Below the pieces are notes generated by a model. That model ran no database searches, was not told the DNA's origin, and saw only the letters and a program-made list of their open reading frames with translations. DNA of 64,000 nt from Lysobacter sp. HDW10 (GTDB taxonomy: Bacteria > Pseudomonadota > Gammaproteobacteria > Xanthomonadales > Xanthomonadaceae): contig NZ_CP049864.1 in the NCBI RefSeq assembly GCF_011300685.1, positions 736,885 through 800,884 of the forward strand. The letters are read 5' to 3'. Positions 1 to 64,000 of the stretch are shown in pieces (position 1 is the first letter of the stretch; every line of letters begins with the position of its first letter). The position numbers and the translations under genes are program-made.

Positions 1-2557
1 CTGCTTCGTACACCGAGACGTCGTCATCGGAATCCAATCGGCACACAACTGGAATGGACACGGTCTCGCCATTTTGGCGATGGACCAAGACCGTCAATTC
101 AGAACGCGGCGCAATCGCCCCACGCACATCAAACGTTTCTGTGCCATCGATCGCGTAGCTATGGCGGCTTTCACCTGGCAAGAATTCCAAGGGCAAGACA
201 CCCATACCAATCAAGTTGGTGCGATGGATGCGTTCAAATCCTTCGGCGACGATGGCTTCAACACCCGCAAGACGCACACCTTTTGCCGCCCAGTCGCGCG
301 AGGAGCCTTGGCCGTAATCTGCACCGGCGATGATGATCAACGGTTGGCCTCGGTCCATGTAGGTTTCAATGGCTTCCCACATGCGCACCACTTTTCCTTC
401 CGGCTCAATCCGCGCCAACGAGCCCTGTTTCACGCTGCCGTCCTCGTTCTTCACCATTTCATTGAAGAGCTTGGGATTGGCGAATGTGGCGCGTTGTGCG
501 GTTAAGTGATCGCCGCGGTGCGTTGCATAAGAATTGAAGTCTTCTTCGGGCACGTCCATCTTCGCCAAGTACTCGCCCGCCGCGCTGGACGCCATGATGG
601 CGTTCGATGGCGACAAGTGATCCGTGGTGATGTTGTCGCCCAAGACCGCCAAGGGACGCAGACCCGTCATGGTGCGCGGTTTGGCCAAGGCCCCTTCCCA
701 GTACGGCGGACGGCGAATGTAGGTCGACTTTTCGCGCCAGTCGTACAGCGGCGAAACTTTCAAACGCGTGCTGCCACTGCGATCAAACATCGGGTCATAC
801 ACCGCCGTGAAATGCTCGGGCTTCACCGCGCGCTTCACCAAGGCGTCGATCTCTGCGTCGCTTGGCCAAATGTCCTTTAAGTAAACCGGTTGGCCCGATG
901 CGTCGACACCCAACACATCTTTCTCGATGTCAAAACGCACGGTGCCGGCAATGGCATAGGCCACGACCAAAGGCGGTGAGGCGAGGAACGCTTGCTTTGC
1001 GTAGGGGTGAATACGTCCGTCGAAGTTGCGGTTGCCCGACAACACGGCAGTCGTATACAAATCGCGCGCAATGATTTCTTTCTGGATGTCCGGGTTCAAT
1101 GCACCGCTCATCCCGTTGCACGTGGTGCACGCAAACGCCACGATGCCGAAGCCCAGCTGTTCAAGTGCCGTTTTCAGCCCCGCTTCTTGCAAATACAATG
1201 CGACCGCTTTCGAGCCCGGCGCGAGAGACGATTTCACCCAAGGCTTGCGCGTCAATCCTTTGGCGATGGCGTTGCGTGCGATCAAACCCGCGGCAATCAC
1301 GTTGCGCGGATTCGAGGTGTTGGTGCAGCTCGTGATGGCCGCAATAATCACCGCGCCATCCGGCATCAAGCCTTCGGCTTCTTGTGCTTCGGCGCCTGCA
1401 AGGTCGCGGGCAATGCCGCGCTCTGCCAATGCAGACACCGGCAATTGCGCATGCGGATTGGACGGCCCAGCCATGGTGCGGGTGACGCTTGAGAGATCGA
1501 ATTCAAGGACGCGCTCGTAGTCCGCGTCGCGCAGGCTGTCTGCCCACAAACCCGCGGTCTTGGCATAGGTTTCGACCAAGGCCACTTGCGCGTCGCCTCG
1601 ACCCGTCAGACGCAAGTAGTCGAGGGTGTTGTCGTCGATATAGAACATCGCCGCCGTGGCGCCGTATTCGGGTGCCATGTTGCTGATCGTGGCGCGGTCA
1701 CCCACAGTCAATGCCGCCGCGCCTTCGCCATAGAACTCAAGGAATGCACCCACCACTTTTTCTTTGCGCAAGAACGCCGTGAGGGTCAGCACGATATCGG
1801 TGGCGGTGATGCCAGGCTGCGGGCGCCCTGTCAGTGCAACGCCGACGATGTCCGGCAGGCGCATCCACGAAGCACGACCCAGCATGACATTTTCAGCTTC
1901 AAGCCCGCCAACACCGATCGCAATGACGCCCAATGCATCCACATGTGGCGTGTGGCTATCGGTGCCGACGCAGGTGTCCGGATACGCGACACCGTCAGTC
2001 ACACCCACCACCGGCGACATGCGTTCCAAATTGATCTGATGCATGATGCCGTTGCCTGGCGGCACCACATCCATATTTTCAAACGCGTGTCGCGTCCATT
2101 CAATAAAGTGGAATCGATCGTCGTTGCGGCGATCTTCGATGACGCGGTTTTTGATGAAGGCCTCTGGGTCCGTGCCATCGGCTTCTACCGCCAAGGAATG
2201 GTCGACGATCAGCTGCACCGGCACCACAGGATTCACAGCGGCCGGATCACCGCCTTGTTCGGCAATCGCATCACGCAGACCTGCCAAATCGACCAAGGCC
2301 GTTTGCCCAAGAATGTCATGACAGACCACGCGTGCCGGGAACCACGGGAAATCCAGATCCCGTTTGCGTTCGACCAACTGTCCTAGAAAATCGGCAACGC
2401 GCTCAGGTGCCGCGCGACGCACGATGTTCTCGGCAAACACACGACTTGTATAGGGCAGCCCTTTCCAAGCGCCCGGATGTAAGGCCTCCACCGCAGATTG
2501 CGCACTGAAATAGGAGAGATCGGTGCCCGGCAGTGGTTGTTTGTGTTCGGTATTCAT
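1..2557 (-). CDS. acnD: Fe/S-dependent 2-methylisocitrate dehydratase AcnD (3' end cut by window)
   Basis: Translating from the ATG at 2557 gives an open frame of 852 codons with no stop before the window edge, so only a few C-terminal residues are missing (family about 865). The N-terminus (LPYTSRVFAENIVRR, then RKRDLDFPWFPARVVCHD) and the C-terminal GQGSSRDWAAKGVRL are typical of AcnD rather than AcnA or AcnB. The [4Fe-4S] ligands are Cys411 in SCTNTSNP and Cys477/Cys480 in ACTTCNG. AcnD dehydrates 2-methylcitrate in the cytoplasmic methylcitrate cycle for propionate use, normally together with prpC, prpB and prpF. Those partners are not upstream here; prpF would be expected beyond the left edge. 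It diverges from the XRE-controlled operon and its promoter must overlap or abut the operators at 2607-2668. Confidence 0.93.
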   Translation of the reverse strand, partial: MNTEHKQPLPGTDLSYFSAQSAVEALHPGAWKGLPYTSRVFAENIVRRAAPERVADFLGQLVERKRDLDFPWFPARVVCHDILGQTALVDLAGLRDAIAEQGGDPAAVNPVVPVQLIVDHSLAVEADGTDPEAFIKNRVIEDRRNDDRFHFIEWTRHAFENMDVVPPGNGIMHQINLERMSPVVGVTDGVAYPDTCVGTDSHTPHVDALGVIAIGVGGLEAENVMLGRASWMRLPDIVGVALTGRPQPGITATDIVLTLTAFLRKEKVVGAFLEFYGEGAAALTVGDRATISNMAPEYGATAAMFYIDDNTLDYLRLTGRGDAQVALVETYAKTAGLWADSLRDADYERVLEFDLSSVTRTMAGPSNPHAQLPVSALAERGIARDLAGAEAQEAEGLMPDGAVIIAAITSCTNTSNPRNVIAAGLIARNAIAKGLTRKPWVKSSLAPGSKAVALYLQEAGLKTALEQLGFGIVAFACTTCNGMSGALNPDIQKEIIARDLYTTAVLSGNRNFDGRIHPYAKQAFLASPPLVVAYAIAGTVRFDIEKDVLGVDASGQPVYLKDIWPSDAEIDALVKRAVKPEHFTAVYDPMFDRSGSTRLKVSPLYDWREKSTYIRRPPYWEGALAKPRTMTGLRPLAVLGDNITTDHLSPSNAIMASSAAGEYLAKMDVPEEDFNSYATHRGDHLTAQRATFANPKLFNEMVKNEDGSVKQGSLARIEPEGKVVRMWEAIETYMDRGQPLIIIAGADYGQGSSRDWAAKGVRLAGVEAIVAEGFERIHRTNLIGMGVLPLEFLPGESRHSYAIDGTETFDVRGAIAPRSELTVLVHRQNGETVSIPVVCRLDSDDDVSVYEA

Positions 2558-2606
2558 GTGCACTCCGTTTGAACCCCCATTTTACGCGCCTGCCTGAAAC
2601 GCCGAC

Positions 2607-2668
2607 TGTCAAGGTCACTTGACACAAGATAGTTAGGCCGCGTAGTCTTGTGTCAAGCGTCCTTGACA
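2607..2668. promoter_or_regulatory. two 18-bp palindromic operators
   Basis: Two copies of TGTCAAG-N4-CTTGACA lie at 2607-2624 and 2651-2668. Their starts are 44 bp apart, about four helical turns, so they face the same side of the DNA. Each half contains TTGACA, a perfect -35 hexamer, on either strand. The inner halves also form a 12-bp perfect inverted repeat, CTTGACACAAGA at 2618-2629 with its complement at 2646-2657. The natural inference is a repressor site for the XRE protein at 3313, autoregulating its operon and possibly acnD on the other side. Confidence 0.7.
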
Positions 2669-2704
2669 CATCAACGGACGCGCACGAAAAAGAGGGAGAG
2701 TTTC

Positions 2705-3316
2705 ATGTTTTCGCTGCCAAGTTTTGAGATTCGAATGCGTTTTGCACTGGGCTTGGCCCTCGTGTTCGCCGGCGTGGCCCTTGCGGGTGTGATGTGGCCG
2801 GGGTTGATGCCCGAAACGGTGCACGGCTTTTTCACCGGTGTCAGCGTCGGCCTGTTGCTGTGCTGGGTGTGCTTTATGTTGTTACCGCGGTGGTGCAAAG
2901 ACGCCATGGATATCCAGCGTCAAACCAAGGCAGGCCGGCAGTATTTGCGCCGAATGATGCCCGCCATGTTCGCTTACGTCATCCTGCTGCCGATATCCAT
3001 TTTTCTGATTCGCCGCGGGATCGATCAAGTCTTCGTTCGGGCCTTGGTCGCGCTCTTGCCGGTCTTGCCGATTGCTTTGATCTTGTTTGCCTTCATTGAG
3101 TACGTACGCAATGTCGACGAATTTCAACGCAGGGTTGAGCTTGAATCGATTGGCATCGCCGCTTTGGTTGTGTCGCTCGGCTATATGTCAGCGGGCTTCC
3201 TGCAACTGGCCAAGGTCATTCACTTTGATGCGGGTGCGGCGATGATTTGGGTCTTTCCGGTCCTCTCAATCAGCTATGGCTTCGGCAAGTTGTTAGCGTT
3301 GCGCCGCTATCAATGA
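2705..3316 (+). CDS. multi-pass membrane protein paired with XRE regulator
   Basis: A 203-residue integral membrane protein. The ATG at 2705 was chosen because a purine-rich ribosome-binding site (gggagag) ends six bases before it; an upstream in-frame start would place coding sequence over the operator. Hydrophobic helices lie at about residues 12-30, 36-55, 85-105, 110-132, 148-170 and 178-195, with charged loops such as MDIQRQTKAGRQYLRR between them. Its stop overlaps the start of the XRE gene (ATGA), so the two are translationally coupled. Membrane proteins in this position next to a small YozG-type XRE protein are common in proteobacteria, but I know of no defined function and assign none. 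Confidence 0.75.
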   Translation: MFSLPSFEIRMRFALGLALVFAGVALAGVMWPGLMPETVHGFFTGVSVGLLLCWVCFMLLPRWCKDAMDIQRQTKAGRQYLRRMMPAMFAYVILLPISIFLIRRGIDQVFVRALVALLPVLPIALILFAFIEYVRNVDEFQRRVELESIGIAALVVSLGYMSAGFLQLAKVIHFDAGAAMIWVFPVLSISYGFGKLLALRRYQ

Positions 3317-3525
3317 ACAACCGTCTGCGCGACCTTCGTGAACAAATGGGCTGGTCACAAGCAGCGCTTGCCGAGCTGTTGGACGTGTCGCGCCAGACAA
3401 TCAACGCGTTAGAAACTGGCAAATACGATCCGAGCTTGCCACTCGCCTTCAAGATCGCACACGTCTTTGACGAATCGATCGAAAGCATTTTCATCTACGA
3501 ACACCCGGATTCCAAAGGAAGTTAA
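3313..3525 (+). CDS. small XRE-family transcriptional regulator (YozG-like)
   Basis: A 70-residue protein that is almost entirely one Cro/CI helix-turn-helix domain: MGWSQAALAELLDVSRQTINALETGKYDPSL is the diagnostic stretch (residues about 13-43), followed by a short tail with FDESIESIFIYE. This is the usual length for the YozG/HTH_3 single-domain class. It overlaps the membrane protein gene by four bases and is followed three bases later by the S33 peptidase, so it sits inside the operon it probably represses. The paired palindromes at 2607-2668 are the obvious candidate target. Start at 3313 rather than an upstream in-frame codon because of the ATGA overlap. Confidence 0.88.
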   Translation: MNNRLRDLREQMGWSQAALAELLDVSRQTINALETGKYDPSLPLAFKIAHVFDESIESIFIYEHPDSKGS

Positions 3526-3528
3526 TTC

Positions 3529-5088
3529 ATGCAACGCAAATACAGAGTCCTGCTGGCGCTCGTTGCCCTGCTCGCCTTATTCGGCTATCGCTATTGGCAA
3601 AGCCACGCGCCGAAAAAGGCGACGGCAACAGCGACCGCCACTACGGGTAAGCACGCTGCGTCCGACGAATCGGTCAAGCGTCGTCACTACGGTGCGCTGA
3701 CCTTCAATCCTTGCACCCTTTCATCACCGATGGTGCGTGAAGGTGTCACCGCGCAATGCACGACGTATGAAGTGCTCGAGAATCGCAGCAAGCCAGACGG
3801 CCGCAAGATCAAGCTCAACATTGCTTGGATTCCGGCGGACGAAGATGCCGAGCTGCAACCTGATCCCGTGTTTTTCATTGCCGGTGGCCCAGGACAATCC
3901 GCCGTGCAAAGCTATCCGCAGTTGGCCGCGTCATTCAAACGCATTCTCGACAAGCGCGACGTGATTTTGGTCGATCAACGTGGCACGGGTGATTCCAATC
4001 CGCTGAAGTGCAGCAGCAAAGACGCGGAAGGTGATCCGGCAGACGCCGTCACGCCAGCCGCGATCGAAGCGGCAACGCGCGAATGCGTGGCCGAGCTCTC
4101 GAAGATTGCAGATCTCACGCAATACGACACCACAACGGCCGTTGCCGATTTGGATGACGTGCGTAAAGCCTTGGGTGCCGAGAAGATCAATGTCATGGGC
4201 GTGTCCTACGGCACCCGCGTTGCGCAACAGTACGCCATGCGCTATCCGCAAAGTACACGCACGATCGTGTTGGATTCCGTTGTGCCGAACAGCACCATCC
4301 TCGGCAATATCTGGGCGCGCAATCTGGAAGACGCATTGACGCGTCAGTTCGCCTTGTGCACGCGCAACGAAGCTTGCGTCAAAGCCGTAGGCAACCCGCG
4401 TGAATCATTGGACATCGTGATGGCCACCCTGCGTAAGGGCCCGGTACCGGTGACCTATCGCGACCCCACCACCGGTGAATTCAAATCAGACACGCTGAAG
4501 GCAAATGAAGTCGCCAACCTTGTTCGCATGTTTGCGTATATGCCGGCGATGGCCGCTTTGATTCCGCATCAATTGCATGAAGCCGCGCAAGGTCGCTACG
4601 AGAGCCTGAAAGCCATGTCCGACATGCTGACCTCGGGTCTGGAAGACCAAATGATGATGGGCATGCAGATGTCGGTCATCTGTACAGAAGACGGTGACAA
4701 CGTGGTCTCGGATGCGGCCGACAAGAACACCGTGCTTGGCACCAGCCTGACCGATGCGATGTCGACGATGTGCAAGGTTTGGCCCAAAGGCAAGATGCCG
4801 GCTGACTTCCACAACCCGTTGTCCACTGACGTCCCGGCGCTGGTGTTGGAAGGCGAATTGGATCCTGTCACGCCGCCCAAATTTGGCGAGGAAACCGTCA
4901 AGACCTTGAAGAACGGTCGCTTGTTTGTGCTGCGCGGCCAAGGCCACAACGTGATTGGTGTGGGCTGTATGCCGAAGCTGTTCGCGAAATTCATTGAAAC
5001 CGCGGATGCGAAACAACTCGATGGCAAATGCCTCGACAACCTGTCGTACACGCCCCCCTTCACTTCCTATAACGGATGGACCCCATGA
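3529..5088 (+). CDS. secreted/membrane-anchored S33-type alpha/beta hydrolase (TAP-like peptidase)
   Basis: 519 residues. The N-terminus has a short basic start and a hydrophobic stretch (about 6-20), so it is exported or anchored in the inner membrane facing the periplasm. The alpha/beta-hydrolase core shows the oxyanion motif GGPGQS (119-124), nucleophile elbow GVSYG with Ser226, acid Asp445 in LEGELDPVTPP and catalytic His473 in GQGHN. This layout is that of tripeptidyl/prolyl aminopeptidase-like S33 enzymes. A ribosome-binding site (aaaggaag) precedes the ATG. It lies three bases after the XRE gene and its stop overlaps the ABC ATPase start, so all five genes are probably one transcript. 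Likely role: peptide or ester hydrolysis at the envelope; substrate unknown. Confidence 0.85.
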   Translation: MQRKYRVLLALVALLALFGYRYWQSHAPKKATATATATTGKHAASDESVKRRHYGALTFNPCTLSSPMVREGVTAQCTTYEVLENRSKPDGRKIKLNIAWIPADEDAELQPDPVFFIAGGPGQSAVQSYPQLAASFKRILDKRDVILVDQRGTGDSNPLKCSSKDAEGDPADAVTPAAIEAATRECVAELSKIADLTQYDTTTAVADLDDVRKALGAEKINVMGVSYGTRVAQQYAMRYPQSTRTIVLDSVVPNSTILGNIWARNLEDALTRQFALCTRNEACVKAVGNPRESLDIVMATLRKGPVPVTYRDPTTGEFKSDTLKANEVANLVRMFAYMPAMAALIPHQLHEAAQGRYESLKAMSDMLTSGLEDQMMMGMQMSVICTEDGDNVVSDAADKNTVLGTSLTDAMSTMCKVWPKGKMPADFHNPLSTDVPALVLEGELDPVTPPKFGEETVKTLKNGRLFVLRGQGHNVIGVGCMPKLFAKFIETADAKQLDGKCLDNLSYTPPFTSYNGWTP

Positions 5089-5840
5089 TCACGGCGGAAT
5101 CCTTACATAAAACCTTTGCCGGTAAAGGCAAGAAAGACGCGCCGGTCGTCGCGGTCAACAATGTGGGCTTTACCGCCCGCGACGGCGAAATCACCGGGCT
5201 CCTCGGCCCGAACGGCGCCGGCAAGACCACCACGATGCGCATGCTCTACACGCTCATGCGCCCAGACCAAGGTCGCGTCTTGGTCGATGGTATCAATGTT
5301 GCGGATGATCCGATTGCGGTCCGGAGCAGCATCGGTGTGCTGCCGGATGCGCGTGGCATTTACAAGCGACTGACGGCACGCGAAAACATCCGCTACTTCG
5401 GCGAGTTGAATGGCATGAGCAGTGCGGCCATCGAAGCGCGCATCGCCTCCTTGGCGAAAGCACTTCAAATGGAAGACTTTCTCGATCGTCAAACCGAAGG
5501 TTTCAGTCAAGGTCAACGCACCAAGACAGCCATCGCGCGCGCATTGGTGCATTCACCGAAGAACGTGATTTTGGATGAACCCACCAATGGTCTGGATGTG
5601 ATGACCACGCGTGGCTTGCGCACATTCTTGCGCCAGCTGAAACAGGAAGGGCATTGTGTGATTTTCTCCAGTCACATCATGCAAGAGGTGTCTGCTTTGT
5701 GCGATCGCATTGTGATCATTGCCAACGGTCGCGTCATGGCCGAAGGCACACCGGATGAACTTCGCGACAAGGCGGGTGAACAAAATCTTGAAGACGCGTT
5801 CGTGCGTCTGATCGGTACTGAAGAAGGATTGCACGCATGA
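5085..5840 (+). CDS. natA: ABC transporter ATPase, NatA type
   Basis: A 251-residue cytoplasmic ATP-binding subunit. Walker A is GPNGAGKTT, the signature is FSQGQRTKTAIARAL (the variant SQGQ form typical of NatA/CcmA-type exporters) and Walker B is NVILDEPTNGLD. I prefer the ATG at 5085, which overlaps the upstream stop as ATGA and has ggatgg just ahead of it, over an in-frame ATG at 5076. It overlaps the permease gene by four bases. NatA partners NatB to export sodium in Bacillus; here the substrate is not proven and the operon's S33 peptidase and XRE regulator suggest stress or toxic-compound export. Confidence 0.88.
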   Translation: MITAESLHKTFAGKGKKDAPVVAVNNVGFTARDGEITGLLGPNGAGKTTTMRMLYTLMRPDQGRVLVDGINVADDPIAVRSSIGVLPDARGIYKRLTARENIRYFGELNGMSSAAIEARIASLAKALQMEDFLDRQTEGFSQGQRTKTAIARALVHSPKNVILDEPTNGLDVMTTRGLRTFLRQLKQEGHCVIFSSHIMQEVSALCDRIVIIANGRVMAEGTPDELRDKAGEQNLEDAFVRLIGTEEGLHA

Positions 5841-7003
5841 GCCGCTTGAAGACTGTATTGACCAAAGAGCTCAGAGAGCTGTCGCGTGATCGCAAGACAC
5901 TCGGCCTGACGTTGTTCATGAGCCCCGTGTTGATCGTGTTGCTGATCTTCGGCATGGGTACATTCATGAAGAAGAAGCACGACTCGCAAATGGACAAGGA
6001 ATTGAACATCGCCATGGTCGGCGCGGAATATGCGCCGAACCTCGTTTCGTACTTGAAAGCGCAGGGTATCCATCTGAAGCAAGTGTCTGATCCTGATGCG
6101 TCGATTCGCAATCAAGATGAAGATGTCTATTTGCGCATCGGTAAAGACTTCGACGAGAAGTGGCGCAAAGGCGAACCGGCGATGGTTGAAGTCGTGAGTG
6201 ATTCGACACGCCAAGATGCGTCGATTCCGGCGCGACGTCTGCAAGCGGAACTTCAGGGCTACAACCAAGTTGTCGGTGGTCTTCGCTTGGTCGCTCGGGG
6301 TATCTCGCCGGCCGTGATCTCGCCGATGGTGGTGACCAACAAGGATCTTTCCACACCTGAAGCGCGTAAGGGCTTGGCGCTGTCGTTCTTGCCGTACTTG
6401 TTGATTCTCGGCGGATTCATTGGTGGCGCGGCGTTTGTGATCGACATGACTGCGGGTGAGCGCGAACGTCAATCTTTGGAACCGTTGTTGACCACGCCTG
6501 CATCGCGCAACGAAATCGTGTCCGGGAAGATCTTGGCCTCGGTGTGCATCGGCATGTTGAGCGTGTTCTTTACCTGTGTAGCATTCAAGTTCGCCGCGGT
6601 GATCACACCGGGTCTGGGCACCATGATGGACGTCAGCATGCTGGCCGTTCTGAAGATGATGTTGATCTTGGTTCCGATGGTCGCGATCGGTTCGGCCTTG
6701 CTGACGGTGATTTCTTCCAACGCGAAATCGGTGAAAGAAGCACAGAGCTATATGTCGATGCTGATGTTGTTGCCGATGCTGCCGACCATCATCTTGATGA
6801 TCAATCCGGTCAAGAACCAGCTGTGGATGTTTGCGATCCCGTTCTTGTCGCAAAACCAATTGTTGTTGAAGGTCTTGCGTAGCGAAAACATCGCGCTGTT
6901 GGAATGGCTCGTCTACTTCGGCGCCAATCTGGCCATCGCTTGGTTGTTGTGGTTCGCAGCGGTCAAGCGGTACCAAAACGAGAAACTTGCGGTGGCTTCC
7001 TAA
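5837..7003 (+). CDS. natB: ABC transporter permease, NatB type
   Basis: 388 residues. One membrane helix near residues 22-42 is followed by a large non-cytoplasmic domain (about 50-180) and then a block of about five helices (190-385). The stretch TAGERERQSLEPLLTTPASRNEIVSGK after the second helix is the hallmark of the NatB/ABC-2 permease family. It is coupled to the ATPase gene by an ATGA overlap and is the last gene of the operon, ending just before a strong terminator. Together the two subunits form an efflux ABC transporter; sodium export is the family prototype, but the real substrate cannot be read from sequence. Confidence 0.87.
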   Translation: MSRLKTVLTKELRELSRDRKTLGLTLFMSPVLIVLLIFGMGTFMKKKHDSQMDKELNIAMVGAEYAPNLVSYLKAQGIHLKQVSDPDASIRNQDEDVYLRIGKDFDEKWRKGEPAMVEVVSDSTRQDASIPARRLQAELQGYNQVVGGLRLVARGISPAVISPMVVTNKDLSTPEARKGLALSFLPYLLILGGFIGGAAFVIDMTAGERERQSLEPLLTTPASRNEIVSGKILASVCIGMLSVFFTCVAFKFAAVITPGLGTMMDVSMLAVLKMMLILVPMVAIGSALLTVISSNAKSVKEAQSYMSMLMLLPMLPTIILMINPVKNQLWMFAIPFLSQNQLLLKVLRSENIALLEWLVYFGANLAIAWLLWFAAVKRYQNEKLAVAS

Positions 7004-7009
7004 GCGCAC

Positions 7010-7040
7010 AAAAAAAGCCCGGGGAAACCCGGGCTTTTTT
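7010..7040. terminator. bidirectional intrinsic terminator
   Basis: A perfect 7-bp stem GCCCGGG/CCCGGGC (7017-7023, 7028-7034) with a GAAA tetraloop is flanked by an A-run on the left and six T on the right. It lies between the convergent natB and TonB-protein genes and can end transcripts from both sides. Confidence 0.93.
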
Positions 7041-7060
7041 CTTGGCTTCGACTTCGTAAA

Positions 7061-8125
7061 TTACGGTTGGAAGTTGATGGTGCGACGAGTGGTTTGCGCA
7101 CTCGAAATCGGCTTGAAGCGCCATTTCTTCACGGCGTTCACCGCATCACGATCGAACAGACGTGAAGTCGAATCCACCACGCGTGCGCTACTGACCGAAC
7201 CATCCGGGTCAACCGTGAATTCAACTTGCACGGTGCCACCTTGATTGGTACGACGTGCAGCAGCCGGGTATCGCGGGCTCGGTGCAGAGACCACAACAAG
7301 CTCATTTGAGCCACCACTGGAAGGACGCGCTGCCGGTTGTGCGGCCTGTGCACGTTGTGCCGCGGCACGATCAGCAGCGGCCTTATCCGCAGCTGCTTTA
7401 TCTGCGGCAGCCTTGTCTGCGGCGGCCTTATCTGCAGCAGCGCGAGCGGCTACGGCATTGGCGGCCGATTGTTGCTCTGCACGTACTTTGTCTGCAGCTT
7501 GCTTCGCAGCCAATTCTTTAGCGGCTTGTTCTTGAAGCTTCTTTTGTTCTTCAATGCGCTTCTTGTTGAGCTCAGCTTCCTTGGCCTTTTCGGCCTCGGT
7601 CAATGCAGGCGCATTGGCAGCTGCAGTCGCTGCAGCCTTCTCACCTTCGCTGATCGAGTTCATCAGGCGCGGCAATGCAGGTGCTGCATTGTCGGTTTTC
7701 TCAAGCAAGGCGTAGAGGCGCTTTGCTTCCGGGAAATCTTTACGTGCGATTGCTTGCTCCGTCGCCATCACGGCATACGGTTGCAAATCAGTCAATGCCG
7801 AAGAAACGCCCGGATCACTGGCAGACTTGTCACGCAACGCGAGGTAGTACTCCATGGCGTTGTCGCCGGCAGGCGCATACATACGTGTATCTGCCAATGC
7901 CTTCTGCGCGGCTTCGCGCAATTGTTCCGCACTCATCGCCGCAACCGCGCTGGACACAGCAGCCGGTGGTGGTGTGGCGGCGGCTTCAGCAGGTGTTTGA
8001 CCCGCCGTCGTAGCTGCATCATCTTTCTTACAAGCGACAATGCCGCTTGCCAATACAGTGCCCAGTGCGGCCACTGCCAAGTAACGCATCGCGCCCGGAC
8101 GGGCGTGTTTTGCGCGCTGATTCAT
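7061..8125 (-). CDS. TonB-family protein with lipoprotein signal and TolA-like Ala-rich helix
   Basis: 354 residues. The ATG at 8125 follows a GGGGGA ribosome-binding site. The N-terminus has a basic head, a hydrophobic stretch and a lipobox-like IVAC with Cys32, then a Pro/Ala-rich segment. Residues about 55-170 are helical without known domain. Residues about 185-265 are a highly charged, Ala-rich helix with five tandem AAADK/R units, like TolA domain II. The last 85 residues are a TonB C-terminal domain (SPRYPAAARRTNQGG, then VEFTVDPDGSV). TonB normally spans the inner membrane through an uncleaved helix; if the lipobox is used, this protein would instead be lipid-anchored, which is unusual. 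It is transcribed in the same direction as mnmE, 110 bases downstream. Confidence 0.8.
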   Translation of the reverse strand: MNQRAKHARPGAMRYLAVAALGTVLASGIVACKKDDAATTAGQTPAEAAATPPPAAVSSAVAAMSAEQLREAAQKALADTRMYAPAGDNAMEYYLALRDKSASDPGVSSALTDLQPYAVMATEQAIARKDFPEAKRLYALLEKTDNAAPALPRLMNSISEGEKAAATAAANAPALTEAEKAKEAELNKKRIEEQKKLQEQAAKELAAKQAADKVRAEQQSAANAVAARAAADKAAADKAAADKAAADKAAADRAAAQRAQAAQPAARPSSGGSNELVVVSAPSPRYPAAARRTNQGGTVQVEFTVDPDGSVSSARVVDSTSRLFDRDAVNAVKKWRFKPISSAQTTRRTINFQP

Positions 8126-8235
8126 GTTTTCCCCCATGGGATAGCGTATTGACCCAGTTGCCATACAACGATGACGTGAGCCGCTTGTCAACTGTACGCA
8201 CGTGTTTTTCGCGATCACCGTCGCAATCGACTTTC

Positions 8236-9567
8236 CTATTTGCCGATACAGAAGGTCGAGAAAACCGCGCCAAGTAAGTCATCCGGCGTCACCCGTCCGG
8301 TGATTTCACCCAGGGCGTCATGACAGCGACGCAAATCATCTGCACAGAGATCGATATGGCCTGAACCGCATTCAGCTATCGCGTTGCGCAAGTCTTGCTG
8401 CGCGCGAACCAGTGCTTCGACGTGGCGCGTGCGTGCCGTAAAGGCGCCCTCGCCCATCGCGCGCTGCGCATGTTCAACAATCGCGGCACGAAGCGTATCC
8501 AAGCCTTCACCCGTTTGCGCGGAGACAACAATCGCATCTACCGATTGCACTTGGGCCAAATCACCTTTGTTGATGACCCATATCACGGCACCCGAGGGCG
8601 GCAGTTCATCTCGCAAGCGCGCGCGACCGAGCTGTGCTTCTTGCGCGTCTACCACCGCAATGATCAGGTCTGCCGCTTTCAATGCACCGCGCGCGCGTCG
8701 CATGCCTTCGGCTTCGATCACATCTTCGGTGACGCGCAAACCCGCGGTATCGATCAAGGTGAGTTCAATGCCGCCAACGCGCACCGTCTCTTTAAGCACA
8801 TCGCGCGTGGTACCCGCCACATCCGTCACGATGGCGCGATCCACGCCGGCCAGTGCATTCAACAGCGAACTCTTTCCGACGTTCGGTGCGCCGACTAGCG
8901 CCGCGTGCAAGCCGTCGCGTAACTTCTGACCTTGCTGCGCTTCGTGCAAAGTGTCTGCCAACGCCTGTTCCAAACCGGCGAGCCGCTCGGCGATGCGCAC
9001 GATGCCGTCGGTGTCGATCGGTTCGTCAACAAAATCGATGGACGCTTCAATCTGCACACGAATGCGCAAGATGTCGTCGGCGAGTGCGTCGACGCGTTTG
9101 GAGAACGCACCTTCCAACGAACGTCGTGCTGCGCGCGCGGTTTGTGTATCTCGCGCTTCGATCAAATCCGCGATGGCTTCCGCTTGGGTGAGATCCAACT
9201 TGCCATGTAAGAAGGCCCGTTCACTGAACTCGCCTGCCACGGCGCGACGCGCACCTAAAGCGCAGGCGCAGGCCACCACCGCCTCGAGTACCACCGGGCT
9301 GCCATGGAGTTGAAGCTCAACGACATCCTCGCCGGTAAAACTTGCCGGTGCTTTAAAGGCAATCGCCACACCGTCATCCAAGACCTGCGCTTGCGCATCA
9401 CGTACACGCACGTAATGCGCGTGTCGAATCTCCAATGCGCGTCCACACAGCTGCGACGCAATCGCGAACGCATCAGGACCTGACAATCGAATGATGCCGA
9501 CCCCTGCCGGCACGGGCGCCGTGGCCACGGCGACAATCGTGTCAAACGCGTGGCCTGGGCGATGCAT
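8236..9567 (-). CDS. mnmE: tRNA modification GTPase MnmE
   Basis: 443 residues, the usual length. The N-terminal folate-binding domain begins DTIVAVATAPVPAGVGIIRLSG, the G-domain has GAPNVGKSSLLNAL (G1), DVAGTTRD (G2), DTAGL (G3) and NKGD (G4), and the protein ends in the characteristic CIGK tetrapeptide with the catalytic Cys. With MnmG it installs the 5-carboxymethylaminomethyl group on U34 of several tRNAs in the cytoplasm. It is three bases downstream of yidC, as in many gammaproteobacterial origin regions. Confidence 0.97.
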   Translation of the reverse strand: MHRPGHAFDTIVAVATAPVPAGVGIIRLSGPDAFAIASQLCGRALEIRHAHYVRVRDAQAQVLDDGVAIAFKAPASFTGEDVVELQLHGSPVVLEAVVACACALGARRAVAGEFSERAFLHGKLDLTQAEAIADLIEARDTQTARAARRSLEGAFSKRVDALADDILRIRVQIEASIDFVDEPIDTDGIVRIAERLAGLEQALADTLHEAQQGQKLRDGLHAALVGAPNVGKSSLLNALAGVDRAIVTDVAGTTRDVLKETVRVGGIELTLIDTAGLRVTEDVIEAEGMRRARGALKAADLIIAVVDAQEAQLGRARLRDELPPSGAVIWVINKGDLAQVQSVDAIVVSAQTGEGLDTLRAAIVEHAQRAMGEGAFTARTRHVEALVRAQQDLRNAIAECGSGHIDLCADDLRRCHDALGEITGRVTPDDLLGAVFSTFCIGK

Positions 9568-9570
9568 GGG

Positions 9571-11268
9571 CTAGTCGACGACTACGGACTTCGGTTCCGG
9601 CTTATCGCCGTACTTGCGCAGCATGTACCACTGTTGCAAAAGACCCAAGGCACCGTTGGCCACTTGATACAACACCAGACCTGCAGGCAAGAACGCCAAC
9701 ACGCCGCCGAAGATGACGGGCATGAACTTCATCATCTTCTGCTGCATGGGATCCATGCCCGGCGGCACCGGCGTCATGTGTTGCGTGGCAAACATGATCG
9801 CCGCGTTCAACACCGGCAACACGAAATAAGGATCACGTGCAGTGAGGTCTTGAATCCAACCCATCCACGGTGCGTGACGCAGTTCGACCGCTTCAGACAA
9901 CACCCAGTACAAGGTCATGAAAATGATCATCTGCGGAATGATCGGCAAGCAGCCGCCCATCGGATTGATCTTCTCGGTCTTGTACAGATCCATCATGGCC
10001 TGTTGGAACTTGACCTTGTCGTCACCATAGCGTTCTTTCAATTGCGCCATGCGCGGTTGCACGCGACGCATCTTTGCAGATGATTTGTATTGCGCGTTAG
10101 ACAGCGGGAACAACACCATCTTCAGCAACACAACCAGACCAATGATGGCCCAGCCCCAGTTGCCAATCAGCGCATGCAATTTGGACAACAGCCAGAACAA
10201 GCCTTGGCCAAGTAGTGCGAAGATTTCGAATCGGCTGTAATCCACCGCGCGATTCATGCCCGGCACATTGAGTGCGTTGAGCAATTTCACGTCTTTCGGG
10301 CCGACCCACAAACGTGCATCGCTCGCCGCTTGTTGGCCAGGTTGCAAAGTGAAACCGGGACCGCGCGCAGTAATGCCATCCACGCCACCGCTCTGCATCA
10401 AGCTATAGCGCGAGGATTGATCTGCTTGCGGCACCCATGCGGTTAAGAAATGGTGCTGCGGCATTGCCAACCAACCACCCGTGACATCGGTGTTGATGGC
10501 GCCATCTTCCATAAAGTCTTTGAACGGACGACGTTGATAGCCTTCTTTCGCGTCGAACCAAGTGGCGCCGATGAAGCTGAAAGATTCCGGATGGGTGTAA
10601 CCGGTTTTGATCACCGGCGGCACACGAACCAGTTGTCGATAGATGTATCCGGCCCAAGCGGCAGTGCCGCCATTGATGGCGGTATCTTTGACATCGACGG
10701 CATAGCTGCCGCGCGTAAAGGTGTATACGCGATTGAAGGTGACGCCTTGCGGGTTCGTCCAAACAAACGGCACTTCAATCTTCTGTGCGTCGGCTGCAAG
10801 GACTTGTTCGGGCGCGGCTGTGGTTGTGTAAGCCGCGTCGTGCGCAGGCGCTGCATGACCTTGCTCACCTACCCAACCCGTTTGTGCTTGGTAGAAGCGC
10901 GTCGCGTCGCCCGACAACAAACGCACAGGTTGCGCGGCACTGTCACGCGTTTGCGGGTAGCGAAGCAAATCGGCTTGTTGTAGACCACCACCGGTCAACA
11001 CAACATCCAAGACGTCGGTGCGCACATGCACGCGTGCGGCTTGGGTCACTGCAGTGGCTTGCGTGTTCGGCGTGGGGACCGCTTGCGGCTGTGTCGCTTG
11101 CGGAATACCCGTGGTCGCGGCGTCCGGCACCATTCTGGGCACAGCCGCGGCCGTGGCCTGGGTCGGCGCTGCGACGGGCTTCGGCGCATGCGCCTTGCCC
11201 CACTCCAGCCACAACAACATGGCCACCATGAGCCAAGCAAAGATCAAAAACAGTCGAGTTTGGTTCAT
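9571..11268 (-). CDS. yidC: membrane protein insertase YidC
   Basis: 565 residues in the inner membrane. The N-terminal helix (about 5-21) is followed by a Pro/Ala/Gln/Thr-rich linker and the large periplasmic beta-domain typical of Gram-negative YidC (about 75-350), then five helices with the conserved GNWGWAIIGLVVLLK region, KINPMGGCLPIIPQMI and the C-terminal hydrophobic hairpin. It inserts proteins into the membrane alone or with SecYEG. The start codon overlaps the rnpA stop (ATGA), so there is no room for the small yidD gene that often lies between them. Confidence 0.96.
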   Translation of the reverse strand: MNQTRLFLIFAWLMVAMLLWLEWGKAHAPKPVAAPTQATAAAVPRMVPDAATTGIPQATQPQAVPTPNTQATAVTQAARVHVRTDVLDVVLTGGGLQQADLLRYPQTRDSAAQPVRLLSGDATRFYQAQTGWVGEQGHAAPAHDAAYTTTAAPEQVLAADAQKIEVPFVWTNPQGVTFNRVYTFTRGSYAVDVKDTAINGGTAAWAGYIYRQLVRVPPVIKTGYTHPESFSFIGATWFDAKEGYQRRPFKDFMEDGAINTDVTGGWLAMPQHHFLTAWVPQADQSSRYSLMQSGGVDGITARGPGFTLQPGQQAASDARLWVGPKDVKLLNALNVPGMNRAVDYSRFEIFALLGQGLFWLLSKLHALIGNWGWAIIGLVVLLKMVLFPLSNAQYKSSAKMRRVQPRMAQLKERYGDDKVKFQQAMMDLYKTEKINPMGGCLPIIPQMIIFMTLYWVLSEAVELRHAPWMGWIQDLTARDPYFVLPVLNAAIMFATQHMTPVPPGMDPMQQKMMKFMPVIFGGVLAFLPAGLVLYQVANGALGLLQQWYMLRKYGDKPEPKSVVVD

Positions 11269-11687
11269 GCCGAATCGTCGTTGGTGGGCGGGCGCTGCAT
11301 TGTGCCCTGTGGTGGAGACGGGGGCAACGCGCCAGCGCGTTGCATCAATCTTAAGAAGTCGTGACTCAAGCCTGCGTTTTCAACCGCACGCGCCGAAGGC
11401 TTGGCGACAAACACGTAAGTGCCCGGCTGTGCCTGCGCTGAAATGGCGCGAAAGGCTTCCTTCAACACGCGCCGAATACGGTTGCGGTTGACCGCACGCG
11501 TATCGACTTTCTTGGAGACGGCTAGACCGAGTTTTGCTGTATCCGCTGCTTCGGGTGCCGAAGTTTTGAATACCAGTTGGAAATGGGCGCCATGGACACG
11601 TCGTGCGCTGTCGAACGCGCACGCGTAATCGGCACGCGTTCGCACGCGCGCCGATTTCGGAAATCGCAATTCAGGGGACGAGGTCAT
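11265..11687 (-). CDS. rnpA: ribonuclease P protein component
   Basis: 140 residues, slightly long for the family because of an extended C-terminus. The RNase P protein signature NRNRIRRVLKEAFR is present in the middle, preceded by LGLAVSKKVDTRAV. The protein assists the catalytic RNA in 5' maturation of tRNAs. It sits between rpmH (50 bases upstream) and yidC (4-base overlap), the standard arrangement near oriC. Confidence 0.95.
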   Translation of the reverse strand: MTSSPELRFPKSARVRTRADYACAFDSARRVHGAHFQLVFKTSAPEAADTAKLGLAVSKKVDTRAVNRNRIRRVLKEAFRAISAQAQPGTYVFVAKPSARAVENAGLSHDFLRLMQRAGALPPSPPQGTMQRPPTNDDSA

Positions 11688-11737
11688 TCGTCACCTGTGA
11701 CATCAACCCCATGCACGACAGTGCACGGGTGTTGTCA

Positions 11738-11878
11738 TCAGGCACAGAGACGCTTACGGCCTTTGGCGCGGCGACGTGCAAGAATCTTGCGGCCATCTGC
11801 CGTTGCCATGCGGGCACGGAAACCGTGGTCGCGCTTGCGTTTGAGGTTGCTGGGTTGGTAAGTACGCTTGGTGGCCAT
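11738..11878 (-). CDS. rpmH: 50S ribosomal protein L34
   Basis: Translation of the complement of 11878-11738 gives a 46-residue protein starting [19 protein letters not shown] and ending [12 protein letters not shown], an unmistakable L34. It is very basic and binds 23S rRNA in the large subunit. It is the first gene of the rpmH-rnpA-yidC-mnmE cluster, divergent from dnaA, with its own promoter just upstream. Confidence 0.97.
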
Positions 11879-11915
11879 GATGCTGGGCGCCGAGTTGAAC
11901 ACTAGGGAACCCGAA

Positions 11916-11945
11916 AGTCTAACGATGCTCCCCTACTCGCGTCAA
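11916..11945 (-). promoter_or_regulatory. rpmH promoter
   Basis: On the minus strand TTGACG (11945-11940) and TAGACT (11921-11916) are spaced 18 bp apart, about 38 bases before the rpmH start codon. This is a good sigma-70 match for a ribosomal protein gene. Confidence 0.65.
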
Positions 11946-12055
11946 GCCCGAGTTGATATCGAGTGCAGTCGGATCGCCGCGATGATAGATTGCGGGATTC
12001 CCTTGAGTCCGAGCTTCGGCGCCCTGCCGCCGTCGATCACACGCACGTTCCCCGC

Positions 12056-13411
12056 ATGAATCCAGATCCTTCCACGCCCGTCCTCGACGCTTGGTCTCGC
12101 TGCCTCACCCGACTCGAATCCGAGTTTCCGGTCGAAGAAGTGCGGACCTGGCTCAACATGGTGCAGCCGCACGCCGAGAACGACAGCTTGGTGCTGTATT
12201 CGCCGAACGTCTACGTCACCGATCACATCGAAGCGCATTTTCTGCCCCGCATTCGCGAGCTCATGACCCAATTTTCCGGCGCGAGCTCCGTGCGGATAGC
12301 CAATGGCACGGCACCGCGTGAAGTTGCTGAAAAGCCGAGCGCAGCACAACACGAAGGTGCAGGGTCAAGACCCCCTGCGTTTCACGGCAACCTCAATATC
12401 CAGTACTTTTTCGACAATTTTGTGGAAGGTCGAAGCAACCAACTGGCACGCGCAGCCGCGTGGCAGGCCGCCATGTCGCCGGGTGACCGTGCGCACAACC
12501 CCTTGCTGTTGTACGGCAGCACAGGTTTGGGCAAGACCCATTTGATGGTGGCCGCCGGCAACGAAATCGTAAAACGCAATCCGAAGGCACGTGTGCTCTA
12601 TCTGCGCGCTCGAGACTTTTTGGAGGGCTTCACCAAGGCGCTCTACGACCAAGCGAATACCGGCGGCACCGAGGCGTTTCGCCGCCAGTTTCAGGGCCTG
12701 GATGCGCTGCTGATTGACGACATTCAATTTTTCGCAGGCAAAGACCGCACGCAAGAAGAGTTCTTCCACACGTTCAACACGCTGTTCGATGGCCGCCAGC
12801 AAATTATTTTGACGTGCGATCGTTATCCGCGCGAAGTTGAAGGCTTGGAGCCGCGACTCACCTCGCGCTTGGGCTGGGGTCTGCCGGTCGCGATCGATTC
12901 GCCGGATTTCGAAACACGTGCTCAAATTGCACACGCCAAAGCCCGCGAAAAAGGCCTGAATTTGCCGAACGACGTGGCCGAGCTGCTCGCTAAGAAATTG
13001 CGTTCGAGCATCCGGGATCTGGAAGGCGCCATCAACACCTTGGCCGCACAGTCTCATTTCTTCGGCAAGCCCATCACCTTGGAGTTTGCGCAAGATACGT
13101 TGCGCGGCTTGCTGCGTGACCAAGCCATCAGCATCCAGCAGATCCAGAAGGCCGTGGGCGACTATTACGGTTTACAGATCAAGGACCTCTTAGGCCCGAA
13201 ACGGACGCGCTCGTTGGCCCGCCCGCGGCAGGTGGCTATGCGCCTGGCAAAGGAATTGACCGACAGCAGCCTGCCCGAAATTGGTGAACAATTTGGGGGG
13301 CGTGACCACACAACGGTCATGCATGCGTGCAAACAAATTGACAAGCTCATGGACACAGATGGCAAGCTACATGAGGATTGGGAAAAATTAGTGCGTAAAC
13401 TCAGTGAGTAA
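12056..13411 (+). CDS. dnaA: chromosomal replication initiator protein DnaA
   Basis: 451 residues. Domain I (about 1-85) has the DnaA N-terminal fold ([14 protein letters not shown]), domain II is short, domain III is the AAA+ core with Walker [10 protein letters not shown] and Walker [10 protein letters not shown], and domain IV carries the signature [15 protein letters not shown] that reads DnaA boxes. The ATG at 12056 is chosen because upstream in-frame sequence has no DnaA similarity; no clear ribosome-binding site is visible. It initiates replication at the boxes found just downstream. Confidence 0.95.
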
Positions 13412-13425
13412 CCGGGGGAGCAAGG

Positions 13426-13604
13426 TGTGGATAAGTCGTGGATGACTTCAGAGCGTCAAGTTATCCACACAGTTTTAGGTGGGTTTAAGCGACTTTATCC
13501 ACAGAGGTTGTGGGACTAAAAGTTCTTTTAAATCAACAACTTAAAATGTAATCCACAGAAAAACGGCCACCCTATTACCACCAAGCTTTATATATTTATC
13601 CACT
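13426..13604. other. oriC region with DnaA boxes
   Basis: The 224-bp dnaA-dnaN gap holds three perfect 9-mer boxes TTATCCACA: at 13426-13434 (minus strand), 13461-13469 (+) and 13495-13503 (+). One-mismatch copies are at 13549-13557 (TAATCCACA) and 13596-13604 (TTATCCACT). AT-rich stretches at about 13515-13552 and 13583-13600 are candidate unwinding elements. This is the expected origin position in the order. Confidence 0.88.
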
Positions 13605-13635
13605 TTAAGAGCAAGACGACAGGCAAGGAACCTAC

Positions 13636-14736
13636 ATGCGCTTTTCTCTGCAACGCGAAGCCCTTCTGAAACCCCTCGCGCAAGTCGTGAACGTGGTCGA
13701 GCGTCGTCAAACCCTGCCGGTACTGGGCAACTTGTTGGTTCAAGTTAAATCGGGCTATCTCGCTTTGACGGGTACAGATCTCGAAGTCGAAATGATGGCG
13801 CGCACCGCTTTGGATAGCGGAAGCGAAGATGGCGAGACCACAATCCCGGCGCGCAAACTGTTCGATATCGTGCGTGCCCTGCCCGACGGCGCCAAAATCA
13901 CTTTGACACTTGCGGGTGACAAAGCCACGATCCAAGGTGGCCGCAGCCGTTTTACCTTGGCGACCCTGCCCGCCAATGATTTCCCTTCAGCAGAAAACGA
14001 AGACACCACCGAACGCGCTGTGGTGCCGGAATCTGCGTTGAAAGAACTGATTGATCGCACGTCGTTTGCGATGGCGCAGCAAGATGTTCGCTACTACCTC
14101 AACGGTTTGTTGTTTGACTTGCGTGGCGATACTTTGCGTTGCGTTGCGACGGATGGTCACCGTTTGGCGTTGTGCGAAGCCCCGTTGGAAGGCGGTCAGA
14201 GCAAACGCCAAATCATCGTGCCGCGCAAAGGTGTCAACGAATTGCAGCGCATGCTTGAAGGCGGCGATCGCAATATCGAATTGGAGATCGGCCGTGCGCA
14301 CATCCGTGTGGTGCGCGATGACGCCACATTCACCAGCAAGTTGATTGACGGCAAGTTCCCGGATTACGAAGCGGTCATTCCGATTGGTGCAGACAAGTTG
14401 GTCACCATGGACCGCGAAGCCCTGCGTGCTGCTCTGCAACGCGTTGCCATTCTCTCGAACGAGAAGTATCGCGGTGTGCGTCTGGAAACCACCCCTAACC
14501 TCCTTCAAATCAGCTCACACAACCCTGAGCAGGAAGAAGCCCAGGAAGATGTGGAAGTTGAAACCAAGATTGAAGACATCACCATCGGCTTCAACGTGAC
14601 CTATTTGCTGGACGCGTTGTCTGCACTGCGCGACGAGAAAGTCGTGTTGGCCTTGCGTGATGCCAATTCATCGGCTTTGCTTCGTGAGGCCAGCAATGAA
14701 CGCAGCCGTCACGTGGTCATGCCACTGCGTCTCTAA
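13636..14736 (+). CDS. dnaN: DNA polymerase III beta sliding clamp
   Basis: 366 residues, the usual length, with three clamp domains. It starts MRFSLQREALLKPLAQV and shows RRQTLPVLGNLLVQ, and it ends with the family-typical VMPLRL. The homodimeric ring tethers Pol III to DNA and binds many repair partners. It follows oriC directly and precedes recF by 63 bases, in the conserved dnaA-dnaN-recF-gyrB order. Confidence 0.97.
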   Translation: MRFSLQREALLKPLAQVVNVVERRQTLPVLGNLLVQVKSGYLALTGTDLEVEMMARTALDSGSEDGETTIPARKLFDIVRALPDGAKITLTLAGDKATIQGGRSRFTLATLPANDFPSAENEDTTERAVVPESALKELIDRTSFAMAQQDVRYYLNGLLFDLRGDTLRCVATDGHRLALCEAPLEGGQSKRQIIVPRKGVNELQRMLEGGDRNIELEIGRAHIRVVRDDATFTSKLIDGKFPDYEAVIPIGADKLVTMDREALRAALQRVAILSNEKYRGVRLETTPNLLQISSHNPEQEEAQEDVEVETKIEDITIGFNVTYLLDALSALRDEKVVLALRDANSSALLREASNERSRHVVMPLRL

Positions 14737-14740
14737 GCTG

Positions 14741-14756
14741 TGTTCCACGTGAAACA
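14741..14756. other. parS-like ParB site 1
   Basis: TGTTCCACGTGAAACA differs by one base from the canonical parS 16-mer TGTTTCACGTGAAACA. It lies five bases after the dnaN stop codon, between dnaN and recF. ParB bound here would load SMC and tether the origin. Confidence 0.8.
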
Positions 14757-14764
14757 CATCGTGC

Positions 14765-14781
14765 GCCCGGGTCCTCCGGGC
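14765..14781 (+). terminator. possible weak terminator after dnaN
   Basis: Hairpin GCCCGG-GTCCT-CCGGGC followed by GTTTG. The T-run is poor, so it may only attenuate readthrough into recF. Confidence 0.35.
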
Positions 14782-14799
14782 GTTTGACTTTCTGAAGCC

Positions 14800-15885
14800 A
14801 TGCATCTCACCTACTTCACTCTGGCCAACATCCGATCTGTCGCGCAAGCGACGATTGAGCCAAGCGCGCAATTCAACCTGATTACCGGCGATAACGGCGC
14901 GGGCAAAACTTCGATTCTGGAAGCGCTGCATCTACTCTCGAATGGCAAGAGCTTTCGGGGTCGTGTCGGTGAGGGTTTGATTCAAGTGGGCCGCCCGCAT
15001 CTTGAGATCTATGCCCGCTGGGCGTCTCGGTCGGGTTTGAATCGGCAACTGGGGCTTCGGCATGCTGGGAGCGAGTGGGAGGGCCGCATAGATGGCCAGA
15101 ACTGCGCGCTTCTGAGTGACCTATGCACTGCGCTTGCCGCAGTAACGTTTGAACCCGGGAGCCACGCGCTGATCGATGGGCGAAGTGATCAGCGGCGCCG
15201 AATGATGGATTGGGGTTTGTTCCACGTGGAACCTGCCTTTATCCAACTCTGGAGACGCTGGTCGCGAGCCCACAAACAACGCAATGCATTGCTTAAGCAA
15301 CGGACGCACGCCACGGCGCAGATGGAGGCGTGGGAAGCTGAGTTGGCACAGAGCGGTGAGGCGGTTACACGACTGCGCGCGGATTACATCGACGCGCTGG
15401 CGCCGTACGTCAGTCAGTGGGCAGATCGTTTGCTCCCGGAGCTTGGTGAAGCCGTGCTGCGTTTTGCACCCGGCTGGAAGCGGCAAAGCGTGTCACTCGA
15501 GGATGCGCTTTTGGTGCAACGCGCCCGAGATTTGGCCGCTGGCTTTACAACGGCCGGGCCACACCGAGCGGATTGGGTGGTGGAATTTGCCCAGCGTTCG
15601 CAGGGTGAGCGCCTATCTCGCGGTCAGACGAAACTGGCGGCCTTGATTGTGATCTTGGCCCAAGCCGAATATTACGCCCATCAAAACGGTGAGTGGCCTG
15701 TTGTGCTGCTGGATGACCTGGCCTCGGAGCTGGATATCGCGCACCGTGCGGCCGTGCTCTCAGCGCTGGCCGAGGTGGGTGCCCAAGTGTTTGTGACAGG
15801 AACGACGGCAGAAGATCTGAGTTTCCCCGCGGCGGCCCAAGTTCGTGTGTTTCACGTGGAACATGGCGTGATTGAGAGGGGCTGA
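14800..15885 (+). CDS. recF: DNA replication and repair protein RecF
   Basis: 361 residues. The SMC-like ATPase head has Walker A GDNGAGKTS (about 29-37), signature-region LSRGQTK and Walker B VVLLDDLASELD near the C-terminus. RecF loads RecA at single-strand gaps with RecO and RecR. Two parS-like sites are embedded in its coding sequence, at 15218 and 15848. gyrB follows after 75 bases with its own promoter. Confidence 0.95.
   Translation: MHLTYFTLANIRSVAQATIEPSAQFNLITGDNGAGKTSILEALHLLSNGKSFRGRVGEGLIQVGRPHLEIYARWASRSGLNRQLGLRHAGSEWEGRIDGQNCALLSDLCTALAAVTFEPGSHALIDGRSDQRRRMMDWGLFHVEPAFIQLWRRWSRAHKQRNALLKQRTHATAQMEAWEAELAQSGEAVTRLRADYIDALAPYVSQWADRLLPELGEAVLRFAPGWKRQSVSLEDALLVQRARDLAAGFTTAGPHRADWVVEFAQRSQGERLSRGQTKLAALIVILAQAEYYAHQNGEWPVVLLDDLASELDIAHRAAVLSALAEVGAQVFVTGTTAEDLSFPAAAQVRVFHVEHGVIERG
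15218..15233. other. parS-like ParB site 2 (inside recF)
   Basis: TGTTCCACGTGGAACC contains the 14-bp perfect palindrome GTTCCACGTGGAAC, a variant described for pseudomonad parS sites. It lies within the recF reading frame, so it is conserved only as far as the codons allow. Confidence 0.72.
15848..15863. other. parS-like ParB site 3 (end of recF)
   Basis: TGTTTCACGTGGAACA differs from the canonical parS 16-mer at one position. It lies in the last codons of recF, 25-45 bases upstream of the gyrB -10 element. Confidence 0.75.
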
Positions 15886-15887
15886 GG

Positions 15888-15896
15888 TGGTATAAT
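15888..15896 (+). promoter_or_regulatory. gyrB promoter, extended -10
   Basis: A perfect TATAAT at 15891-15896 is preceded by TGG, an extended -10. No good -35 is visible at the right distance, fitting a promoter that relies on the extended element. It starts in the last bases of recF and lies 65 bases before the gyrB start codon. Confidence 0.7.
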
Positions 15897-15945
15897 TTTC
15901 CCTTCAAATCAATGCTTTTGGCGCACTTTTGCGCTGAAGCGATAG

Positions 15946-18432
<2,487 letters not shown>

Positions 18433-18454
18433 GCCAAGCGTCTGCACGGCGTGT

Positions 18455-18489
18455 GTGGCGGAATTTCTGAACGAATCCGCCACCCTTTT
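18455..18489 (+). terminator. gyrB terminator
   Basis: An 8-bp perfect stem GTGGCGGA/TCCGCCAC with a 13-base loop is followed by CCTTTT, 23 bases after the gyrB stop. Confidence 0.7.
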
Positions 18490-18550
18490 GACGCTGCGTT
18501 CAAACCGCATGTTTTAGAACTGGTTCGCATTCACGACCAACGGGATTCCT

Positions 18551-19378
18551 ATGCGCATTGCTCTTTTGAGGCCTGTGCTGCTCGCCACCGCAGTGGCTGC
18601 GACCATCGCATCCTGCGCCACGACGACATCACCCACAGGACGCCAACAAGCGACCGGGGCGGTGCCGCAACAGCAGCTCGACGAGATGGGCATCCAAGCC
18701 TTCAATCAATTGAAGGCAGAGAAGCCGCAAACCAGGAATGCCCGTGAACGCAATTATGCGACGTGCATTGTCAACGCCATCACCCGACAATTGCCGGGCG
18801 AGTGGTCCACACGCTACCAATGGGAAACCGGCGTATTTGTCGATAACCAAGCCAATGCGTTTGCATTGCCTGGTGGCAAGATGGGTCTGTATACCGGCAT
18901 CTTCCGAGTTGCACGTGATCAAGACGAGCTCGCTGCCGTCGTTGCGCACGAAATCGGGCATGTCTATGCACATCATCACGCCGAGCGCTTCGCCCGAGCG
19001 CAACGCGCCCAAATGGGCTTGGCGGCAGCACAAATTCTCGCGGCAGTGACCGGCGTCGTCGACCCGAACACAGTGGGTCAATTAGGCGGCATGGCAGTGC
19101 AGGGGGGCTTCTTGCTGCCCGGCTCCCGCGTTCAAGAATCAGAAGCGGATGTCATCGGTCAGCAACTGATGGCCAAAGCCGGCTTCGACCCGCGTAAAGC
19201 CGTGAATCTATGGCAAAACATGATCGCGGAAAGCGGCAATAATCGGCCGCCGCAATGGCTCTCGACCCACCCGGATCCGCAATCGCGCATCAACGAGCTT
19301 GCCCAACGTGCAACCGGTTTAATGCCAGAGTACGAGGCCGCGCGCAAGGCGGGTCGACGTCCGAATTGCGGGCCCTAA
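18551..19378 (+). CDS. M48-family zinc metalloprotease, lipoprotein
   Basis: 275 residues. The signal region ends in a lipobox-like IASC, so the protein is probably anchored to a membrane facing the periplasm. The zinc motif is HEIGH in VVAHEIGHVYAHHHAERF, with the downstream Glu ligand in RVQESEADVIGQQLM. The closest known types are LoiP/BepA-like proteases that degrade misassembled outer-membrane proteins. It stands alone between gyrB and the tonB block. Confidence 0.88.
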   Translation: MRIALLRPVLLATAVAATIASCATTTSPTGRQQATGAVPQQQLDEMGIQAFNQLKAEKPQTRNARERNYATCIVNAITRQLPGEWSTRYQWETGVFVDNQANAFALPGGKMGLYTGIFRVARDQDELAAVVAHEIGHVYAHHHAERFARAQRAQMGLAAAQILAAVTGVVDPNTVGQLGGMAVQGGFLLPGSRVQESEADVIGQQLMAKAGFDPRKAVNLWQNMIAESGNNRPPQWLSTHPDPQSRINELAQRATGLMPEYEAARKAGRRPNCGP

Positions 19379-19434
19379 ACAACCCGCCGCCAAACTAAAA
19401 GCTAAACCAAAGGTGCATTGCGAGCTCCAATGTG

Positions 19435-19460
19435 TGGCGTATGTGTTGATGAATACGCCA
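19435..19460. promoter_or_regulatory. inverted repeat upstream of TPR gene
   Basis: TGGCGTAT, ten bases, ATACGCCA form a perfect 8-bp inverted repeat 40 bases ahead of the TPR gene start. It could be an operator or a leader hairpin. Confidence 0.4.
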
Positions 19461-19499
19461 TGCTTGCGGTAACGCACCAATTTCACAGAGGTATCTGAC

Positions 19500-20657
19500 A
19501 TGCAAACGCGCACTACTTTGACCGCGGCAATCGCAGCCGCATTGGCACTCAGCTTCGCGATGCCTGTCGCCGCACAAAGTCTGGGCTCGGGCGGCAGCAC
19601 GATGCGTGAGCAACGTGAAAAGCGATTGAAAGAGTTGCGCGGCGAGTCAACCAAGGACGAAGACAGCAACGTACAGAAGGGCAAGGCCAAAGCTTCAGAA
19701 GCACCGGCGGCTGAAGCTTCGCGCTACCCGAATGCGAAGCGCAAGGAGCCGAAGGTCAGCACAACGCGTGACGGCGCAGCCCAGCTGCAAAAGATCGTCG
19801 AATCTTTTAACGCGAAAGATTTCGCGGGCGTCATCAAGCAAGCCGATACGGTCATTGCCGGCAGCGCTTCACCGTACGAGAAGGCATTTGCAGAGCGTCT
19901 CGCGGGTCTGGCTTCTGCACAATTGAAACAAAGCGACAAGGCGATCAGTTATTTGAAGGCGTCGGTGGATGCGAACGCACTCGACAACAATCCGCACTTC
20001 GACAGCATGAGTGACTTGGCTGCCCAATACCAAGCCGCGGGCAAGAATGCGGAAGCACTCGCCACCTTAGACAAGTTCCTTACAGAAAGCGGCAGCACCG
20101 ATCCGCAGTACGGCCCCATGCGCGCTTCATTGATGGCGACAACCGGACACAGCGAAGAAGCAATCAAGTTGTATACCGACGCCTACAACAAAAATCCGAA
20201 CGACATCCAAGCCGTGCGCAACTTGGCTGGGACTTACGAGGCTTCCGGTAACACCAAGAAAGCCTACGAACTTCTAAATGACGCGCGTAAGCGCGGTATC
20301 GCCGACGCGCAGGACTACAAAGTTTTGTATTCGGGTTACCTGGTGAAGGACAAGAATTGGAAGTCGGCCACTGAAGTACTGGACGACGGTGTTGCGAAAA
20401 ATATGATCCCGAAAAACGACGACACCGCACGCGCCTATATGGTCGCGGCGCAAGGTGCGTTTGGCGACGATCAATGGAACGTTGCGCTGGCGAACTACAC
20501 CAAAGCGGCATCAATGTCGAGTAATGGCGAAGCAGACCTCAATCGTGCCAAAATCCTGAGCACCCAAGGCAAGAAGGCCGAATCCAAGGCCGCCGCGCAA
20601 GCTGCACTCGCAAAAGGTGTGAAGAACACGGCAGACGCGCAAAGACTGCTCAAGTAA
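19500..20657 (+). CDS. exported tetratricopeptide-repeat protein
   Basis: 385 residues with a classical signal peptide (cleavage predicted after MPVAAQ, about residue 26). A charged linker spans about 40-85, and residues about 95-385 contain TPR-type helical pairs, for example SGDDQWNVALANYTKAASMS and KNPNDIQAVRNLAGTYEASGN-like units. Location is the periplasm. It is upstream of tonB in the same orientation, and similar TPR proteins accompany TonB systems in related bacteria, so it may support TonB-dependent transport; no partner is proven. Ribosome-binding site agagg precedes the ATG. Confidence 0.82.
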   Translation: MQTRTTLTAAIAAALALSFAMPVAAQSLGSGGSTMREQREKRLKELRGESTKDEDSNVQKGKAKASEAPAAEASRYPNAKRKEPKVSTTRDGAAQLQKIVESFNAKDFAGVIKQADTVIAGSASPYEKAFAERLAGLASAQLKQSDKAISYLKASVDANALDNNPHFDSMSDLAAQYQAAGKNAEALATLDKFLTESGSTDPQYGPMRASLMATTGHSEEAIKLYTDAYNKNPNDIQAVRNLAGTYEASGNTKKAYELLNDARKRGIADAQDYKVLYSGYLVKDKNWKSATEVLDDGVAKNMIPKNDDTARAYMVAAQGAFGDDQWNVALANYTKAASMSSNGEADLNRAKILSTQGKKAESKAAAQAALAKGVKNTADAQRLLK

Positions 20658-20679
20658 TCACGTTTTACAGCCTTTCTTG

Positions 20680-20708
20680 TTGGCGCAAGCCAATCGGATT
20701 GGTATAAG
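20680..20708 (+). promoter_or_regulatory. tonB promoter
   Basis: TTGGCG (20680-20685) and TATAAG (20703-20708) are spaced exactly 17 bp, and the -10 is preceded by TTGG. The predicted start of transcription is at about 20715. Confidence 0.65.
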
Positions 20709-20714
20709 CTACGG

Positions 20715-20744
20715 GGTTCCCGCACTCGACTGAGTACGGGAACC
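20715..20744 (+). promoter_or_regulatory. 5'-terminal hairpin in tonB leader
   Basis: GGTTCCCG and CGGGAACC pair perfectly. Inside them, ACTC-GACT-GAGT extends the stem after one C/A mismatch. The hairpin begins at the predicted mRNA 5' end and may stabilise the message or control translation. A second small palindrome GGCACTTGTGCC follows at 20753-20764. Confidence 0.5.
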
Positions 20745-20773
20745 AACTCCGAGGCACTTGTGCCGACCCCAAC

Positions 20774-21496
<723 letters not shown>

Positions 21497-21575
21497 TGCA
21501 CGACATTTAGCTGTAAACGCAACACTCTTTTAGTCATACCAACTCCACTTAAACAGAAAAAAGAAGGTAAGCGCG

Positions 21576-22310
21576 ATGCTCCAACAAACTCCGAACGCCG
21601 CTGCTGCTGGAGGCAATAACGCCCAAGCGTTCCAGCAAATGAGCTTCTCCCACCTGCTGCAAAACTTCGATGCAGTCGGCTGGATCGTGTTCCTCACACT
21701 CCTCGTCTTCTCGGTGCTCTCGATCTACTGGATCGTGGTCAACCTGGCGAAGAACGCACGTCTGCGCGGTAGCGCCGACCGCGTCGTCTCGACCTTCTGG
21801 GAAACCCAGAATGCACAAGACGCGATCCGTTACATGGAAGAACAAAAGGGCAACGAACCCTTCTCGAAGATCGCTTTGGACGCTTCGCAAGCCGCAGCTC
21901 ACCACCAACGCAACGAAGGTTCGCGTTTGGCTGAGTCGCTGAACCGTTCGGAATTCGTCGACCGCTCGTTGCGCCAAGCCGTGACCCGCGAATCGATGCG
22001 TCTTGAATCCGGTCTGACCGTGTTGGCAACCGTCGGTGCAACCGCACCGTTCGTGGGTCTGCTCGGTACGGTGTGGGGTATCTACAACGCCTTGATCCGC
22101 ATCGGTGCATCGGGCGACGCCTCGATCTCCGCAGTGGCAGGTCCGGTGGGTGAAGCCTTGATCATGACCGCAGCCGGTCTGTTCGTGGCAATCCCGGCCG
22201 TGTTGGCCTACAACTTCTTCAACCGTCTGAACCGCGTGACCAACGCCAAGTTCGACACGTTCGCGCACGACTTGCATGACTTCTTTGCAACCGGCGCACG
22301 CGTGGGCTGA
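21576..22310 (+). CDS. exbB: TonB-system proton channel ExbB
   Basis: 244 residues of the MotA/TolQ/ExbB family. Three membrane helices are expected: about 30-52, 150-175 and 195-218. The central conserved region is GLTVLATVGATAPFVGLLGTVWGIYNAL, and GPVGEALIMTAAGLFVAIPAVLAYN follows. ExbB forms the pentamer around ExbD in the inner membrane. It is 79 bases downstream of tonB and has its own ribosome-binding site (aagaagg). Confidence 0.95.
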   Translation: MLQQTPNAAAAGGNNAQAFQQMSFSHLLQNFDAVGWIVFLTLLVFSVLSIYWIVVNLAKNARLRGSADRVVSTFWETQNAQDAIRYMEEQKGNEPFSKIALDASQAAAHHQRNEGSRLAESLNRSEFVDRSLRQAVTRESMRLESGLTVLATVGATAPFVGLLGTVWGIYNALIRIGASGDASISAVAGPVGEALIMTAAGLFVAIPAVLAYNFFNRLNRVTNAKFDTFAHDLHDFFATGARVG

Positions 22311-22382
22311 TTCGTGAGCGGTGGCGAGGCTGAAAGGCCTTGCCATCTTTCATCAGGTCAATCGATTTAAGGACGTTTAGCA

Positions 22383-22826
22383 ATGGCATTTTCAACGGGT
22401 AACAGCTCTAGTGGCCCAATGGCAGACATCAACGTGACGCCCCTCGTGGACGTGATGTTGGTGCTCCTGATCATCTTCATGATCACCACGCCGCTGATGA
22501 ACCACAAAACCAAAGTGGAACTGCCGCGCGCATTTCTGGTCACGGATCTTTCGAAGCCGAAAGAAGCTGTGATCACTGCGCCCATCACGATTTCCGTGAA
22601 GGCAAACGGTCAGTTGTTCATGGATGACGCGCTGATTACCCAGGGTGATTTGGAAAGCCGCCTCGCAGTGGCCGCCCAAAAAACACCGCAGCCGCCACTG
22701 AATATTCGTGGCGACCGCACCACCCCGATGAAGATCGTTGCGGACATCACGAAGATGGCGCAAACCGCAGGCATGTTGGACATCGGTTATGTCACCGTTC
22801 GTCCGAAGCCGGGCGAGCAAGAATAA
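22383..22826 (+). CDS. exbD: ExbD/TolR family protein, ExbD1
   Basis: 147 residues. One N-terminal membrane helix with the proton-carrying Asp in [14 protein letters not shown] (about residues 20-33), then a periplasmic domain. Its first 35 residues are nearly identical to those of the next gene, so the two arose by tandem duplication. Ribosome-binding site aagga precedes the ATG. Confidence 0.94.
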   Translation: MAFSTGNSSSGPMADINVTPLVDVMLVLLIIFMITTPLMNHKTKVELPRAFLVTDLSKPKEAVITAPITISVKANGQLFMDDALITQGDLESRLAVAAQKTPQPPLNIRGDRTTPMKIVADITKMAQTAGMLDIGYVTVRPKPGEQE

Positions 22827-22838
22827 GGAGCGACTGAT

Positions 22839-23252
22839 ATGGCATTTTCCTCAGGCAATAGCAGTGGCCCTATGGCGGACATCAACGTGACGCCGCTCGT
22901 CGACGTCATGTTGGTTTTGCTCATCATCTTCATGGTGACCATGCCGATCCAAACTTACCCGATCAAAATCGACTTGCCACAAGCAAGCACGAACCCACCG
23001 CCGCCGAACCCGAAGGCACCGATCAAGTTGCGTATTGACGCTGCTGGTCAAGTGTTCTGGAACGACGCGATGATGGACGTGAAAACGCTTGAAGCAACGA
23101 TGAAAGACACGGTGAATCAGGATCCGGAAAACCAACCGTCCATTCAAATCGAAACTTCGAATCAAGCGCAATACGATGTCTTTGCAAAGGTCTTGGCCGC
23201 TGCAAAGAATGCCGACATGAAGAAGATCGCCTTCGTGGAAAACGGCAACTGA
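22839..23252 (+). CDS. exbD: ExbD/TolR family protein, ExbD2
   Basis: 137 residues, second ExbD copy, 12 bases after exbD1 with ribosome-binding site aaggag. It has the same helix with [14 protein letters not shown] but a different periplasmic domain. In Xanthomonas campestris a second exbD in the same position is known to have its own role in iron uptake and plant interaction; the same split of duties is plausible here. Confidence 0.94.
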
Positions 23253-23270
23253 TCCAATCGCTTACCTTTC

Positions 23271-23298
23271 AAAGCCGCCTTAACAGGCGGCTTTTTTT
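23271..23298. terminator. terminator between exbD2 and pdxJ
   Basis: AAAGCCGCC and GGCGGCTTT pair around a TTAACA loop, followed by a run of seven T. It also contains the pdxJ stop codon, so it serves the exb transcript and overlaps the pdxJ 3' end. Confidence 0.92.
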
Positions 23299-24047
23299 AT
23301 GGCCGCTAGATAATTCGCAACGGTCGTTTCGAGGCCGTCATACAAGGCCTCAGAGATCAAAGCGTGACCAATAGAAACCTCACGCACGGCGGGCACTGCG
23401 CGTAAGAAGGCAGTCAAATTCACTTGGTCCAGGTCGTGGCCTGCATTGACACCCAAACCTGCAGCTTGCGCGAGTTGCGCGGTTTCAGCGCACGCATGCA
23501 AGTAGTTGGCGAGCGTTTCGCCGCCGGCAAGAAACGCTTCTGCAAAAGGCCCCGTGTAGAGCTCGACGCGATCTGCACCGACGTCGCGTGCCCGAGCAAC
23601 GAGCGGGTTGCCCACATTGACAAACACACTGACGCGCGCACCCAAGGCCTTAAAGGACGCAACTTGCGCGGCCAAAGGTTCTAATGCGTCCTCAAAAGAG
23701 AAACCATGATCAGAGGTCAGTTGCCCGTCGCTGTCGGGCACCAATGTGACTTGCGCGGGACGTACCGTTTCGCACAACGCCAGCAAACCGGGATAGCCAG
23801 CGCGCGCCGGCGCAAACGGATTGCCTTCGATATTGAACTCGACTCCGAACGACGCGCAGATCGGCGCTAAGTCATACACATCGTCGCTACGAATATGGCG
23901 CGCGTCCGGACGCGGATGCACGGTAATGCCATTTGCACCTGCACGCAGGCACGTTCGTGCGGCTTCAACCGCGCTCGGCAGTGTGCCGCCGCGTGAGTTG
24001 CGGAGCACGGCAATTTTGTTGACGTTAACGCTGAGCTTTGTGGTCAT
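23280..24047 (-). CDS. pdxJ: pyridoxine 5'-phosphate synthase
   Basis: 255 residues with the PdxJ TIM-barrel motifs: [54 protein letters not shown] and LGVNAGHDL. It condenses 3-amino-2-oxopropyl phosphate and deoxyxylulose phosphate in de novo vitamin B6 synthesis. In xanthomonads pdxJ is often co-directional with exbD2; here it is convergent. Its start overlaps the stop of the membrane-protein gene upstream (ATGA), so the two form a small operon. Confidence 0.96.
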
Positions 24048-24715
24048 GCGTCGCGGTGGGCATCACTCGAGGTGGGGTGCACAAGCACATCTTTCTTCGG
24101 CGCTTGCACCACACCCGCGTAAGGATTCCACACTTCACCGACTTCTCGCTCCGGCCCCTGCGGCTTGCTGGCCGCGTGCGCAACAGGTGTTTCAAGGTCT
24201 GGAGGCGGGACATCAGCACGCACGACCCCTTCTTCAGGCTGCGCGGCGGCGGGCGTCTGCGCAGGTGGCGCTTGCACCGGCTCCGCTTGCGCAACCCGCG
24301 TGCGCGCCAGTTCCAAAGTCTCGCGCTCTAACACTGCACGTTGGGCGATGGCTTCGCGCTCTGCCGCTTGACGAAGTCGCACGGCTTCGGCATCGCGCTC
24401 TGCCACTTTTTGGGCCGCCGCGCGAATCGCGTCGGGATCGGCCGGGCGTTCAAAGGAGTCGGGTGCGGGCGGTACATTGGCCTCCGCGCGGGCGCGCACG
24501 TGTGCTCGCAGGGATTCCATCTCATGGTCGCTCAAACCTGCGCCACCCGCGGTCACGGCTGCCGTGTCAGGGAACAGAGTCTTATAGCGAACCCACAACC
24601 AAGCAAAGCAACTGGCGAGCGCAACGAAAAACATCGCCAGCATGAGTGCGGGCGACTTGGCGACCATCCCGGCATACACCGAAGCGCAGCAGATGAGCAA
24701 CAAGATCCAATGCAT
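24044..24715 (-). CDS. membrane-anchored protein of unknown function
   Basis: 223 residues. Two N-terminal hydrophobic segments (about 3-18 and 22-45) anchor it; the rest is a soluble, Ala/Glu/Pro-rich and partly coiled-coil region (about 95-155, with [21 protein letters not shown]). A strong GGAGG ribosome-binding site precedes the ATG. It is coupled by a 4-base overlap to pdxJ but shows no link to vitamin B6. I do not recognise the family. Confidence 0.65.
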
Positions 24716-24753
24716 ACCATCCTCCGATTTCGATCGAGTGTATCGCGCAGGCC

Positions 24754-26208
24754 TTAGAGCAAGGGCGACATCAGACGGGCGATGGCTTCCGGGAGCTGGG
24801 CGGTCAACCAGTTGCGCGTGCCAGGGTCCCGCACGCGCGGCGCGTAGGGGAACTCACCGAGAATTTGCTTCTCCAAGGCGCCGGCCACCACCGCATCATT
24901 GAACAGCAAGGTCACTTCGAAATTGAGTCGGAAGCTGCGCGGGTCGAAGTTGGCTGTGCCGATCAGGGCAATGTCATCGTCGACCAACATGGCTTTGGTG
25001 TGCAGCATGCGCGGACCGTATTCGTAGATTTTCACGCCCGCCACCATCAGGCGATCGAAGTAGGAGCGCGCAGCCAAGGTCACCAATTTGCTGTCGCTTT
25101 TATGCGGCACCATCAGGCGCACATCCAAACCGGCCAATGCGGCCGATGTCAGTGCCATCAGGGCAGCCTCACCCGGCACGAAGTAGGGCGTCAGCAACCA
25201 AACGCGTTCGCGCGCGGCATGAATGGCACCGACGTGCACGCGATGGATCGCCTCCCAATCCGAATCCGGGCCCGACGGAATCGCCTGCACGGCATATGGG
25301 CCATCTGTCAGTTCTGGCAAAGTGCGAGCGATCTCCGAAATAAAGTCGCGTTGATCGGTTGTGTAAGCCCAGTCTTCAATAAAAATTTGCTGCAGTTGAA
25401 GCACCACTTTGCCGGTCAAGCGCACATGCAAATCACGGTAGGCGTCATCGCGTCTGGATTCGTCCTCTTCGACGGTGACATTGATGCCACCGGTATAGGC
25501 AATGCGCGAATCAATCACCACGATTTTGCGATGCGAGCGCAAGTTGACCCACGGGCGCTGCCAGATCTTCCAGATGCGCGTGAAGTGGGTCGGGTGAAAC
25601 CATGCGAGCTCCGCCCCCGCATCCGTCAAAGGCTTGAAAAACTTCTTGGTCGAGCGCGCCGACCCTAAGGCATCCACCAACAAACGCACGGTGACGCCGG
25701 CACGTACGCGTTCGATCAATGCGTCGCGGATCAGTAAACCCACTTCGTCGGCGGCATAAATGTAGTACTCGAGATGGATATGCGACTTCGCTTGCGCGAT
25801 GTCTTCCAGCAACTTGGTGTACTTGGCGTGCCCGTCGATCAACAACTCAACATCGGTTGCACTGGTCGCCACGAGCTGCGTCGTCGCAGTGGCCAAACGG
25901 CTGAGCTCAACTTGTTCACTGCGTTCCAGCTTGTCGGAGGCCGTCAAGGCGGCGACGCGTGCACGGGACCGCCGTAAGCGAAAGCGTTTGATCCGCTGCG
26001 GGCCGATCAAGACATAAACCAGCAAACCGATATAGGGCAGGGCAGCCAAGCCCATCAACCAACTCAAGGTGGCCACCGGTTCGCGCTTTTGGAGCAAGAT
26101 CCAGATGCCGAGGCCCACGACGTACGCAAGCCACGCCGCAGTCAAATACAGACGGATGTGCTCAATGTTCCAAAAGTGTGTCCAGAGCGCCTGCAACGTT
26201 TCGAACAT
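24754..26208 (-). CDS. cls: cardiolipin synthase (phospholipase D family)
   Basis: 484 residues, the usual bacterial Cls length. Two N-terminal membrane helices (about 15-35 and 45-65) are followed by two PLD domains with HKD motifs HRKIVVIDSRIAYTGGIN (about 215-232) and HTKAMLVDDDIALIGTAN (about 395-412). It joins two phosphatidylglycerol molecules to cardiolipin at the inner membrane. The start at 26208 has a ribosome-binding site (aaagga); an upstream in-frame GTG or ATG would only add a non-conserved extension. Confidence 0.93.
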   Translation of the reverse strand: MFETLQALWTHFWNIEHIRLYLTAAWLAYVVGLGIWILLQKREPVATLSWLMGLAALPYIGLLVYVLIGPQRIKRFRLRRSRARVAALTASDKLERSEQVELSRLATATTQLVATSATDVELLIDGHAKYTKLLEDIAQAKSHIHLEYYIYAADEVGLLIRDALIERVRAGVTVRLLVDALGSARSTKKFFKPLTDAGAELAWFHPTHFTRIWKIWQRPWVNLRSHRKIVVIDSRIAYTGGINVTVEEDESRRDDAYRDLHVRLTGKVVLQLQQIFIEDWAYTTDQRDFISEIARTLPELTDGPYAVQAIPSGPDSDWEAIHRVHVGAIHAARERVWLLTPYFVPGEAALMALTSAALAGLDVRLMVPHKSDSKLVTLAARSYFDRLMVAGVKIYEYGPRMLHTKAMLVDDDIALIGTANFDPRSFRLNFEVTLLFNDAVVAGALEKQILGEFPYAPRVRDPGTRNWLTAQLPEAIARLMSPLL

Positions 26209-26266
26209 CCTGAATCCTTTAACCGTAATCGCAACGGATGCGACACACAAAGCTTAGGCTATTGTC

Positions 26267-27373
26267 ATGACGCAAAGGCGAAGAGTGCAGCTGCCCATTC
26301 AACAGGCCATCAAGGGTCGCGGTGCTGCGTCCCAGACACCCGCGCGATTCGCGGAACGTGCCGCGATTGCGATGGACGACGGATGGGGCACGCTGGCAGA
26401 AGAAATTGCAGAGGACCTGGCGCATCGACCGACCACGCGGATCCATCCGCGCGAGGCGCGCAGCATTATGAGTTTCAACAGTTCGCCGGATATCGTGTTC
26501 GACCGCTCGGTGAATCCGTACCAAGGCTGCGAGCACGCTTGCGTGTATTGCTTCGCCCGGCCGACGCACAGCTATCTGGACCATTCGCCAGGTCTTGATT
26601 TCGAGACTGAAATCTACGCAAAGGTGAACGCCGCTGAGAAGCTTCGCGAAACTCTGCGTAAGCCCGGCTATCAAGTGGCGCCGATTGCTTTAGGTGTCAA
26701 TACCGATGGTTGGCAGCCGATCGAGCGCGAGCTCAGAATTTCGCGCAGCCTCTTGGAGGTATGTCTTGAAACAGAACATCCGGTGCAAATCATCACCAAG
26801 TCTTCGACTCTGCTTCGCGATCTGGATGTGCTGACTGCACTCGCCGATCGGCAATTGGTCAGCGTCATGATCTCGGTCACCACGCTCGACAATGCCTTGT
26901 CTGCAAAACTCGAACCGCGTGCCGCGGCCCCACATACCCGACTCAAAAACATACGCGCCCTGCGCGACGCGGGTGTGCCTGTGGGCATGCTGGTGGCCCC
27001 TGTGATTCCGATGATCAATGATCATGAGCTCGAACACATGCTTGAAGCGGGACACGCGGCGGGGGCGCTAGCAGCCAATCACATTCTGTTACGTTTGCCG
27101 CACGAGCTGACCGATATTTGGCGCGAATGGTTGCACCTGCACTATCCCGAGCGCGCCGCGCACGCGATGAGTTTGCTGCAACAATCCCGCGGCGGAAAAG
27201 ATTACGACAGCGACTTCAAGCAACGCATGCGTGGAACGGGCCCGTTCGCTGATCTGATCACACAAAGGGTGCGCAAAACCAAACAACGGCTTGGATTTGC
27301 CGGGATGCCCGCACTCGATGTGTCGCGCTTCCACCCGCCGGCGGCGGTGGGCGACCAAGGTAACCTGTTCTAA
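26267..27373 (+). CDS. PA0069-family radical SAM protein
   Basis: 368 residues. The [4Fe-4S]-SAM motif is CEHACVYC (CxxxCxxC, about residues 90-97) preceded by the family-typical FDRSVNPYQG, and it is followed by a SPL-like barrel with TDGWQPIER and QIITKSS. These features place it in the PA0069 (Rv2578c-like) group; the reaction is unknown. A TAGGCT hexamer lies six bases before the ATG and no ribosome-binding site is present, so the mRNA may be leaderless. It diverges from cls. Confidence 0.9.
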   Translation: MTQRRRVQLPIQQAIKGRGAASQTPARFAERAAIAMDDGWGTLAEEIAEDLAHRPTTRIHPREARSIMSFNSSPDIVFDRSVNPYQGCEHACVYCFARPTHSYLDHSPGLDFETEIYAKVNAAEKLRETLRKPGYQVAPIALGVNTDGWQPIERELRISRSLLEVCLETEHPVQIITKSSTLLRDLDVLTALADRQLVSVMISVTTLDNALSAKLEPRAAAPHTRLKNIRALRDAGVPVGMLVAPVIPMINDHELEHMLEAGHAAGALAANHILLRLPHELTDIWREWLHLHYPERAAHAMSLLQQSRGGKDYDSDFKQRMRGTGPFADLITQRVRKTKQRLGFAGMPALDVSRFHPPAAVGDQGNLF

Positions 27374-27392
27374 GTAGTGCGCACGCGCCGCG

Positions 27393-29207
27393 TTATGAAA
27401 AATGCGGGACCAGAGCGCCACCTAACCAAATCCAGCGCGACAGCCACGCGCACACCATGGCAATCAAAACGGTGAGCGGTAAACCTATTCGCAAGAAATC
27501 GCCGAACTTGTATTGGCCGGGGCCAAGAATCAACAAATTGCCGTGATGACCAATCGGCGTTAAAAACGCCACCACCGCACCCAGTGCCGTACACACTACA
27601 AACGGTGCGGCGGGCATGCCCAATTCTTGCGCGAGCGAGATCGCAATCGGCCCAAGTAACGCGGTGGTGGCTGAGTCAGACATGATTTGTGTCAGCAATG
27701 CAGCAAGACTAAACATGACCAACAAGATGCTAAACGACGGCAAGTGCGCAACGAAATGATGCAAACCCGTCGCCAGCAATTTAGCGGTGCCCGTCTTTTC
27801 CATCGCGATGCCCAGCGGAATCACGCCTGCAATCATCACGAAAATACGCACGTCAATCTCTCGATACGCGCGAGTGACATCGACGCACTTAAAGACCACC
27901 ATGGCGACCGCGCCCGCTAGAAATGCCAGCGAAGCCGGAATCCATTCCGTCACTGCCAAGACGATCGTGGCAATCAAGATCAGCATGGCGATCGGCGCGC
28001 GCAAGCGACGCATGCCTTCGCCGCGGAACGGCATCAACATCAAAAAGCCATGATGCGCGGCCAATTCCGAGAAGCGTGTGGGCAGCCCCCACAGCACCAA
28101 GAGGTCACCTTCACGCAAACGCGTATCAGACAAACGAGGTGCGACCGAACCTTCGCGACGCCACAGGCCGGCAATCACCGCACCGAACTGATGGGCGAAA
28201 TCCAATTCACGAATCGAGCGACCAATAAACTCCGAGCCCGGCGCAACCACCGCTTGTACCAATTGCGGTGAACCTTCGTGTTCGGTGCCTTTCGTCACGC
28301 CGAAACGCTTGATCGCGTTCAAGTCCAAGCCAGGATGTTCGTGCAAGGACTTCAGTTCATCTGCATCGGTTTCAATCAACAGCAAGTCGTCACCCAGTAA
28401 CGGACTGCCATCGTTCAAATCAGGTCGTTCGACGCCATCACGCAACCAACCCAACACTTTGACGTTGGGTCCGATCGCTTTGCGCAAGTCATGTAAGGTG
28501 CGCGTCGCCCATGCGCCGCCCTGCACAACGAGCAGTTCCGTGCGATAGCGCTCAACGCGCATGTAATCTTCTTCGGCTTGCTCACCACTGCGGCGCGGCA
28601 GCAGCCAACGCGTCAGTTGAATGTAGATCATGCCGACCGCGACTAGGGCCAAACCAATCGGCGTAACGGTAAAAATCCCCAAGCCTTCATGTGTTGCGCG
28701 TTCGAGCATGTTGTCGGCGAGCAAGAATGCGGGCGCCGAGATCAAAGTCAGCGTGGTGCCCAACGACGCAGCGAGTGACATCGGCATCAGCAGGCGGGAC
28801 GCCGGAATGTTCTTGTCTTTTGCATGCCGAATCAGAATCGGCAACATCATCGCCGTGACCATCACATGGTGTGTAAACGCAGACAAGGCCGCCACGGTGG
28901 GCATGACCACGGCGATCGTTCGCCACTCCCGGCCGCCGGATGCCCGACCCACCCACTGACCAATTCGTTCCGTAATACCGGTCGCACTGAGCGCCCCGGA
29001 GATCACGAAGACGGCTGCAACAATGATCGCGGGTTCGCTCGAGAAGCCCGCTAAGGCATCGTCACCATCCAATGTCCCGGTGACGACCAATGCAAGCAAG
29101 ATCAACATGGCGGAGACGTCGATCCGCAGCTTCTCACTCACAAACAAGTACAAGCCGCCGACAAGGATGGCCATGAAAATAATTTGCTGCACTGTAAGCG
29201 TGACCAT
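27393..29207 (-). CDS. SLC13-family permease with two RCK-C domains
   Basis: 604 residues. Two blocks of membrane helices (about 1-200 and 390-600) flank a cytoplasmic region with two TrkA-C (RCK-C) domains (about 210-290 and 300-380, containing GSPLLGDDLLLIE and DTRLREGDLLVLWG). The helical blocks show the SLC13/DASS signatures FTHHVMVTAMMLPI and MSDSATTALLGPIAISLAQELG. It most likely imports anions such as sulfate or dicarboxylates with sodium, gated by a ligand bound to the RCK-C domains. It converges with the radical SAM gene (19 bases apart). Confidence 0.88.
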   Translation of the reverse strand: MVTLTVQQIIFMAILVGGLYLFVSEKLRIDVSAMLILLALVVTGTLDGDDALAGFSSEPAIIVAAVFVISGALSATGITERIGQWVGRASGGREWRTIAVVMPTVAALSAFTHHVMVTAMMLPILIRHAKDKNIPASRLLMPMSLAASLGTTLTLISAPAFLLADNMLERATHEGLGIFTVTPIGLALVAVGMIYIQLTRWLLPRRSGEQAEEDYMRVERYRTELLVVQGGAWATRTLHDLRKAIGPNVKVLGWLRDGVERPDLNDGSPLLGDDLLLIETDADELKSLHEHPGLDLNAIKRFGVTKGTEHEGSPQLVQAVVAPGSEFIGRSIRELDFAHQFGAVIAGLWRREGSVAPRLSDTRLREGDLLVLWGLPTRFSELAAHHGFLMLMPFRGEGMRRLRAPIAMLILIATIVLAVTEWIPASLAFLAGAVAMVVFKCVDVTRAYREIDVRIFVMIAGVIPLGIAMEKTGTAKLLATGLHHFVAHLPSFSILLVMFSLAALLTQIMSDSATTALLGPIAISLAQELGMPAAPFVVCTALGAVVAFLTPIGHHGNLLILGPGQYKFGDFLRIGLPLTVLIAMVCAWLSRWIWLGGALVPHFS

Positions 29208-29270
29208 GTGCGCGGTTCAGCTCCCTGATTTCACACGACCTAAACATCCCCTGTAGAGCGCGCCCATAAA

Positions 29271-30023
29271 ATGCGGGGTATTGTGCGCAATTTGGATGAT
29301 CAACTGGTGGCATTAGACCACACCGACGCAAAATGCCGCGTCGAGGGACGGAGAGCTTTGACAGGCCTGGCACATGCACTTTCGCATGACGTGCGCGCCG
29401 CTTTCAGGAGTACGCAGGGGTTTGCCCAAGTCGTGGCAGCGCGTGCTGCCGACACATTGCCGCAAGAGGATCTTCAATTACTGCAACGCGTTGTGGATGC
29501 GAGCCAGCGCGGCAGTGCGTTATTGGATGAAATTGTTGCGTGGCTTCGAATCACGCAATACACGCCGAAGTTTCAAACGGTCGATATCCAATTCGTGCTC
29601 GAATGGGCCGCATCGGATGTTGATCCATCGGCGTTGGATCTACACATCACGGGCAACGCTGAAACGATCGGCGACGAACATCTGCTGAAACGCCTGTTCG
29701 AAGTGATTCTGAGCAACGCAAGAAATTTCACCGCCGCAGGTACGGGGCCCGCGCATCTTCAGGTGGATGTGCGCGAAGACGACAGCGGCGTCCATATTCG
29801 CGTACAAGATGCCGGCATCGGTTTCGATCCGCAGCATGCATCACGTGTTTTCGAGCCCTTTGTGCGACTACACGCTGCAGAAGCAGGTGGCGGGCAAGGT
29901 CTGGGTCTTGCGATTGCCAAGACCATTGTCGACAAGCATGAAGGCAGCATTTCACTTACCGCAGCAGACGGCGGGGGTAGCGTAGTGACTATCTTCTTGC
30001 CGAAGGTGTCAGACAGAACATGA
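29271..30023 (+). CDS. soluble sensor histidine kinase, short input region
   Basis: 250 residues with no membrane helix and no recognisable sensor domain. The dimerisation domain has the phospho-acceptor His39 in LAHALSHDVRAAFRS; the ATPase has N-box LSNARNFTA, G1 DAGIGFDP, F-box FEPF and G2 GGQGLGLAIAK. It resembles the kinase part of bacteriophytochrome-type proteins. Its stop overlaps the next start (ATGA), coupling it to the response regulator. A GTG at 29283 is an alternative start. It probably takes its signal from a partner protein. Confidence 0.88.
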   Translation: MRGIVRNLDDQLVALDHTDAKCRVEGRRALTGLAHALSHDVRAAFRSTQGFAQVVAARAADTLPQEDLQLLQRVVDASQRGSALLDEIVAWLRITQYTPKFQTVDIQFVLEWAASDVDPSALDLHITGNAETIGDEHLLKRLFEVILSNARNFTAAGTGPAHLQVDVREDDSGVHIRVQDAGIGFDPQHASRVFEPFVRLHAAEAGGGQGLGLAIAKTIVDKHEGSISLTAADGGGSVVTIFLPKVSDRT

Positions 30024-30457
30024 GTATTCCAACCGTCCTGTTTGTTGAAGATAACGATGATGATCTCGAGCTCGCCAAGCTCGCGATGCACGCATTAGAT
30101 ACACCCGCTCACTTCGTGTTTGCACGCAACGGTTTGGAAGCATTGGATGTTTTATTTGCGCGCGGTGCGTATGCAGAGCGCAGCAATGAAAAGCTTCCGA
30201 AGCTTGTGATACTCGATTTGAACATGCCGTTGCTTGATGGTCGCGCGGTGTTGAAAGCCATTCGCGAAGATGCACGTACGTGCGCTGTTCCGGTTGTCGT
30301 GATGACGACAAGCGCAGAACCGCCTGACTTAATGTCGGTTGTGCAATTGCACGTCAACAGTTATGTGCAAAAACCGATGGATTTTGATCGCTTCCAAAAA
30401 GTGATGGCGCAGATTGTTCGCTATTGGCTGGAAGTGAATCAAGTAGCAAGTCAGTAA
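30020..30457 (+). CDS. single-domain response regulator (Rcp1/CheY-like)
   Basis: 145 residues, only a receiver domain. Phospho-acceptor Asp66 is in LVILDLNMP, acidic pocket VEDNDDD at 9-15, conserved Thr in VVVMTTSAE and Lys in YVQKPMD. There is no output domain, so it must act by protein contact, as Rcp1 does for cyanobacterial phytochrome. It is cotranscribed with the kinase and lies 219 bases before the sigma-54 promoter of the fap operon. Confidence 0.92.
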   Translation: MSIPTVLFVEDNDDDLELAKLAMHALDTPAHFVFARNGLEALDVLFARGAYAERSNEKLPKLVILDLNMPLLDGRAVLKAIREDARTCAVPVVVMTTSAEPPDLMSVVQLHVNSYVQKPMDFDRFQKVMAQIVRYWLEVNQVASQ

Positions 30458-30478
30458 CGTCGTTACGTTTTTGATACA

Positions 30479-30570
30479 GCGCCGAAGGCGCGAGACAGGC
30501 CAGTGATTCTGGCGGCGGAACCCCATCGCTGCGACGTATTCAGGCGAACCCGCCGGACCAGTGACGCGTT
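30479..30570 (+). other. GC-rich structured stretch after response regulator
   Basis: Consecutive perfect hairpins GCGCC-GAA-GGCGC (30479-30491) and GCCAG-TGATT-CTGGC (30499-30513), then a GGCG-AACC-CGCC hairpin further on, stand in an otherwise AT-leaning intergenic region. It may be the terminator of the kinase/regulator mRNA or a small structured RNA; I match it to no known riboswitch. Confidence 0.3.
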
Positions 30571-30583
30571 CACTTAAAAAATT

Positions 30584-30641
30584 TCGTTTCAATATCGAAA
30601 CGATTCTCTTGACGAATTCCTCACAGTCCTTCGACGAATTC
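30584..30641. promoter_or_regulatory. candidate activator sites upstream of sigma-54 promoter
   Basis: An inverted repeat TCGTTTC-N6-GAAACGA (30584-30603) and a direct repeat GACGAATTC (30611-30619 and 30633-30641, 22 bp apart, two helical turns) lie about 60-120 bp upstream of the expected start site. That is the right range for enhancer sites of a sigma-54 activator such as the one encoded at 35584-36969. Confidence 0.5.
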
Positions 30642-30675
30642 ACAAAAATCCTTTTTAAATCAATACTTTAAAAAG

Positions 30676-30692
30676 TTGGCACGGTCTTAGCT
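30676..30692 (+). promoter_or_regulatory. sigma-54 (-24/-12) promoter of the fap-like operon
   Basis: TTGGCACGGTCTTAGCT matches the RpoN consensus TTGGCACG-N4-TTGCW with the obligatory GG-N10-GC spacing; only the T-to-A change before GC departs. Transcription should start near 30703, 35 bases before the first gene. Confidence 0.85.
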
Positions 30693-30737
30693 CTAGTCCT
30701 CTGCACATCGGACAAACCGATGAGGAGGACCCAGACC

Positions 30738-31268
30738 ATGTACATCGACCGTTTCAATCAAACACGCCGCGTTCGCAGCTCGCGCTTTCTCTTGGCGCTG
30801 GCCGTGGTGGTGTTGTGGTGTGCAGGCTTGGCCTTGGCCGGCGATGCAAGTGCGCAAACGGCATCGCCCGCAAAAGATCCGTCCATCACGATTGCGCGTA
30901 CCGTCAATCCGCGCATTGCGTATCGCGGCATTCCAAAAGAAGACATGCCGATCGCGGCCGAAGCCACGACCTTTCCGCAGAAAGCATTCCAAACACAGAT
31001 CGATAACGTCACCACCGTGGGCGATGAAGCCCTGGGCATGACACAAGCGGGCGGCGAAGGCGTGCAATCGGTACTCGCAAGCACGCTGGTATCGCCAAAC
31101 TCAGCGCTATCGCAATCACTTGGCACACAAGGTACCGGCGGTGGCGCGATTCCGCGCGGTCTCGGTGCAACGATTGGCGGTTCCGTCGGCAGTGCAACGT
31201 CCAATATTGGTGCGACCGTCACCGGTGCATTGAATGGCGCGCTCGGTCGCGTGGGCGGTGCACCGTGA
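30738..31268 (+). CDS. secreted protein, first gene of fap-like operon (FapA position)
   Basis: 176 residues. The ATG at 30738 has a strong GAGGAGG site. A long signal peptide (basic head, helix about 18-36, cleavage near DASAQ) exports it. The mature part has no known domain; its C-terminal half is Gly/Ser/Thr-rich and low in charge (GTGGGAIPRGLGATIGGSVGS region). In the Pseudomonas operon this position holds FapA, a periplasmic chaperone, but I see no convincing sequence similarity and only infer the equivalence from order. Its stop overlaps the GTG start of the next gene. Confidence 0.6.
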   Translation: MYIDRFNQTRRVRSSRFLLALAVVVLWCAGLALAGDASAQTASPAKDPSITIARTVNPRIAYRGIPKEDMPIAAEATTFPQKAFQTQIDNVTTVGDEALGMTQAGGEGVQSVLASTLVSPNSALSQSLGTQGTGGGAIPRGLGATIGGSVGSATSNIGATVTGALNGALGRVGGAP

Positions 31269-31861
31269 ACTTACGCCTCTCACACGCGCTACTTCTTGTT
31301 CTGGGATTCGGCACAAGTGCTTCGGTCTTCGCACAACAAGCCGATCGCAGCATCATCCAAGCGGAAGCGGCCAGCCACGGCAACGGACGTTTGGCGGTGA
31401 ATCAAACGGCGGGCGTGGGCAACGCACAAGTGAATTTGATGGCTGTCGCGAAAGGCAAAGTCGCAGACGGCTCGACGACGGCGACGCAGTTGGCCCTGAA
31501 CCCGGATACCGCGCGCACGGCAGAAAGCGTGATCGAAGCCGGCGCATTCAAAGGCTTTCAAGGCGCACTCGCGCTGAATCAATCGTCAGGGGCAAACACC
31601 CTGCAAGCCAATCTTCTTGTCATCGAAACCCGCGAGGCTGTGACCGCGACCGATGACCGTGTGCTGGCGCAAATCGTGCCCGGCACACCACCTACTGAGG
31701 GGGCTGGGAGTGCACCGGAGGTTTCGCGGGAAGCGCGCATTGATGCGTCGGCTTTTCGCGGCGCCTCCGGTGTGCTCCAGGTCAATCAGAGCGCGGGGGT
31801 GGGCAACGCTGCCACCAACGCAGTTGTAGTCAGGCTGCCGGCAACCGCCGGTGGAATTTAA
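31265..31861 (+). CDS. fapB: FapB-like secreted repeat protein (amyloid nucleator candidate)
   Basis: 198 residues, GTG start overlapping the upstream stop. Signal peptide to about residue 24 (SVFAQ). Three imperfect repeats at about 39-62, 98-122 and 168-190 share the pattern G-x-L-x-V-N-Q-(T/S)-A-G-V-G-N-A-x-x-N, in linkers rich in Ala, Thr and Gln. Such Asn/Gln/Gly-spaced repeats are the amyloid core type of Fap proteins. No Cys is present in the mature part, unlike the next protein. Likely a minor or nucleating fibre subunit. Confidence 0.68.
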   Translation: MNLRLSHALLLVLGFGTSASVFAQQADRSIIQAEAASHGNGRLAVNQTAGVGNAQVNLMAVAKGKVADGSTTATQLALNPDTARTAESVIEAGAFKGFQGALALNQSSGANTLQANLLVIETREAVTATDDRVLAQIVPGTPPTEGAGSAPEVSREARIDASAFRGASGVLQVNQSAGVGNAATNAVVVRLPATAGGI

Positions 31862-31898
31862 CAAGCAAGCATCTTTTTCCTATCTAAGGAGTATCACC

Positions 31899-32681
31899 AT
31901 GAAACTGCAAATCACTGCACTGGCCCTCGCTCTCGTCGCTGTTCCGGCGTTTGCAAGCCCGCAAGGCGACGACGCCAAAATCAACAACGACACCCATGTG
32001 TCCAACGACATCCATGTCCGTGGCGGCGCACGTGTGACCGGCCATATCCGCATCAACTCGGAATCGTCATCGGTCATCGATCAAGACCAAGCCACCACGT
32101 TCAACGCCATGCAAGGTGATGGCGATGCCACCGCTTCGATCAGCAATCGCGTGGCACGTGACGCACAAGGCAACATCGGCTTGAACGTTGCAGCGGGCGT
32201 CGGCAATGCGCAAACCAACGATGTGGCCTTGTCGGCCGTCGATGGTCGTCGCGTGTTTGCTTCGGCGATGTCGTTCAACAACCAAGGCACGTTCGAAAAC
32301 TACGGCACCGGTGGCACCCGTCGTGATGTCGACTATCGCGCCACGGTTGACGGCAATGTTTTGGCCAACGCAAAAGGCAACATTGGCGTGAACGTTGCAG
32401 CCGGCGTCGGCAATGCACAAAGCAACAGCTTGGCCGCTTCGGTGAACACCTCTGGCACGATCGCCAAGGCCACCGCAGACAGCCAACAACTGACCCTGCT
32501 CAACATGCTTGAAGCCGATTGCGGCGACCTCGACAGCACAGCATCGCTGGCTGGCGGTGCATTGCAAGGTGCACAAGGCAACATCGGCGTGAACATTGCG
32601 GCCGGTGTCGGTAACGCCCAACACAACGGCCTCTCGATTGCCGTTGCCCAAGGCGGCGCCTGCTCGAGCTGCGGTCCGTAA
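31899..32681 (+). CDS. fapC: FapC-like functional amyloid subunit
   Basis: 260 residues. The ATG at 31899 follows aaggag. Signal peptide cleaved near residue 19-20 (PAFAS). Three near-identical repeats start at residues 91, 160 and 227, each with GNIG(L/V)N(V/I)AAGVGNAQ, spaced 69 and 67 residues apart by variable linkers. The protein ends CSSCGP: Cys255 and Cys258 form a C-terminal CxxC, a feature described for Pseudomonas FapC. Repeat wording, three-repeat architecture and CxxC together make this the probable main fibre protein. An extra Cys208 lies in linker 2. Confidence 0.78.
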   Translation: MKLQITALALALVAVPAFASPQGDDAKINNDTHVSNDIHVRGGARVTGHIRINSESSSVIDQDQATTFNAMQGDGDATASISNRVARDAQGNIGLNVAAGVGNAQTNDVALSAVDGRRVFASAMSFNNQGTFENYGTGGTRRDVDYRATVDGNVLANAKGNIGVNVAAGVGNAQSNSLAASVNTSGTIAKATADSQQLTLLNMLEADCGDLDSTASLAGGALQGAQGNIGVNIAAGVGNAQHNGLSIAVAQGGACSSCGP

Positions 32682-32710
32682 TCCAAAACGGAAGACGTAA
32701 AGTCCCCCCG

Positions 32711-32749
32711 GCGCAGCCCGGTCCGATGTACGCATCGGCCGGGCGGCGC
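32711..32749 (+). promoter_or_regulatory. strong hairpin between fapC and fapD
   Basis: An approximately 16-bp stem (32711-32728 with 32733-32749, TACG loop) is interrupted only by one A/C mismatch and one bulged T. No T-run follows, so it is not a simple terminator. It more likely protects the 3' end of fapABC mRNA and lowers expression of the downstream secretion genes. Confidence 0.72.
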
Positions 32750-32770
32750 TCTTCAAAAGCGAAGCTCGTC

Positions 32771-33484
32771 ATGTTCAGCCGTGCACTTTCCCTACTGTGT
32801 TTCACCGCGATGCTTGCACCAACTGCCAACGCGCAGGACGTGCCGAGCGTCATCGTGCGTCTCAACACGCTGCCAGGTGATGCGACGGTATCGAAGCCGA
32901 TTAAAACCTTGCGCGATTTGAAGTTTCGGGACGTGGTGCATCAAGGCTACGACTACAGCTGCGGCAGTGCTGCACTGGCAACCCTCTTGCGCTACGGCTA
33001 CGGCAAGCAAGTCAATGAAACGCAAATGATTCAGGACATGGTGTCCCACGCCGCAAATCCAGCTGAAGTGACACGCAGTGGATTTTCGATGTTGGACATG
33101 AAGCGCTACAGCGAACGAAACGGTATGCGCGCACATGGCTTCAAGGTGGACGTCGAAGCCTTGTATCGCCTTCAAATTCCCGTCATTACGTTGCTAGACA
33201 CCCGCGGCTACAAGCATTTCGTAGTGGTCAAGGGTGCAAACGCCGGACGCATCATGGTGGCAGATCCAGCGCTTGGCCATCGAGTCATCTATCAGGACGA
33301 GTTCTTGAAGAACTGGAATGGCGTCGTGCTTGCGGTCATGACCGATCGAGACTTCAACGCCAACAGCTTTCTGATGCAAGACAAACATTCAAACGCATTG
33401 TTGCGCAGGAACGACGCACTGTCGTGGTCTTCAGCGCCCGTGCCCTTGGTCGAACTCGGCCTAATCCGTGCCGACTTGATGTAA
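32771..33484 (+). CDS. fapD: FapD-like C39 peptidase
   Basis: 237 residues. Signal peptide to about residue 21 (TANA). The C39 papain-like core shows Gln58 in VVHQGYDYSCGSAA with Cys64, His150 in YKHFVVVKG and Asp166 in VADPALGH. Unlike bacteriocin-processing C39 domains it is not fused to an ABC transporter and is exported. FapD in Pseudomonas is such a periplasmic C39 protease needed for fibre export. Start at 32771 is preferred over 32726, because that ATG lies inside the hairpin. Ribosome-binding site is weak. Confidence 0.82.
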   Translation: MFSRALSLLCFTAMLAPTANAQDVPSVIVRLNTLPGDATVSKPIKTLRDLKFRDVVHQGYDYSCGSAALATLLRYGYGKQVNETQMIQDMVSHAANPAEVTRSGFSMLDMKRYSERNGMRAHGFKVDVEALYRLQIPVITLLDTRGYKHFVVVKGANAGRIMVADPALGHRVIYQDEFLKNWNGVVLAVMTDRDFNANSFLMQDKHSNALLRRNDALSWSSAPVPLVELGLIRADLM

Positions 33485-33502
33485 GCGCACGAGGAGAACG
33501 AA

Positions 33503-34270
33503 ATGAAAAGCTACAAAGGCAATTCAATCAACCGAACCATCGCATTGGCCATGCTCGTCTTCGTGCTGGCGACTTTGAAAGCGCACGCCGGCGAAGTCCC
33601 TGTGTTGAAAGTACAACGCGTGAGTGATGCGGACTTGGCTTTGATCCAAGGCAAGTACTTCGGTGCCAATTTGCTTGTAGGTGTGCGCGTAGACCTGGTG
33701 TCGAACTGGCGCGCGCCTGAAGGCGGCATGATGCAAGGCATCGCTTCTGTACAAATGCAGCGCTCCGACACCGGTACGATGCAATTCTCGATACACACCT
33801 CGGCCGCAGCTTCGGGTGCGAGCGACGGAAGCACGCCAACGGCAGCAGCGAATCGCATCGCATCGGGCGCAGAGTCCATGTCGGCAAGCGGCCTCACACA
33901 GGTCACGCAGCTTGCGGGTGATCACAATGCAGCAGTAAACCTCGCGGAAATCAACTTCGTACCCACGCTCGGCAGCGTGAGCGGTTTCAACGGCAACCAC
34001 TATGCTTCAGCGGCACAAGGCGGCTATAGCACTGAAGTGCGCTTTGCATCGAATGGGATTTCGATGGCATTGCAAGGTCCCAATGGCAGTGCGATGCAAC
34101 GTATCGGCGAAAACGATGGCGTGATGCAAGCCGCACGTGTGGCGGGCGACAACCAAGCTGCAAGCAACACACTTACTTTGCAAATTCAAACTTCGAGCGT
34201 GTCTGAAGACCTACAACGTCAGTGGGGTGTTCAAAACGCATTGTCCGGCCTTCGCGGTCTTCCACGCTAA
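33503..34270 (+). CDS. fapE: FapE-like secreted protein
   Basis: 255 residues with an N-terminal signal (hydrophobic stretch about 11-24, cleavage near AHAG). Mature protein begins with a conserved-looking VSDADLALIQGKYFG, then a Ser/Ala-rich segment and two Asn/Gln-rich stretches with QLAGDHNAAVN and VAGDNQAASN, which echo the repeat core of the two amyloid-like proteins. In Pseudomonas FapE is a minor fibre component with related motifs. Good ribosome-binding site gaggag. 18 bases after fapD, 21 before fapF. Confidence 0.65.
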   Translation: MKSYKGNSINRTIALAMLVFVLATLKAHAGEVPVLKVQRVSDADLALIQGKYFGANLLVGVRVDLVSNWRAPEGGMMQGIASVQMQRSDTGTMQFSIHTSAAASGASDGSTPTAAANRIASGAESMSASGLTQVTQLAGDHNAAVNLAEINFVPTLGSVSGFNGNHYASAAQGGYSTEVRFASNGISMALQGPNGSAMQRIGENDGVMQAARVAGDNQAASNTLTLQIQTSSVSEDLQRQWGVQNALSGLRGLPR

Positions 34271-34291
34271 TTGTCCCGGGGGGGATATCTT

Positions 34292-35580
34292 ATGAACACA
34301 TTCCGTAAAGCGCCGCTGGCGCTCAGCATTGCCCTCTGCCTGTTTCCATTTGGCGTGATGGGCCAAGAAAAGCCGCAAGATGTGAACGCGCAAATTCGTG
34401 CCTTGAATGCACGTCTGGAAGCGCAAGAACAAACCATCGGCGAACTCAAGTCGCAAGTCGAAGCGATGCAACTCGATCACATCCGCGGTCGTGGCATCGA
34501 ATCGGCCTACGCCGTGCAGAGCGCACCGCAACCCGTGCCGCAAGATGGCAGCGCACAAGCCAAGGCGCAAACGCAGCAGACATCTCCGCCTGCGGGCCAA
34601 ACCATCGGCGAGGAACAACAACGTGCGTCGAAAGACGAACGCGAGAAGGATCGTGCGCTCACGGTGCGTGAACATGCACCGCTGTTCGAACGTCGATTCT
34701 CTCTCGACGTCGGCACCAACTACAGTTATTACGACCGCCGTCAACTCGCGCTCAGTGGCTTCTTGGCACTGGATGCGATCTTCCTTGGCTCGATCAATTT
34801 GGATCAGGTCAAAGCGAACACCTTCACGATTGATGCCACCGGTCGCTTCGGTCTCACACCGAGACTGAGCCTGGAAGCCAATGTGCCGTATGTCATTCGC
34901 AATACGCGTTTCATCTCTGGCGGTGCCGCAAGCTCAGCGAATATTCGGTGACATCGAAAGGCATCGGTGACGCAAGTGTTGCGGCGTACTACCAGTTCGT
35001 CAAGGAATCACAACGTTGGCCCGATATTGTCGGCAGCATTCGTGTTCGGATTCCGACAGGTGAAAGCCCGTTCGGCATCAAGCTCATTCAACCTGACCCG
35101 GCAAACAATAATCTAAGCGTCCCTGAGGCCTTGCCCACCGGCACCGGTATGTACAGCATCACCACAGGTGTTTCTGCACTACGCACGTACGACCCGGTGA
35201 TTCTGTTTGCGAACTTGGCCTATACCTACAACATCGGTCGTAAGTTCGACGACATCTCGCCGGTGCAGGGCCAAGTCATTCCGGCCAAGGTCATCATGGG
35301 CAATCCGATTCAGTTGACCGCCGGGATGGCACTCGCACTGAATGATCGTGCAGCGATCAGCTTCAGTGTGGCGACGTCGCAATCCGGTGCAACGCACACC
35401 AAAGACATGGCAGGCGTGAAAGCGCGCGTGGTCGGTAGCTCGGCCAATGCCACGACCTTCAATGTCGGCAGCACCTATGTCTTGCCGTCGGGTTGGACCG
35501 TGAACGGTCAGGCCGTGATTGGTTTGTCACCGGATGCGCCGAACTATGTCTTGGGCCTGCGCGCTTCACGCGCGTTCTAA
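34292..35580 (+). pseudogene. fapF: FapF-like outer-membrane amyloid channel, split by a frameshift
   Basis: Two frames together make one protein of about 429 residues. The first (34292-34951) has a signal peptide, a coiled coil (about 30-65, ALNARLEAQEQTIGELKSQ), a disordered linker and the start of a beta-barrel up to RNTRFISGGAA. The second (34948-35580) continues in the next frame with LSEYSVTSKGIGD and barrel strands to the C-terminal aromatic F of RASRAF. One base is missing at about 34925-34940. Coiled coil plus barrel is the FapF architecture. Either half alone would be non-functional. A decayed gene, a phase change or an assembly error are all possible; both halves look well preserved. 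The run GGGGGGG ahead of the ATG serves as ribosome-binding site. Confidence 0.8.
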
Positions 35581-35583
35581 CAC

Positions 35584-36969
35584 TCAGCCCAATTCGGCGG
35601 CGCCATCCACAGTGTCCGCACGCAGACCATGTTGCTTCATCAAGCGATACAAGGTGATGCGTGAGATACCGAGTTCTTTGGCGCAGTGTCCGACACGATA
35701 GAGATTGCGGCGCAGCGCGGAATTGATCACTTGCACTTCCGCCGCATCGCGTGCCGCCGCCAAGGTTTGCACGGGTCCGGCTGCGCCATCATCAATGCCC
35801 AGATCTTTAGACGTGATGTAGCGACCTTCTGCCATGACCACGGCTTGATGCACGCGATTTAGAAGCTCACGCACATTGCCCGGCCACGCATAGGCTTGAA
35901 TGGCTTTCAACGCGCAATTCGAGAAGCCCTTCATTTGCGTTTGACCGGTGCCGTTGTACAGCTTCAGCGCATGCTCTGCGAGTTGCAGAATATCGTCGCC
36001 GCGACTTCTCAATGGGGGTTGCTTGAGACGAATCACACACAGGCGATGATAGAGATCGGCGCGGAATCGTCCTGCAGCCACGGCCGCTTCCAGATCGTGG
36101 TGCGTCGCTGAAACGACGCGCACGTCGACGCGAATCGCATCGGTGCCACCCAAGCGTTCAATAAAGCCTTCTTGCAGGAAGCGCAGCAAAGACGCTTGCG
36201 AGTCCAAAGGCAGATCGCCGATTTCATCTAAGAACAAAGTGCCTTTGTTGGCCAGTTCAAAGCGGCCGAGCTTGCGTTGTTGTGCACCGGTAAATGCGCC
36301 GCGTTCGTAGCCGAACAGTTCCGACTGCATCAAATGTTGTGGAATCGCGCCGCAATTGATCGCGACAAACGGGAAGGCGCTGCGGTGCGACAAGTGGTGG
36401 ATCGCGGCCGCGGCCAATTCTTTGCCGGTCCCGGTTTCGCCTGCGATATACACCGGTGCCAAGCTCGGTGCAGCGCGACGAATCAGTTTGTACAGCGCGC
36501 GCATTTCGGGGCTGCTGCCGATCATGCCACCGAAGGCTTGTTCCTCCGGGACCGTCGGGCGTGTGCTTTCCGAATGAAGTGTGGCGACACCCAGTGCGTG
36601 GCCCAACACCGATTCAATGGTCGAATCAGGGCAGGGCACAGTGATGAAGTCGAAACACACATCGCGAATCAAATGTCGGATGTGCTTGGATTCGAGTTGG
36701 CCCGGGTCAATGGCGGCCACCCAGCCCATACGTTCACGCGGCAAATTTTGAATGTAGGCCGCGTAGTCGGTCTGACCTTGCGGGTCGCGCAGATCGATGA
36801 CGCCGGCTAAGGCCTTTCGATTGGATTTTGCCAAGAGTGATTCGACGGCTGTCGGCGTCGACACGAAATGGATCCGCCAGCCATGGGCCGCCATGGCGGC
36901 AAAAGCCGGAAAATCCGCGTTAAAACGGGTGGTTACAACGATGAGTTCCCTCGCCCGTGTCGCGATCAT
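35584..36969 (-). CDS. sigma-54-dependent activator (VpsR/FleQ-like), probable fap regulator
   Basis: 461 residues. The N-terminal domain (1-130) is an atypical receiver-like module of the VpsR kind. The AAA+ domain has Walker A GETGTGKE (177-184), the sigma-54 contact loop GAFTGA (224-229) and Walker B GTLFLDEIGD (243-252). A Fis-type helix-turn-helix (KELGISRITLYRLMKQHGL) ends the protein. It is convergent with fapF, only three bases between stops, and the only sigma-54 activator in the window. VpsR and FleQ bind cyclic di-GMP; binding here is only possible. Confidence 0.92.
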   Translation of the reverse strand: MIATRARELIVVTTRFNADFPAFAAMAAHGWRIHFVSTPTAVESLLAKSNRKALAGVIDLRDPQGQTDYAAYIQNLPRERMGWVAAIDPGQLESKHIRHLIRDVCFDFITVPCPDSTIESVLGHALGVATLHSESTRPTVPEEQAFGGMIGSSPEMRALYKLIRRAAPSLAPVYIAGETGTGKELAAAAIHHLSHRSAFPFVAINCGAIPQHLMQSELFGYERGAFTGAQQRKLGRFELANKGTLFLDEIGDLPLDSQASLLRFLQEGFIERLGGTDAIRVDVRVVSATHHDLEAAVAAGRFRADLYHRLCVIRLKQPPLRSRGDDILQLAEHALKLYNGTGQTQMKGFSNCALKAIQAYAWPGNVRELLNRVHQAVVMAEGRYITSKDLGIDDGAAGPVQTLAAARDAAEVQVINSALRRNLYRVGHCAKELGISRITLYRLMKQHGLRADTVDGAAELG

Positions 36970-37063
36970 ACGGACACCCCACTACGCCTGCGACGCACAT
37001 CAGAAGAGTGGAGATACTAGAAGATTGTGACGAAGCGCACAGTATTTGCGCTGGTGCGGGCTT

Positions 37064-38077
37064 TTAGTCTCTATCAGCGCTGAGATGGTAGTCCGTCGCG
37101 GCCTCGACTTCCTTCTTGGACCCCAAGAACACCGGCACGCGTTGGTGCAGTTCTGACGGGATCACATCCATGATGCGTGCGCGTCCCGTGGTGGAAGCAC
37201 CACCGGCCTGCTCGACCAAAAAGCTCATCGGGTTGGCTTCATACATCAGGCGCAGCTTGCCGGGTTTGGACGGATCCTTCTTGTCCCATGGATAGATGAA
37301 GATGCCGCCGCGGGTGAGGATGCGATGCACGTCAGCTACCATCGAGGCGATCCAACGCATGTTGAAGTCTTTGCCGCGCGGGCCCTCTTTGCCCACGAGC
37401 AAGTCCTCGACGTACTGCTGCATCGGCGCTTCCCAATGGCGCTTGTTCGACATGTTGATGGCGAACTCTTTGGTCTCCTCGGGAATGCGCATGTCGCGTT
37501 GGGTCAGCACAAAGCTCCCTTGCTCACGATCCAGGGTGAATTGGTGCGTGCCGTGGCCTACCGTCAGGATGAGCGTTGTTGCGGGCCCATAGACGCAATA
37601 GCCGGCCGCCACTTGTGCGCTGCCCGGTTGCAAGAAGGCTTCCGTCGGCACACTTTGTACGTCGCCCGGGCACTTCAACACCGAGAAGATGGTGCCAATC
37701 GAGACGTTGACATCGATGTTGGATGAACCATCCAAGGGATCAAACAACAGCAAGAAATTGCCGCGCGGAAACGCATCCGGAATCGGATAGGGATCGTCCA
37801 TTTCTTCCGATGCGCAGGCTGCCAGGTGGCCACCCCACGCGTTGGCCTCAAGTAGCACTTCGTTGGCAATGACGTCGAGCTTCTTTTGTGCCTCGCCTTG
37901 AATATTGCCGGTACCCGCATCGCCCAGCACGCCACCCAGTGCGCCCTTGCCTACGGCGACCGAGATGGTCTTGCACGCGCGTGCCACCACTTCAATCAAC
38001 AAGCGCAAATCTGCATTGATGCGATCGGCGCGCTCTTCTTCAATCAAAAAGCGCGTGAGAGAAACGTGCTGTGACAT
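37064..38077 (-). CDS. fbp: class 1 fructose-1,6-bisphosphatase
   Basis: 337 residues, usual length. Metal and substrate motifs: [23 protein letters not shown] and the C-terminal [21 protein letters not shown]. It catalyses the irreversible phosphatase step of gluconeogenesis in the cytoplasm. The start [11 protein letters not shown] at 38077 matches family N-termini; an upstream in-frame ATG would add 20 non-conserved residues. A TAGAAT hexamer lies at 38109-38104 on the minus strand. Confidence 0.96.
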
Positions 38078-38220
38078 GCCGGTCTGCTCCGTGTGGACGC
38101 CACATTCTATCGTTTTGTTTTGACCAGGCGGCAACACGTCCCGACCTCGCGCAAGAACAGACGCCCCCGTCGGTCGGAAAGCCGCATTTCCACGCTAGAC
38201 GTTGCGCTGACCCACAGGTC

Positions 38221-38856
38221 TCAAATGACGCGCAGTGCGATGGCCTTGAGGACAGCACGCGTTCGATCGCGGGTGTCCAACTTCTCCAGAATGGCGGACA
38301 CATAGTTCTTCACTGTCCCTTCCGCCAGAAACAGACTGCGGGCAATTTCCTTGTTGCTGTAGCCGCCTGCAATCAAGCGCAAGATCGCCACTTCTTTTTC
38401 CGTGAATCGTTCGCGTGGCGCCTCGACCTGACGAAACTGAAATCGATGGCGCAATGGGTCTGTGCTAACGGGCAGTAGAAACGTTTCGCCGCGCGACACG
38501 CCCGTAATGACGTCGCGGAGGTCTTCGGGTGCGGCGTCTTTTAAAAGAAAACCCTGCGCGCCTGCCTCTGTCGCCCTTAACAGCAAGGCACTATCGTCAA
38601 ACGTGGTGAGGAAAACACACGGTGTCGCGTTGCCGGCTGCACGCAAGCGCACTAAGGCTTCAATGCCATCCAAACCCGGCATACGGATATCGGAGACGAT
38701 CAGATCAACAGGATGCGTCGCAAGACCTTCGATCAATCCATCGCCGTGCTCGGCTTCAAAGACGATCTCGATGCCCTGCTGTGTCAACAAGGCGCGCAAA
38801 CCTGCGCGAACCAACGCTTGGTCATCCGCCAACGCGACGCGTATGGATGTATTCAT
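38221..38856 (-). CDS. NarL/LuxR-type response regulator
   Basis: 211 residues. Receiver domain with Asp56 in VDLIVSDIRMPGLDG and a LuxR-type helix-turn-helix near 165-190 (GGYSNKEIARSLFLAEGTVKNYVS). Its start overlaps the stop of the histidine kinase (ATGA), so it is the partner of that kinase. The targets are unknown; the pair is DesKR-like in layout. Confidence 0.94.
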   Translation of the reverse strand: MNTSIRVALADDQALVRAGLRALLTQQGIEIVFEAEHGDGLIEGLATHPVDLIVSDIRMPGLDGIEALVRLRAAGNATPCVFLTTFDDSALLLRATEAGAQGFLLKDAAPEDLRDVITGVSRGETFLLPVSTDPLRHRFQFRQVEAPRERFTEKEVAILRLIAGGYSNKEIARSLFLAEGTVKNYVSAILEKLDTRDRTRAVLKAIALRVI

Positions 38857-39959
38857 GCGGGAAACGTCGCGGTGATGTGCATGCCGCCGGAACGATCTGC
38901 TTCAAACGCAACCAAGCCGCCAGCTTCTTCAACGCGCTCGCGCATGCCTTGCAACCCATTGCCACAGACCCAACGCTTGATGCGGGGACCATCGTCTTGA
39001 ATCGCCAAGTGCAGGTGTCCGTCGTGCACTTTCAACGACACATGCACAGTGGACGCGTCGCCATGCTTGGCGGCATTGGTAATTGCCTCTTGCACGCACC
39101 GCACGACCGCTTCCGCAGTACGGGCTTCAGTAATACACACCTCACCGCTCACATCCGCTTGCAAGCGCGGTCGCGCAAACGGCGCAGCGAGTGCGGCAAA
39201 GGCCGGGGCAATATCCAAGGCATCATCGACACGCAAGGCCTGCACCACACCACGAATATCGCTGAGCAGATCCGCAGACAATTGTTCAGCGTCGCGCAAT
39301 GCATGTTGATCGGGTGCCGCGAGCGCAAGTGCGCGCAAATTCAAACGCAGCGCCGTGAGCTTATGGCCGGCGACATCGTGCAGATCGCGCGCCACACGAT
39401 ACCGCTCGTGGCTGCGTGTTGTTTCCGCCAGCAAAACACGCGTGGCAAGCAGGTCGGCATTGACTTGCGCCATGTCGTCGCGCGCCTCTTCCAGTCGGCG
39501 CGAATAGGTAGACAAAAGCGCAGCAAATGCTTGAAAGCACGCATACAACAAAGTGACCAAGACGGGATGGTCGACGTCGCGCGCCACCATGATGAAATAC
39601 ACCGCTACATTGAGCAGCGTGGCAGTGATCAACAATCCCCGTTGCGGCCAATAGAACGAGGCATGCGCCACCCAAACGACCAACAATATTTGCGCGGCAC
39701 CCGTGTGCGAACCAAACCAAATCGCAATCAAGGCAATGACCGCCAAGGCCCCGCTCATGACAAACCCAATCAGCGTGCGTTGTGCTGCAAATGGCATCAG
39801 TTCCATCAGCAGCGACACGCCGATGTACGTCGCCACCGCCAACAAGGCGTAACGCTGGTCTGGCATGGGCAAGCTCAACATCGTGTAGCCCACCACTGCC
39901 GCTGTGACGTAGCCGACAAGGTTCAGAGGATCGAGCAAGCGCAAGCGAAGTGAGGCCAT
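38853..39959 (-). CDS. NarL-partner sensor histidine kinase (HisKA_3, DesK-like)
   Basis: 368 residues. Five or six membrane helices (about 12-150) form the sensor, followed by a coiled-coil link, HisKA_3 phospho-acceptor His194 in VARDLHDVAGHKLTAL, and an ATPase with N-box QEAITNAAKH and GLQGMRERVEEAGG. Such polytopic sensors without periplasmic loop often report membrane state, as DesK does. ATG 39959 was chosen because the first helix starts right after it; a longer in-frame start lacks any support. Confidence 0.9.
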   Translation of the reverse strand: MASLRLRLLDPLNLVGYVTAAVVGYTMLSLPMPDQRYALLAVATYIGVSLLMELMPFAAQRTLIGFVMSGALAVIALIAIWFGSHTGAAQILLVVWVAHASFYWPQRGLLITATLLNVAVYFIMVARDVDHPVLVTLLYACFQAFAALLSTYSRRLEEARDDMAQVNADLLATRVLLAETTRSHERYRVARDLHDVAGHKLTALRLNLRALALAAPDQHALRDAEQLSADLLSDIRGVVQALRVDDALDIAPAFAALAAPFARPRLQADVSGEVCITEARTAEAVVRCVQEAITNAAKHGDASTVHVSLKVHDGHLHLAIQDDGPRIKRWVCGNGLQGMRERVEEAGGLVAFEADRSGGMHITATFPA

Positions 39960-40109
39960 GCATGCATGGTGATGTGTGGACCAATCCGAAACAAGACACT
40001 CAACACAGAAAGTGACTTTTGGCAGGTCAATGCGGTGACCCGAGGCACTGCAATCGCGATGGCCTACCGCGCACGCTAAACGCACCTTGGTTGGCGAAAG
40101 GCCTCAGTC

Positions 40110-40844
40110 ATGATCGGATATACCTATTTTGTCGCCGTGCACGGCGCGTTGGGCGTCATCGCGCTCATCACTTTCTGGTCTGCCGCGATGTTCAAAAAAG
40201 GCAGCCCGAAACATCGCGCGGTGGGCAAAGTGTTTTTGTTGGCGATGGCCGGCATCGTTGTCAGCGGTATTCCGCTGGTGGTCGAGGCGGCGTTCTTTCG
40301 ACATCAACCGGGTGTCGCATTGTTCTTGACCTTCTTACTGCCCCTCACAGCACAAGCGTGTTGGGTCGCGTGGCGTGCGGTGACAGATAAACGCGATTGG
40401 AAGCGTTTGGTTGCGCGGCCCGGGTGGAAGCTTGCCAAGTGGTTGCCCGCGCTTTTGGCCGTGCCAGTGCTTTGGGTGGGCGCGCGCAGCGGTCAAATGA
40501 TTTTCGTGGGCTTTGCATTCATACCGTTGCTGTCGTACATCAACATGCATCGCTTTGAGCAGAAGGGCCCACAGCGCGGCAACTGGCACGTGGTCATGCA
40601 CTACCAGGCCATGCTGGGCGGCGGGATTGCGACACACGTGGCCTTCTTGTCGATTGCGATGAAACCCGCTTGGCGCTGGCTCTCCGCCCACACAGCCGTT
40701 CCGGACGGTTTAATACAAGCCTTTCCGTGGTTTGCACCGGTCGCAGTGGCCACCTTGGCGGGTGTGTATTTGGGTCGGAAATACAATCGACCGCAAACCG
40801 CACACGCCAAGTCGAACGTGAGCGCATCAGCGCTCACGGAGTGA
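40110..40844 (+). CDS. polytopic membrane protein of unknown function
   Basis: 244 residues with about seven membrane helices from residue 3 to 230. A His-containing motif KHRAVGKVFLLAMAGIVVSG recalls DUF2306-type membrane proteins, but the match is by eye only. It is divergent from the DesK-like kinase and could be a target of that pair. A weak aaagg site precedes the ATG. An 8-bp perfect hairpin at 40817-40838 lies in its 3' end ahead of convergent phhA. Confidence 0.7.
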   Translation: MIGYTYFVAVHGALGVIALITFWSAAMFKKGSPKHRAVGKVFLLAMAGIVVSGIPLVVEAAFFRHQPGVALFLTFLLPLTAQACWVAWRAVTDKRDWKRLVARPGWKLAKWLPALLAVPVLWVGARSGQMIFVGFAFIPLLSYINMHRFEQKGPQRGNWHVVMHYQAMLGGGIATHVAFLSIAMKPAWRWLSAHTAVPDGLIQAFPWFAPVAVATLAGVYLGRKYNRPQTAHAKSNVSASALTE

Positions 40845-40848
40845 TGCA

Positions 40849-41739
40849 TCAAACGTCGGCGTCGGTGGGCCAACCAGCACCGGTGCCTCGATGCACGATA
40901 CCGTCGGTTTCGAGCACGGTGCCGGCAGGCACGGACTCTTTTTCGGCAAGACGCGCATAGATGGGCGTGAAGTCGGGTGCGGTGGCATCCATCAATTGCT
41001 GGAACGAATCGATGACGAAGTACGTTTTCTGGAACGTATCGATGCGATATCGCGTTTGCATGATGCGTTCCAAATCAAAACAAATGCGATTCGGCGAATC
41101 AGATTCAAGCGAATACAAAGATTCGCCGGTGGATGAGACGATCCCGCTGCCATAAATACGCAGGCCATCCTTTTGTTGGATCAAGCCGAACTCGACCGTA
41201 TACCAATACAGGCGCGTCAGATTGACCAAGGCTTCCGGGCCAATACCGTGCGCCTTGACGCCACCGCGGCCATACGCCGCCATGTACTCGGCGAACGCGG
41301 GCAACATCAACAAGGGCACATGGCCAAACAGGTCGTGGAAAAGATCGGGCTCTTCGATGTAGTCGACTTGATCGGGGCGGCGAATCCACCACGTCACCGG
41401 GAAGCGACGATTCGCAAGGTGATCAAAAAAATCGAGCTCGGGCAGCAGACCTTCAACACCCAGCAGCGTCCAACCCGTCGCGGGTTCAAGCACGGCGTTG
41501 ATGTCTGAAAACTTCGGGATGTGATCGGGCGTCATGCCCATCGCATCTTGTGCCTTCAGAAATTCATCTGCCGCGCGACCCACCAACAATTTCCGTTGGC
41601 GTTCGTACAACAGTTTCCAAACCGCATGATCGTCAGCGGAATACGAATCCCAAGGTTGCTCGACGATGCCCGTGGCATACACCGGCACTTTGCCCTTGTC
41701 GGTATGAATATTTTCAAGTCGGCGGGGTGGCATGTTCAT
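40849..41739 (-). CDS. phhA: phenylalanine 4-hydroxylase
   Basis: 296 residues, single catalytic domain as in bacterial enzymes. Iron ligands are His135 and His140 in FHDLFGH and Glu183 in YWYTVEFGL. It hydroxylates phenylalanine to tyrosine using tetrahydropterin and oxygen. TAGAAT sits on the minus strand at 41751-41746, six bases ahead of the ATG, and there is no ribosome-binding site, so the transcript may be leaderless. MNM at the start offers a second ATG two codons on. Confidence 0.96.
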   Translation of the reverse strand: MNMPPRRLENIHTDKGKVPVYATGIVEQPWDSYSADDHAVWKLLYERQRKLLVGRAADEFLKAQDAMGMTPDHIPKFSDINAVLEPATGWTLLGVEGLLPELDFFDHLANRRFPVTWWIRRPDQVDYIEEPDLFHDLFGHVPLLMLPAFAEYMAAYGRGGVKAHGIGPEALVNLTRLYWYTVEFGLIQQKDGLRIYGSGIVSSTGESLYSLESDSPNRICFDLERIMQTRYRIDTFQKTYFVIDSFQQLMDATAPDFTPIYARLAEKESVPAGTVLETDGIVHRGTGAGWPTDADV

Positions 41740-41781
41740 GTCTTTATTCTACGCGTCCGTGATCGGCGGGATTCAAGCGCA

Positions 41782-41812
41782 AAAGGAAATGGCCGCACAG
41801 GGCGGCCATTTC
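41782..41812 (-). terminator. terminator of the outer-membrane protein gene
   Basis: An 11-bp perfect stem (GAAATGGCCGC at 41786-41796 with GCGGCCATTTC at 41802-41812) and a 5-base loop; on the minus strand it is followed by CTTTTG. It ends the barrel-protein transcript before phhA. Confidence 0.8.
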
Positions 41813-41840
41813 TTGATACCACACGGGGATGTGGATTTGA

Positions 41841-42470
41841 TTAGAAGCGGTATTCGCCGCCAACACTCAAGGTGTTGCTGTTGTAACGGTTCTTCGCACC
41901 GGTCACGGCGTCATTGTTGCGGCCGCGGAAGTAGTCGTAGTTCAAGCCAACGCCCACATTCGGGGTGAAGTCATAGCCGACACCCAAACCGGCATACGGC
42001 GTCACCGTGCCCTTGTCGGTAGTGACGATATTGGTCGAGTTCGCAAGCAGGTTGGTTTCAACCTTGCTGTCAGCGCGCATCACGCCACCGCGTGCTTGAC
42101 CGTACCAACCGGTGGTTGCGGCCTGGTCTTGGCTAAAGCGCATCTTGCCGACCACGCCCACACCGTAACCGGTGACGCGTTGGTTCACCGAACCGGCGCC
42201 CGCAGGCAGGGTGGTGTCCTTGTCGTAATAGCGACCGTAGAAGCCTTCAACTGCCACGTTCGGCGTGAAGTAGTAGCCACCGCGCACGTTCACAGAGGTG
42301 TCTTTCGAATCCGGTACACCGGCGGTGCCGTTGTTGATTTCGGTTTTGCCGACTTCACCACGGATGAAGGCGCCTTTCTTACCGGCGTCCTGGGCAAATG
42401 CGCCTGTGGACACGAGGGCCAAAGCAGCTGCGGCCAAAGAAGTGAATGCGAGTGTCTTTTTATTCTTCAT
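41841..42470 (-). CDS. outer-membrane beta-barrel protein (OmpA/OmpW-like fold)
   Basis: 209 residues. Signal peptide with cleavage near AFAQ (about residue 27). Mature part alternates polar and hydrophobic residues with repeated Gly/aromatic strands (VNVRGGYYFTPNVAVEGFYG, YAGLGVGYDFTPNVGVGLNYDYF) and ends in a C-terminal Phe (GGEYRF), the BamA recognition signature. This is an 8-stranded surface barrel; no OmpA peptidoglycan domain follows. agagaagaa precedes the ATG. The 220-base gap upstream shows no other gene. Confidence 0.88.
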   Translation of the reverse strand: MKNKKTLAFTSLAAAALALVSTGAFAQDAGKKGAFIRGEVGKTEINNGTAGVPDSKDTSVNVRGGYYFTPNVAVEGFYGRYYDKDTTLPAGAGSVNQRVTGYGVGVVGKMRFSQDQAATTGWYGQARGGVMRADSKVETNLLANSTNIVTTDKGTVTPYAGLGVGYDFTPNVGVGLNYDYFRGRNNDAVTGAKNRYNSNTLSVGGEYRF

Positions 42471-42690
42471 GGTTCTTCTCTCTTTCGCCCCGTAGGAGGG
42501 AGGTGGGGCGCAGAGAAAAGATAGGGCTGCCTTCCGGCAAAGAAAACCCCGCTTAACATCTCTGTAAATCAATTGCTTAGGTAGGAAACCGCAAGCTGAA
42601 TGTGAAATGTTAAACGGCGGCTCGCATCAGATTCAGTTCATCCGCGGTGTGTCTCGCCCCATTCAGGGTTTGCCAGCGCCCGCGGTCGGA

Positions 42691-43497
42691 TCAATAGCCG
42701 TCACCGTCAAGAATTCGGCCCACTTGGCCAAGAATTGAACCTTCGCCGACGTTCTTGCCACCGCCTTGTGGCGCCGCGGCGAACATGCGGCCTGCCATGC
42801 GGGAGAAAGGCAAAGACTGCAACCAGACGTGACCGGGACCGGTCAAGGTTGCGAGGAACATGCCTTCGCCGCCGAAGATCATGCTCTTGATACCACCGGC
42901 CGCACGAATGTCCATGTTGACGCTCGGTTGGAATGCAACAACGCAGCCGGTGTCGACATCAATGCGTTCGCCTGCAGCGAGTTGTTTTTCAACCAAGGTG
43001 CCGCCCGCGTGCACAAACACCATGCCGTCGCCTTCCAGCTTTTGCATGATGAAACCTTCGCCGCCAAACAAGCCGGTGAGAATTTTGCGTTGCAAATGAA
43101 TGCCGAGCGATACACCGCGCGCGCCGGCTAAAAAACTGTCCTTCTGACAGATCAAGGTGCCGCCAAGATCTGACAATTTCAAAGGCACGACCGTGCCTGG
43201 ATACGGCGCTGCAAATGCCACATGGGCTTTGCCTTGACCGGTATGGGTGAACACGGTCGTGAACAAACTTTCGCCGGTCACTAAGCGTTTGCCGGCTGAG
43301 AACAGCTTGCCCATCACACCGCCGCCGCCCGCATCGCTGCCGTCGCCAAAGACCGTATCCATCTGCACGGAAGAATCCTTGTACATCAGTGAACCCGCTT
43401 CAGCGATCGCGCTCTCACCCGGATCCAGTTCTACTTCAACGAAGGGCATGTCATTACCGACAATCTTGTAGTCGATCTCGTCGTTGGCGCGGCTCAT
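42691..43497 (-). CDS. TIGR00266/AIM24-family protein
   Basis: 268 residues with the Gly-rich beta-prism pattern of this family: FVEVELDPGESAIAEAGSLMYKD near the start, GGEGFIMQKLEGDGMVFVHAGG in the middle and GGEGMFLATLTGPGHVWLQSLPF near the end. Family members are widespread and uncharacterised in bacteria. No signal peptide. Stands alone, 36 bases after the rhomboid gene's stop on the same strand, so possibly cotranscribed. Confidence 0.9.
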   Translation of the reverse strand: MSRANDEIDYKIVGNDMPFVEVELDPGESAIAEAGSLMYKDSSVQMDTVFGDGSDAGGGGVMGKLFSAGKRLVTGESLFTTVFTHTGQGKAHVAFAAPYPGTVVPLKLSDLGGTLICQKDSFLAGARGVSLGIHLQRKILTGLFGGEGFIMQKLEGDGMVFVHAGGTLVEKQLAAGERIDVDTGCVVAFQPSVNMDIRAAGGIKSMIFGGEGMFLATLTGPGHVWLQSLPFSRMAGRMFAAAPQGGGKNVGEGSILGQVGRILDGDGY

Positions 43498-43533
43498 AGC
43501 GAATTCCTCTAATACATGATGGGTGGCGAAGCT

Positions 43534-44220
43534 TCAGAACTGTCGGTTGTCATCCGAATCCGTATCGGCTTCTTCTTCAAGTTCCCAACTGTAAACGCGG
43601 CGCGGCGGCAGCGGATCGGCCGTTCGTAATGTGAAGGCGCAAAGCAAGCCTGCCAGTGCACCGCCTAAATGCGACTGCCAAGAGATCCCCGCCTCTTGCG
43701 GAAAGATGGTCATCATCATGCCGCCATAGACGAGGAAGGCGATCATCGCCGCCGCGACTGCCGCGCGGTCACGGCGCAGCAGGCCGAGAAAGAACACCAA
43801 GAACATCAGGCCGTGGGTGATGCCGCTGGCGCCGAGATGATGTTCGCCCTGTGCACCCAATAGCCACGCACCGAGTCCTGAGCCAAGCCACATCCACGGC
43901 AAGGCGCGCACGGTGGCGCGCGGGTAAACGCTTCCGGCCAGCGTGCCGAGTAGCAAGATGGCAATGCTGTTGCTGAGCACGTGATTCCAACCGCCATGCA
44001 GCAGGGGCGCAAAGAGGAGGCCCAACAAGCCCAGTGCACTGCGCGGCTGTACCGTTAAGGCGTGGATGTCGACAGTCGCCAGTGCGGCATGGAGCGTAAG
44101 GACCAGCAGCGTCGCCACCGCACTCCAGCGAAATGCGCGCCGAACGCGCATGCGATCCAGCTGCTTTTGCAGCGCGGCGTTCGAGGGTTCTGGCATGGGG
44201 ATGTGCATGCAAATTGACAT
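43534..44220 (-). CDS. rhomboid-family intramembrane serine protease
   Basis: About 228 residues with six membrane helices. Catalytic Ser is in HHLGASGITHGLMF (GASG motif) and catalytic His in WQSHLGGALAGLL; NHVLSNSIAIL contains the conserved Asn/His. Rhomboids cut substrates within the membrane. The start is uncertain: ATG at 44220, 44208 or 44196, or GTG 44259 are all in frame and none has a strong ribosome-binding site. It diverges from rlmI. Confidence 0.87.
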   Translation of the reverse strand: MSICMHIPMPEPSNAALQKQLDRMRVRRAFRWSAVATLLVLTLHAALATVDIHALTVQPRSALGLLGLLFAPLLHGGWNHVLSNSIAILLLGTLAGSVYPRATVRALPWMWLGSGLGAWLLGAQGEHHLGASGITHGLMFLVFFLGLLRRDRAAVAAAMIAFLVYGGMMMTIFPQEAGISWQSHLGGALAGLLCAFTLRTADPLPPRRVYSWELEEEADTDSDDNRQF

Positions 44221-44275
44221 GGCGGCAGCCAAACCCAAAAGCAAGCCTAAACCGCACACGCTTTACAATGCACGC

Positions 44276-45445
44276 ATGAATGAATTGATCCAAAGAGTGC
44301 GCTTGAAGAATGCGTGGAACTCCACCCATCCGTGGATTTTCCAACGCTTGGTCGAAAAGCCGGCCCAGCGCCCCAAGCCCGGCAGCATTGTCGACGTGGA
44401 AGGTGTCGATGGCCGTTATATCGGTCAGGGCTTCTACAACGGCCATTCACGCATTGCGCTGCGAATCTTGAGCAACTCGCAAAACGAGGTCATCGACCAA
44501 GATTGGTTCGAAGCCAAAATCAAAGAAGCCGTGGCACTGCGTCGTGACATCTTGAAGTTGGATTCGGTCAGCAATGCTTGGCGTGTCTTCCACAGTGAAG
44601 GCGATGGCATCAGTGGCTTGGTCATCGATCGTTACGACGACTTGATCGTGGTCGGTTTCTTCAGTGCGGGTGCATGGCGACATCGTGAGTGGATATTCAA
44701 CGCGTTACGCAATGTGTTCCCCGGCTGTCGCTTCCATAGCTTTGCCGATGAACACGTGCAAAAGCAGGAAAGCTTTGACTATCGCGACACGCAAGGCACG
44801 GCGCCCGCACTCATCACCGAATACGGCATCAAGTTTCAAGCCGATCCGGCGGGCGCGCACAAAACAGGTTTCTTTGCCGACCAACGCGACAACCGCGAGT
44901 GGTTGTCGCACCTGTGTGCGGGCAAGCGTGTCCTCGATCTCTGCTGCAACACCGGGGGCTTTGGTGTGTACGCGGCCGTGCGTGGTGCTGAAGAAGTCGT
45001 GGGTATCGATATCGATCCGGCGGTGCTCGACATCGCGCGCAACAACGCGCGATTGAACGGCGTGAAGCCACGCTATGTACAAGCGGACATCTTCCCGTGG
45101 TTGCGCGACGCGGCACAACAAGGCGAACAGTTTGATGTGGTGATCTTGGATCCCGCAAAGATGACCCGCGACCGTGAGCAAGTGATTAGTGCGCTTAAGA
45201 AGTATTTGGATATGAACAAGCTCGCGCTTGGCGTGGTCAAGCCGGGTGGTTTGTTCGCGACCTTCTCCTGCACCGGTTTGGTCAGTGAAGAACAGTTCTT
45301 GGATATGCTCCGCCGCGCTGCGTTTTACGCAGGACGCACCGTGCAAGTGTTGAAGGTGTCCGGCGCCGGCGCCGACCATCCCTTCCTCGCGCAGGTGCAA
45401 GAATCACGCTATCTGAAAGCGGTGTTCTGCCGCGTATTGGACTGA
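44276..45445 (+). CDS. rlmI: 23S rRNA methyltransferase RlmI
   Basis: 389 residues. N-terminal PUA domain (about 1-80, HPWIFQRLVEK, GSIVDVEGVDGRYIGQGFYN) followed by a Rossmann SAM domain with VLDLCCNTGGFGVYAA, EVVGIDID and DVVILDPAKMTR, and the thiol motif TFSCTG. It methylates a cytosine (m5C1962 in E. coli numbering) of 23S rRNA. TACAAT at 44264-44269 is six bases before the ATG with no ribosome-binding site, again suggesting a leaderless mRNA. Confidence 0.9.
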   Translation: MNELIQRVRLKNAWNSTHPWIFQRLVEKPAQRPKPGSIVDVEGVDGRYIGQGFYNGHSRIALRILSNSQNEVIDQDWFEAKIKEAVALRRDILKLDSVSNAWRVFHSEGDGISGLVIDRYDDLIVVGFFSAGAWRHREWIFNALRNVFPGCRFHSFADEHVQKQESFDYRDTQGTAPALITEYGIKFQADPAGAHKTGFFADQRDNREWLSHLCAGKRVLDLCCNTGGFGVYAAVRGAEEVVGIDIDPAVLDIARNNARLNGVKPRYVQADIFPWLRDAAQQGEQFDVVILDPAKMTRDREQVISALKKYLDMNKLALGVVKPGGLFATFSCTGLVSEEQFLDMLRRAAFYAGRTVQVLKVSGAGADHPFLAQVQESRYLKAVFCRVLD

Positions 45446-45451
45446 TACCTC

Positions 45452-46165
45452 GTGGCCCTGGGGAAGCTGGCAAAAGCCCATCACGAAACGCATCGCATCG
45501 ATCGCATCGGCTGGTTGCGTGCGGCCGTATTGGGCGCGAATGACGGATTGATCTCCACGAGTTCGTTGTTGGTCGGTGTGGCTTCGGCGAATGCGCAGCC
45601 CGCGACGCTCATGATGACCGGTCTCGCCGCACTCGTTGCGGGCGCACTGTCTATGGCGGCGGGCGAATATGTGTCTGTCAGTTCGCAAGCAGACACGGAA
45701 GCTGCGGATATCGCGAAAGAAGAGCGCGAATTGGTTGAAATGCCAGACGCAGAACTCAAGGAGTTGATTCACATCTATCAACGCCGGGGTCTGAGCAAGG
45801 CGCTTGCAACAGAAGTTGCAGAAGCCATGACCCAACACGATGCATTAGGCGCGCACTTGCGTGATGAGCTGGGCATCCATGAAGTCAATGTTGCAAAGCC
45901 GGTTCAAGCCGCTTTGTCATCCGCTGCCGCATTTGCTGTCGGCGCGCTGCCGCCTTTGGGATTGGTGTGGTGGATGCAGGGCCCGCAGCTCTCCATCAGT
46001 TTGATTGCCATGACGCTGGTGCTGTTGGCGGTGCTCGGTGCAGTGGCTGGCCGTCTCGGTGGTGCGTCGATCGCCAAAGGCGCTGCGCGCGTGATGGTTT
46101 GGGGTTCTCTCGCCATGGCGGCGACGTGGGCGATCGGTCGCGCCTTTGGTGTCGCAGCAGGTTAA
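45452..46165 (+). CDS. VIT/CCC1-family iron-manganese transporter
   Basis: 237 residues with five membrane helices in two groups (about 18-70 and 150-235) and a cytoplasmic, Glu-rich metal-binding helix bundle (about 72-145, EERELVEMPDAELKELIH). LGANDGLISTSSLLVGVA and GALSMAAGEYVSVSSQ are VIT family hallmarks. It exports Fe2+ or Mn2+ from the cytoplasm. GTG start, six bases after rlmI, so probably in the same transcript. Confidence 0.9.
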   Translation: MALGKLAKAHHETHRIDRIGWLRAAVLGANDGLISTSSLLVGVASANAQPATLMMTGLAALVAGALSMAAGEYVSVSSQADTEAADIAKEERELVEMPDAELKELIHIYQRRGLSKALATEVAEAMTQHDALGAHLRDELGIHEVNVAKPVQAALSSAAAFAVGALPPLGLVWWMQGPQLSISLIAMTLVLLAVLGAVAGRLGGASIAKGAARVMVWGSLAMAATWAIGRAFGVAAG

Positions 46166-46197
46166 TCGACGCGTCTCAGCACCATCGTGTGCGAAAG

Positions 46198-46225
46198 CAC
46201 AGGGGAATTTGAAGTTCCCGCTGTG
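46198..46225. terminator. convergent hairpin after VIT gene
   Basis: CACAGGGGAA pairs with TTCCCGCTGTG with one bulge around a 7-base loop. No T-run; located between convergent genes. Confidence 0.45.
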
Positions 46226-46244
46226 TGCCAACCCGACATCACAC

Positions 46245-46553
46245 TCAAGCAAACAAGTACGCAAAGAACTGACTGAGCGCATTGACCGCCAGTTCGATCC
46301 AAATGAGCACGACAACGGCAAGAATGCCCAAGCCCACCGCCCATTTCTGTGGCCTCGTCTTCACCTTGCGTGAGAAGGTCTCAAACGCAAGACCAGCGAC
46401 AAACAACAGCGCACCCATGATCACGAAATCCATGGGGCCCCAATGCCATCCTTCGCCGGGTGCCTTCGCGCGATCAAACCAGGTCATCGCAAGCGGCACT
46501 GACAATAGCAATGCCGTGCCAATCGCCGGTCGTGACCAAACCTGTGTATTCAT
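46245..46553 (-). CDS. small membrane protein, unknown
   Basis: 102 residues, ATG 46553 with GGAG ahead of it. Three hydrophobic segments (about 10-25, 40-60, 72-95). FDRAKAPGEGWHWGPMDFVIMGALLF resembles small inner-membrane proteins seen in many proteobacteria. No function assigned. Confidence 0.65.
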   Translation of the reverse strand: MNTQVWSRPAIGTALLLSVPLAMTWFDRAKAPGEGWHWGPMDFVIMGALLFVAGLAFETFSRKVKTRPQKWAVGLGILAVVVLIWIELAVNALSQFFAYLFA

Positions 46554-46662
46554 GCTGTAGCTCCGTTCCTCATCCTTGAAACAGAGCATGCAAGTGAATT
46601 GTGTGCTGTGTATGAAGTTCTGAAAAATCGATACGCGTCGCGTCTCTGAGTTGGCGGCTCGG

Positions 46663-47199
46663 TTAAAACGCCGAACCGGGTTGGCTTAAGAAAACCAATT
46701 CTGCCGGTGTCGACGTGCGGCCAAGCACAGCGTTTCTGTGTGGATAGCGGCCAAACTGATCGATGATCGCTTTATGCCGCAATTCGAAATCGAAGTACGT
46801 GCCTTCCGTGAATTGCTTGTAAAGCGCTTCTGCTTCGCCATGGATCAGTGCAGATTCGCTGTGCATATACGGCAGCAAGCAGAAACTGCGTTGTGTCGGT
46901 TCGAGCACCTGCATCGCGCCGTTCGCAACCGCTTCCTGTGCAAGCACCAACGCGATACCGTCTTGCGCAAAGGCCTGCGCGGTGCCGCGATAGACGTTGC
47001 GTGAAAACTGATCGAGCACAATGATCTCGGCCAGTCGTCCGGCGGCGGTGTCGCGCCACGCATAGAGCTCCCCAGCGGCAGCGCGGTGCATGAGGTCAAG
47101 AAAGCGCGCACGAATGAGCGCATCGAAATCAGGATCAGAGGCGAACCACTGCTTCGGATCGATCTCGTCAAACCAGAAATCCAGAATCTCATTCGGCAT
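46663..47199 (-). CDS. DUF924-family protein
   Basis: 178 residues. Typical DUF924 pattern: EILDFWFDEIDPKQWF near the start, IIVLDQFSRNVYRGTAQAFAQD in the middle, FCLLPYMHSESALIHGEA and DQFGRYPHRNAVLGR near the end. TPR-like helical fold, function unknown. It starts one base after the stop of the TMEM175 gene, so both are one operon. Confidence 0.92.
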   Translation of the reverse strand: MPNEILDFWFDEIDPKQWFASDPDFDALIRARFLDLMHRAAAGELYAWRDTAAGRLAEIIVLDQFSRNVYRGTAQAFAQDGIALVLAQEAVANGAMQVLEPTQRSFCLLPYMHSESALIHGEAEALYKQFTEGTYFDFELRHKAIIDQFGRYPHRNAVLGRTSTPAELVFLSQPGSAF

Positions 47200-47200
47200 G

Positions 47201-47791
47201 TCAGCGCCCTTCGAAGATGGTGTGCTCAATCCGACGGTCAGGCACCAACCATAGAAGCGCCACACCGGTGTAGAGCGCTTGCGCAATGTACGGACTTACC
47301 CATGTCAGTCCGATCCCTGCCAGATACACGATCGGCGACAGCTTGCCTTTCCAATCAGAACCCAGGGCGTGTCGCAGCGCTGAGCTATTGCCTTCCGCAG
47401 CCGTAATCCGCTGTTGCAAGATCGCATAGGCAATGGCAGCTGCAAACAGCACGCCACCATACACAGCACTTGGAAGTGGCGCGGCGTGGTTCTCGCCCAT
47501 CCAACCGGTGGCGACCGGCATCAATGACAACCAAAACAGCAGGTGCAGATTGGCCCACAGGATGCTGCCGGTGACTTTGCTGCTTGCCTGCAGCAAGTGG
47601 TGGTGATTGTTCCAGTAGATGCCGACGTATACGAAGCTCAGGATGTAGCTCAGAAACTTCGGAAGCAGGGGCATCAGCGCCTCGGATGTTGCGCCGTGGG
47701 GCACCTTGAGCTCGAGCACCATGATCGTGATGATGATGGCCAGCACGCCATCACTGAATGCTTCCAAGCGGCCTTTTCCCATGATCGCCAT
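47201..47791 (-). CDS. TMEM175-family (DUF1211) potassium channel
   Basis: 196 residues with about six membrane helices. The family selectivity motif is RLEAFSDGVLAIIITIMVLELK (first helix), and FVYVGIYWNNHHHLLQA follows. Bacterial TMEM175 proteins are leak-type K+ channels. Start at 47791 has a GGGAG site. Upstream gene of a two-gene operon with the DUF924 protein. Confidence 0.9.
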   Translation of the reverse strand: MAIMGKGRLEAFSDGVLAIIITIMVLELKVPHGATSEALMPLLPKFLSYILSFVYVGIYWNNHHHLLQASSKVTGSILWANLHLLFWLSLMPVATGWMGENHAAPLPSAVYGGVLFAAAIAYAILQQRITAAEGNSSALRHALGSDWKGKLSPIVYLAGIGLTWVSPYIAQALYTGVALLWLVPDRRIEHTIFEGR

Positions 47792-47891
47792 GCGTGCTCC
47801 CGAGTCGAATATCCAAATGGCCAACGGAAAGCGAGAACCCGTGTTTCACGGATCGCAAACCTGGAGACGATCCTCACTCTAAACTGTCTGC

Positions 47892-49265
47892 ATGTCGAAT
47901 GAAATTCTCTTGCTCTGGCTATTACTGGCTGCGGTCCTCGTGGCCGTGGGCTGCCTGATCGTCTTGTTGCTGCGCAAGCCGGATGCGGGGCTCAGTGCCC
48001 TACAAAATCAACTTGAATCCGCCCTGCGCGAACAACAACGCGAAGGCCGCGCCGAACTTCGCGATTCGCTCGAAGCCTTGGGACGCGGGCAAACCCAACA
48101 TCACGCCGTGCTTGATCAAAAGGTCAACGAGCTCACGGGCCGAACCGACAAGCGTCTCGATGAATTCAGGATCTCGATTGCAGAAGACGCGCACAAGTCA
48201 CGACAGGCTGCGCAAGAACACCAGCATTTGTTTTCAGAAAGCCTCGGGCAAAAACTCGGAGAGCTCACCCAGCGCAATGAACAGCGCATGGGTGAGATGC
48301 GCGTCACGCTCGAATCGCAGTTGAAATCCATGCAAGCCGATAACGCGCAAAAGCTCGAGAAAATGCGCGAAACCGTCGATGAAAAACTGCAAGGCACCTT
48401 GGAAGCGCGATTCAATGCGTCATTCGGCATCATTTCCGAACGCTTGGAAGCTGTGCAGCGTGGCCTCGGTGAGATGCAGCAGTTGGCATCTGATGTAGGA
48501 AGTTTGCAGCGCGTGTTGACCAACGTTAAGAAGCGCGGCACCTTCGGTGAAACGCAGCTGGGCGCGTTGTTGGAAGACGTGCTGACACCGGACCAATACG
48601 CATCCAACGTCGCGACCTTGCCGGGTTCGAACGAACGCGTGGAATTTGCAATCCGCATGCCCGGACAAAAGAGCGAAGGTCAAATTTGGTTGCCGATTGA
48701 TGCCAAATTTCCACGCGAAGATTACGAGCGATTGGTGGATGCGCAAGAGAATGCCGATCCAGAAGGGGCACATGCGGCAGGGCAAGCGCTGGAGCGGCGC
48801 ATTCGTGATGAAGCCAAGAAGATTCGCGAGAAATATGTCGGTCCGCCACACACCACCGACTTTGCCTTGTTGTTCTTACCGACCGAAGGGCTCTACGCGG
48901 AAGCGATTCGCCGACCCGGTTTGTTCGAACAGGTGCAACGTGATCAACGCGTCGTGCTGGTCGGACCCACCACTTTGTTGGCCGTCTTGAATGCCTTGCA
49001 AATGGGGTTCCGCTCACTGGCGATCGAGAAGCGCAGCAGCGAAGTGTGGCAAACCCTGGCGGCGGTCAAGAATGAATTCGGCAAGTTTGCCACCGTGCTT
49101 GAGAAAGCACATAGCCAGCTCGATACGGTCCAAAACAGCATCAAGAGTGCCGGCGTTCGCACGCGCAAAATCGAGAAGACCTTGCGCAATGTTGAAGCGC
49201 TTTCGCACGACAGCACGCTGAATTTGGGGTTAGAGGGTCCGGACGATTCGGACGCCGCAGAATAA
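47892..49265 (+). CDS. rmuC: DNA recombination protein RmuC
   Basis: 457 residues. One N-terminal membrane helix (about 5-27), a long coiled coil (about 35-190, many Gln/Glu/Arg heptads) and the RmuC nuclease-like domain (about 205-420) with KRGTFGETQLGALLED, IDAKFPREDYERL and LFLPTEGLYAEA. It limits rearrangements at inverted repeats. TAAACT at 47880-47885 precedes the ATG by six bases; no ribosome-binding site. Confidence 0.95.
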   Translation: MSNEILLLWLLLAAVLVAVGCLIVLLLRKPDAGLSALQNQLESALREQQREGRAELRDSLEALGRGQTQHHAVLDQKVNELTGRTDKRLDEFRISIAEDAHKSRQAAQEHQHLFSESLGQKLGELTQRNEQRMGEMRVTLESQLKSMQADNAQKLEKMRETVDEKLQGTLEARFNASFGIISERLEAVQRGLGEMQQLASDVGSLQRVLTNVKKRGTFGETQLGALLEDVLTPDQYASNVATLPGSNERVEFAIRMPGQKSEGQIWLPIDAKFPREDYERLVDAQENADPEGAHAAGQALERRIRDEAKKIREKYVGPPHTTDFALLFLPTEGLYAEAIRRPGLFEQVQRDQRVVLVGPTTLLAVLNALQMGFRSLAIEKRSSEVWQTLAAVKNEFGKFATVLEKAHSQLDTVQNSIKSAGVRTRKIEKTLRNVEALSHDSTLNLGLEGPDDSDAAE

Positions 49266-49286
49266 GCGCGCTTTAAATCGCGCTTA
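49263..49286. terminator. hairpin spanning the rmuC and mlaA stop codons
   Basis: TAAGCGCG and CGCGCTTA pair perfectly around an 8-base loop. The first TAA is the rmuC stop and the last TTA, read on the other strand, is the mlaA stop, so one element serves both convergent genes. Confidence 0.6.
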
Positions 49287-50330
49287 CTTGGACTTTTTCT
49301 GCCAGAACTTCCAGCGCGAACGCTTCTTCGGCTTTTCGTCCGAATTCGGCATCGGCGCCATGGGCACGGGTGCCGTTAACAAATACGCAGGCACGCCTTC
49401 GCCACCCGCTTCGTTCTCACCGAAGATCTGATAGTTCCGGCGCTGCATCCACGAATCGCGATACAACAAGTAATCGTCTGCTGCCCCTTCGCGCAAGCTG
49501 TCGATCGACAACAACTGCGTACGAATATCGATCACTTGAATGACGCTCATGCCTGTTTGCGATTCCGAGTCGAAATGACGCGTCGGATTCAGCGGACGAT
49601 CGACCACCATGCCGAAGATATCGCGCACGGTGCGTGGACCAAACAAAGGCAGTTCAACGTAGCGAGACTTCGCCCAACCCCACTTGCCCAAGGTTTGGCC
49701 AAAGTCTTCCTGCTCAGTGGGGATATCAATCGCACTCGCAGGGTCGAGGAGGCCACCCAAACCGAAGGTCGAGTTCACAGCAAATCGCATGGCCGCGTTG
49801 GCCGCCACTTCCGGCTTGCCTTGCAACAACGCATTGATCATCGTGACCGGCTGACCGAGATTGCGAAAGAAGTTGCTAATGCCCAAACGAATGGGCTTGG
49901 GCACGACACGCACATAGGCTTGCGCGACGGGTCGCAAGATGGCGCGGTCGATGACGTTATTGAACTCGTGAACCTTGCGGTTGTATTTCTCCCACGGATC
50001 ACGAAATTGCGACACGGCGTTTCCGCCCGCGGCGTTGTCGTCGCCCGTCGCGCCATACAACGCCTCAAAATCCGCCTCCGCTTGGTCTGCCGACGTGGCA
50101 GGTGCGGCAGCCGAAGAGGGTGTTTGAATTTCGGGCGCCAGGGCGCTTGGCTGTGCGTTTGCTTCCGGCAACGCCACTTGTGTTTCAGCGGGTGTCGCGG
50201 CTTGATCCGCGCGCGCCTTGGCAACGACGGTCTCGCCTGCGACGGCGTCGGTCTGTGTTGCGCCTTGGCTTGCGCAGCCGCTGAAGGCAATGGCGAGAAC
50301 AGCGTAGGCTGCAAGTTGACGCAGATTCAT
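49284..50330 (-). CDS. mlaA: outer-membrane lipid asymmetry lipoprotein MlaA
   Basis: 348 residues, longer than E. coli MlaA because of an Ala/Thr/Gln-rich linker (about 25-105). Lipobox FSGC at the N-terminus places it in the outer membrane. The MlaA domain has DPWEKYNRKVHEFNNVIDRAILRPVAQAY, NFFRNLGQPVTMINALLQGKP and DFGQTLGKWGW. It extracts mislocalised phospholipid from the outer leaflet and passes it to MlaC. Last gene of the mla operon. Confidence 0.95.
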   Translation of the reverse strand: MNLRQLAAYAVLAIAFSGCASQGATQTDAVAGETVVAKARADQAATPAETQVALPEANAQPSALAPEIQTPSSAAAPATSADQAEADFEALYGATGDDNAAGGNAVSQFRDPWEKYNRKVHEFNNVIDRAILRPVAQAYVRVVPKPIRLGISNFFRNLGQPVTMINALLQGKPEVAANAAMRFAVNSTFGLGGLLDPASAIDIPTEQEDFGQTLGKWGWAKSRYVELPLFGPRTVRDIFGMVVDRPLNPTRHFDSESQTGMSVIQVIDIRTQLLSIDSLREGAADDYLLYRDSWMQRRNYQIFGENEAGGEGVPAYLLTAPVPMAPMPNSDEKPKKRSRWKFWQKKSK

Positions 50331-50342
50331 CGGGGTGAGTTC

Positions 50343-50624
50343 TTAGGCTGTAAACCGCAACTGCGAATCCAAGCGATAGGATTGGCGAAGCGCGTCCAAA
50401 TGCGTGGGCAAGCCGACCACCTCGGCTTGCGGATTATTTTCCTGCAAGCGCGACAGCATCGCCAGTGCTGCACTGTCGGCGGCCGAGACTGCCGCAAGAT
50501 CCAACTGCCGATACTGCGCACGACCGATTTGCGCCCAAAGTGCAGGCACATGTGTTGCCGTCAAGGCGCCCGCAAGTGCGAGGCGGCCGTCGGCGAGTGT
50601 CGCGCGCGCGTCGAGCAAGGCCAT
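50343..50624 (-). CDS. mlaB: STAS-domain protein MlaB
   Basis: 93 residues, a single STAS domain of the MlaB type (LDLAAVSAADSAALAMLSRL carries the conserved helix start). It binds MlaF and stabilises the ATPase. Two bases separate it from mlaC, and 12 from mlaA. Confidence 0.88.
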   Translation of the reverse strand: MALLDARATLADGRLALAGALTATHVPALWAQIGRAQYRQLDLAAVSAADSAALAMLSRLQENNPQAEVVGLPTHLDALRQSYRLDSQLRFTA

Positions 50625-50626
50625 GC

Positions 50627-51268
50627 TTAGTTCGCGCTGGCCTTCAAGGTGCCCGAACGCAGTTCTGCGGTCACCGCTTTGATGCCCTTTTGACGCAATG
50701 GTGCGTCGAACTGACCACGGAAGGTCTGCACGATCGACACGCCTTCTACCATCACATCAAACACTTTCCACGTGCCGCCGACCGGATGCATGTAATAGGT
50801 CACCGGAATCGGCGCACCGCCTGAGCGGGTCAGCTCGCTGACAACGCGCACGCCCATGTTTCGCGGCAAAGGAATTTCTGACTTCACGCGCGGTGTGAGC
50901 TTGGTGTTGAAGTCGAGCAAAGACCCGCCATAGCGCTGCATCAAACTATCTGCCAAGGCATCGCTGAAGGCGCGAACATCGGCTTCAGATGCGCCGCGAC
51001 CATTCGTGCCGAGCACCAGACGACCGGCGTAGTCGCGGTCAAAGATTTGATTGAACTCGGAGAATACAAAGCTGTTCAAAGCGCTGCGGTTCTTCTTGAA
51101 CTCCGCACGACGCTTTTCAAGCGTATTCAAAACGCGCGTGGTGTTGCTCAACACCATTTGCGAGGGCGCGCCGAGCTTTGCAACTGCAGCGGTTTGTGCC
51201 GAAACCGTCGAAGGGACCAGTACGGTCGCAGAAGCAGCGAGGGCAACAGACAAGATCAGGTTTTTCAT
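50627..51268 (-). CDS. mlaC: periplasmic phospholipid-binding protein MlaC
   Basis: 213 residues. Signal peptide cleaved near STVSAQ (about 25). The Tol-Tol-Ttg2 domain follows (FNQIFDRDYAGRLVLG, then VTYYMHPVGGTWKVFDVMVEGVSIVQTFRGQF). It ferries phospholipid across the periplasm. Start overlaps the mlaD stop (ATGA). Confidence 0.95.
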   Translation of the reverse strand: MKNLILSVALAASATVLVPSTVSAQTAAVAKLGAPSQMVLSNTTRVLNTLEKRRAEFKKNRSALNSFVFSEFNQIFDRDYAGRLVLGTNGRGASEADVRAFSDALADSLMQRYGGSLLDFNTKLTPRVKSEIPLPRNMGVRVVSELTRSGGAPIPVTYYMHPVGGTWKVFDVMVEGVSIVQTFRGQFDAPLRQKGIKAVTAELRSGTLKASAN

Positions 51269-51801
51269 TTTTCGTTTCCATCAGAAGGTGCAGATGCACT
51301 GCCGTCGGCAGATTCCGTCGCGTCGGCATCAGATTTCGGTGCATTGCTGCTAAACATGTATTTGCTGGCAAGCTGCAGCAAATCAACGGCAGATTGGGTC
51401 ATGACGATTTCATCGCCAGGCTTCAAGGGGGTGGGGTCACCGCCCGGTTGCAAACCAATGTAAGCCTCGCCCAACAAACCGCTGGTGAATATTCCGGCCG
51501 TTGTGTCACCCGGCAAGTCTTTGTATTCGGGCTGCATTTGCAAGGTCACCACCGCGTCAAAACGCTGTGGGTCGAGCTGGATGCTAGACACCCGGCCGAC
51601 GGTAACGCCACCGATGCGTACGGGTGCGTTGTCACGCAACTGGCCGATGCCCGTGAAACGGGCTTTCAGCGGATAGCCGGATGACTGTCCGAAACCGAAC
51701 TTGCCATTGGTCGAGGCCATGGCCAAAACCAACACGGTGGCCAATGCGAGCAGCAGGAAAAGACCAACTGCGAATTCTGTACGTGGGGCGCGCAAACTCA
51801 T
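51265..51801 (-). CDS. mlaD: MCE-domain protein MlaD
   Basis: 178 residues with one N-terminal helix (about 10-28) and an MCE domain (YPLKARFTGIGQLRDNAPVRIGGVTVG, LLGEAYIGLQPGG). It forms the hexameric ring in the MlaFEDB complex. Nine bases after mlaE. Confidence 0.95.
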   Translation of the reverse strand: MSLRAPRTEFAVGLFLLLALATVLVLAMASTNGKFGFGQSSGYPLKARFTGIGQLRDNAPVRIGGVTVGRVSSIQLDPQRFDAVVTLQMQPEYKDLPGDTTAGIFTSGLLGEAYIGLQPGGDPTPLKPGDEIVMTQSAVDLLQLASKYMFSSNAPKSDADATESADGSASAPSDGNEK

Positions 51802-51810
51802 TTTTCCTCC

Positions 51811-52563
51811 TCAGCGAAACATCAATGCCGAGAGCACAAAGTTGAACATCAACACCATCAACGAAGCATTGACTACGGCGCGGGTAGTCGCGACCGAGGT
51901 GCCTTCAATGGTGGGTTCGGAATAGAAACCGACGAATGCTGCGATCAATGCAGCGATACCGCCGAATACGGACGCCTTGAAAAACGCCGGCCAGAAGTCG
52001 TGAGAGACATCGACCGCATCCTTCAAGACCTGCCAGAACGTGCCGTCGTCCAAACCAATGATATGCACCGATTCAAACCAGCCCGCCAAGATCGCGGCTG
52101 CGATAAAGAACGCAACCAACAAAGGCACGCACACAATCGCCGCCCAAAAGCGCGGCGCGACCACCTTTGCAATGGGATCAATGGCCATCAAGTTCAAGGC
52201 CGTGATTTGGTCGGTGGCGCGCATGAGACCCAGTTCGGCGGCAATCGACGAGCCCGCGCGACCAATAAACAACAAGGCCGTCAACACAGGTGCCAATTCG
52301 CGATACAGACCCAAGCCCAGCATCGCGCTGACTTGATTGCTGGCGCCATAGGTATCCAAAGCGCGGTAACCCAACAGCGTCACCGATAGACCGACGAACG
52401 CACCACCTACCAAGATGATCGGCAAGGAGCGCGCGCCCACCTTATAAATCTCGCGCACAAGTTCGCGCAGCAGGGCAGGCGTTGGTACCGATGCACGCAG
52501 CACGGCGAAGAAGAACACGCCCATGCGGCCGATGTCGCGAATGCCGTTCGCCAAAGCCGTCAT
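51811..52563 (-). CDS. mlaE: Mla ABC transporter permease MlaE
   Basis: 250 residues, five helices. Diagnostic stretches are ELAPVLTALLFIGRAGSSIAAELGLMRATDQI and EPTIEGTSVATTRAVV. The ATG at 52563 overlaps the mlaF stop (ATGA); an upstream in-frame ATG lies within mlaF and is not used. Confidence 0.95.
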   Translation of the reverse strand: MTALANGIRDIGRMGVFFFAVLRASVPTPALLRELVREIYKVGARSLPIILVGGAFVGLSVTLLGYRALDTYGASNQVSAMLGLGLYRELAPVLTALLFIGRAGSSIAAELGLMRATDQITALNLMAIDPIAKVVAPRFWAAIVCVPLLVAFFIAAAILAGWFESVHIIGLDDGTFWQVLKDAVDVSHDFWPAFFKASVFGGIAALIAAFVGFYSEPTIEGTSVATTRAVVNASLMVLMFNFVLSALMFR

Positions 52564-53378
52564 GCGTAAGTCCTCGGTTGTGCGTCGAACGCGATCGGGC
52601 CGTCGGCCGCACCATCCAGGAACTGGCGGACCCAAGGATCGCGACTGGCATTTAATTCGCTCGGCGTGCCTTGGAACACCACTTGACCATTGGCAATGAC
52701 CACCGCGTGGTCACAGATCGGCAGCGTTTCGTGCACATGGTGCGTGACGATCACACTGGTGAGGCCAAGCGTCTTGTTCAAACGACCCATCAACTCTGTA
52801 ATGACGCCTGCGGCGATCGGGTCGAGCCCGGTCAAGGGTTCGTCGTAGATCATCAATGGGGGATCCAAAGCCAACGCGCGCGCCAGGGCGACACGTCGCG
52901 CTTGACCACCCGATAGCTCGCGCGGAAACGCGTCTTTCAAACCGCGCAATCCGACGGCATGCAATTTGAGTTCAACCAAGCGTTCGATCACAGCCTTGGG
53001 CAGCGCGGTATGCGTTTGAATCGGCAATGCCACATTCTCTGCAGCGGTCAGGTCTGACAACAGACCATTGCCTTGCAAGAGCACACCCATTTGCTTACGC
53101 AGGGTCAACAGCGCACGCGTCTTGCCCGCGGGGACCGTTTCGCCAAAGACCTTGACTGCGCCCTTCGCCGGTGCGAGTTCGCCCATCAAAGCGGCGAGCA
53201 AGGTCGATTTACCACTGCCTGACGGACCGAGCACAGCGGTGACGCTGCCTGTCGGTACCTGTATCTCGACGCCATCGAGCACAACGTGTCCGTCGCGCAC
53301 CAGTTGGAGCGCGCTGACATCGACGGCGATGGCGGGGGAGCGAGAAGTGGGCACGGGGTCACAGGTACAGAAAACCAC
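52560..53378 (-). CDS. mlaF: Mla ABC transporter ATPase MlaF
   Basis: About 272 residues from a GTG at 53378; GTG 53354 is an alternative. Walker A GPSGSGKST, signature LSGGQARRVALARAL and Walker B PPLMIYDEPLTGLDP. It powers retrograde lipid transport in the MlaFEDB complex. First gene of the operon; no ribosome-binding site is obvious for either GTG. Confidence 0.95.
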   Translation of the reverse strand: MVFCTCDPVPTSRSPAIAVDVSALQLVRDGHVVLDGVEIQVPTGSVTAVLGPSGSGKSTLLAALMGELAPAKGAVKVFGETVPAGKTRALLTLRKQMGVLLQGNGLLSDLTAAENVALPIQTHTALPKAVIERLVELKLHAVGLRGLKDAFPRELSGGQARRVALARALALDPPLMIYDEPLTGLDPIAAGVITELMGRLNKTLGLTSVIVTHHVHETLPICDHAVVIANGQVVFQGTPSELNASRDPWVRQFLDGAADGPIAFDAQPRTYA

Positions 53379-53542
53379 TGTGAAGGATGCCGCGTAAAAC
53401 CTGAATGCAGCTTATGTCAGCAAACGAAACTTTAACCTCCAATTTCATCCGCGAACGACAAGCACCACCGCCGGGTAAACGATGTGGCACGGGAAGCCCC
53501 AATTTCACAGTGCTGCACCTGCACATTCTTGAAAGTGGAGCC

Positions 53543-53896
53543 ATGTCCAACCTCCGACCGAAAACCCCTTGTGAAGCCGATGCCATGTTCAAGAACCGCT
53601 ACGAATGCGTCGCCCATTTTTCCGATCTCTACCTCGGCACCCCCTATTACTCGGCGGGCCGCGCCTGGTCGGACTATGCGCCCGCTTATGCCTTCGGTTT
53701 CGATACGTATCCGCGCTTCCAAACCCGTCTGTTTGAAACGGTAGAAGCCGAATTGCGCGCCGCTTGGGCAGAAGCGCATGGCCGCTCGCGGTTGACGTGG
53801 CCTGAAGCACGCAGTGCCGTGCGAGAAACTTGGCAGCTGCTGGATGCCGAGACCGCCGGCCAAGCGGATCGCTTACAGCGTGGCCACGGCGCGTAA
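53543..53896 (+). CDS. conserved hypothetical protein
   Basis: 117 residues. ATG with tggag ahead. Contains LYLGTPYYSAGRAWSDYAPAYAFGFDTYPRF and a C-terminal helical part. No membrane helix or signal. Similar small proteins accompany ferritin-like or stress genes in various bacteria, but I cannot name a family. It is 14 bases before folE. Confidence 0.55.
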   Translation: MSNLRPKTPCEADAMFKNRYECVAHFSDLYLGTPYYSAGRAWSDYAPAYAFGFDTYPRFQTRLFETVEAELRAAWAEAHGRSRLTWPEARSAVRETWQLLDAETAGQADRLQRGHGA

Positions 53897-53898
53897 CT

Positions 53899-53904
53899 TA
53901 AACT
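53899..53904 (+). promoter_or_regulatory. -10 element of folE, leaderless start
   Basis: TAAACT is followed by six bases and the folE ATG at 53911. The same hexamer and spacing precede rmuC. Confidence 0.5.
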
Positions 53905-53910
53905 GTGCGG

Positions 53911-54510
53911 ATGAACGAAGACGATGACATCCGCAACAACGTTTCTCGCGCCGACGCTGAGGCCGCAGTTCGCACCTTACTGAAGTGGTCCGGCGACAAT
54001 CCCGAACGCGAAGGCTTGCTGGATACGCCGAAGCGCGTCGTCAAGGCGTATAGCGATTGGTTCAGCGGTTATGCCGTGGATCCAGACGAATACCTCGCGC
54101 GCACCTTCGAAGAAGTCTGCGGCTATGACGAGATGATCATCCTGCGTGACATCGAATATGAAAGCCATTGCGAGCACCACATGGCGCCCATCATTGGTCG
54201 CGTGCATGTGGGCTACTTACCGAATGGCCGAGTGGTCGGTATCAGTAAATTGGCCCGTGTCGTTGATGCATATGCCCGTCGGTTCCAGGTGCAAGAAAAA
54301 ATGACCGCGCAAATTGCCAACTGCATTCAACGCGCGCTGCAACCCCAAGGTGTCGCCGTGGTGGTGGAGGGCGCGCACGAATGCATGACCACGCGCGGCG
54401 TGCACAAGCGCGGCGTCAGCATGCTGACTTCGAGCATGCTGGGGACCTTCCGTGACGACGCGCGCACCCGCAACGAGTTCCTGCGTTTCATTGAGACCAG
54501 CCGCCGCTGA
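53911..54510 (+). CDS. folE: GTP cyclohydrolase I
   Basis: 199 residues. Zinc ligands Cys87 and His90 in SHCEHHMAP and Cys158 in [11 protein letters not shown]; substrate loop [21 protein letters not shown]. It converts GTP to dihydroneopterin triphosphate, the first step of folate and tetrahydropterin synthesis; the tetrahydropterin product also serves PhhA at 40849. Start at 53911 preferred over GTG 53905. Confidence 0.96.
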
Positions 54511-54542
54511 GCCACGCACGCGCCGCCGGTTCAAATCAGGAC

Positions 54543-54592
54543 TTGACAATTTTATCCGGATATAAATAATGGCTGCAACGTTACAGGCAGCC
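54543..54592 (+). promoter_or_regulatory. promoter and palindromes ahead of DUF2239 gene
   Basis: TTGACA (54543-54548) and AATAAT (54565-54570) at 16-bp spacing. The spacer holds the 10-bp palindrome TATCCGGATA (54553-54562), and GGCTGC/GCAGCC (54571-54592) follows at the predicted start of the transcript. A repressor site is likely. Confidence 0.5.
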
Positions 54593-54597
54593 ATGTC

Positions 54598-55215
54598 ATG
54601 ACCCCGTACCCACCTACCACGCGTTGCACCGCTTTTCTCGCCCACGAGCGTTTGGCCTGGGGCGAATTGCGCCATGTCGCGATCAAGGTCAAGCAGCGCT
54701 TTCCAAGCGCCGATCACGTGCCCGAGCTATGGGTCTTCAGTGACCAAGATGGCACGGCCATCGAATTGGATCTGCGCGGCAGCGTCGCCGATGTCACCCA
54801 CCGCTATGCCTTGAGCGGCCAGAGCGCGGTGCAACTGCCGCCAGCACCGGCCGCTGAAGACGCGCCGAAGCGCGGTCGCGGGCGGCCCAAGCTCGGCGTC
54901 GTCCCGCGCGAAATCACATTGTTGCCACGCCACTGGCAATGGTTGAACGCGCAACCGGGGGGTGCGTCTGTCGCATTGCGGAAGTTGGTGGAAGACGCGC
55001 GCAAGTTACACGAGGGCGCAGATCGTGTTCGACAATCGCAAGAACGCTGCTATCGTTTCATGTCGGCGATGGCCGGCAACCTGCCGGGTTTTGAAGAAGC
55101 GACGCGCGCTTTGTTTGCACGCGATTTTGCCAGCCTCGAATCCCACATTGCCATTTGGCCGGACGACCTTCGCGACCACGTATTGATGTTAGCGGGCAAC
55201 GCCCTCCACGCCTGA
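54598..55215 (+). CDS. DUF2239-family protein
   Basis: 205 residues. The family motif region is VPREITLLPRHWQWLNAQPGGASVALRKLVEDAR (about 100-135), followed by RFMSAMAGNLPGFEEATRALFARD. A basic GRGRPKLG AT-hook-like patch precedes it. Function unknown. Its start codon comes six bases after a small inverted repeat. Confidence 0.88.
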   Translation: MTPYPPTTRCTAFLAHERLAWGELRHVAIKVKQRFPSADHVPELWVFSDQDGTAIELDLRGSVADVTHRYALSGQSAVQLPPAPAAEDAPKRGRGRPKLGVVPREITLLPRHWQWLNAQPGGASVALRKLVEDARKLHEGADRVRQSQERCYRFMSAMAGNLPGFEEATRALFARDFASLESHIAIWPDDLRDHVLMLAGNALHA

Positions 55216-55223
55216 GACATCCC

Positions 55224-56477
55224 ATGCACACCACACTTCATGCGCCGCAACGCAAGGCAGCGCTGATCTTCATCTTTATTACGGTGTTGATCGACATCCT
55301 TGCATTCGGCTTGATCATTCCCGTGCTGCCGCATCTGGTTGAGCAGTTTGTCGGCGGCGATACCAAGCATGCCGCTTACTGGGTCGGCATTTTCGGCACC
55401 GTGTTTGCCGCTATCCAATTTTTCTCGACACCCTTACAAGGTGCATTGTCGGATCGATTCGGTCGCCGCCGTGTCATTCTGCTGTCGTGCTTAGGGTTGG
55501 GCCTCGACTTCATCTTTATGGCCTTGGCACCCACCCTGATGTGGCTGTTTGTGGGCCGTGTGATTTCCGCGGTCACCTCGGCCAGCTTCAGTACGGCCAA
55601 TGCGTACATTGCAGACGTCACGCCTAAAGACAAACGCGCGGCTGCGTTCGGACTGATTGGCATGGCGTTCGGTGTCGGTTTCATCATCGGACCAATGTTG
55701 GGCGGCTGGTTGGGCCACTACGACCTGCGCTATCCATTCTGGGGCGCGGCGATCTTGGCGCTCACCAACTTTCTCTACGGCTTCTTTGTGTTGCCGGAAT
55801 CTTTGGCGCCTGAACATCGCAGCAAGGCCTTTTCGTGGCGCCATGCAAACCCCGTCGGATCGGTGAAGCTGATTCTGCAATACCCGCAACTCTTTGCCCT
55901 CGCCCTCATCTTGTTGTTAAGCAACCTCGCGCACTACGTCTATCCGAGCGTGTTCGTGCTGTATGCCGACTATCGCTACGACTGGGGTCCCTTTGCGGTT
56001 GGCAAGGTCTTGGCCGTGGTCGGCGTGTGTTCGGCCTTGGTGCAGGGCTTCTTGGTTCGAAAGTGGGTGCCGGTCTTGGGCGAACACAAAGCGCTGGTCT
56101 TAGGCTTGTTTGCCGGCGTGTTGGGATTCGCCGCTTATGGGCTCGCACCCACCGGCCTCCTATTCCTCTGCGCCATACCGGTGATGGCGTTCTGGGGACT
56201 CGCCGGCCCTGCCGCACAGGCCCTGGTGACACGCGAAGTTGGGCCCGAAGTGCAAGGACGCATCCAAGGTGCGATGTCGAGTTTGATCTCGCTGGCCGGC
56301 GTCGTCGGTCCAACGCTCTATACCTTTACGTTCGCCAAGTTCATTGGTGACGGCGCGCCCATCGAGCTGCCTGGCATCCCTTGGTTCATCGCATCGGGAC
56401 TGCTCGCGATCGCTTTGGCATTGGGATTCAAGCACTGGCGCACACACCCGGATCAGGTCCGCACGCAAGCGGACTAA
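55224..56477 (+). CDS. TetA-like MFS efflux transporter
   Basis: 417 residues with twelve membrane helices. Motif A GALSDRFGRRRVIL lies in loop 2-3; LIDILAFGLIIPVLP and RVISAVTSASFSTANAYIADVTPKDKRAAAFG are characteristic of the TCR/Tet group. Substrate may be tetracycline or another drug, not proven. Eight bases after the DUF2239 gene, in the same operon. Confidence 0.9.
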   Translation: MHTTLHAPQRKAALIFIFITVLIDILAFGLIIPVLPHLVEQFVGGDTKHAAYWVGIFGTVFAAIQFFSTPLQGALSDRFGRRRVILLSCLGLGLDFIFMALAPTLMWLFVGRVISAVTSASFSTANAYIADVTPKDKRAAAFGLIGMAFGVGFIIGPMLGGWLGHYDLRYPFWGAAILALTNFLYGFFVLPESLAPEHRSKAFSWRHANPVGSVKLILQYPQLFALALILLLSNLAHYVYPSVFVLYADYRYDWGPFAVGKVLAVVGVCSALVQGFLVRKWVPVLGEHKALVLGLFAGVLGFAAYGLAPTGLLFLCAIPVMAFWGLAGPAAQALVTREVGPEVQGRIQGAMSSLISLAGVVGPTLYTFTFAKFIGDGAPIELPGIPWFIASGLLAIALALGFKHWRTHPDQVRTQAD

Positions 56478-56584
56478 GGTCCGCAGTTAGACGATGCGCA
56501 CACAGACCTGTGTCTTTCGGCACATACGGTGGGCCCTCAGATCGATACGATGAAGTGTTCAATCGAATCCGGGGTAGCTCAATC

Positions 56585-58483
56585 GTGTCAAAGACTTTGC
56601 CAGTTCGTACCGCGCTTGCTTTAGCCTGCGCATTCGCCATTCAAGGCGTCGCTGCACAAACCATTCCTGTGAAAGATGAGGCCTATCCGGCCGGTCCGAT
56701 TCAGGTCAATGTCGATGCGACCAATTTGCAACAGCGGATCATGCGCATCTCGCAAGATATTCCGGTGCAGCCCGGCAAATTGACCTTGCTTTATCCGGCA
56801 TGGCTGCCGGGCAATCACTCGCCGCGTGGTCCGATCGACAAGATCGCAGGCATCAAGTTCACCGCCAACGGCAAGCCCTTGGTGTGGAAGCGCGATCCGC
56901 TGGACGTGTTTGCGTTCAACTTGGATGTGCCGGCAGGTGTGAGCAACATCAAAGCGGAATTCCAATACATGACCCCGACCGATTCCGGTCAAGGTCGTGT
57001 GGTCATGACACCGAGCATGCTCAATCTGCAATGGAACGCCGTGCTGTTGTATCCGGCGGGCTATGCGCAATCGAAGATCCTATTCAACCCGTCCGTGAAA
57101 TATCCGAGCGGCTGGGGCGCAGGCACCGCGCTCGACGTTGCGTCGAAGCAAGGCGATACGGTCATCTACAAGCAAGTGCCGCTGGAAGTGCTCGCCGATT
57201 CGCCGGTCTATGCCGGTCGCCACTACAAACAAATTCTGTTGTCAGAACCGGGTCAAAAGCCGGTGCGCTTGAACGTGGTGGCAGACGAAGCCAAGTACCT
57301 CGAAACCAAGCCTGAGCATATCGAACAACACAAAGAACTCTTGCGCCAAGCAAAGAAGCTGTATGCCTCTGAGCATTACGATCACTACGACTTCTTGCTC
57401 TCGCTGTCGACGCAAATGGCCGGCAACGGTCTTGAGCACCAACGTTCAAGCGAGAACGGTCAAGAACTCGGTTACTTCAAAGACTGGGACAAGAAAACCG
57501 GGAGCGATGATTTGCTCCCCCACGAAATGACGCACTCCTGGAACGGTAAGTACCGCCGTCCGGACGGCCAAATGGTCGGCAACTTCAACACGCCGTTGGA
57601 TGACGGTTTGTTGTGGGTCTATGAAGGCCAAACCCAATACTGGGGCAACGTCCTTGCCGCACGCTCAGGTTTGCGTCCGATGGAACGCTCGCGTGACACC
57701 TTGGCATCGGTCGTTGCGTATTACACCGATGGTGCGACCGGTCTCGGTTGGCGCAACGTGCAAGACACCACCTACGATCCGGTCATCGCCTCGCGTCGTC
57801 CGAAGCCGTACCGCAACTATCAATTGAGCGAAGACTATTACAGCGCCGGCCAATTGATTTGGTTGGGCGCCGATGCATTGATTCGTGAAAAGACCGGCAA
57901 TAAGAAATCGCTGGATACCTTCGCCGCGGCCTTCTTCGGCAAGAATGATGGTCAATGGGAAACCCCATTGGGCTACAACTTCGATGAAGTCGTTTCGACC
58001 TTGAACAGCATCGTGCCGATGGATTGGGGTACCTGGTTGAAAGACCGTTTGGAAGGTCGCGTGTCGTTCGCCAACACGATCGAAGATACGGGTTGGAAAT
58101 TGGTCTACAAAGAAACGCCGACCGATGCAGCCAAGGCTAGCGCGCGTGAATCCGGCCGTGGCGACTTCGTCTATTCATTGGGCATCACGACCGATCGCGC
58201 CGGCAAAATCGGCGATACCCGTTGGGACAGCCCGGCCTTCAATGCCGGTATTGGCACGGGCATGACGGTCGTCGCCGTGAACGATGTCGAATACACCGCT
58301 GACGTGTTGAATGATGCCATCACCGCTGCCAAGACCAGCAAAACGCCAATCCGTTTGACGGTGAAGGACTTCAATCGCTTCCGCACGATCGATGTGCCGT
58401 ATTACGGCGGCAAGCGCTATCCGCACCTCGAACAAATCAAGGGCAAAACCGACTACCTGACGCCGATCTTCAGCAAGAAGTAA
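56585..58483 (+). CDS. M61-family metallopeptidase with PDZ domain
   Basis: 632 residues from GTG 56585, preceded by a GGGG-rich site. Signal peptide (cleavage near VAAQ, about 25). Peptidase M61 N-terminal beta domain, then the zinc motif HEMTH (313-317) with third ligand Glu347 in WVYEGQTQYWG, and a C-terminal PDZ domain (about 515-600). Family members are periplasmic glycyl aminopeptidases. A longer frame upstream overlaps the MFS gene and is not coding. Confidence 0.9.
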   Translation: MSKTLPVRTALALACAFAIQGVAAQTIPVKDEAYPAGPIQVNVDATNLQQRIMRISQDIPVQPGKLTLLYPAWLPGNHSPRGPIDKIAGIKFTANGKPLVWKRDPLDVFAFNLDVPAGVSNIKAEFQYMTPTDSGQGRVVMTPSMLNLQWNAVLLYPAGYAQSKILFNPSVKYPSGWGAGTALDVASKQGDTVIYKQVPLEVLADSPVYAGRHYKQILLSEPGQKPVRLNVVADEAKYLETKPEHIEQHKELLRQAKKLYASEHYDHYDFLLSLSTQMAGNGLEHQRSSENGQELGYFKDWDKKTGSDDLLPHEMTHSWNGKYRRPDGQMVGNFNTPLDDGLLWVYEGQTQYWGNVLAARSGLRPMERSRDTLASVVAYYTDGATGLGWRNVQDTTYDPVIASRRPKPYRNYQLSEDYYSAGQLIWLGADALIREKTGNKKSLDTFAAAFFGKNDGQWETPLGYNFDEVVSTLNSIVPMDWGTWLKDRLEGRVSFANTIEDTGWKLVYKETPTDAAKASARESGRGDFVYSLGITTDRAGKIGDTRWDSPAFNAGIGTGMTVVAVNDVEYTADVLNDAITAAKTSKTPIRLTVKDFNRFRTIDVPYYGGKRYPHLEQIKGKTDYLTPIFSKK

Positions 58484-58560
58484 GCGTTCGCTTTCCACCG
58501 CACCCCGTTCACGCGTATTCGGGTAACCTGCGCGTACTGAATACGGGGTGGTGGTGAGAA

Positions 58561-59499
58561 ATGCGTGGGGTACTAGTCATTGCAATTGCGCTGGCCTTGG
58601 TCGGCTCGGCGCACGCGCAAACAACATCGAAGAAAACAACGGCCAAACCAAGCGTGGGCAAGACGTCGTCTGCGCCCAAGGCCAAGCTGTTGACGCTAGA
58701 TCCCGATGTCATCAAACCCAACACCTTCTCTTGGGCGCCTGACCTGTCGCCTACGGGCCCCGTTGTGATTGTCGTGAGCTTGAACGAACAGCGCATGCAC
58801 GTGTATCGCAATGGCATTCGTATTGCGGTGTCTACGGTCAGCTCGGGGATTGCCGGGCGCGATACGCCTTCCGGTAGCTACGAGATTCTGCAAAAGAAGA
58901 CGATGCACCACTCCAATCTCTACAGCAACGCGCCCATGCCCTTCATGCAGCGCCTGACTTGGGATGGGATTGCCTTGCACGCGGGGTACAACCCGGGACA
59001 CGCGGCCTCACACGGCTGCGTGCGCATGCCGAAAGCCTTCTCTGAGAAGTTGTATGGCATCACCAAGATCGGCACCCGCGTGATCATCACTGACGACCTC
59101 ACGGCGTCAATTGAGAACTTGATCCACCCGGGCGATGTGGCGCCGATCGACGCCATCACCGGCGTTCCGGTGCCGGAAGCTGACAGCGGCACATGGCCTG
59201 TCGTGAGCAAGAAGAAGGCAGGCACGGACACGGCAACCAAACCGAAAGACGTGACGACGCCAGCAGCGCCGACGGCTGTGGAAAACGTGAATGCACCGGT
59301 TCGCGCAAATGCGGCCGAAACGCCTTCACAAGCTGAAACTCCGGCTGAATCGACGCCCGTGCTGCCGAAGGCGGAAGATCCGGCGTTGGTGCCACACACG
59401 GTACCGGTCACGCCGGCACCGCAGACCCCCGAAAAACCAGAGAAATCGAAGGATTCGGTGCCCGTCGACGTGGCTGAGCCCCCAGCACGGGAAGGCTAA
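58561..59499 (+). CDS. L,D-transpeptidase, YkuD domain
   Basis: 312 residues. Signal peptide to about residue 20 (AHAQ). YkuD domain (about 60-185) with catalytic His in LHAGYNPGHAASHGCVRMP and catalytic Cys in HGCVRMP; a long Pro/Ala/Thr-rich tail follows (about 200-312). It crosslinks peptidoglycan or attaches proteins in the periplasm. Ribosome-binding site ggtgag. Confidence 0.92.
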   Translation: MRGVLVIAIALALVGSAHAQTTSKKTTAKPSVGKTSSAPKAKLLTLDPDVIKPNTFSWAPDLSPTGPVVIVVSLNEQRMHVYRNGIRIAVSTVSSGIAGRDTPSGSYEILQKKTMHHSNLYSNAPMPFMQRLTWDGIALHAGYNPGHAASHGCVRMPKAFSEKLYGITKIGTRVIITDDLTASIENLIHPGDVAPIDAITGVPVPEADSGTWPVVSKKKAGTDTATKPKDVTTPAAPTAVENVNAPVRANAAETPSQAETPAESTPVLPKAEDPALVPHTVPVTPAPQTPEKPEKSKDSVPVDVAEPPAREG

Positions 59500-59595
59500 G
59501 CGCAGGATTTTGTTGGGGAAAGTGAATGCGTGGCGCCCCAAAAGATAGGCGCCCATTCATACAAATCAAGAAGTTGTGCGTGTATCTTCACACGC

Positions 59596-60414
59596 ATGAA
59601 AAGACTTCACGCCCTCTTCATCTGTCTGACCGCGTCCACCTTGTTCGGTTGTTCCACGGCCCCTAAGACGGCCCCGGAACCGAGCGCTCGGGTCATTCAT
59701 TCCCCCATTCGCCCGACCCTGCAAACCCTCACGCCGCAACAACGTGAGCTTGCCCAGCTGCAAGCTTTGGCACCGACGGCGGATCCGGGTGTCTTGGCTT
59801 TGGCCTTGGAAGCGCGTAGCTGCGCGGTCTTGAACGGCGACGTGCCGGACTCGAGCCGACTGGCCGTGATCGACTATTCACGCCCGTCGACTGAAAAGCG
59901 TCTTTGGGTCTTCGATCTCGACAACAACACCTTGTTGTTTAACGAATACGTGGCTCATGGCCAAGGCAGTGGCATGAACTACGCCACGTCTTTCGGAAAC
60001 ACCGAGAACAGCCACAAGACCAGCATCGGTTTGTTCTTGACCGCGGAAACCTACCAAGGCGGCAACGGCTACTCCATGCGCATGGACGGATTGGATCGCG
60101 GCTTCAATGACAATGCGCGTCAGCGCGCGATCGTCATGCACGGCGCCGATTACGTCAATCCAAACATGATTGCCAAACAAGGTCGCATCGGTCGCAGCTA
60201 TGGCTGCCCGGCATTGGAACGCGCAGTCGCTGCAAAAGTGATCAACATTCTGAAAGACAAGCAGTTGGTATTCTCGTACGCAAACGACAACACTTGGCTG
60301 CATTCGTCCCGCTACTTCGGTTGCAATGGTCAAACCGTTGCACAAATCATGGCGAGCGCACGCGACAACAAGCAACGCTACGGCGGTGGTGCTGTGGCCG
60401 TGGCCGCGCCCTGA
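59596..60414 (+). CDS. murein L,D-transpeptidase catalytic-domain protein (YkuD_2), lipoprotein
   Basis: 272 residues. Lipobox LFGC. Catalytic-like region VMHGADYV followed by GRIGRSYGCPALE with Cys; this SxGCPA form is the second L,D-transpeptidase family, different from the previous gene. TATCTT at 59583-59588 precedes the ATG by seven bases without a ribosome-binding site. Its terminator follows. Confidence 0.88.
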   Translation: MKRLHALFICLTASTLFGCSTAPKTAPEPSARVIHSPIRPTLQTLTPQQRELAQLQALAPTADPGVLALALEARSCAVLNGDVPDSSRLAVIDYSRPSTEKRLWVFDLDNNTLLFNEYVAHGQGSGMNYATSFGNTENSHKTSIGLFLTAETYQGGNGYSMRMDGLDRGFNDNARQRAIVMHGADYVNPNMIAKQGRIGRSYGCPALERAVAAKVINILKDKQLVFSYANDNTWLHSSRYFGCNGQTVAQIMASARDNKQRYGGGAVAVAAP

Positions 60415-60443
60415 GGTTCGGCAACGCAGGTTAAACAGCAAAG

Positions 60444-60465
60444 GCCCCGCAGCAGCGGGGCTTTT
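60444..60465 (+). terminator. terminator after second L,D-transpeptidase
   Basis: GCCCCGC-AGCA-GCGGGGC stem-loop followed by TTTTC TTTT. Confidence 0.9.
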
Positions 60466-60557
60466 CTTTTGTGACGCAACCTTGCACAGCTTTGTGTGAC
60501 TATCAACGCGTGCGCACCTGTACGCACGTTGCATTCAACTATGAAGGACGATCGACG

Positions 60558-60788
60558 ATGAAAGTATTGCTGAGCCTACTCGCTTGGTGCGTGTTGTTTG
60601 TCTTGTGCTGGCCGCTCGCGTTGTTGGCGATAGTGCTCTGGCCGATCGTTTGGTTGTTGTCTTTGCCGTTCCGTCTAGTCGGCATCACGCTGTCTGCAGT
60701 CTTCGCTTTCTTGACTGCCTTAATGATGTTGCCGGCGCGCATGTTGGGTGGTCGCGCTTCGCGCAACACGACACCTCAAGTGATCTGA
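60558..60788 (+). CDS. small hydrophobic membrane protein
   Basis: 76 residues, two or three hydrophobic segments from residue 3 to 65 and a short basic tail. No family recognised. It is 23 bases ahead of the iron-permease-like gene. Confidence 0.6.
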   Translation: MKVLLSLLAWCVLFVLCWPLALLAIVLWPIVWLLSLPFRLVGITLSAVFAFLTALMMLPARMLGGRASRNTTPQVI

Positions 60789-60811
60789 CATTACAAGCGA
60801 AGAGGTGAGGT

Positions 60812-61222
60812 ATGAAGCACGCATCTGCCTATTCCCGTTTCGCGCAAGCCGCCTCGCGCTTCTGCGGGCGGCCGAAGGTTTTCGTATTTGCAGTGCTCTT
60901 GATCGTGGTTTGGTTGGTGACAGGGCCTATCTTCAATTACAGCGATACCTGGCAGCTGATCATCAACACCGCCACAACCATTGTGACCTTCTTGATGGTG
61001 TTCTTGATTCAGAACACGCAGAACCGTGACACTGAAGCCATCCAAATCAAACTCGATGAATTGATTCGTGCAACGCAAGGTGCACACAACGCACTGTTGG
61101 ATTTAGAAGACCTTGAAGACCAGCGCTTGGATGAGTTCCGCAGCAAGTATCGGCTGTTGGCTGCGACGGCGCGTTCGGCGCTTGAGAATGGCGACCAAGA
61201 TACCGACACGCCGGATCCATGA
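60812..61222 (+). CDS. low-affinity iron permease family protein
   Basis: 136 residues. Two helices (about 25-45 and 52-68) with VTGPIFNYSDTWQLIINTATTIVTFLMVFLIQNTQNRDTEAIQIKLDELIRA, the family hallmark, then a soluble helical tail. Ribosome-binding site agaggtgagg. Confidence 0.93.
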   Translation: MKHASAYSRFAQAASRFCGRPKVFVFAVLLIVVWLVTGPIFNYSDTWQLIINTATTIVTFLMVFLIQNTQNRDTEAIQIKLDELIRATQGAHNALLDLEDLEDQRLDEFRSKYRLLAATARSALENGDQDTDTPDP

Positions 61223-61233
61223 GCATCGATGTT

Positions 61234-62034
61234 TCATCGCGTCGTGGAAACAGGATAACTGCGTGACACGGGCACACTCAGCAGATATTTGTCTCGGTAG
61301 TTGCCTTGGTACAGGTCTTCTTGTTTCATGACGGTTCGCGTTTGCTTATCAATCCAGAATCGCTGCACATTGCCTTGCCCTGGCGCACCACTTTCGGTTT
61401 CGACCAGCCAGCACACATGCTTCTCGCCCATCGCGTCCTCAATCACGCTTTCGCCTTTGACGACGTAGTCCACGTGCAATGCATCGGGCATTCCGACGTC
61501 GAATAGCCGAATGCGCAGCGTGCCGCCGCGCTCAAATGGCAAAAGCGGCAGCAGCACCAAATCGGAATGCCAGTTCAGCCACCAAGCGCGCGACGCGGCT
61601 GCAACGCCCGCATACATTTTCTGCACCTCTTCTCGAGACGCGGGGCCCGCGACTTCGAGACCCTGACCGATCAGTTCGATATCGTAGGTGCCGCGCGCGT
61701 TGCGCCAGTGGCTCTTTTGCGAAAGCGTCGATAGATCATCGGCGGCGTGCACCGTGTGTGCGGTATGCGACGTGCCGCGCTCGTCCCGCCAAGCTTGTTC
61801 GATGACCCATGCCTGTTTGCCCTCAATGCGCTGGCTTGAGAGTGTCACGGTTGCCAAGTTGGCCAACTGAACGTCGTCCTTTGCGGGTGCGCTGTTGTAA
61901 ACAAGGTAGCTGTACGTCTTAGGTCTCAAGGCTTCCACGTGCAAGTCGCGTGGCCCTATCTCTGCAACTTGAGCGTGTGCGTTTGCGCACAGCAAGGCAA
62001 ATGACACAATCAATCCGCGTCTGAAGTACGTCAT
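61234..62034 (-). CDS. exported hypothetical protein (DUF3108-like)
   Basis: 266 residues. Signal peptide to about residue 22 (AHAQ). The rest is a beta-rich domain with VEALRPKTYSYLVYNSAPAK and RFWIDKQTRTVMKQEDLYQ; the latter resembles DUF3108/LolA-like lipocalin strands. Start at 62034 has AGGAAA ahead. 61 bases downstream of the PD40 gene in the same direction. Confidence 0.6.
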   Translation of the reverse strand: MTYFRRGLIVSFALLCANAHAQVAEIGPRDLHVEALRPKTYSYLVYNSAPAKDDVQLANLATVTLSSQRIEGKQAWVIEQAWRDERGTSHTAHTVHAADDLSTLSQKSHWRNARGTYDIELIGQGLEVAGPASREEVQKMYAGVAAASRAWWLNWHSDLVLLPLLPFERGGTLRIRLFDVGMPDALHVDYVVKGESVIEDAMGEKHVCWLVETESGAPGQGNVQRFWIDKQTRTVMKQEDLYQGNYRDKYLLSVPVSRSYPVSTTR

Positions 62035-62095
62035 GTCGAATGGTTTCCTGGGCATTGTGTTGAAATTTCAAGGTGTCCGGCGCTTGCTCTTCGAT

Positions 62096-63064
62096 TCATC
62101 GATAGGCGTCGACCGACCACGGTATGGAATACAGATCGCCTTGCCCGTTGCGGGGTCCACGCAAGTACGCCTCAAGCGCATCGGTTGAAAGCGGTGCGTC
62201 AGGCAAGGGTTGCCATTGCGTATCGCGTTCGGCGAAATAGAGCGTGCCTCGGGTGTCGACAAAGGGCGTGAACACACCGCTGGCACCTTGTCGGTTCAGG
62301 CGCGGACCGATGTTTTTCGGCATCGTCCATCCGCTTGCAGATCTAAAGCTGATGTAAAGGTCATTCGCTGCGAAGCCGCCGGGTCTGTTGGAGAGAAACA
62401 ACAGATAAGACTCGTCGGGCGCAATCCAATGATTGGATTCGTCGAATTCTGAATTGATGGGCGCCGAAAGTGGTTCAGGCGCGTCGTAGCCGGTGCGTGT
62501 CGGCTTCGCACGCATCAAGTCGCGTTGTCCGAGCACGCCCGCGCGGTCGGAAGTCGCGAAATAAAGCGTCCCGTCAACCGTGATTGAACTGTTTGTTTCT
62601 GAGCCCGTGCTGTTGACGGCATCGCCGAGGTGTCGTGGTGATCCCCATGTGCCATCGCTTTGTCGGTCTACCCGCCAAAGGTCGAAATCCGTTTTTCGCG
62701 CCCCGTTCGGATCGACAGGACGGTTGGAAGCAAAGATGAGGTATCGACCATCCGGGCTGAATGCAGGATCGATGTCGCGGTATTGCCCGGAGAAAGACGC
62801 AACACGTGGTGACCGCCATTGACCGTCGCGTCCGCGCGTCGCTTCCATGATCACTTGAATGGAATAACCGCGATCAGCCTTGTTGAACAAGATCATGTTC
62901 GAATCCGGCGAAAGGGTCAGACCCCATTCGTCATCACCGGTCGAAATCACGCCCGGCGCGATCAAGCGCTTATCTTCGTTCAGAACGGTTTGCGCGGTCA
63001 CCGAGGGTATTGCGCATGCAATAAGCATAGCCAAGGCGATGCGGTGTGAGGAAAGTAGCGTCAT
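62096..63064 (-). CDS. exported TolB-like beta-propeller (PD40) protein
   Basis: 322 residues. Signal peptide (cleavage near SVTAQ). Repeated PD40 strands such as DPAFSPDGRYLIFASNRP, LTLSPDSNMILFNK and WIAPDESYLLFLSNRPGG form a propeller. In-frame ATG at 63100 is an alternative start. It diverges from the ECF sigma gene and shares its upstream region. Confidence 0.85.
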   Translation of the reverse strand: MTLLSSHRIALAMLIACAIPSVTAQTVLNEDKRLIAPGVISTGDDEWGLTLSPDSNMILFNKADRGYSIQVIMEATRGRDGQWRSPRVASFSGQYRDIDPAFSPDGRYLIFASNRPVDPNGARKTDFDLWRVDRQSDGTWGSPRHLGDAVNSTGSETNSSITVDGTLYFATSDRAGVLGQRDLMRAKPTRTGYDAPEPLSAPINSEFDESNHWIAPDESYLLFLSNRPGGFAANDLYISFRSASGWTMPKNIGPRLNRQGASGVFTPFVDTRGTLYFAERDTQWQPLPDAPLSTDALEAYLRGPRNGQGDLYSIPWSVDAYR

Positions 63065-63093
63065 ATCTTGGATACGCAGTGGCGCCGATTTGT

Positions 63094-63107
63094 CTGACAT
63101 TTGTCAG
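63094..63107. promoter_or_regulatory. palindrome between PD40 and sigma genes
   Basis: CTGACATTTGTCAG, a near-perfect 14-bp palindrome, lies in the divergent region and could be an operator. Confidence 0.4.
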
Positions 63108-63236
63108 TAAATCTGGCAAAAATGCGTATCTGCATTGCGCCACGCAAGGCTTTAAATCCAGTGCATTCGCCGTTTGACTCAGGTTTTCGGCCGCGGTTAT
63201 CCTGCAGCGTCCGAACTGCCATTGCGCCGCTGGGTC

Positions 63237-63794
63237 ATGAACGACGACGTCACACGCTTGTTGCAGTGTTGGAGTGAGGGAGACACAGCCGCGCTGGAGC
63301 GCGTCTTACCTCAGGTGTATGCCGAGCTGAGGCGCTTGGCGCGCATTCAATTGAGTCGACAGAGTGGACACGAAACACTGCAACCGACCGCGCTCGTGAA
63401 TGATGTCTTGTTGAAGATGATTGATCGACCCGCGCCGGTATCTGTCGATAGCCGCGCCCATCTATACAACATGGCGGCACGCATGATGCGCCAACTGCTC
63501 GTTGATCGCGCGCGCAGTGCCGGCGCGGAAAAGCACGGCGGTGGATGGCTTCGCGATGACTTTGCACGAGCGTTGGATCTACCTATTCCCGAACACACCC
63601 GGCTGCCCGAGTTGGATGTCGCGCTTGAAACCTTGACGAAGCTGGCGCCGAGAATGGCGCAAATTGTTGAGATGCGCTTCTTCATCGGTTTGAGCGTGAC
63701 CGAAGTCGCGTCGATTCTGAATTTGGATGATCGCACCGTCTATCGCGATTGGGCAGCTGCGCGGGCTTGGCTGAGAGATCACTTGTCGGAATGA
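63237..63794 (+). CDS. ECF sigma factor, TIGR02999 type
   Basis: 185 residues. Region 2 contains LRRLARIQLSRQ and the family-typical LQPTALVNDVLLKMID, and RAHLYNMAARMMRQLLVDRARSAGAEKHGG; region 4 has the helix-turn-helix ETLTKLAPRMAQIVEMRFFIGLSVTEVASILNLDDRTVYRDWAAARAWL. These sigma factors are normally encoded with a Ser/Thr kinase, as here. ATG 63237 matches family starts. Confidence 0.92.
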   Translation: MNDDVTRLLQCWSEGDTAALERVLPQVYAELRRLARIQLSRQSGHETLQPTALVNDVLLKMIDRPAPVSVDSRAHLYNMAARMMRQLLVDRARSAGAEKHGGGWLRDDFARALDLPIPEHTRLPELDVALETLTKLAPRMAQIVEMRFFIGLSVTEVASILNLDDRTVYRDWAAARAWLRDHLSE

Positions 63795-63863
63795 AACGAT
63801 CGCGGGCACTGTCGCACATGCGTCGCGCGCATCACGCTGTTCAACACCCTGGGGATTTGCGGA

Positions 63864-64000
63864 ATGACGCATGACGTTAACGATGAATTTGAGGCGCACG
63901 CATTGCACGCCTTGCGTGAAGTGCTTGAACTTGACGTTCGCGAACGTCAAACGCGTCTGCAAACCATGGACGCGCCGCTTCGCCGCAGGGTAGAAGTTCT
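63864..64000 (+). CDS. N-terminus of probable Ser/Thr protein kinase (cut by window)
   Basis: Open frame from ATG 63864 to the edge (45 complete codons), with ggggattt before it. The visible part (MTHDVNDEFEAHALHALREVLELD, then RQTRLQTMDAPLRRRVEVL) is helical and has the length and pattern of the segment before the kinase domain in TIGR02999-linked kinases. The kinase domain itself is outside the window, so the product is inferred from context. Confidence 0.5.
   Translation, partial: MTHDVNDEFEAHALHALREVLELDVRERQTRLQTMDAPLRRRVEV

Follow-up and report, generated by a model that had tools for sequence, protein, structure and literature searches.

The fap operon of Lysobacter sp. HDW10

A stretch of 64,000 nucleotides from the Lysobacter sp. 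HDW10 genome, referred to here as the window, holds a genuine fapABCDEF functional-amyloid operon of the Lysobacter family, and this copy has most likely been crippled recently. The favoured explanation, to which a probability of about 0.8 is given, is that this small-genome bacterium carries the six fap genes under one sigma-54 promoter and a BrfA-type switch, with an export step that probably fails. A fap operon adjoining its own activator gene is known from Pseudomonas. The open reading frames place the fap genes at 30738-35580 on the plus strand, followed by the activator gene on the minus strand. Probable start codons were chosen from ribosome-binding sites and signal peptides, and are ATG for fapA (30738), fapC (31899), fapD (32771) and fapF (34292). 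The genes, the promoter sequence, the palindrome at its fixed spacing and the split in fapF are direct observations, as is the conservation of the neighbourhood. The features are as follows.

29271..30023, plus strand: histidine kinase, an upstream gene kept next to fap in relatives of the family, with a candidate link to fap (Pfam, relatives)
30020..30457, plus strand: single-domain response regulator, conserved neighbour with a candidate link to fap (Pfam, relatives)
30586..30601, plus strand: palindrome GTTTC-N6-GAAAC, predicted enhancer or upstream activating sequence; full inverted repeat 30584-30603 (pattern, relatives)
30677..30692, plus strand: sigma-54 -24/-12 promoter TGGCACG-N4-TAGCT before fapA (motif scan; same place in the relative G003)
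30738..31268, plus strand: fapA, chaperone-like, with signal peptide and conserved RTVxPRIAYRG (profile linkage)
31265..31861, plus strand: fapB, minor fibril subunit or nucleator, GTG start (NF058557, E 1e-30)
31899..32681, plus strand: fapC, major fibril subunit; repeat cores 32169-32219, 32376-32426 and 32577-32627, CxxC 32661-32672 (NCBIfam, alignment)
32771..33484, plus strand: fapD, C39 peptidase, with Cys in YSCGSAA, His in KHFVVV and Asp in ADPALG (Pfam, NCBIfam)
33503..34270, plus strand: fapE (NF058559, E 9.8e-17)
34292..34951, plus strand: 5' piece of fapF with signal peptide, coiled coil and first part of the barrel (NCBIfam, comparison with relatives)
34948..35580, plus strand: 3' piece of fapF with the remaining barrel, in another frame and without signal peptide (NCBIfam, comparison with relatives)
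35584..36969, minus strand: BrfA-type sigma-54 activator with VpsR domain, AAA+ domain with GAFTGA and Fis-type HTH (Pfam, profile match to solved VpsR, position)

Identity and order of the genes

The genes stand in the canonical order fapA-B-C-D-E-F on one strand, with FapA placed by profile. The NCBIfam models match the window proteins with E-values of 1e-30 (FapB), 5.3e-24 (FapC), 1.6e-57 (FapD) and 9.8e-17 (FapE), and the FapF model is spread over two open reading frames (4.9e-33 and 2.5e-61). Together with the repeats, the strength of the FapB to FapF matches is well above chance. The NCBIfam equivalog cut-offs are reached by none of the window proteins B, C, D, E and F; FapD exceeds its cut-off in none of 395 family genomes, and FapF in none of 60 relatives from the family and order. 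The preliminary description, made from this DNA alone, had proposed that a Fap operon of divergent type is accompanied by a sigma-54 activator of its own, and this is backed by the profiles (FapD and FapF among them), by the match of FapC to solved fibrils and by fap neighbours that are conserved across relatives. It had also read the order as fapABCDEF, which holds for families B to F and for FapA, although FapF is not a single gene here. A search of one order gave 2 matches in 4 genomes (both already in the set) and one of a single genus gave 0 in 56, so that neither added to the comparison.

The first gene had been described as lacking clear FapA similarity, and the window protein indeed has no match of note in Pfam or NCBIfam. 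Its homologues in two relatives behave alike against the NCBIfam FapA model, with none for L022 and only E 0.08 for L078. However, when a profile was made from homologues in the Xanthomonadaceae, it picked out the first gene in all 12 Pseudomonadaceae fap loci, and NCBIfam names FapA above its cut-off in both Pseudomonadaceae first genes that were scanned. The window gene is assigned to FapA because the Xanthomonadaceae profile recovers these Pseudomonadaceae FapA genes. The predicted structure of FapA is of little use (pLDDT 62.3, pTM 0.22). In FapD, the Cys, His and Asp expected of a C39 peptidase are present, in the motifs listed above.

FapC carries three GNIGxN-xAAGVGNAQ cores (starting at 32169, 32376 and 32577) joined by linkers, and its C-terminus contains CSSC. 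The repeats match those of solved FapC fibrils (9u4u, 9nqd). They are kept in all 20 aligned relatives; such regularity is usual for the lineage, and not exceptional as had been thought. A CxxC lies near the end of FapC in 20/20 of the same relatives, with the pair in the window three residues off in the alignment. The predicted structure of FapC is mostly beta, in a low-confidence model (pLDDT 54.7). FapC would form amyloid fibres outside the cell.

The interrupted fapF gene

The FapF-like barrel had been taken for one gene but is encoded by two open reading frames. Near 34,930 the gene has changed in length by about a dozen bases, out of frame, which places the two halves in different frames, so that an intact FapF export pore is not encoded. 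The gene is open at the same point in all 51 other family loci examined, and a second FapF was not found elsewhere in the genome. Because the break falls within the barrel and the genome yielded no other FapF, export probably fails, and fibre export has probably been lost in HDW10. The right gene order may thus still mean a non-functional operon, and HDW10 should not be counted as a Fap producer without a check of fapF.

Both halves are 80-85% identical to their counterparts in G003 and have dN/dS values of 0.073 and 0.057, which indicate strong purifying selection. The break must therefore be either very young or an error of assembly. An intact and working operon, with the split as a mistake in an otherwise good genome, is the strongest competing explanation, although an unlikely one. 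It accords with the low dN/dS and high identity of both halves, and the other genes of the operon are open. However, a difference of about a dozen bases is unlike a single-base run error, and of the 58 G003 open reading frames with a counterpart in the window, a flag for two frames was raised on six, among which only fapF was judged to be a genuine gene with an internal break. A recent break in HDW10 is preferred here. Production of FapF as two separate pieces, or through programmed frameshifting, is far less probable. The first piece does end in a stop codon that overlaps a GTG start of the second (34948-34951), but the second lacks a signal peptide, and such a split is absent from the 51 other loci of the family. 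Programmed frameshifting was rejected, as inspection by eye revealed no slippery heptamer or other supporting signal.

The activator and the fap promoter

The activator gene adjoins fapF in the reverse orientation, so that the two are convergent. Although it had been regarded as foreign to the normal fap set, 39 of 42 fap loci in the Xanthomonadaceae and 11 of 12 in the Pseudomonadaceae have a convergent activator no more than 2 kb from fapF, and a sigma-54 activator stands beside fap in all four groups sampled. Pfam identifies the VpsR domain of the window protein, as does a profile comparison with solved VpsR, and the combination of VpsR, AAA+ and Fis-type HTH also occurs in the two Pseudomonadaceae proteins at the place of BrfA that were scanned (BrfA of strain PF07 not among them). 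A tree of the activator and Pseudomonadaceae proteins has long branches and weak deep forks. The LFRS motif of the FleQ c-di-GMP residues is missing from the window activator and also from the 10 Pseudomonadaceae rows listed, for which reason its absence is uninformative. The HDW10 genome has one rpoN match, and the activator domain matches six times there, strongly in three cases. In P. fluorescens PF07, BrfA is adjacent to and reversed downstream of fapF (PMC9207406, PMC13101488). It is required for fap, the -24/-12 promoter having been mapped by RACE (PMC9207406), and it is reported to sense c-di-GMP (PMC13101488). The window activator, with its VpsR, AAA+ and Fis-type domains, occupies the place of BrfA and is no departure from the known arrangement.

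In a scan anchored on the FapA domain, a promoter score of at least 14 of 16 was reached by 35 of 40 Xanthomonadaceae fapA loci (0.71 expected) and by 7 of 12 in the Pseudomonadaceae (0.18 expected); a score of 14 was reached by none of 4 other gammaproteobacterial fapA loci. The palindrome lies 91 nt upstream of the -24 element and its pattern has one match in the whole window; the second copy common in relatives was not found here by pattern search. HDW10 has a single promoter-palindrome pair in its genome, at fapA, and 50 of 60 Burkholderiaceae loci have the pair at a spacing of 90-92 nt. Within the Xanthomonadaceae, the palindrome is present in 18 of 21 loci with a VpsR-profile activator vs 1 of 19 others. 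Among 12 Pseudomonadaceae loci, 2 show it, at other spacings, and 10 lack it. It is highly improbable that the activator serves another gene and stands here by chance; it is convergent and outside the operon, but its counterparts in the four groups, the single pair at fapA and the BrfA precedent all argue against this. For an activator dedicated to fap, the palindrome offers an exact and testable predicted binding site.

The short, precisely spaced palindrome, common to Paraburkholderia relatives, looks like the new part of the system. The chances are about even that it belongs to a one-target switch, in which a VpsR-type sigma-54 activator would read an undescribed GTTTCA-N4-TGAAAC. On this reading the site keeps a fixed distance of 90-92 nt to the fapA promoter in both Xanthomonadaceae and Burkholderiaceae, and the Xanthomonadaceae often have another copy 203-238 nt upstream; in HDW10 the switch itself would still be whole and maintained by selection, although the export pore that it serves is broken.

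Proposed mechanism

All fap genes would be transcribed from the single sigma-54 promoter, with the convergent BrfA-type activator as their switch. The palindrome 91 nt upstream is the most likely binding site of the activator, which would loop from there to the sigma-54 RNA polymerase and open the promoter, probably at high cyclic di-GMP. FapA is expected to chaperone FapB and FapC, and FapD to process or gate them. Export would proceed through a FapF trimer, with polymerisation outside into biofilm fibres, and it is this export step that probably fails in HDW10, where fapF is interrupted in the barrel.

Comparison with known systems

Vibrio cholerae VpsR controls polysaccharide genes and, unlike the window activator, has no known link to Fap. 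The two share an N-terminal VpsR domain followed by AAA+ (PDB 7v2b, 7y19). The accounts of the BrfA-RpoN system of PF07 (PMC9207406, PMC13101488) describe a reversed sigma-54 activator after fapF and a -24/-12 promoter at fapA, as in the window, and the VpsR domain is shared with the two Pseudomonadaceae proteins at the BrfA position. The window differs in the 91 nt palindrome, common to Burkholderiaceae, and in the end of the HTH, which reads SR[VI]TLYRL vs SRPT[FL]YR in the aligned rows. These likenesses suggest that, among the groups of beta- and gammaproteobacteria sampled, the BrfA/RpoN circuit of one Pseudomonas is the usual Fap neighbourhood.

A Fil-type pilus system (FilB/FilC) in place of Fap is the least probable explanation and was rejected, since the FilB and FilC models do match FapD (122 bits) and FapF (18 and 46 bits) but the Fap models score higher on every shared protein (194 for FapD; 114 and 208 bits for FapF), FapB, FapC and FapE models match too, and the scan showed neither FapB nor FapC at the nine Fil-like loci in the family sample. 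The operon is a Fap operon, and it resembles that of Pseudomonas (PMC3792158, PMC6173800) in its gene order with FapA first, its three-repeat FapC with linkers, its C39 FapD and its FapF barrel. It differs in that the window proteins fall below the NCBIfam cut-offs, that fapF is split in the window and that many family relatives have two or more fapC-like open reading frames.

The system in the window is ordinary in kind; a palindrome held at a fixed spacing from the promoter is the useful new regulatory detail. The features concerned are as follows:

29271-30457, + strand: histidine kinase and single-domain response regulator, upstream of fap
30584-30603: palindrome (inverted repeat)
30677-30692, + strand: promoter TGGCACG-N4-TAGCT, with -24/-12 spacing
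30738-35580, + strand: fap genes (NCBIfam names)
35584-36969, - strand: sigma-54 activator gene

Samples and classes

The window's genome is a single contig of 2.18 Mb, and its named kin, Lysobacter and Luteimonas, place it in Xanthomonadaceae. Besides the window, the Xanthomonadaceae group comprises 51 loci: a FapF search of relatives supplied 11 (among them G055, which belongs to a different family of the order), and 40 were chosen from a FapD list for spread over genera. Of the 52, 42 have fapB/fapC. Further groups are 63 Burkholderiaceae loci (from the best 80 of 295 relatives), 14 other gammaproteobacterial loci and 12 loci taken as Pseudomonadaceae because an OprF match was found only in their starting genome out of 369. 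Many sampled loci are closely related to one another, and the counts are of non-independent events. Class II denotes loci with a VpsR-profile activator. Identity of the FapF C-terminal part with that of the window is 61-85% for the class-II rows compared and 33-39% for class I. Locus L019 has the activator yet a class-I FapF, L075 was assigned to class II because L107, a longer record of the same genome, shows the activator, and L059 and L069 were kept in class I with weak matches (25 and 18 bits).

Gene families of the operon

Fap systems have been described in Beta-, Gamma- and Deltaproteobacteria, including Xanthomonadales, with fapA often lost (PMC3792158). The Fap-type operon proposed in the preliminary description is borne out by NCBIfam models, which match FapB (E 1e-30), FapC (5.3e-24), FapD (1.6e-57), FapE (9.8e-17) and FapF (4.9e-33 and 2.5e-61, on two ORFs); the suggested profile search with FapC, FapD and FapF thus finds all three. 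The window's FapB-FapF all score below the model cut-offs. The FapD cut-off is passed by 0 of 395 family genomes (matches in 163) and that of FapF by 0 of 60 relatives (matches in 12) and by 10 of 59 Pseudomonadaceae genomes; within the genus, FapF is matched in 4 of 16 other genomes. Nine loci (L024-L027, L093-L097) have a FapD-like and a FapF-like gene and no FapB/FapC match, and are perhaps a Fil-type system.

The first gene has no family match of note in Pfam or NCBIfam, in line with the remark on its lack of clear FapA similarity; by profile homology it is concluded to be FapA, since a profile seeded with it recovers homologues in all 12 Pseudomonadaceae loci (E 5.9e-11 to 7e-4) and NCBIfam calls FapA there (above cut-off in both proteins scanned) and in relatives (L070 at 3.7e-9 and L163 at 1.8e-7 among four scanned, the other two without a match). 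The same profile matches 41 of the 52 Xanthomonadaceae-group loci, 60 of 63 in Burkholderiaceae and 4 of 14 in other gammaproteobacteria; the 11 Xanthomonadaceae-group loci without a homologue are the nine Fil-like ones and two on cut contigs. In L023 fapA appears to be spread over two ORFs (L023:12243-12763).

In FapC, direct reading shows three repeat cores as well as a CSSC at the C-terminus, and the protein matches the solved FapC sequences 9u4u and 9nqd at 6e-15 (phmmer). A CxxC close to the C-terminus is present in all 20 FapC relatives, offset by three residues from the window's pair in the alignment. The repeats had been thought much more regular than expected; they are conserved across 21 aligned FapC proteins, and such regularity is therefore ordinary in this lineage. 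The proposed structure prediction gave a mostly beta model of low confidence (pLDDT 54.7, pTM 0.51), which does not contradict an amyloid. Class-II relatives L023, L060, L061, L075, L076, L078-L080, L082, L084-L088, L090 and L102-L110 have 2-4 fapC-like ORFs in a row, and the window one.

The adjacent activator

The activator has VpsR (Pfam E 1.1e-20), sigma-54 AAA+ and Fis HTH domains, with a GAFTGA loop recognized by eye; the family profile of its N-terminal part finds the solved VpsR at 3.6e-16. A passage of PMC6173800 holds that regulatory proteins are not encoded by the fap operon. The adjoining activator had been regarded as a departure from the classical operon; however, brfA is likewise an adjacent reverse gene downstream of fapA-F in P. 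fluorescens PF07, where it is required for fap transcription (Guo et al. 2022, PMC9207406). That the operon has its own activator, kept in place among relatives, is upheld by the neighbourhood survey: for 39 of the 42 fap loci in Xanthomonadaceae, a convergent sigma-54 activator lies within 2 kb of fapF (in two it is further off, and one has none), and the same holds for 11 of the 12 loci in Pseudomonadaceae, the twelfth having none. Other gammaproteobacteria have a sigma-54 activator at 12 of 13 loci. Burkholderiaceae have an upstream activator in 51 of 60 loci, 41 of these scored with a downstream one too; four have only the convergent downstream one and five none. As seen in L118-L181, these operons often lie between two different VpsR-type activators (both scored in 41/60).

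The VpsR-type profile misses the activator in 17 of 42 Xanthomonadaceae loci, whose N-terminal part therefore differs or has diverged; both Pseudomonadaceae activators scanned have the VpsR domain. In a midpoint-rooted tree of 93 activators, 24 of them Burkholderiaceae ones drawn at random, the window pairs with its relative G003 inside a supported group with Burkholderiaceae fap activators (99/99); the link with the Pseudomonadaceae group, as with two further activators in the window's own genome, is obscured by long branches. The kinase-regulator pair upstream of fap recurs in 23/42 Xanthomonadaceae, 1/60 Burkholderiaceae, 0/13 other gammaproteobacterial and 0/12 Pseudomonadaceae loci. PAS domains occur in all five relatives' kinases scanned (one weakly), and none in the window's.

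Promoter and palindrome

The -24/-12 elements are the consensus of sigma-54 promoters. Promoters were scored out of 16 within 250 nt of fapA, with expectations from first-order resampling. Scores of at least 14 were found in 35 of 40 Xanthomonadaceae loci (0.71 expected; the other five 12-13), 7 of 12 Pseudomonadaceae (0.18 expected; remainder 13), 7 of 59 Burkholderiaceae (0.53 expected) and 0 of 4 other gammaproteobacterial loci (0.04 expected). Over 1100 nt upstream, 59 of 60 Burkholderiaceae loci reach at least 13, with 16.3 expected by chance over such length. The promoter is present both with and without a VpsR-profile activator. A GG/GC rule for such promoters and a RACE-mapped RpoN promoter of PF07 fapA are described in PMC9207406, fap is down in an rpoN mutant (PMC8202526), and P. 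ogarae matrix genes are placed under AmrZ/FleQ and c-di-GMP control (PMC10850567).

Upstream regions containing the palindrome GTT[GT]C-N6-G[AC]AAC number 18 of 21 in class II versus 1 of 19 in class I, with a chance of 0.25% per region. In class II, 13 regions carry one 90 or 91 nt upstream of the promoter element and 14 carry one between -203 and -238; of these two sites the window has just the one at -91. Allowing a slightly looser palindrome together with promoter scores of 13 or more, the pair was found in 53 of 60 Burkholderiaceae loci versus 0.055 expected from resampling, 50 at 90-92 nt (44 at 91, 5 at 90, 1 at 92; none from resampling) and three at 101. Pseudomonadaceae have the pair in 2 of 12 loci, at different spacings, and the palindrome is found in 0 of 4 other gammaproteobacterial loci.

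Genome-wide, the pattern of palindrome, 60-90 nt and TGGCAC-N7-GC occurs once in the window's genome, at fapA, and a control pattern nowhere. Of 35 further family genomes, 23 in class II and 12 in class I, 17 contain it, with 18 matches versus 3 for the control: 12 at fapA of sampled loci, four seemingly on separate contigs in three genomes with a cut fap contig, and two elsewhere. The pattern is missing from all 12 class-I and six class-II genomes. No description of the palindrome or such a circuit in Lysobacter or Burkholderiaceae was found among the literature listed by searches that did not use the palindrome's letters. On either strand, the repeat at 30584-30603 additionally has a terminator-like score.

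The divided fapF

The N and C parts of the window's FapF lie in different frames, which change near 34,930-34,950, where the window is about a dozen bases shorter than G003. Both parts share a single ORF in 51 of 52 family-sample loci (nine Fil-like ones included), the window being the exception. Of 74 G003 ORFs compared, 58 had a match in the window and six were flagged for two frames: fapF, three interpreted as opposite to genuine genes, and two whose leader stretch falls in a different frame. Judged by dN/dS against G003, which is close to that of neighbouring genes (0.073 and 0.057 for the fapF parts; 0.038-0.070 for four others), the break is young or else an assembly error. No further FapF match turned up in the window's own genome, whose export pore is likely broken.

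Elsewhere in the window, two adjoining genes at 22383-23252, each 42-44% identical to the G003 relative of the other, look like a tandem duplication.
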